A stretch of DNA of 33,107 nucleotides from Nostocales cyanobacterium. Lineage in GTDB: Bacteria; Cyanobacteriota; Cyanobacteriia; Cyanobacteriales; Nostocaceae. The notes beneath the pieces were generated by a model. The model searched no databases and was not told the DNA's origin. It saw only the letters and a list, made by a program, of their open reading frames with translations. The translations under genes were made by a program, and so were the position numbers. The stretch's first letter is position 1. Every line of letters starts with the position of its first letter. Below are positions 1 to 33,107 of the stretch, piece by piece. The stretch lies in assembly GCA_004292695.1 (NCBI GenBank), contig RDXV01000040.1, positions 1-33,107 on the forward strand, in the 5' to 3' direction.

Positions 1-98
1 AACTGTCAACTGTCAACTGTCAACTGTCAACTGTCAACTGTCAACTGTCAACTGTCAACTGTCAACTGTCAACTGTCAACTGTCACCTGTCACCTGTC
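1..98. repeat. STRR heptamer array (AACTGTC)n
   Basis: Twelve perfect tandem copies of AACTGTC (1-84) are followed by two copies of ACCTGTC (85-98). The array starts at the window edge and may extend further left. It ends three bases before the stop codon of the minus-strand glycosyltransferase gene. Short tandemly repeated heptamers of this kind are typical of heterocyst-forming cyanobacteria. The period and the copies are seen directly. Confidence 0.95.
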
Positions 99-101
99 AC
101 C

Positions 102-1922
102 TTACAAGATATCTATTTCCTCTTGTTTTTCTTGCTGTTTAATTCTCTGTAAAGGTACACGAATTAAGTTATAAGCACCTTTGGTAGCGATGTTTTTATA
201 ATGATCTGGTGGTAAGTTCATTTCAATTAATTTTTTCTGTTCTGTTAACATTAATAGTGATGGTGGATGATTGGTTTTTGCTGCTTCTTGGTTGATGTGA
301 GCTACTGCTTCTTGGGCAAATTTCATATAATTAACGGTTTTTTGACTGTAAAAAGTTACCGTTGGTTTTTTGAAACCTACCATGATAAATTCTTCGTTGG
401 GTTGTCTTTCTTGTACTGCTGTTTCTGCTAATTGTCTTAATGGTAATTGACGTTGTTCATCCATTAAAAATAAAGCTGGCATTAACACAAAGGATAAAAA
501 GGCGATAAAGGCGATGATATTAATGGCAATTACAGGGCGTAAATAATGAGTGACAATTAATGAGGCGATCGCAATAGCAGCAATGATCCAAATTATGCCC
601 CCAATGTTTGTAATTCCTAATTTTTCAATTTTGTCATAAAGTTCTGGTGCTGCGGGATCTGTTCCCACTATACGAGGAATATTAAATAAAGCGACGGCTA
701 TTGTTGATAAAAATGAAACGTTGATCCAACTACTAATGCGGAATGATCTTTCTGTGTTTTTTCCTGTGAATAAATCACTCCAAAATAATGCTACTAAAAT
801 CGCTGCTGCTGGCATTAAAGGTAATACATAACTGGGTAATTTTGTAACGGCAATGGTGAAAAATACAAATACACCTAAAAACCAAAAACAAGCAAATAAA
901 TCTAAATGTTGAGAACGTTCTTGATTAATTATTTGCTGTCTGCGCCAAAATTGTAACCTGGCTATGGCCGCAGGGATAAATACTGAGTAGGGCGCGAATC
1001 CTAATAACACAACTAAAAAGTAAAAATACCAAGGGGCTGAGTGACCGTTAACTACTTCTGTAAAGCGTTCTACGTTGTGATAGCCAAAAAAGGCATTTAT
1101 GAAGTTCCAGCCGTTACGCAGGGTAACGAGGATGTACCAGGGCGCGGAAACAAGTAGGGATATACATATTCCTTTGATGGGGTGCATTTCTCGCCACAGT
1201 TGCCAAAATTTGCCCAGGTATAAACCAAAGATGATCATGATAAAACCCGGTAAAACTAAGCCTACCGGACCTTTGGTTAATATTCCTGCTCCCATTAATA
1301 TGTAGGATGCTATGTACCATTGGTTGGGAAAACGCCCAGGTGTGGAGTTTTGAGCGTATCCCATAAAGAAGCATAATAAGGCTGAGGCGATGCAACCAGT
1401 TAACAGCATATCGGAAACGCCGACTCTACCCCAAACTATCATTTCTGGGTTAATTGCGATTAAGGCTGATGCGAGGGCGGCGGTGAGGTAACGACGAGTG
1501 GGGTTTGTTGTTTGTTGCAGTTCGTCTTTTTTGGCAAAGTACCACTGCACGACGTAAAAACCTAGTGCGCTGACTGCTGTGGCTGATAGTGCGGAGGGGA
1601 TACGGGCTGCCCATTCATTGACACCCATGATAGCGTAGGCGATCGCCTGACACCAATAAATGAGGGCGGGTTTGTCAAACCGAGTTTCACCGTTAAAGAA
1701 GGGTGTGATCCAGTCACCTGTGATTAACATTTGTCTGGATGCTTCGGCGAAAAGTGGCTCTGTTTCGTCAATTAAGCCAACATTACCTAAGTTCCAGATG
1801 AATGCTAGGAAGTTGATAAATAGTAACCAGACAATGGCAATGGTTACAGCAAGGGCTGGATGCTCTTCGATGTGATTAAACCATTTTTGCATAGGTTGGC
1901 GATCGCTCAATTTTAGCCTCAT
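102..1922 (-). CDS. GT39-family membrane glycosyltransferase (ArnT/PMT-like)
   Basis: A 606-residue multi-pass membrane protein of the ArnT / dolichyl-phosphate-mannose mannosyltransferase type. Such enzymes transfer a sugar from a polyprenyl-phosphate donor to an acceptor on the outer face of the membrane. After the first membrane helix (about 23-45) comes the family's acidic motif in the first periplasmic loop, IDETEPLFAEASRQML (about 51-66), followed by NGETRFDKPALIYW. About ten more hydrophobic helices follow, and the C-terminal ~120 residues look soluble. The length suits the family. The start is the first ATG; a second in-frame ATG at residue 11 (MQKWFNH) is an alternative. The acceptor (lipid, glycan or protein) cannot be told from sequence. 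The stop codon abuts the STRR array, and a HIP1 octamer lies inside the first codons (1899-1906). The upstream neighbour is divergent. Confidence 0.85.
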   Translation of the reverse strand: MRLKLSDRQPMQKWFNHIEEHPALAVTIAIVWLLFINFLAFIWNLGNVGLIDETEPLFAEASRQMLITGDWITPFFNGETRFDKPALIYWCQAIAYAIMGVNEWAARIPSALSATAVSALGFYVVQWYFAKKDELQQTTNPTRRYLTAALASALIAINPEMIVWGRVGVSDMLLTGCIASALLCFFMGYAQNSTPGRFPNQWYIASYILMGAGILTKGPVGLVLPGFIMIIFGLYLGKFWQLWREMHPIKGICISLLVSAPWYILVTLRNGWNFINAFFGYHNVERFTEVVNGHSAPWYFYFLVVLLGFAPYSVFIPAAIARLQFWRRQQIINQERSQHLDLFACFWFLGVFVFFTIAVTKLPSYVLPLMPAAAILVALFWSDLFTGKNTERSFRISSWINVSFLSTIAVALFNIPRIVGTDPAAPELYDKIEKLGITNIGGIIWIIAAIAIASLIVTHYLRPVIAINIIAFIAFLSFVLMPALFLMDEQRQLPLRQLAETAVQERQPNEEFIMVGFKKPTVTFYSQKTVNYMKFAQEAVAHINQEAAKTNHPPSLLMLTEQKKLIEMNLPPDHYKNIATKGAYNLIRVPLQRIKQQEKQEEIDIL

Positions 1923-2103
1923 AAATCAGTTCTTAGAAAGACTATCATTCGTGTCTGTTCTATCAACACAATAATTTAAAAGTCGTTTTTTAGTAAGTTT
2001 TTGTTCTCAAAGAAGTATCGAGTATCGAGTTTAGGAGAAATTTTTGGGAAAGCGTCTCCAGCATTTGTATAAAATCTATATTGATGGATATATACCCCAT
2101 AAC

Positions 2104-2652
2104 ATGAAACGTTTTCCTTTATTTGCTGTGCCATTCGTAACTTTAAGCTTGCTGGTGTGCGGTGGGATGAATGCTAGTAAGAGTCTATCCCAACCTGCGG
2201 CTGTTGATTTGGTTAATGCAATTCCTGATGGCAACTATCGCTTTTGTAGTCAACAACCCAAAACAACTAATGTAACTCCTCCTGATGCTATCGTTGGCAA
2301 TTGCTTTTTATTTCGTAAGCAGGGAAATAAAGTTGTTGGCAGCTATTACGACACAAGGACATTAGGTGAAGAAAGCCTCTGTTTAAGAGGAACATTGAGC
2401 GATCGCTTCGGCGGTGAAGGTTTAGAATTGATTGGTGGTATTGGTCGTCAGCGGATACCAGCCAAAGCAGAAAGTTCTAATCTAGTAAATTGGGACAAAG
2501 AAGGAATTCTCAAAGTTGGTAGTGCAGTCCGTTTTGGTAAACGTACTATGGCGGGTCAACCTATACATTACCGCCAAGCTGCCATAGATTTTATGCGGCT
2601 TTATCGTTACAATTTGGGTAATAAATTACCACCTACAAGGTGTATTAGGTAG
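2104..2652 (+). CDS. Hypothetical secreted protein
   Basis: I do not recognise a named family. The protein is about 182 residues from the ATG at 2104. Its N-terminus (MKRFPLFAVPFVTLSLLVCGG) is a positively charged start followed by a hydrophobic stretch, so it looks like a Sec signal peptide. LLVC is a poor lipobox because Val sits at -1, so lipidation is doubtful. The mature part has several Cys (FCSQQ, GNCFLF, SLCLRG, TRCIR) that could form disulfides, and a turn-rich GNKVVGSYYDTRT segment suggesting a small beta-rich domain. The frame is open back to a TTG at 2044, but that would place 20 charged residues before the signal peptide, so ATG 2104 is preferred. It stands alone, divergent from the glycosyltransferase, and contains a HIP1 site (2399-2406). 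Export is inferred; function is unknown. Confidence 0.7.
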   Translation: MKRFPLFAVPFVTLSLLVCGGMNASKSLSQPAAVDLVNAIPDGNYRFCSQQPKTTNVTPPDAIVGNCFLFRKQGNKVVGSYYDTRTLGEESLCLRGTLSDRFGGEGLELIGGIGRQRIPAKAESSNLVNWDKEGILKVGSAVRFGKRTMAGQPIHYRQAAIDFMRLYRYNLGNKLPPTRCIR

Positions 2653-2767
2653 GAATTGTTACATAGATTTCCAACCTCGATAAATCAATTATTTAAGGAT
2701 ATTTAAGGGGAAATAAAGAGCAAGTTTTGAGTAGTAAGCTGTTGTGCATTTAATTTGTATAAGTCTA

Positions 2768-2784
2768 GCGGGCAAGATGCCCGC
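2768..2784. repeat. Dispersed palindromic repeat (GCGGGCA/TGCCCGC)
   Basis: A perfect 7-bp inverted repeat, GCGGGCA-AGA-TGCCCGC, sits in the AT-rich gap between two convergent genes. It is strikingly GC-rich for its surroundings and resembles a palindromic element I recall as common between genes in cyanobacteria. It has no T-tract, so it is not a typical terminator, though it could act as a bidirectional 3'-end hairpin. Confidence 0.6.
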
Positions 2785-2939
2785 ACCACAATACTTCACT
2801 ATCTGAAAATTATACAATTTAGCTGCTTGACAGCTTATCAGGGTTAATTACTTGCACAAGATTGGAGTTGATACAACGAAAAAATACAAAAAACTCCTTG
2901 ATATCCTTGAACCTCACAACCAAACTTTTTCATTAAAAC

Positions 2940-4946
2940 CTAAATACTATATTTGTCTAACCATAATTTTACAGCAGATTGTAATTTTTCCCTCTCAGAA
3001 TGTTTAATACCTTGAGGATCAAAACGATAGCGATAATGCAATTCAATTAATGATGATAGTTCATCAATTTTATATTTATAATCATCATTTTCTGATAGTT
3101 CTTTTTTAATTCTTGATATCCAGTTTTTTAAGGACTCCCCAGGATAGCGGTTAAACCCTATGTCATTTAATGCTTGTTCTATGAGGTAAATATCAGAGTC
3201 AGTTTTTAAGTTTGTTGATTTTTCGCTGTTGTTTAATATTTTTTGTTGTTTAAATACTCTTTTTACTGCGTTACTAGGTGCAGATTTTCTCAACATGATC
3301 ATAAATATTGGTAGGAGTAACCACCACAGATAGTTTATTAAACCAGTATTTCTTAAATATGTGAAAAATTCAGAAGTTTTAAATCCTATAAATGACCATA
3401 AGTCACCTAGTTTACTAAATTGAGAAATTTGGGCATTTTCTATATTTGTCCAGTCTGGGGGTGTACTATCAAAAGTTTGCCATTTACCATTTATATATAC
3501 CATTGTCCAAGCATGAGCGTGGCGACTACGGACGATATATTGCTGTTCCAAATTACTAAATTCATGAACAGAATAACCAACGGTATAACGTGCAGGAATA
3601 CCTAATGCTCTGAAAATTAATGTGCTTGCAGTTGCAAAATATTCACAATGTCCAGAACGGGTATCTAATAAAAATGTTGATAAAGGTGTAATCTTTGATT
3701 TACTATCTTTTATTTGTAGTGAATATTGATAATTATTGAATAGAAATGAATTTAGGGTTTTTAATATTTCCGGTGTTGTTTGTGTTTGTGTTTTGATATT
3801 CAATTGTCTGATAATTTCATTAATAGCAGGTAATTCTGATGGTGGAATTTGTAGATCAGCTTGAGTAGGTGGACTTTCTAAAGGGAATTGTGGATTGAAT
3901 TTAATTGTATAATCAATATCGTTAACTTTACTCAAAACTTGAACTGTTCCATATTGATTTTTTTGCATTTCTGTCACAGGTAAATCATTAATAGCAAATG
4001 TACCGTTAGCTAATCTTAATACACCTTTTCCATTATTTAAAGTTCCATTAATGGTAATTTGAGAATGATTTGGTTGTGAATTTCCTAAAATCCAATTTTT
4101 ACCGTCGTCTGTAGGTTTAATAGGTTGAAATTGAGAATTAACCGCTACCCAAGAACCAGATTGATATTTATTATAAGTTGCCTCTTGTAATAAGATAGGA
4201 AAATTGCTTTTAGTTGGTAAATTTACCCGGAATACAATATTATTTGATTGTTTTAAAACTCCAATTTCTCCTATGCTAGTTTGTTTATTAACAGTATTTA
4301 TCTCCTGTCCAATTATATCACTAAACCAAGCAACAACTTGATTTTCTAGTTGTAAATGTAGTTGATGGAGTCCCATTTGTCCTACAAAACCCACACTACC
4401 AGCAGTTAATAATAAACATAACCAAATTGCAGGAGAAAAACGCCGAGAACGAAAGTTCCATAATATCAAAGCTGTTAATATAAATAACCCTATATAAAAT
4501 GATATATTTTCTGTATTTGCATTACTCGCAGCTAAAATACAAACAGCAATGTAAGGGTAAGTTAAATTAAGTTTGAATTTATGGCTTTGTTCTCCAGTTT
4601 CTGGATCATGAAATGTGAAAAAAAGTGTAGTTAGACTAATACTATCATTGACACCATAAATCTGAGTCGCTATCAATGGTAAAGATATAATTGGCAACCA
4701 TTGTAAAAGGGTATAAATAACATAAAATGACTTGGTAGAAACCAATAAATAAACAGTCAAAGCTACCAAAATAACTACACATAAATTAGCTATTTTTTTG
4801 ATATCTTCTATAGAAAAATCCCACCGCGACTGGACAAACCGAGAAGATTCTAAAATAATGGCTATAGGTATCGCAAAAATCCATAGTCCAGTTTGCCAAC
4901 CCCAAAATATTAAAGCAGTAGCAATTAGTAAAGGTGGTGTTTTCAT
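2940..4946 (-). CDS. TgpA-like membrane transglutaminase-fold protein
   Basis: A 668-residue protein with the layout of the TgpA/DUF3488 family: several N-terminal membrane helices (about 5-35, 53-70, 73-95, 130-195), a large external region with a transglutaminase-like core (about 390-500), another helix (about 536-553) and a cytoplasmic tail of about 115 residues. The Cys-His-Asp triad is visible: C434 in SGHCEYFATA, H478 in RSRHAHAW and D493 in TFDSTPPDW. The family acts at the envelope as a protease or transamidase; the substrate here is unknown. Its ATG overlaps the TGA of the upstream DUF58 gene by 4 nt (ATGA), which implies translational coupling. MoxR, DUF58 and TgpA-like genes commonly form one cluster, with the MoxR ATPase thought to act as chaperone or activator. 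Confidence 0.9.
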   Translation of the reverse strand: MKTPPLLIATALIFWGWQTGLWIFAIPIAIILESSRFVQSRWDFSIEDIKKIANLCVVILVALTVYLLVSTKSFYVIYTLLQWLPIISLPLIATQIYGVNDSISLTTLFFTFHDPETGEQSHKFKLNLTYPYIAVCILAASNANTENISFYIGLFILTALILWNFRSRRFSPAIWLCLLLTAGSVGFVGQMGLHQLHLQLENQVVAWFSDIIGQEINTVNKQTSIGEIGVLKQSNNIVFRVNLPTKSNFPILLQEATYNKYQSGSWVAVNSQFQPIKPTDDGKNWILGNSQPNHSQITINGTLNNGKGVLRLANGTFAINDLPVTEMQKNQYGTVQVLSKVNDIDYTIKFNPQFPLESPPTQADLQIPPSELPAINEIIRQLNIKTQTQTTPEILKTLNSFLFNNYQYSLQIKDSKSKITPLSTFLLDTRSGHCEYFATASTLIFRALGIPARYTVGYSVHEFSNLEQQYIVRSRHAHAWTMVYINGKWQTFDSTPPDWTNIENAQISQFSKLGDLWSFIGFKTSEFFTYLRNTGLINYLWWLLLPIFMIMLRKSAPSNAVKRVFKQQKILNNSEKSTNLKTDSDIYLIEQALNDIGFNRYPGESLKNWISRIKKELSENDDYKYKIDELSSLIELHYRYRFDPQGIKHSEREKLQSAVKLWLDKYSI

Positions 4947-6301
4947 AACTGCATTAATTCCTGTTGTAAATTGTTAATGTTTAAAATATGAAATCTAGTT
5001 AGATTATATTTGATAAAATCATTTTTTTGTAAATATTCCCAATCATAATTTTGATTGTTTTTCAGAATAAAAACTAAAGTATGTATATTCATCTGTTCGA
5101 GATATTCTATTAATTGTTTCCGCTGTTCATCCCAAGATAAGAATATACAGATACAACCACTTAATTCTGATATTTTTTCTAAAATTACGGGAATTAAAGA
5201 ATCAAAATTTTTATCTCGACAAGCACCCACAGAAGCGAGAATTTCTAACATTTTTTCTGTGTGACTAATTCCTCTCCCAAAGGTAAAACAATATGCTTCA
5301 TTACCGACAAACATTAAGTCTAATAAAGATTCTTGGGTTTGTACATCCGCAGCTAAGGAAGCAGCTAAAGAAGTGGCAACTTCTAAAATTTGACTATATT
5401 TTTCTGGTTGAAAAGTATCTAAAATTAAAGCATGACGTACAAAAAACTCATCTTGTTCTTCTCTGACAATTGGTTTACCAATTTTTGCCCAACTTTTCCA
5501 ATGAATTTTTCTAATAGAGTCACCAGGACGATATTCTCTTAAAGAACGAAATTCTTCTGCATCACCTACCGAAGAAGCTAACGCTACTCCCCCTGATTGA
5601 TATTTTCTAAAACCAGGTAATTGGATGGGTGGAAGTTGATATAATTGGGGGAGAATTAACAAAGATTGGGGTAAGGAAATGGTTTGACAACCGTGAAATA
5701 TTCCTAAAGGAACAGGTCGTGCTATTGTTAAACTTACTAACCGCATTACCCCCCGATGAGTGGGAATTATTTCTCCGATTATTTCCGTTTTTTTGTGTGG
5801 TTTTAGGGGTGGTAGTTCTAAGGTTTTTGCTGTTCCACATTGTTTACGACTAACTAACCATAACCAACGATAAGAACCTAGTTTAATATCTAATTTTGTG
5901 CGTTTATGTTCTTCCGGTTCTGGTGTTTCTATAAATTCTTTGAATGTGGGACGAGGATCGGCGAAATTTTCAAAAAGTTTTAGGTGGGTTTGTGTTTTGT
6001 CGGTTTTATTATCTATGGTAATTTTATATTTTAATTTGACTCCTACGGTAGCAAATTTGGGTAAGGTACGAGTTGCACTAAACCGAGAACGAAAAAACAG
6101 ACTATATATAGTAGAGATGATGAGAATAGATACTAAAAATGTAAATATTTGATATGTCAGGTTTTGGGTTGTATCTATCCCTAAAGCAGCAGCAAATATT
6201 AAACATAAAATGATTGCTAACCCACTGACTGTGATTCTTTTACTCAGTCGGTGTTGAAGTGCTGAACTAAAATGATAGATTTGATAAGTTAGTTTTTGCA
6301 T
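4943..6301 (-). CDS. DUF58 domain-containing protein
   Basis: A 452-residue protein with two N-terminal membrane helices (about 24-42 and 48-70), a beta-rich region, and the DUF58 signature at about 251-283 (FRSLREYRPGDSIRKIHWKS, then KIGKPIVREEQDE). A vWA-like fold begins near HALILDTF (about 290). DUF58 proteins are membrane-anchored partners of MoxR ATPases; no enzymatic activity is established. It is followed by the TgpA-like gene with an ATGA overlap, so the two are one transcription unit. The MoxR gene lies upstream on the same strand, but a DUF4351-type gene sits between them. The start is ATG at 6301, preceded by about 140 nt without a gene. Confidence 0.9.
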   Translation of the reverse strand: MQKLTYQIYHFSSALQHRLSKRITVSGLAIILCLIFAAALGIDTTQNLTYQIFTFLVSILIISTIYSLFFRSRFSATRTLPKFATVGVKLKYKITIDNKTDKTQTHLKLFENFADPRPTFKEFIETPEPEEHKRTKLDIKLGSYRWLWLVSRKQCGTAKTLELPPLKPHKKTEIIGEIIPTHRGVMRLVSLTIARPVPLGIFHGCQTISLPQSLLILPQLYQLPPIQLPGFRKYQSGGVALASSVGDAEEFRSLREYRPGDSIRKIHWKSWAKIGKPIVREEQDEFFVRHALILDTFQPEKYSQILEVATSLAASLAADVQTQESLLDLMFVGNEAYCFTFGRGISHTEKMLEILASVGACRDKNFDSLIPVILEKISELSGCICIFLSWDEQRKQLIEYLEQMNIHTLVFILKNNQNYDWEYLQKNDFIKYNLTRFHILNINNLQQELMQL

Positions 6302-6387
6302 TATGTCATGTATAATAATTTGGGGAAAATAATATGATTATTTTTTGAATGAGTCTGGGTAACTGAATGTTTTTCATTATTGAAAAA

Positions 6388-6414
6388 GTTGGGTTGCGCT
6401 TTGCTTAACCCAAC
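6388..6414. repeat. Dispersed inverted repeat (GTTGGGTT...AACCCAAC)
   Basis: GTTGGGTT (6388-6395) and AACCCAAC (6407-6414) form a perfect 8-bp stem around GCGCTTTGCTT. This matches a repeat I recall as widespread between cyanobacterial genes. It lies between the DUF4351-type gene and the DUF58 gene, both minus strand, so it could separate their transcripts. The stem is seen directly; its spread in the genome is from memory. Confidence 0.65.
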
Positions 6415-6441
6415 CTACGGAATATCTATTATTTACTTAAT

Positions 6442-7380
6442 TTACTGAATGTTCAATCTCGTTAGTAATTGTTCACGAGATAACTGTGATAAGTTGAGTA
6501 ATAAGTCGGTTCTTTCTGTGAGGGAAAGTTCCATGATAGAAGTAACAGCAGTAGATAATTCTGCATCTAAATTACCAAATCTTGCTGTTAATAAACTCTC
6601 TGTAATTAAACGTAATCCCTCTTGTAATCCCTCTTGCAGTCCTTCTTGTTTTCCTTCTTGTTTTCCTATTTCTAAACCTTCTAATCTCCACTCTTCCCGT
6701 TGTTTGAGATATGCTGGTGATAAACTCATGATTAAATCCCTCTCTTCATCGTTGATATTGTTCTTTACTTCTATATTTTTACGCCAAGATGCTAGGATTT
6801 CCACTAGGTAGTTCCATTTATCATCCTCCTTGGAAATTTTTACTAATTCTTCTACTGCGTTAGTTTGGGTTTTCCCTTTTCCTAACACCCTTAACCATAG
6901 TGTAGCTTCATTTTTGGCTAATTGATTGATCACTACTATGGCTGTTTTCTGGGATGTTCCTAAAAAGTACACTCCTTTTTCCCAATCATCTTTTTCTTCT
7001 GCATTAAACCCTTCTAGGATTTTATCTGAACAGGTGGGTGTTAAAATCCATAAAAATGGTAGTTCTTGTTCTGATATTCCCTGTTTTTCCCTCTTTGCTT
7101 GTCTCAATAATTCTTCATGAACGCTGTACAATTTTGACATACAGCTTCTAATTTTCATTTCACTAGGAGGATTGCGAAAAGGTTCAAATAAACAGCTTGT
7201 AACTGCCATTTTTGCTAATAATCCTAAGTCAGTATTTATTGATTGCGAATTGGGAATAAAGAAGAGATCAATTTCTCTAACTTCGCTTTTTACATCTTTA
7301 CCAATTTCTACTGTTCCTAAAGGTTTTAATAATTCCTCTAGATATTCTTTAGCAAATTGATCATGGGCTTCTCTGGTCAT
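6442..7380 (-). CDS. DUF4351 / Rpn-type PD-(D/E)XK-like protein
   Basis: A 312-residue protein with the layout of the large cyanobacterial DUF4351-type family. The N-terminus has EYLEELLKPLG and a nuclease-like EVREIDLFFIP segment, as in Rpn/transposase-like PD-(D/E)XK proteins. A helical middle follows, then a low-complexity linker GKQEGKQEGLQEGLQEG (about 242-258) and a C-terminal helical domain beginning LITESLLTARFGNL. The family is often multicopy and is linked in the literature to recombination-promoting nucleases; catalysis here is not shown. It sits between moxR and DUF58, genes that are normally adjacent, and is flanked on one side by a dispersed repeat. This suggests later insertion. 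The start is ATG 7380, with about 64 nt separating it from the MoxR stop. Confidence 0.75.
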   Translation of the reverse strand: MTREAHDQFAKEYLEELLKPLGTVEIGKDVKSEVREIDLFFIPNSQSINTDLGLLAKMAVTSCLFEPFRNPPSEMKIRSCMSKLYSVHEELLRQAKREKQGISEQELPFLWILTPTCSDKILEGFNAEEKDDWEKGVYFLGTSQKTAIVVINQLAKNEATLWLRVLGKGKTQTNAVEELVKISKEDDKWNYLVEILASWRKNIEVKNNINDEERDLIMSLSPAYLKQREEWRLEGLEIGKQEGKQEGLQEGLQEGLRLITESLLTARFGNLDAELSTAVTSIMELSLTERTDLLLNLSQLSREQLLTRLNIQ

Positions 7381-7444
7381 AAAAATCTAAATTTTGATAG
7401 CTATTTCCTGATTAATTAACTAATGCTAAAAATACAATTCATCA

Positions 7445-8398
7445 TTATATGGGAACAGGTAAAGATTGAATGATTTCTTCTACTACGCTAACTGCGGTTT
7501 TACCAGAAAATCTCGCTTGGGGTTGCATCACTAAACGATGGGCAATTACAAATACTGCTAGTTCTTGAATATTTTCTGGGGTGACAAATTCATAACCATC
7601 AAATAATGCTAGTGCTTGGGCAATTTTCATTAATGTGATAGATGCTCTCGGACTTGCTCCTAATTGTACTCCTTCTGCTGTACGAGTGGCGTTAATAATA
7701 TCAACTAGATAGCGTTTTAATTCTTCGCTAATTCTAATTTTTTTAACTTGTTGTTTTAAGGTAATAATATCTTCTAAAGTGGCACAAGGTTGGATGGTTT
7801 CTAGAGGATGTTGTTGGATTTGATCTGAAAGTAAATTAACTTCTTCTTCTGGGGAAATATAACCTAAACTAAATTGAATGGCAAAGCGATCCATTTGTGC
7901 TTCTGGGAGGGGATAAGTACCGCGAGATTCAACGGGGTTTTGAGTGGCAATTACAAAAAATGGATCTTTTAATTTTCGCAAATTACCATCTACTGTAACT
8001 TGAAATTCTGCCATTGCTTCTAATAATGCTGACTGGGTTCTAGGGGAAGCACGGTTAATTTCATCGGCTAAAACAATGTTGGCAAAAATTGGACCTTCAT
8101 GGAATTTAAAGGTTTGATCGTTGGGGTTTAATATGGAAACTCCTAAAATATCTGAGGGTAATAAATCTGGTGTAAATTGTATTCTTTTAAAGTTTACATC
8201 TATAGAAAATGCTAAGGCTTTGGCTAATGTGGTTTTCCCTGTACCTGGAGAGTCTTCTAATAATATATGTCCACCACTAGCAAAGGCTGCTAATAGTTTT
8301 CTAATGGCTTGTGATTGTCCTTTGATGACTTTTTGAATGTTTTGGGATATTCTCTGATAAATTTCTTGTCCTGATATTTGATTATTTGGGTTTTCCAT
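7445..8398 (-). CDS. MoxR-family AAA+ ATPase
   Basis: A 317-residue AAA_3 ATPase. Walker A is at about 48-56 (EDSPGTGKT), Walker B at about 108-114 (IVLADEI), the sensor-1 asparagine is in ATQNP (about 151-155), and the segment YPLPEAQMDRF carries the likely arginine finger. The C-terminal lid contains GASPRASITL. The length is normal for MoxR. These ATPases work as chaperone-like activators of partners that include DUF58 and transglutaminase-like membrane proteins, both encoded downstream on the same strand. Only the intervening DUF4351-type gene breaks the usual order. It probably starts the cluster: ATG 8398 is preceded by about 190 nt of non-coding sequence before panB, which may hold the promoter. 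Confidence 0.93.
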   Translation of the reverse strand: MENPNNQISGQEIYQRISQNIQKVIKGQSQAIRKLLAAFASGGHILLEDSPGTGKTTLAKALAFSIDVNFKRIQFTPDLLPSDILGVSILNPNDQTFKFHEGPIFANIVLADEINRASPRTQSALLEAMAEFQVTVDGNLRKLKDPFFVIATQNPVESRGTYPLPEAQMDRFAIQFSLGYISPEEEVNLLSDQIQQHPLETIQPCATLEDIITLKQQVKKIRISEELKRYLVDIINATRTAEGVQLGASPRASITLMKIAQALALFDGYEFVTPENIQELAVFVIAHRLVMQPQARFSGKTAVSVVEEIIQSLPVPI

Positions 8399-8588
8399 AG
8401 GTTTTATTAGTGTCTAATTGAACACTAATTATACAGCAGCTATCAGCAGTCAGTTATCAGTTTAAAAATCTTTTTGGTGTAAGGCTTGATAATGTTAATT
8501 TACACTTCATTTACGTCGAATTTGCTTTATCTTTTGCTTTAGATAAAATATGAATTATGGGTTGTTAAAAAAGTCTTTTTTGTTCTAC

Positions 8589-9365
8589 TCACTTTTCTGG
8601 AAACTGACTTTCCCGCACTTCTAAAGCGTAACTTTGCACCGCGTTGGTAATTTGTTCCCGTAAGTTAGTATAAACTTTAGCAAAGGGTGGATGTTTTTCG
8701 GAAAGTCCTAAAATATCAGAAGTTACCAATACTTGACCATCACACTCTGAACCTGCACCGATGCCAATAGTAGGAATACGTAACTTTTGTGTGATTTCTG
8801 ATGCTAACTTTGCGGGAATATGTTCCAAAACCAGGGAAAATACACCGGCTTGTTCTAAGGCGATCGCCTCGTTAAAAATTCTCTCTTGATCTAGCTGAGT
8901 TTTTCCCTGTTGTCTTAAACCCAGTTGATGAATTGACTGCGGTGTTAACCCCACATGACCCATAACAGGTATACCAGCTTGCACTAACCGAGATACGGTT
9001 TCAATCATTGCTGGATAACCACCTTCCAATTTTACCGCCTGTGCGCCGGTTTCTTTAAGTATTCTGCCGGCTGAGTGCATCGCCTGAGAAACACTTTCTT
9101 GATAGGATAAAAATGGTAAATCCACCACCACCAAAGCGCGATTTACACCACGACGCACAGCTTTAGCATGGTGGATCATTTCATCTAAAGTAATTGGTAA
9201 AGTCGTTTCATAACCTAAAACAACCGCCAAAGAATCACCAACTAGAATTAAATCTACACCAGCAGTATCTAAAAGTTGGGCGATCGCATAATCCCAAGCA
9301 GTCAAAGCCACAATTGGCTTTCCCTGTTGTTTCCATTGTATTAATTGCTGGGTAGTAATAGGCAT
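8589..9365 (-). CDS. panB: 3-methyl-2-oxobutanoate hydroxymethyltransferase (PanB)
   Basis: Ketopantoate hydroxymethyltransferase, the first committed step of pantothenate/CoA synthesis: it transfers the hydroxymethyl group of 5,10-methylene-THF to alpha-ketoisovalerate. Hallmarks are [22 protein letters not shown] (with the metal-binding Asp), [28 protein letters not shown] and [16 protein letters not shown]. From ATG 9365 ([10 protein letters not shown]) it is 258 residues, a normal length. The frame is open for five more codons to a TTG at 9380, but that lies in a repeat-rich gap, so the ATG is preferred. No strong Shine-Dalgarno precedes it. Two HIP1 octamers are inside (8860-8867 and 9280-9287). 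Confidence 0.95.
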
Positions 9366-9380
9366 AATAGAGGAGATCAA

Positions 9381-9484
9381 GGAGTCAGGAGTTCTAGGAG
9401 ATCGAGGAGTTCTAGGAGTCAGGAGTCAGGAGTCAGGAGGAGAATATTTATCTTTTACCTTCTGTTCCCTGTTCCCTATTCCCT
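9381..9484. repeat. STRR heptamers between panB and the propeller gene
   Basis: The gap holds two heptamer families. AGGAGTC occurs in three tandem copies (9414-9434) plus scattered variants from 9381. GTTCCCT, GTTCCCT and ATTCCCT follow (9464-9484). The last unit supplies part of the TAG stop codon (9483-9485) of the minus-strand propeller gene. These are STRR-type repeats typical of heterocystous cyanobacteria. Confidence 0.85.
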
Positions 9485-10574
9485 ACTTTACACTGCGACC
9501 AAAGCCAAAATGAGGTCTTGCTTGTTCCATTTTAGGCATTAACCAGGCTAAACCTTCACTTGTTCCTATCCATAATTTATTACCAACATCTGGGGCAATA
9601 GTTAACACCCGACTGGAAGGTAAACCGGCAACTCGATCTAACAAAGCTCCTGTATAGGGATTTAATCTTAACAAACCATTGCTAGTTCCTACCCACACAC
9701 TACCATCTTGGGCAAAACTGATGGAAGTAACATTTTTACCACGTAGGGGAGTTACAGAACGCATAACTATTCCCGTTTTCGGGTTGATCACCAATAACTG
9801 ATTTGGCATTCCTGCCCATATTAACCCTTCTGGACTAATAGTTAAAGCCTGTACCATTCCCCCAGGTAAATTATCTATCCTTTCCATAATTAGTCCATTG
9901 GCAGTATTTACCTTTACCAGTCCATCCAAAGTACCTACCCACAACTGACCATCTGCATCTAAGGTCATGGTATTAGCACTGACACCGGGTAAATTTTTAA
10001 CAGTGGTCATAATTAACCCTTCATCGGGACTGACCAGCACTAAGCCCGCATCTGTGCCAGTCCACAAATAACCTCTTTTATCAACTACCAGTGATAATAC
10101 TCGTTTTGAAGGTAGCAATAAATTCTGTGCTGTAATTTCATTTGTCCGGGGATCTACTCTAGTTAAACCTTGAGAATTACCTACCCATAAACGACCTACC
10201 TTGTCTTGAGCTAATGCGTCAATTATCACATTAGGTAAACTTACACGAGAAATGGTATTACCCGTGTTGGGATCAATGCGAGATAAACCTCGCCAAGATG
10301 CTACCCATAAGTTACCAGTGAAGTCTTTTAATAATTTACTAATTCTATAATCTGTTTCTTCTTGTCTTTCTAATACGTCTCTATCATCTGGTAAGGGATC
10401 TACTCTGGTGGGTGGTGCTGATGCTGGGTAAGTCGCAGCATTATTTTGTTTGACTGTGGGGTTATTTGTGGGGTTATTTTGTCCTAGTGCGGAATTTTCT
10501 ATACAGGGTATAGATATTAACCCCAGTAGGATAGATATGATTAATAAACTAATACGTGTCTGAAATAATACCAT
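9483..10574 (-). CDS. Secreted seven-repeat beta-propeller (Reg_prop/ligand-Gly type)
   Basis: A 363-residue protein with an N-terminal signal peptide or anchor (about 5-30), a Pro/Asn-rich linker and a charged segment, then seven repeats of about 42 residues, each with L/I/V-W-x-G/A-x-x-x-G-L followed by a P-x-T/E-G turn: LWVASWRGLSRIDPNTG, LWVGNSQGLTRVDPRT, LWTGTDAGLVLVSPDEG, LWVGTLDGLVKVNTANG, IWAGMPNQLLVINPKTG, VWVGTSNGLLRLNPYTG and LWIGTSEGLAWLMPK. This matches the two-component-regulator propeller repeat and is the right number to close a seven-bladed ring. There is no histidine kinase or output domain, so it is a free-standing periplasmic or extracytoplasmic propeller. The ligand is unknown. 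It is upstream of panB on the same strand, with STRRs between. Confidence 0.85.
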   Translation of the reverse strand: MVLFQTRISLLIISILLGLISIPCIENSALGQNNPTNNPTVKQNNAATYPASAPPTRVDPLPDDRDVLERQEETDYRISKLLKDFTGNLWVASWRGLSRIDPNTGNTISRVSLPNVIIDALAQDKVGRLWVGNSQGLTRVDPRTNEITAQNLLLPSKRVLSLVVDKRGYLWTGTDAGLVLVSPDEGLIMTTVKNLPGVSANTMTLDADGQLWVGTLDGLVKVNTANGLIMERIDNLPGGMVQALTISPEGLIWAGMPNQLLVINPKTGIVMRSVTPLRGKNVTSISFAQDGSVWVGTSNGLLRLNPYTGALLDRVAGLPSSRVLTIAPDVGNKLWIGTSEGLAWLMPKMEQARPHFGFGRSVK

Positions 10575-10851
10575 AGCTTTATATCCCTTCGAGTATTAAA
10601 GATGATGTTGTAAAAGCGAACGGAATTCGCTACCACACAAGTAAAGTTAACTCCTGTTAAATCATAAAAATCAAGAATTTTTTAGTCACACAATTAACTT
10701 TTTACTCATCAACTTGTGTGTATCGTTTCTGTGTGATTACATCATTGCCAACTGTTACAAATGCGTAAAATTAATTAACAGTAATTTTCCCCTCAATCTA
10801 GCACTTTGCTGATAAATTATACTATTGAAAATTGTTTTGGCAGATTATACC

Positions 10852-13044
10852 ATGCCTCAAATCGAAGATGTTCTTACTCAGCGTATTCCCTTAGCTAATA
10901 AACTTGAACAGGTAATTACACCTAATCTACAAAAGCTATATCAAACAATTAGAACCTTAGAAGTCAATCGGCAAAAACAACTAGCAGAATGTGTTAACGA
11001 ACCGGAAATATTGATAAACCTACAAAATATTGATTTTTCCGAGATTTTAAAGAGAATTGACGAGGAATTAAAGGTATTAGATAAGCTCAGACTGCGTTTT
11101 GCGCGTAAAACTCTGAATATTGGAGTTGTTGGTTTAGCACGTCAAGGTAAAAGTACCCTTTTGCAAATTCTCAGTGGACTCACGGATGCAGAAATACCTA
11201 GTAGTGACAGAATGCCTTGTACCAGTGTACAAAGTAACATCTATCATCAAACGGAAGGCAATACCTACGCTAAAGTTTATTTTCACTCAGAAAGTTCTTT
11301 TTTCAAAGAAGTGATTGCGCCATATTACAAACAATTAAATTTTAGTCCTATCCCTCAAACCCTTGATGATTTTCGTCATCAAAAGTTTCCTGAACCACCA
11401 AAAAATCATGAAAACCCAGCTAAAGCAGAATCTATTTATAAACATTTGCGAGATGACTATTATCAATGTTTAGATCAATATGCTTTGCTCCTTAAACCAG
11501 AACAAAGACAAGAGATAATCAAAAAAGAGCAAATTCAAGAATTTGTTTCTCAAAAATATGATACTCAAGGAAACCCGCTAGTATTTAATCATTTAGTTGT
11601 TAAAAAAGTAGAAATTTTTTGTCACTTTGGAGCGCAAGGTGTAGAAAAAATTGGTTTAGTTGATATGCCTGGTTTGGGTGATACTAGATTAGGTGATGCA
11701 GAACGGATGATTGAAGCTTTGGGAGAAGATGTTGATTTTATTTTGTTTGTGCGTAAACCAGTAAATAGTGGAGACTTTTGGAAAAAAGATGATATAGATT
11801 TATATGATGATGCTTATCAAGCTTTAAAGGAAAAGTTACCACTGAATTTGTGGTCTTTTATGGTATTAAACCACGATGAAACTAACTGGAATCGTTGTCA
11901 AGATTTAAAAAATACTCTTGTTAACCAGCCTATTCGTGTAGGTGGTTGTGTAATTGCTAATTGTAAGAATCCTGAACAAGCTAATCAGCTTTTAGCAACA
12001 GTTGTTGATTATCTAGCCAAGAATATTAATAACTTAGATAGGCAATATGCAGAATCCTGTCAAAAGGTACTAACAGAAATTCAAACTTCCATAGATTCAG
12101 AATTAGAAAAAGCGAGAAAAGTTTTTGGTAAAACCATTAAAATTGAAACTGGGGCTGAAACATTTTTACCACAAGTCCAAAAACTGATAAAAAGTATCAC
12201 CAAGAGTTTAGAAGACTTGCTAGAAACTCTCAGAAAAAAACGTGAAAATGAAGATCAATTTTTTAAAGCACAAGTAGAAACAGTAATTCAATCCTGCAAA
12301 CAGGATACGGGAATTCCATCAATTACGCAAATTGAAGACAGAAATAAAGAAGTCAAAGGTTATGGAACTACCTATGAACAGTATATGAATGAAGTTCGCG
12401 CTCATCTATCACAGAAATTTTTATCTATAGATGATGGGTTGAAAAAATCGGTAGAAGAGTTAAAAAATCAAGTTGCAAATGTACTAATTCAACAAGGAAA
12501 ATTAGGAGCATTAACAGAAAAACAGGGAACAGAATTTTTAAGAACAATAGCGGAAATATTGCCAGATGAAATTATCGGTGGTAAACCCTGTAAAATAAAA
12601 TTTGGTTTTCAGGTTTTAGCTGATTTTGAGCTTTCCTATCGTGGCTTTGTTCAACACCGCATCCGGCAACATTTAGATATTTTGACACCAAATGAAAGTG
12701 AAGTATTACAACTGAGTAAAACTCCTACTGCTCAACAAGTTTTAAATAACCTCAAAACAGCCCATCAAGAAGCTGTATATAAATGTGAAGAATCCCTCAT
12801 GGACTTTTTCAAAGAACCAAATCAAGCGGCTTTTGCCATAGTAGAGGAATTTTTAGATAGAATACTTCGAGCAGAAGATGTAAAAACAGAATGGGAAATA
12901 TTTCTGTTACAATCTCGTGAAAAAATCTGGGAATCTGAATTTCAAGGAAAGCTGATTGAGGAAACTAGAAGAAAAGAATGGCTTGATTTGGTTAAACTGG
13001 TAGAAAATGCCAATCAATCAGAAAAATTGCAAATTTTAAATTAG
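10852..13044 (+). CDS. Dynamin-like large GTPase (first gene of GTPase operon)
   Basis: A 730-residue P-loop GTPase. G1 is GLARQGKST (94-102), a candidate G2 Thr is in PCTSVQ (about 122-127), G3 is DMPGLGD (271-277), and a G4-like VLNHDE is at about 338-343, where His and Glu replace parts of the usual NKxD. About 140 residues separate G2 from G3, more than in simple GTPases. A helical, probably coiled-coil region follows (about 400-730). This resembles dynamin-like or TRAFAC GTPases with a helical stalk, but no transmembrane helix is visible. ATG 10852 is chosen over the TTG at 10825. The next gene starts 21 nt downstream and also encodes a GTPase, so the two probably work together. The specific family was not recognised. 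Confidence 0.75.
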   Translation: MPQIEDVLTQRIPLANKLEQVITPNLQKLYQTIRTLEVNRQKQLAECVNEPEILINLQNIDFSEILKRIDEELKVLDKLRLRFARKTLNIGVVGLARQGKSTLLQILSGLTDAEIPSSDRMPCTSVQSNIYHQTEGNTYAKVYFHSESSFFKEVIAPYYKQLNFSPIPQTLDDFRHQKFPEPPKNHENPAKAESIYKHLRDDYYQCLDQYALLLKPEQRQEIIKKEQIQEFVSQKYDTQGNPLVFNHLVVKKVEIFCHFGAQGVEKIGLVDMPGLGDTRLGDAERMIEALGEDVDFILFVRKPVNSGDFWKKDDIDLYDDAYQALKEKLPLNLWSFMVLNHDETNWNRCQDLKNTLVNQPIRVGGCVIANCKNPEQANQLLATVVDYLAKNINNLDRQYAESCQKVLTEIQTSIDSELEKARKVFGKTIKIETGAETFLPQVQKLIKSITKSLEDLLETLRKKRENEDQFFKAQVETVIQSCKQDTGIPSITQIEDRNKEVKGYGTTYEQYMNEVRAHLSQKFLSIDDGLKKSVEELKNQVANVLIQQGKLGALTEKQGTEFLRTIAEILPDEIIGGKPCKIKFGFQVLADFELSYRGFVQHRIRQHLDILTPNESEVLQLSKTPTAQQVLNNLKTAHQEAVYKCEESLMDFFKEPNQAAFAIVEEFLDRILRAEDVKTEWEIFLLQSREKIWESEFQGKLIEETRRKEWLDLVKLVENANQSEKLQILN

Positions 13045-13065
13045 CACAAATAGGATTTTTTAGAT

Positions 13066-14025
13066 ATGCTCGAATTTGAAGTTTTGATGTTTGGTCCTGC
13101 ATATGTGGGTAAGACAAGTTTATTAAGCTCAATGTACTATGAATATGATCGGGAAATTAATCAAACTAGCATCCAAATCACTCCCGATCCTGAAACTGCA
13201 AGTACAATAGGAGAAAGATTAGGTGAACTTAAAGCTCTCAATGATGAGTTTAAACTAGAGGAAGAATTAAGAGAAGGTGGTATTAACACGACTGGATCAC
13301 CCAGGAAGTTTGTATTTAATATTGGTCGTTTGGGAGAAACTCCAAAGTTGAAGTTAACATTGTGGGATTTTCCTGGTTTCTATCTTGTTAACAATAAAGA
13401 AGGAGAGAAATTTATTACAGAACATCTGAACAAATCTGTAGCTGTTCTAATTGCCGTTGATGCACCAGCACTAATGGAAGCTAGGGGTAAATGGCATTTT
13501 AAGAGAAATAGTCCCATACAAGTAAAATCTTGGCTGCAAAAAGTTTATTCTGGTCTCAATTCAAATCGGTTGGTAATTATTGCCCCCATTAAATGCGAAA
13601 GCTACATGAAAGATGAACAATCTGCCAAGAAATTATTAGCACGTATCAAAGAAGAATACAAAAGTTTACTTCAATTCTTTAAATCTGACAATTTAGCCGA
13701 AAAAGTAGCTGTAGTTGTCACTCCGGTTCAGACTGTAGGTAATGTATTTTTCTCATCTATTCAGGTGAATAATGGTGAACCTAAGTTTATTTTCAAAAAG
13801 CCTGATATTGATGCTGATTATGCACCACAAGATAATGAACAACCGTTGAAGTATCTGTTACGATTCTTGTTAAAAAATTATCTAAAAAAGCGTAATTTTG
13901 GGTGGATAGCTGATACTTTTGGTCAAGATGATTTTCTCTATCAAGCAGTTTATGAATTAGCCAAGGATTGTAAAACAAATAATGGTTTTGAAATTGTACA
14001 AAGCAAAGATTTGTTTTATATGTAG
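13066..14025 (+). CDS. Small TRAFAC-type GTPase (second gene of GTPase operon)
   Basis: A 319-residue GTPase. G1 is GPAYVGKTS (10-18), G3 is WDFPG (100-104), and a G4-like APIKCE is at about 173-178. The beta-strand AVLIAVDAPALMEARG (about 126-141) follows G3. About 80 residues lie between G1 and G3, including a Glu-rich segment (EEELREGG). This looks like the GTPases described from bacterial conflict systems, where two GTPases occur together, but the exact family is not certain. An AGGA at 13052-13055 precedes ATG 13066. It lies 21 nt after the large GTPase and about 19 nt before the membrane-protein gene, so a polycistron is clear. No membrane segment is seen; localisation may come from the third protein. 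Confidence 0.75.
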   Translation: MLEFEVLMFGPAYVGKTSLLSSMYYEYDREINQTSIQITPDPETASTIGERLGELKALNDEFKLEEELREGGINTTGSPRKFVFNIGRLGETPKLKLTLWDFPGFYLVNNKEGEKFITEHLNKSVAVLIAVDAPALMEARGKWHFKRNSPIQVKSWLQKVYSGLNSNRLVIIAPIKCESYMKDEQSAKKLLARIKEEYKSLLQFFKSDNLAEKVAVVVTPVQTVGNVFFSSIQVNNGEPKFIFKKPDIDADYAPQDNEQPLKYLLRFLLKNYLKKRNFGWIADTFGQDDFLYQAVYELAKDCKTNNGFEIVQSKDLFYM

Positions 14026-14044
14026 TCATTTTTAGGAGTTGGTC

Positions 14045-15151
14045 ATGGATATTTATCTTCAAAGTTGTGGACAAAAAGGAACACAGGACTATCGGTGGCT
14101 AAAAATTTATAAAGATAACGAATGGCTAGAGAAGGTTGAACGTCAAGAACCAAAGATAGTAGAAATATCTGAATTTTATACACCAAGCACTCCTGCTGTT
14201 GTTATGTATAGGAAAGAGCAGCAATTAATACTGTTCATTTACTGGCTAAAAACTAAACAACGTTCATTAGATTATGGTCGTCCTGTACAAAATTCTCTGG
14301 TGTTCATAGGAGGAGAAGAAAATGATTGTTTACTTTTTCAAATGTTGGCTAGTAAGGCTTTAGAAGACTGGCAATTATTTGCAGATAACTTTGATAATTG
14401 TGTGCAATGGGGGAATAATGAGTATGGTTTTCAGGTTGAAAAATCTTCATTTGAAAAATTCATTTTTAAGAAAGATGTGGTCAAAGATTATGAACAACTA
14501 AAAACTCCAAATAAAACCAGAAAATTAGCTTGTGATGTACTGAATGTAAAATCAAAATCTCCTGAAAAACAGAAAATTATTCAAGAAACTAAGCAACAGT
14601 GGATAAAAGCACTTGCTGAAGAATTGAAAACAACAAAATTACCAGATAATTGGAAGGGACAATTGGTAGTTGTTGCAGAAAATGTAGCTGAGGAGGTTCT
14701 TCAACATGATGTATGGAGGGGTATATCAGATCGTGTTGCACATAATAACGAGTCTGGAGTTTGGAAAGAAATACAAGAAACACCAGTAGAGGAAATCACA
14801 AAAAAGTATCCGAAGTTAAACTTAATATTGACAGTCATCTTAATCAGTTTTTTAGTCATTTTAGTGGTTTTTTCCCTAAGTCAGAGTCCAAAAAACCCGA
14901 CCCCCCAACCAAAAAGTGAACCGACGATAGTTGAACCAAGTCCAACTCCCACAACCAGTTCTGAACCGGAAATTCAACCGAGTCCAACTCCTACAACCAG
15001 TGCTGAACCAGAAATTAAACCTAACTCTCACCCTGAAAGTCAGTCTTCAACCGAAACTCCAACCCAGTCCGACTCATCAAACCAGGAAATTCCAAAAACA
15101 TCATCTATTCAAGAAGAACAACTTGACAGAGAAAATAATTCACCTACTTGA
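14045..15151 (+). CDS. Single-pass membrane protein with Pro/Ser/Thr-rich tail (third gene of GTPase operon)
   Basis: A 368-residue protein of unknown family. The N-terminal ~250 residues look soluble: first a beta-rich part (about 1-130), then a charged, helical part. One membrane helix follows, LNLILTVILISFLVILVVFSL (about 257-277). The C-terminal ~90 residues are low-complexity Pro/Thr/Ser/Glu with a 14-residue tandem repeat (SPTPTTSSEPEIQP, SPTPTTSAEPEIKP) encoded by a 42-bp DNA duplication starting at 14939 and 14981. The start is ATG 14045, because AGGAG at 14034-14038 is well spaced from it; a TTG two codons earlier is rejected. An in-out topology with a cytoplasmic N-domain would let it tether the two GTPases to the membrane; that is inference. 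Confidence 0.7.
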   Translation: MDIYLQSCGQKGTQDYRWLKIYKDNEWLEKVERQEPKIVEISEFYTPSTPAVVMYRKEQQLILFIYWLKTKQRSLDYGRPVQNSLVFIGGEENDCLLFQMLASKALEDWQLFADNFDNCVQWGNNEYGFQVEKSSFEKFIFKKDVVKDYEQLKTPNKTRKLACDVLNVKSKSPEKQKIIQETKQQWIKALAEELKTTKLPDNWKGQLVVVAENVAEEVLQHDVWRGISDRVAHNNESGVWKEIQETPVEEITKKYPKLNLILTVILISFLVILVVFSLSQSPKNPTPQPKSEPTIVEPSPTPTTSSEPEIQPSPTPTTSAEPEIKPNSHPESQSSTETPTQSDSSNQEIPKTSSIQEEQLDRENNSPT

Positions 15152-15176
15152 ATTATTGGAGTCATATTTGCAAATG

Positions 15177-15225
15177 TGATGGTTAGAGGTAGGGAATGTA
15201 GCCTTTACAACTAACTATCACCTTT
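15177..15225 (+). terminator. Candidate terminator/hairpin after the GTPase operon
   Basis: TGATGGTTAG (15177-15186) can pair with CTAACTATCA (15211-15220) over 10 bp with one G-U pair, and more pairing is possible in the loop (GG..CC). Only a short CCTTTTG follows, so intrinsic termination would be weak. It starts 26 nt after the stop codon of the membrane-protein gene, right after a near-palindrome (15163-15178). Confidence 0.45.
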
Positions 15226-15256
15226 TGTACAGAACTCTTAACAAAAAGTTAAAATT

Positions 15257-15272
15257 TTTCTTATATAAGAAA
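15257..15272. repeat. Perfect 16-bp palindrome in rbcL leader
   Basis: TTTCTTATATAAGAAA is identical on both strands. Its core CTTATATAAG is partly repeated in the second leader palindrome about 480 bp downstream. It could be a dimeric regulator site or simply AT-rich structure. Confidence 0.6.
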
Positions 15273-15738
15273 TTCAAATATAAAAGTTAAAAACTTTCAA
15301 AGGATAACTTATCCAAATGTTGATATATTGTGAGACAAGTTACAAATTGCGTTATTGGCGATTTTTTATCCTGCGCTCACCTGGGAGCTAAACCAACGTT
15401 AGGGAATATACTTCCTGGTATCAGTCTCTGTTGAGAACAAAGTATAAGGAAGACAACAAGGGTCAAAAAAGCTAACTAGCAGAAATACCCAACTTATTCC
15501 ACTTTTACAGGTTAACTTCCCAGAATATCCATAAATTCCGAAGTTTTCCTAAAAAAATTTTAGGTTTAGTAAGGTCAGCATAAGAGATAGAAAAAACTTT
15601 TTATTCGGGAACGGAGAATCAGAAAACGCGCTTACAGTGCGCCTTATATAGATGTAAAAGTGGTGTAGCAATTACTTGTTGCTGCAACACAAACTATCAT
15701 GCACTGATAACGCCCTCTATACCCAAGTCTGCCTCTTT

Positions 15739-15757
15739 ATATAAGTTTTTCTTATAT
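15739..15757 (+). repeat. Inverted repeat ATATAAG-TTTTT-CTTATAT in rbcL leader
   Basis: A perfect 7-bp stem with a five-T loop, about 94 nt before the rbcL start codon. It shares the ATATAAG/CTTATAT half-sites with the palindrome at 15257-15272. A role in transcription or in leader folding is inference. Confidence 0.55.
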
Positions 15758-15850
15758 TTATGATGAGAAAACGAGAAAGAAAAAGGTTGATAAGAAGTTG
15801 CACATAACGTGATTTGATAGTAGTAAAGAGTGACTTCTTGGAAGGAAAAT

Positions 15851-17281
15851 ATGTCTTACGCACAAACTTCGACTCAGAGCAAATCTGGGTATCAAGCTGG
15901 GGTTAAAGATTACAGACTTACTTATTACACACCTGATTACACACCTAAAGATACAGACCTTTTAGCAGCATTCCGGATGACCCCCCAACCCGGAGTACCT
16001 CCCGAAGAAGCTGGTGCGGCTGTAGCGGCTGAGTCCTCCACTGGTACTTGGACAACAGTTTGGACAGACTTGTTAACCGACCTAGATCGTTACAAAGGTC
16101 GTTGTTATGATATCGAACCAGTTCCTGGTGAAGATAACCAATATATTGCTTACGTAGCTTATCCTTTAGACTTATTTGAAGAAGGTTCTGTAACCAATAT
16201 GTTGACCTCTATTGTAGGTAACGTATTTGGTTTCAAAGCTTTACGTGCATTACGTTTAGAAGATTTACGTATTCCCGTAGCTTACCTAAAAACCTTCCAA
16301 GGACCCCCACACGGTATTCAAGTTGAGCGCGACAAATTGAACAAGTATGGTCGTCCTTTGTTGGGTTGTACAATTAAGCCCAAATTAGGTCTATCTGCTA
16401 AGAACTACGGACGTGCAGTATACGAATGTTTACGTGGTGGTTTGGACTTCACCAAAGACGACGAAAACATCAACTCTGCTCCTTTCCAACGTTGGAGAGA
16501 CCGTTTCTTATTCGTAGCAGAAGCTATCAAAAAAGCACAAGCAGAAACCGGCGAAATCAAAGGTCACTACTTAAACGTAACCGCGCCTACCTGCGAAGAA
16601 ATGTTGAAGCGTGCCGAGTATGCTAAAGAACTCGAAATGCCCATCATCATGCACGACTACCTGACCGCAGGTTTCACAGCTAACACAACCTTGGCTCGTT
16701 GGTGTCGTGATAACGGTGTGTTGTTGCACATCCACCGTGCGATGCACGCTGTAATTGACCGTCAAAAGAATCACGGTATCCACTTCCGTGTATTAGCTAA
16801 AACCTTACGTATGTCCGGTGGTGACCACATCCACACCGGTACAGTTGTGGGTAAATTGGAAGGTGAACGCGGTATCACAATGGGCTTCGTTGACTTGCTA
16901 CGTGAAAACTATGTTGAGCAAGACAAGTCTCGTGGTATCTACTTTACCCAAGATTGGGCTTCTATGCCTGGTGTAATGGCAGTTGCTTCCGGTGGTATCC
17001 ACGTATGGCATATGCCCGCATTGGTTGAAATCTTTGGTGATGACTCCGTATTACAATTCGGTGGTGGTACATTAGGACACCCCTGGGGTAACGCTCCTGG
17101 TGCAACCGCTAACCGTGTAGCACTAGAAGCTTGTATCCAAGCTCGTAACGAAGGACGCAACTTGGCTCGTGAAGGTAACGACATTATCCGCGAAGCTGCT
17201 AAGTGGTCTCCTGAGTTAGCTGTTGCTTGCGAACTGTGGAAAGAAATCAAGTTCGAGTTTGAAGCAATGGATACCGTCTGA
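15851..17281 (+). CDS. rbcL: RuBisCO large subunit (form IB)
   Basis: Ribulose-1,5-bisphosphate carboxylase/oxygenase large chain, 476 residues. It carboxylates RuBP in the Calvin cycle, inside carboxysomes. Visible active-site elements are TIKPKLGLS with K176 (K175 in spinach numbering), [11 protein letters not shown] with the carbamylated K202 (K201 in spinach) and its metal-binding Asp/Glu, the loop-6 segment GKLEGERG, and the late motif [10 protein letters not shown]. The N-terminus [21 protein letters not shown] is the standard cyanobacterial form. ATG 15851 follows AAGGA (15842-15846) at a good distance; the frame extends 21 nt further upstream but that part is leader. Codon use looks biased toward C-ending codons, as expected for high expression. 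rbcX and rbcS follow. Confidence 0.99.
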
Positions 17282-17296
17282 TGATTTAGGATTTGC

Positions 17297-17340
17297 GATT
17301 TTGGAATATTGGATCAATTTAATAAGAAAAATCCAAAATC
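17297..17340 (+). promoter_or_regulatory. rbcL-rbcX intercistronic stem
   Basis: GATTTTGGA (17297-17305) is complementary over 9 bp to TCCAAAATC (17332-17340), which lies in the first STRR units. The stem begins 16 nt after the rbcL stop and has no T-tract. It could protect the rbcL 3' end or attenuate read-through into rbcX. The pairing is seen; the role is inferred. Confidence 0.5.
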
Positions 17341-17363
17341 CAAAATCTAAAATCTAAAATCTA
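17329..17363. repeat. STRR heptamers AAATCCA/AAATCTA in rbcL-rbcX gap
   Basis: Five tandem 7-bp units: two AAATCCA (17329-17342) and three AAATCTA (17343-17363), ending 16 nt before the rbcX start codon. Heptameric repeats in this spacer are known from Anabaena relatives and vary in number between strains. Confidence 0.9.
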
Positions 17364-17379
17364 TGGGGCTGGGTCAAGC

Positions 17380-17796
17380 ATGAATCTAAAGCAAATTGCA
17401 AAAGACACAGCCAAAACTCTCCAAAGTTATCTGACTTATCAGGCACTTATGATTGTTTTGGCGCAGCTAGGCGAAACGAATCCTCCTCTAGCACATTGGT
17501 TGCAAAACTTTTCTGCCGGGAAAATTCAAGACGGAGAAGCTTACATAGAGGAACTGTTTCTAGTAAAGTCAGATTTGGCTTTGCGGATAATGACTGTCCG
17601 GGAACACATAGCGGAGGAAGTAACTGATTTCTTACCGGAAATGGTGCGTACTGGCATTCAGGAAGCCAATATGAAACAGCGTCGCCAGCATCTTGAACGC
17701 ATCACGCAACTAGATTTATCAAGTCCCAGCCCGAAAACAGAACAGCAGACGATCTCAGATCCTGATTTAGATAATTTGGATAATTTATCTAATTAG
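17380..17796 (+). CDS. rbcX: RuBisCO assembly chaperone RbcX
   Basis: A 138-residue, all-helical chaperone that binds the C-terminal tail of RbcL as a dimer and helps assemble the L8 core before RbcS displaces it. The sequence matches the family: MNLKQIAKDTAKTLQSYLTYQA, then LAQLGETNPPLAHWL, then the helix ending FLPEMVRTGIQEANMKQRRQHLER. The last ~25 residues are polar and probably disordered. The position between rbcL and rbcS is diagnostic for many cyanobacteria. No strong Shine-Dalgarno precedes it (GGGGCTGGGTCAAGC), so its translation may be much lower than that of rbcL. Confidence 0.98.
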   Translation: MNLKQIAKDTAKTLQSYLTYQALMIVLAQLGETNPPLAHWLQNFSAGKIQDGEAYIEELFLVKSDLALRIMTVREHIAEEVTDFLPEMVRTGIQEANMKQRRQHLERITQLDLSSPSPKTEQQTISDPDLDNLDNLSN

Positions 17797-17855
17797 GATA
17801 GGCGCAACTGCCAGAAACCAAGTAGTAAAAAATAGCCACTTAACAAACAACAGCT

Positions 17856-18185
17856 ATGCAAACTTTACCAAAAGAGCGTCGTTACGAAACCCTTTCCTAT
17901 CTTCCTCCTCTGTCTGACGCGCAAATTGAAAAGCAAGTTCAGTACATTTTAAGTCAAGGTTATATTCCCGCAGTTGAATTTAACGAAACTTCTGAACCTA
18001 CCGAACTTTTCTGGACAATGTGGAAGTTGCCTTTGTTTGGTGCTAAAACCACCCGTGAAGTATTGAGCGAAGTTCAATCTTGTCGTTCTCAGTACGGTAA
18101 CTGCTATGTTCGTGTTGTTGGTTTCGACAACATCAAACAGTGCCAAGTTTTAAGCTTCATCGTTCACAAACCCAGCAGATACTAA
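17856..18185 (+). CDS. rbcS: RuBisCO small subunit
   Basis: A 109-residue small chain that caps the L8 core to give L8S8. Typical segments are [19 protein letters not shown], a [13 protein letters not shown] helix-strand, [11 protein letters not shown] and [12 protein letters not shown]. As in other cyanobacteria it lacks the extra loop of plant small subunits. It is the last gene of the operon, 59 nt after rbcX, followed by a strong intrinsic terminator. Confidence 0.99.
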
Positions 18186-18230
18186 TATCTGATTTGGTTT
18201 AGTGTTTAAATAATTTATACATACCCTGGG

Positions 18231-18262
18231 GAGAGGTAGATTTTTCTATCTCTCTTTTTTTT
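18231..18262 (+). terminator. Intrinsic terminator of rbcLXS
   Basis: GAGAGGTAGA (18231-18240), loop TTTT, TCTATCTCTC (18245-18254): a 10-bp stem with one G-U pair followed by eight T residues. It is the clearest rho-independent terminator in the window and lies 45 nt after the rbcS stop. Confidence 0.92.
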
Positions 18263-18317
18263 AATAAAAGTTAGGATAGTGATCAGAGGTTATTTTTTTT
18301 ATTCTCAGGTGGTAATT

Positions 18318-18542
18318 ATGCAACAAATTACTCTGACTGAAGCATCTCAACACTTATCTGATTTGGTGGAAGCAGCACTTGGTGGCGAGGAAGTTATCAT
18401 TATGAAAGATAATCAACCTGTAATTAAGTTAACTCCTGTGTTACCAGTTAAAGTTCGTCCTAAATTTGGTAGTGCAAAGGGAAAGGTCAAAATGTCTGAC
18501 GATTTTGATGCACCTCTAGAAGAATTTAAGGATTATATGTAA
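18318..18542 (+). CDS. Phd/YefM-type antitoxin
   Basis: A 74-residue antitoxin. The N-terminus MQQITLTEASQHLSDLVEAALGGEEVIIMKDNQPVIKLTPV matches the Phd/YefM fold, which dimerises and binds its own promoter. The C-terminal part (FDAPLEEFKDYM) is acidic and would wrap the toxin. ATG 18318 is chosen because AGGTGG (18307-18312) sits just upstream; a longer frame from 18279 would add a hydrophobic tail with no known counterpart. The stop TAA shares one base with the ATG of the PIN toxin, so translation is coupled. The unit begins just after the RuBisCO terminator. Confidence 0.88.
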   Translation: MQQITLTEASQHLSDLVEAALGGEEVIIMKDNQPVIKLTPVLPVKVRPKFGSAKGKVKMSDDFDAPLEEFKDYM

Positions 18543-18922
18543 TGCAGCAATTACTTGATACTCATACTTTACTTTGGTTTACTGCGGGTGATCCAAGAAT
18601 CAGCGAGAATTTAAGATTACAAATTGAAAATAACGACAACTTTTTGAGTATTGCTAGTGTTTGGGAAATGGCAATCAAACACAGTATAGGTAAACTCAGT
18701 TTAGAGATGAGTTTTGATGATTTTGTCGCACAACAAATTATGGGTAATGGCATTACATTACTGCAAATCAACCAACAACACATTTCCGTTGTTTCCCAAC
18801 TACCCTTACATCACCGTGACCCTTTTGACAGAATGTTAATTGCACAGGCTATAGTGGAAAATATACCTGTGCTAAGTGCTGATACAATTTTTGATGCCTA
18901 TTCAATACAGCGTTTGTGGTGA
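18542..18922 (+). CDS. VapC-type PIN-domain toxin
   Basis: A 126-residue PIN ribonuclease of the VapC group. The acidic metal-binding residues are in place: D6 in LLDTHTLLW, the Glu in SVWEMAIK (about 42), the Asp pair in HRDPFDRML (about 92-96), and the Asp in LSADTIFDAY (about 116). Such toxins cut tRNA or rRNA when their antitoxin is degraded. It overlaps the antitoxin stop by one base (TAATG). A short AT palindrome with a T-run (18941-18959) follows and may end the transcript. Confidence 0.9.
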   Translation: MQQLLDTHTLLWFTAGDPRISENLRLQIENNDNFLSIASVWEMAIKHSIGKLSLEMSFDDFVAQQIMGNGITLLQINQQHISVVSQLPLHHRDPFDRMLIAQAIVENIPVLSADTIFDAYSIQRLW

Positions 18923-19024
18923 AGACTAACGCTAGACTTTGATATATATATCTTTTTTTCAACTCAAAGAATACAGAGAACGGTTATGATTAGTAAGTAT
19001 CAAAAACCCATCCTGTAGCAGTGC

Positions 19025-20458
19025 ATGAGCTATTGTATTAATCCTAACTGTCCCAAACCGCAAAACCCCAAACAATCGTTATTTTGTCAAGCTTGCGGTT
19101 CTGAGTTACTTTTAGAGGGGTGTTATAAAGTCCTTCGTCCTTTAGGGGGTGGTGGTTTTGCTACAACTTATGAGGTGGATGACTCCGGGACTCAAAAAGT
19201 CCTCAAGGTTCTATTTAACACAGATCCTAAAGCGGTGGAACTCTTTCAACAAGAAGCGGAAGTTTTAAAACGACTCAACCATCCCGGTATTCCGAAAGTT
19301 GAATCAGATGGTTATTTTATTTATTGTCCTAGAGATACTAAACAACCTCTACATTGTTTGGTGATGGAAAAAATTGAGGGGATGAATTTAGAAGAATACA
19401 TGACTCAACTTAACCATCAACCTATTAGTGAACGTGCTGCTGTAAGATGGTTAAAACAAATAGCGGAAGTTTTACAACAAGTCCATCAACAAAATTATTT
19501 TCATCGAGATATTAAACCACCTAATATTATGTTACGCCCCAATGGGCAGTTAGTATTAATTGATTTTGGGACAGCAAGAGAAGTTACCCAAACTTTTATG
19601 CAGAAAGTCGCAGGACAGCAAGTTACAGGAATTATTTCCGCAGGTTATACACCATCAGAACAAATCAATGGTAAAGCTGTTCCCCAATCAGATTTTTTTG
19701 CTTTGGGGCGAACTTTTGTTTATTTATTAACTGGTAAATCTCCTGATAAATTTAATGAAGATTCAAGGAATGGAAAGTTAATTTGGCGAGATGATATTAC
19801 AGGTATTTCCCAAAAGTTGTTAGATTTAATTGATTATTTGATATCTCCGTTTCCGGGAAATCGTCCAAAAGATACACAGGAGATTTTGCAAAAATTATCG
19901 GAGTTTGACACTTCTTCACCGGAATTTCAAACCTCTAATTCTTCTAGTCAATCTTCTAATTCTGTTGCTAATGTTCAAACAGTAACATCTACATCTGGCG
20001 CAGTTAATCAAGTAGCAAGTTCCTATACATATCCATTTTGGAGGCGTATTATAGCTTTTATGATTGATTTAGTAATTTCTCTTTTTATTTATTTTATTTT
20101 ATACCAAATAGGAGATAGTCTAGATGACAATCGTGGATACTATGATATTTGTTTTAACCTATCAAAAAATATATCTTTCGGTGGTTCTATTATCTTTAAT
20201 TGGCTTTACTTTGTATTATTGGAAAGTTCTGATAAACAAGCAAGTTTTGGGAAAACTGTAAACGAAATATTTGTCATTGATATGAGTGGAAATAAAATTT
20301 CTTTTTTGCGTGCTACTTGGAGATTGTTGATCAAAATATTATTAATTGTCTATACTTTTGGTTTACTAGATTTAATTTTTGTCCTCTTTCATGAAAAGCA
20401 TCGCTCTTTACATGATATCTTATCTGGTACTGTAGTTATTGAAAAACCATCTCCATAA
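19025..20458 (+). CDS. Ser/Thr protein kinase with zinc ribbon and C-terminal RDD membrane domain
   Basis: A 477-residue fusion. The N-terminus has a zinc ribbon (C4, C9, C21, C24). The kinase domain (about 33-295) has a Gly-rich loop LGGGGFATTYE, catalytic K61 in VLKVLF, HRDIKPPN (160-167), DFGTAR (180-185) and GYTPSEQ in the activation segment, the form common in cyanobacterial Pkn2-type kinases. A Ser/Gln-rich linker (about 296-335) leads to an RDD domain (about 336-475) with RR...D348 in its first helix, four likely membrane helices and HRSLHDILSGT near the end. The kinase would face the cytoplasm, anchored by the RDD part. RDD domains are linked to transport in some proteins; the substrate here is unknown. 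It stands alone between two toxin-antitoxin pairs. Confidence 0.9.
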   Translation: MSYCINPNCPKPQNPKQSLFCQACGSELLLEGCYKVLRPLGGGGFATTYEVDDSGTQKVLKVLFNTDPKAVELFQQEAEVLKRLNHPGIPKVESDGYFIYCPRDTKQPLHCLVMEKIEGMNLEEYMTQLNHQPISERAAVRWLKQIAEVLQQVHQQNYFHRDIKPPNIMLRPNGQLVLIDFGTAREVTQTFMQKVAGQQVTGIISAGYTPSEQINGKAVPQSDFFALGRTFVYLLTGKSPDKFNEDSRNGKLIWRDDITGISQKLLDLIDYLISPFPGNRPKDTQEILQKLSEFDTSSPEFQTSNSSSQSSNSVANVQTVTSTSGAVNQVASSYTYPFWRRIIAFMIDLVISLFIYFILYQIGDSLDDNRGYYDICFNLSKNISFGGSIIFNWLYFVLLESSDKQASFGKTVNEIFVIDMSGNKISFLRATWRLLIKILLIVYTFGLLDLIFVLFHEKHRSLHDILSGTVVIEKPSP

Positions 20459-20476
20459 TTAAATATCATTAATTTT

Positions 20477-20503
20477 GGTGCGTTATGCTATCCCTAATAC
20501 ACC
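20477..20503. repeat. Degenerate palindromic repeat (GGTGCGTTA...TAATACACC)
   Basis: A 27-bp imperfect palindrome resembling a GGTGCGTTA...TAACGCACC element I recall as widespread in cyanobacteria; here it is eroded by several substitutions. It lies 16 nt after the kinase stop. Confidence 0.5.
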
Positions 20504-20562
20504 ATACTAAAATATAACTAGAACCACCTTATTTGTGTAGAATATAAGAGGAGGTAATGATT

Positions 20563-20817
20563 ATGCCAAATCTGACATTAAGCGATCAACAACTAATTGA
20601 ATTAGTCAAGCAACTACCATCAGAAAAGCAAGCGGAGTTGTGTGAGTATTTATTGTTAAATAAGTGGGGTGGGTTAGATAAGTTTACCAAGGATGGTGAA
20701 CATCATCTTCGTCTCGCAGCATGGAAACGGGGTAAAAATTGGGATGCAATGGATGAAGAGGAACGCAGCGATTTTATAGACGACATTGTACATGAAGATA
20801 GACTATGCTGCCAATAG
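20563..20817 (+). CDS. Putative antitoxin partner of a PIN toxin
   Basis: An 84-residue acidic protein. The first half (MPNLTLSDQQLIELVKQLP, then SEKQAELCEYLLLN) has two helices like small DUF2281-type antitoxins; the second half is charged, with WKRGKNWDAMDEEERSDFID. Start ATG 20563 is preferred because the strong AGAGGAGG (20547-20554) is 8 nt away; ATG 20557 would leave only 2 nt. The last 13 nt overlap the PIN gene, which argues for a coupled toxin-antitoxin pair. No DNA-binding motif is obvious. The assignment rests mainly on position. Confidence 0.75.
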   Translation: MPNLTLSDQQLIELVKQLPSEKQAELCEYLLLNKWGGLDKFTKDGEHHLRLAAWKRGKNWDAMDEEERSDFIDDIVHEDRLCCQ

Positions 20818-21218
20818 TTGTTTTTGATACTAACATCCTCATCTCTGCTATTTTGTCACGTCGAGGTACTCCTTCTCGTTGTCTTCAACTTGCGAAAGAA
20901 GCGAAGATAATTTCGGTAACTTGTCGAGAAATACTTAATGAGTTAGAAGAAAAACTTCAGAACAAATTTGCTTATTCTTTAGAAGGTTCTCAATGTGAAA
21001 TTCAAGAAGTGTTAAAATATTCGCAATTAGTAACTATTAGCAATACTTTAAATGTTATCACCAATGATCCTGACGATAATATGGTTTTAGAATGTGCTGT
21101 TTTGGGGAATGCAACTCATATTGTTACAGGTGATAAAAAACATTTGTTACCTTTAGCTAATTATCAAGGTATTGCAATTATTACAGCAGGGGATTTTCTC
21201 AATTTGATGTTTACATGA
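20805..21218 (+). CDS. PIN-domain toxin (COG1569-like)
   Basis: A 137-residue PIN-domain protein of the putative-toxin family, distinct from the VapC at 18542. Acidic residues are D8 in VVFDTNILISAIL, the Glu pair in EILNELEEKL, D88/D89 in NDPDDNMVLE and the Asp in IVTGDKKHLL. It overlaps the upstream antitoxin gene by 13 nt. Predicted role: endoribonuclease inhibited by its partner. A degenerate dispersed repeat follows the gene. Confidence 0.88.
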   Translation: MLPIVVFDTNILISAILSRRGTPSRCLQLAKEAKIISVTCREILNELEEKLQNKFAYSLEGSQCEIQEVLKYSQLVTISNTLNVITNDPDDNMVLECAVLGNATHIVTGDKKHLLPLANYQGIAIITAGDFLNLMFT

Positions 21219-21283
21219 ATTATTGGTTATTTCCTAAATCTTAAATTTATAGAGTTTGAAATTTTATATGGTTGATTTTTTTT

Positions 21284-21322
21284 CAGAATCAGGATGTCCA
21301 GGATTTAAGGATTTACGGGATG
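21284..21322. repeat. Dispersed intergenic repeat (CAGGATGTCCAGGATTTAAGG type)
   Basis: The sequence around AGGATGTCCAGGATTTAAGG and its continuation resembles a stretch I recall as recurring between genes in cyanobacteria. It contains GGAT-spaced subrepeats but no strong hairpin. It separates the convergent PIN and HigA-like genes. The assignment is from memory of similar sequences only. Confidence 0.4.
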
Positions 21323-21327
21323 GTTTT

Positions 21328-21705
21328 TTATTCAATAAACAGACTTGCATCAACATGAAACAAATTACCTAATATTTCAGCTTGTTCTTTTGTTACTTCC
21401 ACCTTACCATTAATTACTTTATCAACCAACTCACTCGAACCAAAAATAGGAACTAAATCACCTAATTCTAAATCTTGTGCTTCCAATAAATGCAAAATCC
21501 TAGAATGAGGAGTAGAAGCATTTATCTGATAATGTTGATTTTCAAAGTCTTCAATTAATCTCACTAATAGTTCTAATAATGTATTTTCTTCTAGTGTGAG
21601 TTGATGACGAGAAAGTAAATCTTCCACCACTGCTAAAAAATTTTCGTTTTCTTCCTCGGTTTTTATAATTTCTGGTTGATAAAGATATCTTTCAGAATTA
21701 GTCAT
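21328..21705 (-). CDS. HigA-like (COG5499) antitoxin
   Basis: A 125-residue protein. The N-terminal helical half (EENENFLAVVEDLLSRHQLT, LELLVRLIEDFE) and the C-terminal HTH (ILHLLEAQDLELGDLVPIFGSSELVDKVINGKVEVTKEQAEILGNLFHV, seen as separate segments) match HigA antitoxins of the COG5499 type. The upstream 71-residue gene overlaps it by 8 nt. A HigB ribonuclease, the usual partner, is not recognisable next to it, so it is either an orphan antitoxin or its toxin is unfamiliar. The gene is convergent with the PIN gene. Confidence 0.8.
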   Translation of the reverse strand: MTNSERYLYQPEIIKTEEENENFLAVVEDLLSRHQLTLEENTLLELLVRLIEDFENQHYQINASTPHSRILHLLEAQDLELGDLVPIFGSSELVDKVINGKVEVTKEQAEILGNLFHVDASLFIE

Positions 21706-21913
21706 TGTTTTGAGATTTTGATGCTTGTAATACTTCTAACAGAGTGTTTGCAGCGTCGAAAGCATAATCAGGCGACCAGACAGGATATGATTGATCAGGT
21801 TTAATTAAGTTGGTTTCTTCTTGCGCTAGTTCAGAGATTAAAACTTGCATGATATACAGTTTATCTGCACGGCTGAGGGTGTGTAGGGTGTTGAGAAGTT
21901 CTGCTGAAACCAT
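21698..21913 (-). CDS. Small hypothetical protein upstream of HigA-like gene
   Basis: A 71-residue acidic, helical protein: two helices near the N-terminus (ELLNTLHTLSRADKLYIMQVLISELAQEE, seen as segments), then a YPVWSPDYAFDAANTLLEVLQ motif. Similar small proteins are, from memory, common in cyanobacteria and often sit beside toxin-antitoxin genes, with an antitoxin-like profile. It lacks the basic character and beta-sheet of RelE/HigB toxins. The 8-nt overlap with the HigA-like gene shows co-translation. Function unknown. Confidence 0.7.
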   Translation of the reverse strand: MVSAELLNTLHTLSRADKLYIMQVLISELAQEETNLIKPDQSYPVWSPDYAFDAANTLLEVLQASKSQNND

Positions 21914-22019
21914 TAAGAATTATCTGTGATATTTTAAACAAGGAAAATTGTGGTAAGATTGATTCAGGTTATTTTTATATTGAGTATATTGTAATGTGCT
22001 AATCTAAAAAATAGCTATA

Positions 22020-22034
22020 ATCACATATTGTGAT
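22020..22034. promoter_or_regulatory. Inverted repeat ATCACA-TAT-TGTGAT between divergent genes
   Basis: A perfect 6-bp inverted repeat with a 3-bp centre lies between the HigA-unit start (21913, minus) and the DUF262 gene start (22169, plus). Its placement suits an operator for either unit. No -35/-10 pair could be assigned with confidence. Confidence 0.4.
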
Positions 22035-22168
22035 AAATATTTACATTTGCCGTACCAGTTAATTGAGTAAAATAGGTGCATATTTACAGTAATTTTCAGC
22101 GATTAAATTTAATCTTGATAGCCAAAGACAACCTAAAATTTATACAAAATATTTAAATTCTGTAAAAT

Positions 22169-23311
22169 ATGATTGAATTAAACTTGGAAAGTCAAATGAA
22201 CAGTAAAATTCAAGAAGCTGAAAACAAATTTGTTCAACAAATTGAAGAAGCTGAAGAAACTATTTTCTATGAAGATGATTCATATCAAGTCCCACCTGAC
22301 GATTTGATTGCTTATAACGAATTGCGTTCATGTGCCGATCTTTACAGAATGTACAAACAAGGAATTCTGATCATTCAACCTGAATTTCAGAGAGAAGAGG
22401 TTTGGAGAAAAACTGATCAGACTCGATTTATTGATTCACTAATCAAACAATTACCAATACCAAGTATGTGTTTTAGTGTTGATCATAAAACACAAAAATG
22501 GCAAGTTATTGATGGATTACAGAGAATGTCGGCTATTATTCGCTTCTTTTCAGAAGATAGCTGGAAACTGTCTGATTTACCAGACATTGATCCAAAAATA
22601 TCTGGAAAGTACGTTAGAGATTTTCATAATCCCGCTTCCGAGCTTCATGTCTATAATACCAGAATAGAAAATTTAACCCTACCAATTACCGTGTTAAGAT
22701 GTGATTATTCTAAAAAGAGTCATACTAATTATTTATTCACTATTTTTCATAGATTAAACACTGGCGGTATCAAATTAAATAATCAGGAAATTAGAAACTG
22801 CATATATCATGGCAGATTGAATAAGAGATTGAAAGAAATGGATGAATATTCTGCATGGATTAATTTAAATCAAAAACAGGGAAGAAAAAAACATCGTTTT
22901 ACTACTGTAGAGATTATTTTAAGATTTTTTGCGTTTTATGATGACTATAAAAAATATAATGGTAGACTTGCAAAATTTTTGAATGACTACATGGAAAAGA
23001 ATAAAAATTTAGGTGAAAGCCAGTTAGATGAAAAAGAAAAGATATTTAAAATGACAGTTGATATAGTGAATGAGCATATCACAGAATTAACTCAGCGTAA
23101 AAGTATAGCTGTGCTTGAATCCGTTATGTTTGGCATTGCATATAACTTAAATAAAATTAAATTAATGAAAAGCGAAGACATTAGTAGTTTATTGAATAGA
23201 CTACTGCAACATAGTAGCTTATCTCCTCAAGTTATGAAAGAGGATCTTGCTTCTAAGGATAAAGTATTATCGCGCCTTAATGCTGCTAAAGATATTTTTT
23301 CTGGATTGTAA
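22169..23311 (+). CDS. DUF262 (GmrS-like) protein of a two-gene module with HEPN
   Basis: A 380-residue DUF262-family protein. Signature segments are PEFQREEVWR (71-80), VIDGLQRMSAIIRFF (113-127, the DGQQR-type motif of the ParB/Srx-related NTPase or nuclease fold) and FHRLNTGGIKLNNQEIRNC (about 194-212). The C-terminal ~150 residues are helical. GmrS-type subunits act in modification-dependent restriction, and DUF262 proteins occur in several defence systems. No HNH (DUF1524) domain follows here; instead a HEPN protein is encoded 6 nt downstream. ATG 22169 gives the longest protein; ATG 22196 with GGAAAG at 22186-22191 is an equally good start. Composition is AT-rich with many AAA and ATT codons, unlike the RuBisCO genes, which may reflect transfer. 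Confidence 0.85.
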   Translation: MIELNLESQMNSKIQEAENKFVQQIEEAEETIFYEDDSYQVPPDDLIAYNELRSCADLYRMYKQGILIIQPEFQREEVWRKTDQTRFIDSLIKQLPIPSMCFSVDHKTQKWQVIDGLQRMSAIIRFFSEDSWKLSDLPDIDPKISGKYVRDFHNPASELHVYNTRIENLTLPITVLRCDYSKKSHTNYLFTIFHRLNTGGIKLNNQEIRNCIYHGRLNKRLKEMDEYSAWINLNQKQGRKKHRFTTVEIILRFFAFYDDYKKYNGRLAKFLNDYMEKNKNLGESQLDEKEKIFKMTVDIVNEHITELTQRKSIAVLESVMFGIAYNLNKIKLMKSEDISSLLNRLLQHSSLSPQVMKEDLASKDKVLSRLNAAKDIFSGL

Positions 23312-23317
23312 GAGGTT

Positions 23318-23821
23318 ATGGCGATAACAAAGACTAAAATCCAGAAAACTCTCAATGATATGGATAAATTTTATAATCAAACTACAGATCCTAATTTACA
23401 AAAGTATTATTCCAAACTTGCTCTTTTAGAACTATGTGGATGGATTGAACAAGCTATAGATGAGATCGTATTGCGATGTGCAAAAAGATGTATCAAAAAT
23501 CCTGATTATCTAAAAGTAATCCAAGATGACGTTAAAAAAACTTCTAACTTTGACTATGAAAAAAGTTTTAGAGATTTACTAATAAAGATTATAGGTTTGA
23601 TGAATTTTGAAAAACTTGAAAAATCAGTAAATCCGGTTTCTTTAGCTATACTTAAACCAAAACTCAATAGTTTAAAACCTTTAAGAAATAGTCATGCACA
23701 TACACATATTGAAAATTGTACACAAATTTTAAATTCTCCATCAGTAACTAAAGGATATTTTATTGATATATTTAACGCTCTTAAAGATTATGAACAAACC
23801 CTTAAAAGACTAGGATTATAG
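23318..23821 (+). CDS. HEPN-domain protein, MAE_28990/MAE_18760-like
   Basis: A 167-residue, all-helical protein. The RNxxxH motif of HEPN ribonucleases is present as RNSHAH (123-128) at the start of a late helix, preceded by LALLELCGWIEQAIDEIV (about 34-51). Layout and length fit the HEPN group named after Microcystis genes MAE_28990/MAE_18760. HEPN proteins cut RNA, commonly as toxins or abortive-infection effectors. AGAGG lies just before ATG 23318, and the DUF262 stop is 6 nt upstream, so the two are translated from one message. The likely arrangement is DUF262 as sensor or NTPase and HEPN as effector; that is inference. Confidence 0.82.
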   Translation: MAITKTKIQKTLNDMDKFYNQTTDPNLQKYYSKLALLELCGWIEQAIDEIVLRCAKRCIKNPDYLKVIQDDVKKTSNFDYEKSFRDLLIKIIGLMNFEKLEKSVNPVSLAILKPKLNSLKPLRNSHAHTHIENCTQILNSPSVTKGYFIDIFNALKDYEQTLKRLGL

Positions 23822-23888
23822 ATTTTTTCACCAAACACCCAACAAGCGGTAAAATTAACAATCCAACCCAACATTGCATCTATAACTC

Positions 23889-25421
23889 ATGTTCTGCGAC
23901 TACCTAGTACAAATCCTCACCGCCCGCGTTTACGATGTAGCCCAAGAAACACCACTAGAATACGCCCCCAACCTCTCCAAACGCATCAACAACCAACTCC
24001 TCCTCAAACGGGAAGATATGCAGTCAGTCTTCTCCTTTAAACTGCGGGGTGCATATAACAAAATGGCTAACCTACCCCCAGACTTACTCAAACAAGGTGT
24101 AATTGCTGCATCTGCGGGAAACCACGCCCAAGGTGTAGCCTTATCTGCCAGTCGCTTAGGTACAAAAGCTATTATTGTCATGCCCGTCACCACCCCCGAA
24201 GTGAAAGTTAACGCCGTCAAAGCACGGGGGGGAGAAGTGGTTTTATATGGAAATGCCTATGATGATGCTTATGCTTACGCCCGCAAATTAGAAGCAGAAA
24301 AAGGGTTAACCTTTATACATCCCTTTGATGATCCTGATGTGATCGCAGGCCAGGGTACTATCGGGATGGAAATTTTACGCCAATATCAAAAACCCATTCA
24401 CGCAATATTTATCGCTATTGGTGGCGGTGGTTTAATTTCCGGTATCGCTGCTTATGTCAAACGCTTACGCCCAGAAATCAAAATTATTGGTGTTGAACCT
24501 GTAGACTCCGATGCCATGTCTCAATCTCTTAAAGCCGGTCATCGTGTACGCTTATCTCAGGTGGGTTTGTTTGCTGATGGGGTAGCAGTGCGGGAAGTGG
24601 GGGAAGAAACCTTCCGCTTATGTCAGGAATACGTAGATGAGATTATTTTAGTAGATACCGATGCTACCTGTGCAGCTATAAAAGATGTATTTGAAGATAC
24701 CCGTTCTATTTTAGAACCTGCGGGAGCGTTGGCTGTAGCTGCGGCTAAAGTTTATGCAGAACGAGAACAAATACAAGGGGAAACCCTGGTTGCTGTAGCT
24801 TGCGGTGCAAATATGAACTTTGATCGCTTGCGGTTCGTAGCAGAAAGGGCAGAATTTGGAGAACGTCGAGAAGCGATTTTTGCAGTGAATATTCCTGAAA
24901 AACCAGGAAGTCTGCGTAAATTTTGTGAATGTTTGGGCGATGGCTCCGCCGACCAAGGGTATCGCAATTTAACAGAATTTAATTATCGCATTGCCGATAC
25001 TAAAGAAGCTCACATTTTTGTGGGTGTACAAATTGAAAACCGCGCCGATGCTGCGAAAATAGTAGATAAATTTGAAAATAACGGTTTAAAAACTATTGAT
25101 TTAAGTGATGATGAATTAACAAAATTGCATTTACGGCACATGGTAGGGGGACATTCTCAACTTGCTCACCATGAAGTATTATATAGATTTGAATTTCCTG
25201 AACGTCCTGGTGCATTGATGAAATTTGTGGGTTCTATGTCTCCTAATTGGAATATTAGTTTATTTCATTATCGCAATAATGGGGCAGATTATGGGCGAAT
25301 TGTGGTAGGAATGCAAGTTCCTCCTAATGAAATGAACGAATGGCAAACATTTCTTGATTCTTTGGGTTATCGTTATTGGGATGAATCTCAAAATCCTGCT
25401 TATAAGTTGTTTTTAGGTTAG
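23889..25421 (+). CDS. ilvA: Threonine ammonia-lyase, biosynthetic (IlvA)
   Basis: A 510-residue PLP enzyme that deaminates threonine to 2-oxobutanoate, the first step to isoleucine. K51 in VFSFKLRGAYNK binds PLP; SAGNHAQGVALSASRL and AIGGGGLISGIAAY form the substrate- and phosphate-binding loops. Two ACT-like regulatory domains follow, starting near REAIFAVNIPEKPGSL (about 328) and EVLYRFEFPERPGAL (about 428), where isoleucine and valine would bind. Within the first, between CLG and RNLTEFNYRIAD, there is an extra DGSADQGY (351-358) encoded by a small inverted repeat that looks inserted. The reading frame is kept. It is followed by a terminator hairpin. ATG 23889 matches the usual cyanobacterial N-terminus (xCDYLVQILTARVYDVA). 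Confidence 0.96.
   Translation: MFCDYLVQILTARVYDVAQETPLEYAPNLSKRINNQLLLKREDMQSVFSFKLRGAYNKMANLPPDLLKQGVIAASAGNHAQGVALSASRLGTKAIIVMPVTTPEVKVNAVKARGGEVVLYGNAYDDAYAYARKLEAEKGLTFIHPFDDPDVIAGQGTIGMEILRQYQKPIHAIFIAIGGGGLISGIAAYVKRLRPEIKIIGVEPVDSDAMSQSLKAGHRVRLSQVGLFADGVAVREVGEETFRLCQEYVDEIILVDTDATCAAIKDVFEDTRSILEPAGALAVAAAKVYAEREQIQGETLVAVACGANMNFDRLRFVAERAEFGERREAIFAVNIPEKPGSLRKFCECLGDGSADQGYRNLTEFNYRIADTKEAHIFVGVQIENRADAAKIVDKFENNGLKTIDLSDDELTKLHLRHMVGGHSQLAHHEVLYRFEFPERPGALMKFVGSMSPNWNISLFHYRNNGADYGRIVVGMQVPPNEMNEWQTFLDSLGYRYWDESQNPAYKLFLG
24937..24965 (+). repeat. Small inverted-repeat insertion inside ilvA
   Basis: The segment begins GCGAT (24937-24941) and ends ATCGC (24961-24965), perfect 5-bp ends, with GGC...GCC pairing inside. 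It accounts for the extra codons 351-358 of IlvA. It resembles the very small dispersed repeats described in Nostoc-type genomes, some of which sit in frame within genes. Membership in a specific family is from memory. Confidence 0.6.
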
Positions 25422-25474
25422 TTTATTTTATATCTCACGCAAAGACGGAAAGACGCAAAGGAAGATATTTAAGT

Positions 25475-25500
25475 AGTCGGTTTTAACCGACTTTTGCTTT
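25475..25500 (+). terminator. Intrinsic terminator of ilvA
   Basis: AGTCGGTT-TT-AACCGACT (25475-25492) is a perfect 8-bp inverted repeat followed by the T-rich TTTGCTTT, 53 nt after the ilvA stop. It sits after an ACGCAAAG-type repeat (about 25438-25462) that recurs between cyanobacterial genes. Confidence 0.75.
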
Positions 25501-25504
25501 TAGA

Positions 25505-25542
25505 CAGGGAATTTATTCCCTGGCTGATTATTCCCTGGCTGA
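25505..25542. repeat. Hairpin plus 15-bp tandem duplication at DUF2809 stop
   Basis: CAGGGAAT-TT-ATTCCCTG (25505-25522) is a perfect 8-bp hairpin. TTATTCCCTGGCTGA then occurs twice in tandem (25513-25527 and 25528-25542). The second copy encodes the last residues SARE and stop of the minus-strand DUF2809 gene; the first copy repeats the same coding end just outside the gene. Confidence 0.85.
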
Positions 25543-25947
25543 TTTTTTATGTTTATCTTTTAAGTTCCATATCATTTTTAATCCTATCCATCCTAAACCA
25601 TAACCTATAAAATAATAAGGAAAATCTGCCCAATTAAAAACGTTTCCTAATACCATTTTTCCCCACCAAAATGAACGTAAATAATCTAAAGAAGGAGTTT
25701 TCCATAATTGCAGAAATTCTATTAAACAAGTAATTGCTAATACCCATAGTGGAATTTGCCAAACTGCACGACGGGAGGGAATAAATAAAAATGCCAATAA
25801 ACACCAAAAAATTACATAAAAAACACCCCCAACTTCCTGATTTAACCAGGACACAGAATAACGATACTTACTGTATAAAAGTCCTATAATCAGAATAACA
25901 ATCAAAGAAATAAAAGTGAGTAATCGAACCTTCTTAAATAAAATCAT
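25528..25947 (-). CDS. DUF2809 family membrane protein
   Basis: A 139-residue protein with four likely membrane helices (starting near LLTFISLIVILIIGLL, GGVFYVIFWCLLAFLFI, QIPLWVLAITCLIEFLQL and YYFIGYGLGWIGLKM). The EFLQLW, LGNVFNWADFPYYFIGYGLG and Arg-rich loop segments match DUF2809, a family without known function. ATG 25947 is chosen. The frame runs on for 14 more residues (KNRSRRRGHREKK), but these are encoded by a dispersed intergenic repeat and are unlike any leader. The stop lies within a 15-bp duplication. Divergent genes do not flank it; the Psb32-like gene upstream has its own terminator, so it is probably transcribed alone. Confidence 0.8.
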   Translation of the reverse strand: MILFKKVRLLTFISLIVILIIGLLYSKYRYSVSWLNQEVGGVFYVIFWCLLAFLFIPSRRAVWQIPLWVLAITCLIEFLQLWKTPSLDYLRSFWWGKMVLGNVFNWADFPYYFIGYGLGWIGLKMIWNLKDKHKKSARE

Positions 25948-25987
25948 CTTCTTCTCTCTGTGTCCTCTGCGCCTGGAGCGGTTCTTC
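25948..25987. repeat. Dispersed repeat upstream of DUF2809 (CTCTGTGTCCTCTGCGCCT type)
   Basis: TCTCTGTGTCCTCTGCGCCT and the following GGAGCGGTTC match, from memory, a repeat widespread in cyanobacterial intergenic DNA. It directly precedes ATG 25947 and gives a false N-terminal extension to the open frame. Confidence 0.6.
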
Positions 25988-25990
25988 AAT

Positions 25991-26020
25991 AAAAAAGGCT
26001 TGGTTTTTTTACCAAACCTT
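25991..26020 (-). terminator. Intrinsic terminator of the Psb32-like gene
   Basis: On the minus strand, AAGGTTTGGT, a loop of A residues, then ACCAAGCCTT form a 10-bp stem with one mismatch, followed by a run of T residues (complement of 25991-25996). It lies 190 nt after the Psb32-like stop codon, with STRRs between. Confidence 0.75.
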
Positions 26021-26169
26021 GGTTACAGAAGTGAAAGACTCTAATAAATTGAATCATTGATAGTATTGCTTATTTATCCATCTTCAGAGCTATTTTATAT
26101 CTGTAAACCGGGAATGGGTAAAATAAATAATCAATAATATCAATAATTGTTATTTTCCTACCTATTCCC

Positions 26170-26204
26170 CAATTACCAATTACCAATTACCAATTACCAA
26201 TTAC
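26170..26204. repeat. STRR heptamer array (CAATTAC)5
   Basis: Five perfect tandem copies of CAATTAC end 6 nt before the stop codon of the minus-strand Psb32-like gene. This is the same kind of element, placed at the 3' side of a gene, as at the left window edge and before the propeller gene stop. Confidence 0.92.
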
Positions 26205-26210
26205 ATATAA

Positions 26211-26960
26211 CTAATTGGAAGATTGATCATTTGTCGGTTGGTTGATTTGATATATGTAATAGGTGGCCATGGGAATAACAGTAGCAGCAATTAATAAACC
26301 TACTACCCAAGCGATGGAATTATCTTTGTTTTCGTTAGTGTCTTCAGCACTGCTAAATGTACCTTCTACCTGGATAGCGGTTTTTTCTTCTGGTGGTCCG
26401 GGATCAGGTTTACCAGAAAGCACTGCTACTAGGCGATCGCGTACATCTAAAAATCCTTGGTTGTATTTATTACCACCACGTAATGCAGCACCCAGTGTTC
26501 CTTCGGTGACACTTTCGGCAATTTCATCTGTTAACAAAGATTTGACTTCCTCCCCACTGATTATTGTTGCACCGTTGGTAACTGTGTCAATTATTAACAG
26601 AACTTGATTTGCTTGTTGTTCTGGGGTAGGAAACCATTTTTCAAATAGTGCTTTAGCGAAACTTTCTGGGGTTTCCCCATAGTCTAAACGACGAACGGTG
26701 ACAATTCTGACTTCATTACCTGTTTTTTCTGCTAAGTCTCGGAAAGAACCGCTAATTTGACCTTCGTTATAACGACTGAGAATGTCACCTTCATCTACAA
26801 CCCATGTATCTGCTGTCAAGTTAGGAATTTGATAAACTCCTGTAGCTAAAGCTGGGGTGATGAAAATGGAGGTAGCCATGATCATTGTCACCATTACGGG
26901 TACAATAAGACGGCTGATGTATGTGACACTACTGGATAATTGCTTGAGTAGCTGTTTCAT
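26211..26960 (-). CDS. psb32: Psb32-like TPM-domain protein
   Basis: A 249-residue protein of the TPM (TLP18.3/Psb32) family. An N-terminal signal peptide or anchor (about 1-37, MKQLLKQLSSSVTYISRLIV onward) is followed by the TPM domain (about 45-185): WVVDEGDILSRY, NEVRIVTVRRLDYGETPESFAKALFEKW, NQVLLIIDTVTNGATIISGEE (seen as segments). A C-terminal membrane helix VVGLLIAATVIPMATYYIYQ follows. Family members sit at the thylakoid lumen and help photosystem II repair and turnover. ATG 26960 is chosen; the open frame continues to a TTG ten codons earlier. It is divergent from surE, sharing about 110 nt of upstream DNA. A HIP1 octamer is at 26433-26440. The exact orthology to Psb32 is likely but not proven. 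Confidence 0.88.
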   Translation of the reverse strand: MKQLLKQLSSSVTYISRLIVPVMVTMIMATSIFITPALATGVYQIPNLTADTWVVDEGDILSRYNEGQISGSFRDLAEKTGNEVRIVTVRRLDYGETPESFAKALFEKWFPTPEQQANQVLLIIDTVTNGATIISGEEVKSLLTDEIAESVTEGTLGAALRGGNKYNQGFLDVRDRLVAVLSGKPDPGPPEEKTAIQVEGTFSSAEDTNENKDNSIAWVVGLLIAATVIPMATYYIYQINQPTNDQSSN

Positions 26961-27073
26961 GAAATGAATCCTACTAAAATACTCTTGCAATCAAAATACT
27001 ACATCAGCTATGTCAAAATCATCTGATCTAAGGATAATTATTGGTAGTTTTCAGGAAAATTTGCGCTCACAAT

Positions 27074-27754
27074 ATGACGATAATTGTAACTAATGATGAC
27101 GGTATAGACGCACCAGGTATTCAATCTTTGTTAAAAGCAGTCACAAATCAAGATGTGATTATTGCTGCACCAGCAGAACATCAGTCTGGTTGTGGACATC
27201 AGGTAACGACAACCCAAGCTATTCGTTTAGAACGTCGTTCTCAGTTTGAATATGCTATTTTTGGCACTCCCGCAGATTGTGTGAGAATTGCCAATACACA
27301 TATTTGTCAAAATGTCAAGTTTGTTTTATCTGGTATCAATGCTGGTGGTAATTTAGGTGTTGATGCTTATATTTCTGGAACTGTGGCCGCTGTTAGGGAA
27401 GCTGCTATGCAGGGTATCCCTGGTGTGGCTATTTCTCACTACCGTAAAGCTAAGTTAGATTATGATTGGGATTTGGCGGCTAAATGGACTAGGGATATAC
27501 TCGCAGATTTACTTAAACGCCCGCTGGAATTTGGTAGCTTTTGGAACGTGAATCTACCTCATCTACAACCAGGAGACGCAGATCCTCAAGTTGTTTTTTG
27601 CCAACCTTGTACTAAACCTTTACCTATTAATTATCAGATGGAAGGTGATAATTTCTATTATGTAGGTGAATATGGTCAGCGTGAACGCACTCCTGGTAGT
27701 GATGTAGATATATGTTTTTCTGGTAATATTGCCATTACTCAGTTAAAGGTATAA
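27074..27754 (+). CDS. surE: 5'/3'-nucleotidase SurE
   Basis: A 226-residue SurE phosphatase, which dephosphorylates 5'- and 3'-nucleoside monophosphates in a metal-dependent way. TNDDGIDAPG (6-15) carries the paired Asp (D8, D9) that bind the metal; the Ser in AEHQSGCGH and the Asn in SGINAGGNLGVDAYISGTV complete the site. AAMQGIPGVAIS is also typical. ATG 27074 starts MTIIVTNDDG exactly as in the family; the frame extends 33 nt upstream but with no counterpart. The length is normal. It is convergent with the coiled-coil gene, with 36 nt between stops. Confidence 0.96.
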   Translation: MTIIVTNDDGIDAPGIQSLLKAVTNQDVIIAAPAEHQSGCGHQVTTTQAIRLERRSQFEYAIFGTPADCVRIANTHICQNVKFVLSGINAGGNLGVDAYISGTVAAVREAAMQGIPGVAISHYRKAKLDYDWDLAAKWTRDILADLLKRPLEFGSFWNVNLPHLQPGDADPQVVFCQPCTKPLPINYQMEGDNFYYVGEYGQRERTPGSDVDICFSGNIAITQLKV

Positions 27755-27790
27755 AATGTAATAGGCTTGATAAAATCTTTATAAAATTGT

Positions 27791-28153
27791 TTATTGTTCT
27801 TCGTCTACACTCTGTAGCAATAAAACAATTTTATCTACGGTTTTTGTCAGTTGATTTATTTCCTTTAATGAGTCTTTCTGAGTATCAGCTAAACTTTGAA
27901 CAGCATCACACAAAGCAAAAATTTGATACCCTTGTTGCTGTACTTGTTTTCCCTGAGATTCTACTTGTTCACTAAGAGCATCTACTCTTTTGGCTAAACG
28001 TTCGATTGTATCAGTAGTAGAGAGTACAGCTTCACCGATTTGCTCCACAATGGATTCTAGTCGGTTAATTCTTGCTTCTATCCCTGCTGTAATCATTTCC
28101 TGAGCGCCCCAATTTTGAGAAATCATCATAGTAATATTGCTAATATTCATCAA
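27791..28153 (-). CDS. Small coiled-coil protein
   Basis: A 120-residue protein of unknown function. From about residue 25 to the end, heptad-like spacing of Ile/Leu/Val is clear (IEARINRLESIVEQIGEAVL, ERLAKRVDALSEQVESQGKQ, LTKTVDKIVLLLQSV), which predicts a long coiled coil, possibly trimeric or tetrameric. The first 20 residues are Met/Ile/Asn-rich and may not all be translated, since Met codons recur at 1, 2, 9, 10 and 20. Similar short proteins are common in filamentous cyanobacteria. It has no obvious partner gene. Confidence 0.65.
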   Translation of the reverse strand: MMNISNITMMISQNWGAQEMITAGIEARINRLESIVEQIGEAVLSTTDTIERLAKRVDALSEQVESQGKQVQQQGYQIFALCDAVQSLADTQKDSLKEINQLTKTVDKIVLLLQSVDEEQ

Positions 28154-28371
28154 ATAATTTCCGGATCAGCACTAAACTTTACTCGGTGAATTTTCACTAG
28201 AGTTTTAAATTTTGATAGTCAAATGCTTACCTTTATGTTTATAATTTTTAGGGGTTTGACTGAAACTTAACTAAGTCAATATTTGCTCGTAATGGTTATT
28301 TTTTTGGCAAAGAATGATCAACTTAGATATATTTCCATTAGCTCAAGCACCCTAAAAATATTTTCTTGTTT

Positions 28372-29073
28372 TTAGATTAATACATTACCGAGAAATACGA
28401 TACCAATTGCACAAAAAGTTAACCCAACCCAGCGAATGCTTCTGTTTATTGTTTGATTAACTGCTTTTTTGCTGAATTTTGTACTGATTTCTCTAGCTGA
28501 GAGGATCAAAACTGTTTGAGTAAGTGTGACACCTACTATGTATGTCAGTGTGGTGACTACATCCACGTTAATGATAACTTGGCTGTCAACATAACCTTGA
28601 GATAATCCAGCTACTACAGCTAAAATAGTACAAATTAACCAACTTTTCTGTTGAAATAAGATCAGAATACTACCAAAGATGATAGTACAGATGGCGATCG
28701 CAATGTTGACTGTAGTTATACTGACTAAAGTATCTAAAATATTCAGTGCAGATAAATGTATTATTTGCCCAAATAAAGCAGCTAATACAAAAGCTACAGT
28801 GATCCAAATACCAGATGATAAGATCGCAGAAAGTATACCAACTACTACTACACCTGCTAATTTATCTAAACCTATCACTGGTTCGGCAATACCCCAAATG
28901 AAACCTTCCCAGGGGTTAGAAATACTGTGTTGAATAGGTGTTCCACCCGCTGAAGTCAATAAACTTATTACCACTAAAGAGGCGATCGCCACCATGAGAC
29001 GAAACTGTTTAGAGGAGGGAATTTCACCCCTATTATCAAATACTGAAGATGCTATTTTGAACATTTTGAACAT
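28372..29073 (-). CDS. HupE/UreJ-family membrane protein lacking signature histidines
   Basis: A 233-residue protein with about seven membrane helices. The N-terminal part has NPWEGFIWGIAEPVIGLDKLAGVVVVG (seen as segments), which aligns with the HupE/UreJ motif HPxxGxDH, but both His are replaced: EPVIGLDK. HupE/UreJ proteins are nickel or cobalt permeases tied to hydrogenase, urease or B12 genes, and the His residues bind metal. A different or lost substrate is therefore possible. The first helix (MVAIASLVVISLLTSAGGTP) and a TQTVLILSAREIS segment near the sixth helix fit the family. Two HIP1 octamers lie inside (28694-28701 and 28982-28989). No metal-cofactor gene is adjacent, and no B12 riboswitch was seen upstream. 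Confidence 0.7.
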   Translation of the reverse strand: MFKMFKIASSVFDNRGEIPSSKQFRLMVAIASLVVISLLTSAGGTPIQHSISNPWEGFIWGIAEPVIGLDKLAGVVVVGILSAILSSGIWITVAFVLAALFGQIIHLSALNILDTLVSITTVNIAIAICTIIFGSILILFQQKSWLICTILAVVAGLSQGYVDSQVIINVDVVTTLTYIVGVTLTQTVLILSAREISTKFSKKAVNQTINRSIRWVGLTFCAIGIVFLGNVLI

Positions 29074-29310
29074 AAATAATAACTATTGGGCAAATTATTC
29101 TTTTCGGTAATTTATATTACTCCAATCCTTACAAAAAATTCATGTAATTACAGATGTTTTTTCTGCACTGACTACTTTCACTACATATTAAGTCCTTAAT
29201 TTACTGATAAGAGAATTTCAGTAGCAGTCAGTAATTAGATAAAATAGGGAAAAAGAATCAATTCCAGTCACTTCTGTAATTGACGATACATCTATTCAAG
29301 TTTTAATCCT

Positions 29311-29649
29311 ATGTCTTCCTCAAAATCTAGCAAACGCATTGTTTACCAGGAATTTGGTAATGATAACTCAGCAGCGGTAGAACGTCCAGTACAAGAACTA
29401 CCCCCCAACCAACAAAATGTGAGAGTACAAGCTACCCGTGCAGGAAGAAAGGGAAAAACAGTGACTGTTATTACTGGGTTTCAAAGCAAACCAGAAACAT
29501 TAACAGCTTTATTAAAACAGTTAAAAGCTCAATGTGGGAGCGGAGGAACGTTAAAAGATAATGAAATTGAAATTCAAGGAGATCATAAACAGAAGATTTT
29601 GGATATTTTAATCAAGCTTGGTTACAAAGCGAAAATCAGCGGTGGTTAA
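29311..29649 (+). CDS. SUI1/YciH-family translation initiation factor
   Basis: A 112-residue SUI1-domain protein. The core (about 36-112) has the family pattern: VRVQATRAGRKGKTVTVITG, then LLKQLKAQCGSGGTLKDNEIEIQG, with the KTVTVI and GSGGTL motifs, ending KILDILIKLGYKAKISGG. The N-terminal ~35 residues are polar and variable. Bacterial YciH resembles eIF1 and affects start-site fidelity; its role in cyanobacteria is not settled. ATG 29311 follows a region with no good Shine-Dalgarno. Confidence 0.92.
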   Translation: MSSSKSSKRIVYQEFGNDNSAAVERPVQELPPNQQNVRVQATRAGRKGKTVTVITGFQSKPETLTALLKQLKAQCGSGGTLKDNEIEIQGDHKQKILDILIKLGYKAKISGG

Positions 29650-29743
29650 CTTGTGCGGTTTACCCTACCTTGATATTTTGGGAATTAGATTAACTGCCAA
29701 TGATGTTAATTGTAGAGAAGAGCCACATTAACAGGAGGCCAGA

Positions 29744-29902
29744 ATGGATATAGTAAGAATTTTATGTGCAGTTTTGCTCCCACCTTTAGGAGTATTTTTA
29801 CAAGTAGGTTTTGGGTGGGATTTTTGGATTAATATTGTCTTAACTTTTTTTGGTTATATTCCCGGTATCATTCATGCTGTGTGGATAATTGCCAAGAAGT
29901 AA
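29744..29902 (+). CDS. YqaE/Pmp3 (UPF0057) small membrane protein
   Basis: A 52-residue protein, translated directly from the bases: MDIVRILCAVLLPPLGVFLQ, then VGFGWDFWINIVLTFFGYIP, then GIIHAVWIIAKK. It has two hydrophobic helices with the family's LPPLGVF and FGYIPGIIHAVW motifs. Members (Pmp3/RCI2 in plants and fungi, YqaE in bacteria) are stress-linked membrane proteins thought to affect membrane potential. AGGAGG (29733-29738) lies 5 nt before the ATG, an excellent ribosome-binding site. It follows the SUI1 gene by 94 nt and may be separately transcribed. It is short enough to be missed by default gene callers. Confidence 0.93.
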   Translation: MDIVRILCAVLLPPLGVFLQVGFGWDFWINIVLTFFGYIPGIIHAVWIIAKK

Positions 29903-29908
29903 TTTAAT

Positions 29909-29969
29909 ATCCCCGACTTCTTTTTTGATAGTGTTAATCAAAGATGAATTTATTTCAGAAGTCGGGGAT
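29909..29969 (+). terminator. 13-bp inverted repeat after the YqaE-like gene
   Basis: ATCCCCGACTTCT (29909-29921) and AGAAGTCGGGGAT (29957-29969) are perfectly complementary over 13 bp around a 35-nt AT-rich spacer. It lies 6 nt after the stop codon. No T-run follows, so it may be a dispersed repeat or an mRNA-stabilising structure rather than a classical terminator. Confidence 0.6.
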
Positions 29970-30031
29970 TTAATGTTAGAAAACACTATGACTGAATTGT
30001 CCTGATTTTATTTCCAGGAAGGATTTTTGCC

Positions 30032-30421
30032 ATGAATTATAAAGCTCTCACTTTGGCTACTATTTTGGGAATTTCTACACCTGCAATTATAGATGTAGCC
30101 ATGACTAAACCTGCGCTGGCGCAAAAGTTTAATTTTCCCAATGGAACATATACAGATAAAGACTGGCGAGTAACTTTATCCTTTGATAATAATGTTTATT
30201 ATTATTATGGAGAAAATCGCCGCAATCCTAATTCTTATATCAACTTATCTGGTGCGGTGGCTTCAGGAAATAATGATCGCCAAGTTTATACTTGGAATAA
30301 TAACGGGATGAAATATCAAGTTAGTTGGCGGCCTAGTGATCCTAGTTTTATTCGTGTTCAGGTGATAAATCCTAAAGGTAAGGAAGTTTTAAATCGGGTG
30401 TTGATGAGTGGGGGAGATTAA
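30032..30421 (+). CDS. Hypothetical secreted protein
   Basis: A 129-residue protein with a signal peptide: MNYKALTLATILGISTPAII, then a PALAQ site near residues 27-31, likely cleaved after ALA. The mature part of about 98 residues is rich in Tyr, Asn and aromatic residues and beta-prone (WRVTLSFDNNVYYYYGENR, VYTWNNNGMKYQVSWRPSDP). I do not recognise the family; similar small secreted proteins occur in cyanobacteria. AAGGA just upstream supports ATG 30032. A STRR-derived hairpin terminator follows. Exported location is inferred. Confidence 0.75.
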   Translation: MNYKALTLATILGISTPAIIDVAMTKPALAQKFNFPNGTYTDKDWRVTLSFDNNVYYYYGENRRNPNSYINLSGAVASGNNDRQVYTWNNNGMKYQVSWRPSDPSFIRVQVINPKGKEVLNRVLMSGGD

Positions 30422-30431
30422 TATTATTTGA

Positions 30432-30459
30432 TGGGTAATGGGTAATGGGTAATGGGTAA
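30432..30459. repeat. STRR heptamer array (TGGGTAA)4
   Basis: Four perfect tandem copies of TGGGTAA begin 10 nt after the stop codon of the secreted-protein gene. The last copy supplies the 5' arm of a terminator-like hairpin. Confidence 0.92.
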
Positions 30460-30487
30460 TTGGTGAAAATTGATTACCTATTTTTTA
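30455..30487 (+). terminator. Terminator-like hairpin built from STRR
   Basis: GGTAAT (30455-30460) pairs with ATTACC (30473-30478), followed by TATTTTTTAT. The stem is short (6 bp) but the T-run is good. It would end transcription of the secreted-protein gene before the STAND locus. Confidence 0.6.
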
Positions 30488-30560
30488 TGGGATTTATAAA
30501 ATTTATAATCATTGCGATTAAGTAAGTTGGTATGTCTGTAATATTTTTTGATTTTTAACC

Positions 30561-30600
30561 TTGACTTGCTTAGGAAGACGTTATTATACTTTTGTATAAT
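30561..30600 (+). promoter_or_regulatory. Sigma70-like promoter with overlapping inverted repeat, STAND gene
   Basis: TTGACT (30561-30566) and TATACT (30585-30590) are 18 nt apart, a fair -35/-10 pair. A perfect inverted repeat ATTATAC-TTTT-GTATAAT (30583-30600) covers the -10 box, and its right arm also contains TATAAT (30595-30600). A dimeric repressor bound there would block the promoter. The ATG of the STAND N-terminal frame is 26 nt further on. Boxes and palindrome are seen; function is inferred. Confidence 0.5.
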
Positions 30601-30626
30601 TAACTATCGTTAAACTGCATAAATTC

Positions 30627-31058
30627 ATGGATATTGCTGTAATTGTTAAATTTCTCGCTCCTTGTTTACCTTTTCTGCTGACTATGGGTACTAAAGTTGC
30701 AGAAGGTGCATCTCAGAAAGTAGGTGAGGATGTTTGGAATAAAGCTAAGGCTATTTGGGGTAAGTTATGGCCGAAGGTAGAAGCCAAGGAAGCAGCGAAA
30801 GAAGCAGCAGAGGATGTAGCTAAAAACCCAGATGATGAAGATTTACAAGTGAGTTTGCGGGTACAGCTAAAAAAGATTTTAGAAGCAGATGCAGAATTAG
30901 CTCAAGAAATAGCTGAGATTTTGCAAACACACAACTCTGATAGTGGTGCTGCTGTTGTTAATGCCCAATCTTATGACGAAAGTATTCAAATTAATAAAGC
31001 AGGTGGAGTTGATAATTCAACTTATGATTTAAGGAGAATACATAACGAAAAAAAGTAA
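30627..31058 (+). CDS. N-terminal domain of STAND protein (separate frame before -1 shift)
   Basis: A 143-residue frame. It begins MDIAVIVKFLAPCLPFLLTM, then a helical region rich in Ala/Lys/Glu (GEDVWNKAKAIWGKLWPKVE, AKEAAEDVAKNPDDEDLQ, LRVQLKKILEADAELAQEIAEIL, seen as segments). From memory, such domains precede NTPase or repeat domains in cyanobacterial STAND-type proteins. A polar tail follows (SIQINKAGGVDNSTYDLRRI). The frame ends KK-stop exactly at a slippery A AAA AAG TAA. A -1 shift there continues without a stop into the NB-ARC frame, as HNEKK-VNQEIHIWG. It is therefore best read as the first part of one protein, either by programmed frameshift, by a mutation in an A7 run, or by a sequencing error. 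As an alternative it could be a free 143-residue product. Confidence 0.8.
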   Translation: MDIAVIVKFLAPCLPFLLTMGTKVAEGASQKVGEDVWNKAKAIWGKLWPKVEAKEAAKEAAEDVAKNPDDEDLQVSLRVQLKKILEADAELAQEIAEILQTHNSDSGAAVVNAQSYDESIQINKAGGVDNSTYDLRRIHNEKK

Positions 31059-31123
31059 ATCAAGAAATTCATATTTGGGGTGCTGCACAGCAAGAAATAT
31101 TAGCTATTTTAGAAAGCAGCACC
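31031..31123 (+). other. Candidate programmed -1 frameshift signal
   Basis: AAGGAG (31031-31036, Shine-Dalgarno-like), 12-nt spacer, slippery A AAA AAG in the zero frame (31049-31055), then TAA (31056-31058). Downstream, GGTGCTGC (31079-31086) pairs perfectly with GCAGCACC (31116-31123) over 8 bp, starting 23 nt after the slip site, farther than usual for a stimulatory stem. The first three elements match the dnaX type of bacterial frameshift signal. Confidence 0.6.
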
Positions 31124-33107
31124 AAACAACAATCACCAGGGGTTTTCAAAGGCGGAAACCCTAGTAATAGTTGGGCTAATTGGCAAGGAAGAAAAGAAGA
31201 AATCGCAAATTTAAAACAATGGTTAAATAATCCAAATATTTCTTTGATTGGCATTGAAGGCATTGGTGGTACTGGTAAATCAATGTTAGCGGCTAAGATT
31301 TATGATGATGACACTATAGAAAATTTCCCTAAACGATTTTGGGCAGATGTGAGTAATGGGGCAATTTTTACTGATGTCGCTACTCAAGTTTTAAAAGCAT
31401 TTGGTTTTCCTGTACCAGAAAAAGAAACAGAGTTAGTACAAAGTTTGGTGAAATGTTTACAGTCAGGTGCATATTTACTGATTATTGATAATTTGGAAAG
31501 TCTGTTAACAACAAATGGATTTTGGGGAAGTCAATTTTATCAGGAATTTTTTACAAATTGGGTAGAATATGGTGGTAAAAGTAAGGTAATTGTCACGACT
31601 AGAGAAAGACCAGAATTACCCAAAAGATTCCAATGGCTACCGTTATTGGGTTTAGAAATTGCCGACGGGGTGGCACTATTAACGTCATTAGGTATTCAGG
31701 GAAATTTAGAGGAATTTGTCAAATTAGTAGACGGCTATCCTTTACTGTTGAAATTTGTGGCAGATTTATTAAAGGAAGAATATCCCCAAGACCCGAATTT
31801 AAAAAGATTAGAAAATTTAGGTTTAGGAAATTTACAGCAATTATTAACAGATAAAAAAGTTGTAGGTCAACACCGTCTTCAAAATGTGGGGATGGTGTTG
31901 GTATTAGATGCCAGTTTTAGCCGTTTGAATGATTGCCAAAAATCCCTATTACAAAATATTAGTGTGTATCGTGGGGTGATAAATGCTAAAGCAGCAATGG
32001 CTGTATGTCCAGGCAGTTCAGAAACAGAAATTGAAGAAGAATTAAGAAACTTAGTGAGGCGTTCTTTTTTATCAGAAAAGTTGATTGATGATTGTAGATG
32101 GTTTGAGTTTCAGCCTGTGGTTTTAGAGTATGTGCGGTATAAAGCTGGAAATCAAACAGCAGCACATCAACAAGCTATTAATTATTATCGCTCAATTGCT
32201 AAAGAGTCACCTTGGCAAACTAAAGATGATATTCAAGAATATTTAGAAATATTTTATCATTTTTATCAGTTGGCAGATTATGACTCAGCCTTTAATGCGA
32301 TTCGCCATTGCGATGATTTTTTGACTTTACGGGGTTATTACGCCAACCGAGTAGAATTATATGGGCAATTGGTAAGTAAATGGACGAGAAATGATGATCA
32401 AGAAAATGGGCATTATACAGCTTCTCTTACTTCTTTAGGCAATGCTTACAACTTGCTGGGACAGTACCAAACAGCTATTGATTTCCACCAGCAGGCTTTG
32501 GTGATATTTAGGCAAATTGGCAATGTTGGGGGGGAAAGTATTTCTTTAAACAATTTAGGCAATGCTTACAACTTGCTGGGACAGTACCAAAAAGCTATAG
32601 ATTTCCACCAGCAGTCTTTAGAGATAGCTAGGCAAATTAGCGATGTTGGGGGCGAAAGTAATTCCTTAATTGGTTTAGGCAATGCTTACAACTTGCTGGG
32701 ACAGTACCAAAAAGCTATAGATTTCCACCAGCAGTCTTTGGAGATAGCTAGGCAAATTGGCGATGTTGGGAGGGAAAGTAATTCTTTACACAATTTAGGC
32801 AATGCTTACAACTCCTTGGGACAGTACCAAAAAGCTATAGATTTCTACCAGCAGTCTTTAGAGATAGCTAGGAAAATTGGCGATGTTGGGGGCGAAAGTA
32901 ATTCTTTAATCGGTTTAGGCAATGCTTACAAATCCTTGGGACAGTACCAAACAGCTATAGATTTCTACCAGCAGTCTTTAGAGATAGCTAGGCAAATTGG
33001 CGATGTTAGGGGCGAAAGTAATTCTTTAATCGGTTTAGGCAATGCTTACAACTCCCTGGGACAGTACCAAATAGCTATTGATTTCTACCAGCAGTCTTTG
33101 GAAATAG
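31046..33107 (+). CDS. STAND NTPase (NB-ARC) with TPR repeats, partial at right edge
   Basis: This frame is open from 31046 to the window end and lacks a stop, so it is partial (at least 687 codons). In order: a short linker (QSPGVFKGGNPSNSWANWQG), the NTPase with Walker A GIEGIGGTGKS (about 31250-31282), Walker B AYLLIIDN (about 31468-31491), the NB-ARC-type sensor VIVTTRERPELP, a GYPLLLK motif, a winged-helix/helical region, then TPRs. There is no ATG, GTG or TTG before Walker A except a TTG at 31244 at its very edge, and the first ATG (31283) is inside the P-loop helix. Independent translation is thus unlikely, and fusion to the preceding 143-residue frame by a -1 shift is the best explanation. 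STAND proteins oligomerise on ligand sensing and act in signalling or anti-phage defence. Any C-terminal domain lies outside the window. Confidence 0.88.
32435..33107 (+). repeat. Near-identical 120-bp TPR-coding repeats
   Basis: Five full copies of a 120-bp unit (starts at 32435, 32555, 32675, 32795, 32915) and a partial sixth (33035) run to the window edge. Each encodes 40 residues of the type LGNAYNxLGQYQxAIDFxQQ followed by SLEIARQIGDVGGESNSL. Copies differ at only a few bases, including silent ones. The array continues beyond the window. Confidence 0.97.

Follow-up and report, generated by a model that had tools for sequence, protein, structure and literature searches.

A mobile three-gene module of a dynamin-like protein, a small GTPase and a membrane protein in cyanobacteria, resembling an undescribed stress or anti-virus response

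Predicted bacterial conflict systems centred on DO-GTPases and GAP1 proteins have been reported to be near-absent from cyanobacteria (PMC7159879). DO-GTPases characteristically conserve a Walker-B glutamate, and two paralogous GTPase copies are present in 38% of the published cases (PMC7159879). Operons for membrane stress (psp) are likewise predicted to contain DO-GTPases, according to the accessible part of PMC11237479. Cyanobacterial dynamin-like proteins are described, in the accessible part of PMC5827413, as having conserved gene neighbours and, nearly all of them, a NALL extension of the P-loop; in one clade the downstream gene encodes an HSR1-type GTP-binding protein that was suggested to be regulatory. 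In the accessible parts of two further sources, the dynamin DynA (PMC8844932) and dynamins elsewhere (PMC12629846) are counted among defence systems.

Here we describe three adjacent genes on the forward strand of a 33107-bp stretch of DNA from a Nostocales cyanobacterium (hereafter the window). Gene A (positions 10852–13044 in the ORF list; 730 amino acids from ATG, with an alternative in-frame TTG at 10825) encodes a dynamin-like GTPase. Gene B (13066–14025; 319 amino acids) encodes a small TRAFAC-type GTPase that is a relative of DO-GTPases, and gene C (14045–15151; 368 amino acids from ATG, with an alternative TTG start at 14039) encodes a single-pass membrane protein with a longin-like cytoplasmic domain in its structural model. 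The intergenic gaps are 21 nt between A and B, and 13 or 19 nt between B and C, depending on the start of C.

The two GTPases

The initial annotation identified A as a dynamin-like GTPase from its G1 and G3 motifs, and this identification holds. The A protein matches Dynamin_N above the curated cut-off of 27 (28.8 bits, E = 1.5e-6), and 28 of the 29 members of its family match at E ≤ 0.1 (best 5e-11). Its P-loop (G1), GLARQGKS, lies at 11131–11154, and the form GxxxQGKS is present in 28 of 29 aligned rows, with GKAREGKS in the remaining one; G3, DMPG at 11662–11673 (DMPGLGD in the window), follows DxPGxG in all 29 rows. The AlphaFold2 model of A (mean pLDDT 87) has the overall dynamin fold, with N- and C-terminal helices in one bundle. 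It aligns with mitofusin-1 (5yew; Z 23.6, rmsd 3.9, 340 residues, spanning 2 to 730), SynDLP (9em9; Z 21.8, rmsd 7.7, 384 residues) and BDLP (2j68; Z 15.0, rmsd 7.5, 334 residues), and SynDLP (E = 4e-13) and BDLP lead the Foldseek matches. Judged by this model, gene A is a dynamin-like protein. No segment exceeds a mean hydropathy of 1.05. Among PADLOC models, LeoBC matches 17 of the 29 family members (best 2.5e-12) and LeoA five, and the A protein of the window matches LeoBC weakly (E = 1e-4) in two stretches, the better of which (381–550) is outside the GTPase domain.

B was likewise confirmed as a second GTPase, with its P-loop (G1), GPAYVGKT, at 13093–13116 and G3, DFPG, at 13366–13377 in the alignment. 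Its G4-like motif is degenerate, APIKCE at 13582–13599, with K-x-E instead of K-x-D; AP[VI][KR]CE is found in 30 of 32 rows, and the other two have VPVRCE and VPLKCE. A kinship with the GTPases of predicted conflict systems, also proposed initially, applies to the relatives of B but not to B of the window itself: Pfam DO-GTPase2 recognizes 31 of the 32 proteins of the family (E ≤ 0.1, best 3e-11), whereas the window protein matches neither DO-GTPase1 nor DO-GTPase2, even at E ≤ 1. At the same threshold of 0.1, seven of the 32 match DO-GTPase1 and 21 match MMR_HSR1 (best 2.6e-4). The Walker-B glutamate of DO-GTPases, the position of which was set by eye from GTPases adjoining GAP1-N2 in two loci, is not conserved: glutamate follows DxxG in seven of 32 B rows, and phenylalanine does so in the window. 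No zinc ribbon precedes the P-loop in the alignment. The window contains one B rather than a paralogous pair; two copies of B exist at two of 31 loci (L095 and L100), and a tandem B pair was found in a Thiotrichaceae genome (G245).

The membrane partner

C is the fastest diverging of the three proteins, its relatives being 18–35% identical to the window protein, compared with 38–51% for A and 36–53% for B. Its AlphaFold2 model has a pLDDT of at least 90 for 177 of 368 residues. The N-terminal domain (residues 1–122; 14045–14410) is composed in the model of E2–7, E17–21, E51–57, E60–74, E80–89, H92–107 and H109–117, and a second small alpha/beta part is predicted at residues 178–227 (14576–14725). 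The family consensus R-x-D-x-x-x-R-x-I-R-N-S appears in the window as R-S-L-D-Y-G-R-P-V-Q-N-S. A transmembrane helix (residues 258–278; 14816–14878; mean hydropathy up to 3.2), also predicted in 32 of 36 C-family rows, is followed by a Pro/Thr/Ser/Glu-rich tail of about 90 amino acids (14879–15148) that is predicted to be disordered (pLDDT mostly <50). The single transmembrane helix and the tail thus agree with the initial description of C, which placed the tail outside the cell; this external position is probable, since peptidoglycan-binding domains hold the same place in two relatives (PG_binding_1 after the transmembrane helix at L095 and L100). WD40 follows the helix in two of 36 members.

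In a structural ranking of the C model, the top 11 rows are longin-domain regulator or complex entries, all weak (Z 3.4–4.5, none reaching 5), and the best are of the MglA–MglB or Rag/Rab regulator type (folliculin, GATOR1, DENND10 and SEDL; Z up to 4.5). Compared with the longin fold that was sought (beta-beta-alpha-three beta-alpha-alpha), the long helix alpha-1 has shrunk in the model to a short turn. The best Foldseek match has an E-value of 4e-3, and from rank 3 onward the matches are mostly fluorescent proteins at about 0.05 or worse. Comparison with PDB sequences found nothing better than E = 0.29. The modelled soluble part of C weakly resembles longin-domain GTPase regulators. An Actin_micro match (E = 0.017) was put down to chance.

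C is membrane-anchored and its model faintly resembles GTPase partners; it has no profile match to GAP1-N2 or TagF. Pfam GAP1 did not match C of the window at E ≤ 1, and was absent from the best 25 of 91 families across the 36 members. Profile comparison (hhalign) against GAP1-N2 rows was not significant with four and then with 32 rows, and for the 32 rows 12 of 40 shuffled profiles equalled the score; with 10 TagF_N rows it was again not significant, and six of 40 shuffles reached the score.

These results bear on the possibility that the genes form a cyanobacterial branch of the DO-GTPase/GAP1 conflict systems, in which C would be a very divergent GAP1 and a dynamin-like protein would replace tubulin-domain proteins, Hsp70 or kinases. 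The DO-GTPase2 matches among B relatives are consistent with such a branch, as are a D-x-x-x-R or D-x-x-G-R motif seen by eye at comparable positions of C, GAP1-N2 and TagF, and themes common with PMC7159879 (a downstream third component, a C-terminal transmembrane helix with envelope-binding domains, vWA, kinase and Hsp70). However, the non-significant profile comparison of C with 32 GAP1-N2 rows, the rarity of the Walker-B glutamate and the lack of a zinc ribbon before the P-loop in the alignment argue against it, and we consider this origin doubtful.

Linkage, mobility and added domains

The initial annotation regarded the three genes as packed into one operon-like unit, which is upheld by the ORFs, by the short gaps and by a survey of gene neighbourhoods in 243 genomes of the order, in which the genes are nearly always together rather than rarely so. 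B was found in 75 genomes, C in 75 and A in 95, and 74 genomes, roughly three in every ten of those searched, contain all three. Of the 86 places where B occurs, 78 have A immediately upstream and 82 have C immediately downstream; 74 have both. Such co-occurrence and ordered adjacency show that the grouping is not due to chance. Evolutionary distances are correlated between A and B (r = 0.76, 27 loci), B and C (0.59, 29 loci) and A and C (0.65, 26 loci), with 0 of 2000 permutations for each pair. The order A–B–C is retained in Pseudonocardia, Nonomuraea and one Thiotrichaceae genome, and also in Riflebacteria, where C was recognized by eye. A matches were found without B in 20 of the 243 genomes, and four loci (L082, L084, L085 and L089) have B and C without A directly upstream at the locus, so A may not be obligatory. 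In Pfam, NCBIfam and PDB sequence searches, none of the three proteins matched a known housekeeping system, a match that would have counted against the initial annotation.

The gene rbcL (PF00016 match) lies 0.68 kb 3′ of the module. In a same-genus relative the module is missing at this site, and the alignment of two relatives (L130 and L131) to the window stops at 10590/10593 and resumes from 15224/15206, giving a missing stretch of approximately 10591–15205. Because relatives lack it, this stretch of about 4.6 kb was acquired (or lost) in one piece next to rbcL. In this genome the site is one of insertion, and module flanks elsewhere carry other genes, so that the neighbouring rbcL is incidental; a Rubisco-linked function was rejected, as relatives hold rbcL without the module. 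The module is also carried on a conjugative plasmid of Aulosira, and A adjoins other DO-GTPase-like genes on two plasmids, one match being above the cut-off (L196) and the other below it (L192, 24.8 bits against 27). B was found in none of 50697 phage records and confirmed on no viral contig, and PF20013 (GAP1-N2) was found in none of the four non-cyanobacterial genomes reached through the loci. A, B and C are one self-contained mobile module.

Additional domains occur at some related loci. CHAT (E = 1e-12) takes the place of the GTPase domain of A at L065, AAA_35 and HEPN_Swt1 are found on A at L069 and L101, a kinase is found on B at L089, and vWA-like genes are present at some loci. Effector fusions are few in number. 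Since A can carry, or be partly replaced by, a STAND-like ATPase with a HEPN nuclease or a CHAT protease, a conflict or cell-arrest system is suggested.

In an alternative function, membrane maintenance, of the kind generally proposed for dynamin-like proteins of cyanobacteria, A would repair or remodel the plasma membrane or that of the thylakoids in stressed cells, with B as its regulator and C as the membrane receptor. SynDLP and BDLP as the top Foldseek matches of A would fit this role, as would the gene neighbourhoods conserved around cyanobacterial dynamin-like proteins, in one clade with a downstream HSR1-type gene of suggested regulatory role, in the accessible part of PMC5827413, and the DO-GTPases predicted in membrane-stress operons in that of PMC11237479. 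The patchy occurrence of B (75 of 243 genomes), the same-genus relative without the module at this site, plasmid carriage and the CHAT, HEPN and STAND-like fusions are better suited to an accessory system than to maintenance, which we hold to be the less likely role. Finally, a selfish or addiction module, in which one of three genes that travel together is toxic unless restrained by the others, would agree with the mobility, the plasmid carriage and a weak resemblance to HicA at the C-terminal end of one C protein (L063; E = 0.005, below its cut-off), but is very improbable given large proteins, rich in GTPases, whose switch motifs are conserved, and no recognizable antitoxin among the Pfam matches listed (best 25 families in the family scans).

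A candidate GTPase module compared with known systems

The reading that we prefer, and hold to be about evenly balanced between right and wrong, is a membrane-tethered GTPase module in which longin-like C gates B and B licenses dynamin-like A, probably in defence or envelope stress. C would be fixed in the membrane by its single transmembrane helix, with its cytoplasmic longin-like domain binding the switch GTPase B and its variable outer tail sensing or touching the cell envelope. Disturbance of C by infection or envelope damage would lead B to switch its nucleotide state and to recruit or license A, which may assemble on the membrane and seal, contain or break it. In some lineages A carries, or partly gives way to, other effectors (STAND-like ATPase with HEPN nuclease; CHAT protease). 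We infer a defence role for the module, which resembles a stress or anti-virus response not yet described in bacteria. More tentatively, and with less than even confidence, it may be a bacterial equivalent of the eukaryotic chain of regulator, Rab/Rag and dynamin: an anchored longin/DENN-like regulator, a small GTPase and a dynamin that together would mount an inducible response to phage or envelope damage, the effector being exchangeable (dynamin, CHAT, STAND–HEPN).

If this membrane-tethered module is real, dynamin-like proteins join the predicted GTPase-centred conflict systems, which would then be common in cyanobacteria despite their reported near-absence there. One group of dynamin-like proteins in cyanobacteria would gain a partner and a likely trigger, and bacteria would offer an example of a longin-like GTPase partner that is not of the MglB type. 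Because the three genes sit side by side and can be removed or transferred in one piece, the function is directly testable.

With the DO-GTPase/GAP1 conflict systems (PMC7159879), the module shares a small TRAFAC-type GTPase related to DO-GTPase2, a third component downstream, a C-terminal transmembrane helix with envelope-binding tails, vWA, kinase and Hsp70 at some loci, and mobile neighbourhoods. In contrast to those systems, C has no sequence link to GAP1-N2, the Walker-B glutamate is not conserved in B, no zinc ribbon is visible, the usual partner is a dynamin-like protein (the word dynamin is missing from the main text of PMC7159879), and the module is found mostly in cyanobacteria, where those systems are reported to be near-absent. 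A has in common with SynDLP, BDLP, IniA and LeoA the dynamin GTPase domain and, at both termini, helical parts that can be aligned with structures of the dynamin family, but it comes together with a small GTPase and a membrane protein of longin-like type. Unlike nearly all the cyanobacterial members in the accessible part of PMC5827413, it has GKSTLLQIL and no NALL extension. In the HSR1 clade of that source, likened here by description only, a dynamin-like gene likewise precedes a gene for a GTP-binding protein with a suggested regulatory role, but the accessible part names no third gene or membrane protein for this clade. MglA–MglB and the eukaryotic Rag/Rab GTPases with longin or DENN regulators also appear, from the modelled structure of C (Z up to 4.5), to share the pairing of a small GTPase with a longin/roadblock-type partner, whereas C has a membrane anchor of its own and its gene is linked to that of a dynamin-like protein.

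A three-gene module and its distribution

The window is one entire contig (G000:C211) of a 5.39-Mb genome of 324 contigs, in which RuBisCO_large has a single match. Beside rbcL, on the plus strand, lie gene A (10852–13044; 730 aa), with Dynamin_N above its cut-off, gene B (13066–14025; 319 aa), with weak small-GTPase matches only, and the membrane-protein gene C (14045–15151; 368 aa), for which the domain search returned no match of weight. The spacings between them are 21 nt, then 13–19 nt.

The source order is regarded as cyanobacterial from the names borne by related loci. Searches of 243 genomes, spread evenly over this order, with each of the three genes located B in 75 genomes, C in 75 and A in 95; the full set occurs in 74, and every B-bearing genome has an A match. 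Fisher tests gave p < 1e-40 for each gene pair, a value that overstates independence because the genomes are related. Of the 86 places of B counted (three secondary fragments excluded), 78 have A no more than 2 kb upstream and 82 have C no more than 2 kb downstream. Both neighbours are present at 74, and at least four of the remaining 12 places are at contig ends. Among 40 neighbourhoods inspected, B is a called ORF in 39, 34 of which have A, B and C in order. No shared fourth gene was detected by script, the top extra neighbour cluster occurring in seven of the 40 loci shown, window included. Contrary observations are A matches without B in 20 of the 243 genomes, 14 of them spanning just part of the profile, and B plus C without an upstream A at L082, L084, L085 and L089. 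The initial annotation took the three genes for one linked unit, and the survey, in which homologues usually occur together, confirms A-B-C as a real three-gene module, widespread and mobile.

A wider scan, with one genome per species, gave at least 31 loci; among the 31 listed, 27 are cyanobacterial by record title, including some genera that we take to be cyanobacteria, and 21 are in A-B-C order by script. The full set is also present in a Thiotrichaceae genome (L087), in Pseudonocardia (L092; C match E 3e-6) and in Nonomuraea (L197; a record labelled as a plasmid, yet 11.9 Mb long). Riflebacteria (L102) have A, B and a downstream gene with, by eye, a C-like start, and Larkinella (L097) has A and B. 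The module seems rare outside cyanobacteria: B matches at E ≤ 0.001 occur in five of 229 genomes of the class of the Thiotrichaceae genome (two strong, one being that genome), and in four of 247 in the class of Larkinella, where the single strong match is Larkinella itself. Among plasmid records, 10 have a match to A and three to B, and an Aulosira conjugative plasmid bears all three genes; B has no match in phage records or viral contigs.

The site between the propeller gene and rbcL

The propeller gene beside the module has matches in 29 of 40 relatives, with weak matches and the genome of the window itself counted in. Its surroundings were inspected in 20 relatives, and A, B and C (E ≤ 1e-6) are absent from all 20 stretches, 18 of which also contain rbcL. 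The distance from propeller gene to rbcL is 0.67–1.2 kb in 16 of these 18, compared with 5.26 kb in the window. The alignment of the window to a same-genus relative (L130) ends at 10590 and resumes at 15224, and that to a second relative (L131) ends at 10593 and resumes at 15206. The simplest reading is that A-B-C was gained here as a unit, although the same pattern may have arisen by loss from the relatives. In the two exceptions to the short distance, L132 (4288–8175) and L135 (5080–9409), the gap is filled by unrelated ORFs, and thus may be an insertion hot spot.

Elsewhere in the window, a Phd/YefM-type antitoxin gene followed by a PIN-domain gene (18279–18922) is situated past the rbcL cluster, and an RDD domain is fused with a protein kinase at 19025–20458. 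A GmrSD_N restriction-type gene (22169–23311; E 4e-24) is another defence-like gene besides A-B-C. On the minus strand, 2940–8398 holds consecutive Transglutaminase-core, DUF58 and MoxR-type AAA genes, with one matchless gene in between.

Predicted properties of the three proteins

The identification of A as a dynamin-like GTPase was borne out by its AlphaFold2 model (mean pLDDT 87), for which Foldseek placed SynDLP at the top (E 4e-13) and BDLP next, and VIA-align gave Z 23.6 with mitofusin-1 (rmsd 3.9, 340 residues) and Z 21.8 with SynDLP (rmsd 7.7, 384 residues). On this modelled fold, A is a dynamin-like protein; its P-loop and G3 motifs are preserved, only LN or FN is left of G4 among the rows listed, and no transmembrane (TM) segment was found. 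Dynamin-like proteins also act in membrane upkeep. Such a protein can protect against phage, as reported for DynA (PMC8844932).

The two GTPases had been likened to the paired GTPases of predicted conflict systems, and for B this kinship holds in part. At E ≤ 0.1, 31 of 32 B-family sequences match Pfam DO-GTPase2 (best 3e-11) and seven match DO-GTPase1, but the window's own B matches neither. According to PMC7159879, DO-GTPases are defined by a Walker B glutamate and paired with GAP1. Because this glutamate is present in just seven of the 32, we regard B, judging from sequence, as a relative of DO-GTPases and not as a filed member. DO-GTPase2 matches occur in 96 of the 243 genomes (above cut-off in 82), including places beyond those listed by the B search; PMC7159879 calls DO-GTPase/GAP1 systems nearly completely absent from cyanobacteria. 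DO-GTPases are also predicted in membrane-stress operons (PMC11237479).

The C model has pLDDT ≥ 90 at 177 of 368 residues, followed by a TM helix and a disordered tail. The top 11 rows of its structural comparison are chains from folliculin-FNIP2, SEDL, GATOR1, Lst4 longin domain and DENND10 entries, which we infer from entry titles, lengths and ranges to be longin subunits; the SEDL and DENND10 entries are presumably longin proteins. PMC3521125 assigns folliculin, FNIP and NPR2/3 to the longin-DENN proteins and relates longins to the MglB roadblock (DALI Z 4.5–5.2). The Z-scores of the 11 rows (3.4–4.5) are low and perhaps reflect just a common arrangement. Lower rows mix TM-helix, further DENN and CPLANE, TagF, fluorescent-protein, GAF and LOV entries, and Foldseek lists mainly fluorescent proteins from rank 3 down. 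Since one functional class fills the top rows, we give this likeness weight, and C looks longin-like in its model. A TM helix, noted for the window's C in the initial annotation, is predicted in 32 of 36 C-family rows; it is followed by short tails, Pro-rich stretches, WD40 repeats (two of 36) or PG_binding_1 (two Calothrix loci), which suggests an external tail, as the initial annotation had it. In HMM–HMM comparison, C is matched by neither the GAP1-N2 nor the TagF profile. By eye, C, GAP1-N2 (L113–L116, L150–L178) and TagF (L179–L191) have D-x-x-x-R or D-x-x-G-R between two strands, in roughly corresponding positions, a likeness that is not significant in profile comparison.

Variant loci and known systems

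At L065 a CHAT protease domain (E 1e-12) replaces the GTPase domain of the A homologue, and at L069 and L101 A homologues carry N-terminal AAA_35 and HEPN_Swt1. A fusion of B with a protein kinase adjoins a kinase-Hsp70 gene at L089. Genes of vWA type follow C at L058 and L069 (Pfam, just below cut-offs) and, by eye, at L054, L065 and L085. These variable parts point to a conflict role for A-B-C, predicted from sequence comparison.

The Pseudanabaena locus L089 (1041–12896) comprises a row of coiled-coil genes (by eye), the kinase-Hsp70 fusion, the kinase-B fusion and C; by eye, there is also one more kinase gene and an FHA-like one, and A was not seen there. In Calothrix, L095 (6971–12069) and L100 (4281–9253) are A-B-C-C-C-B arrays with two B and three tandem C genes differing in their tails. 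On the Nostoc plasmid pNsp_h (L196, 3119–8631), an A homologue adjoins a divergent operon that contains two DO-GTPase-like genes of other kinds. One of them exceeds the Pfam cut-off, and the other is matched weakly, by the B profile only (E 0.002); this is another arrangement of the same parts. Plasmid L192 has A beside a DO-GTPase-like gene of another kind, below cut-off.

In our best reading, for which the balance is about even, C would gate B and B would license A at the membrane. The HSR1 clade of cyanobacterial dynamin-like proteins has a downstream GTP-binding gene, a pair as in A-B, and the passage on this clade mentions no third gene (PMC5827413); the two pairs may or may not be the same. 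The initial annotation's "undescribed system" agrees with the best-ranked open-access matches (e.g. the best 20 of 436) on dynamin, conflict systems, DO-GTPase, longin, LeoABC and cyanobacterial operons, among which the three-gene set is not described. A-B-C, undescribed as a set in the literature searched, is a new variant of GTPase-centred systems: kinase, Hsp70, vWA and envelope-binding tails are common to it and to the GAP1-N2 systems as outlined in PMC7159879, whereas GAP1 is present in the latter.
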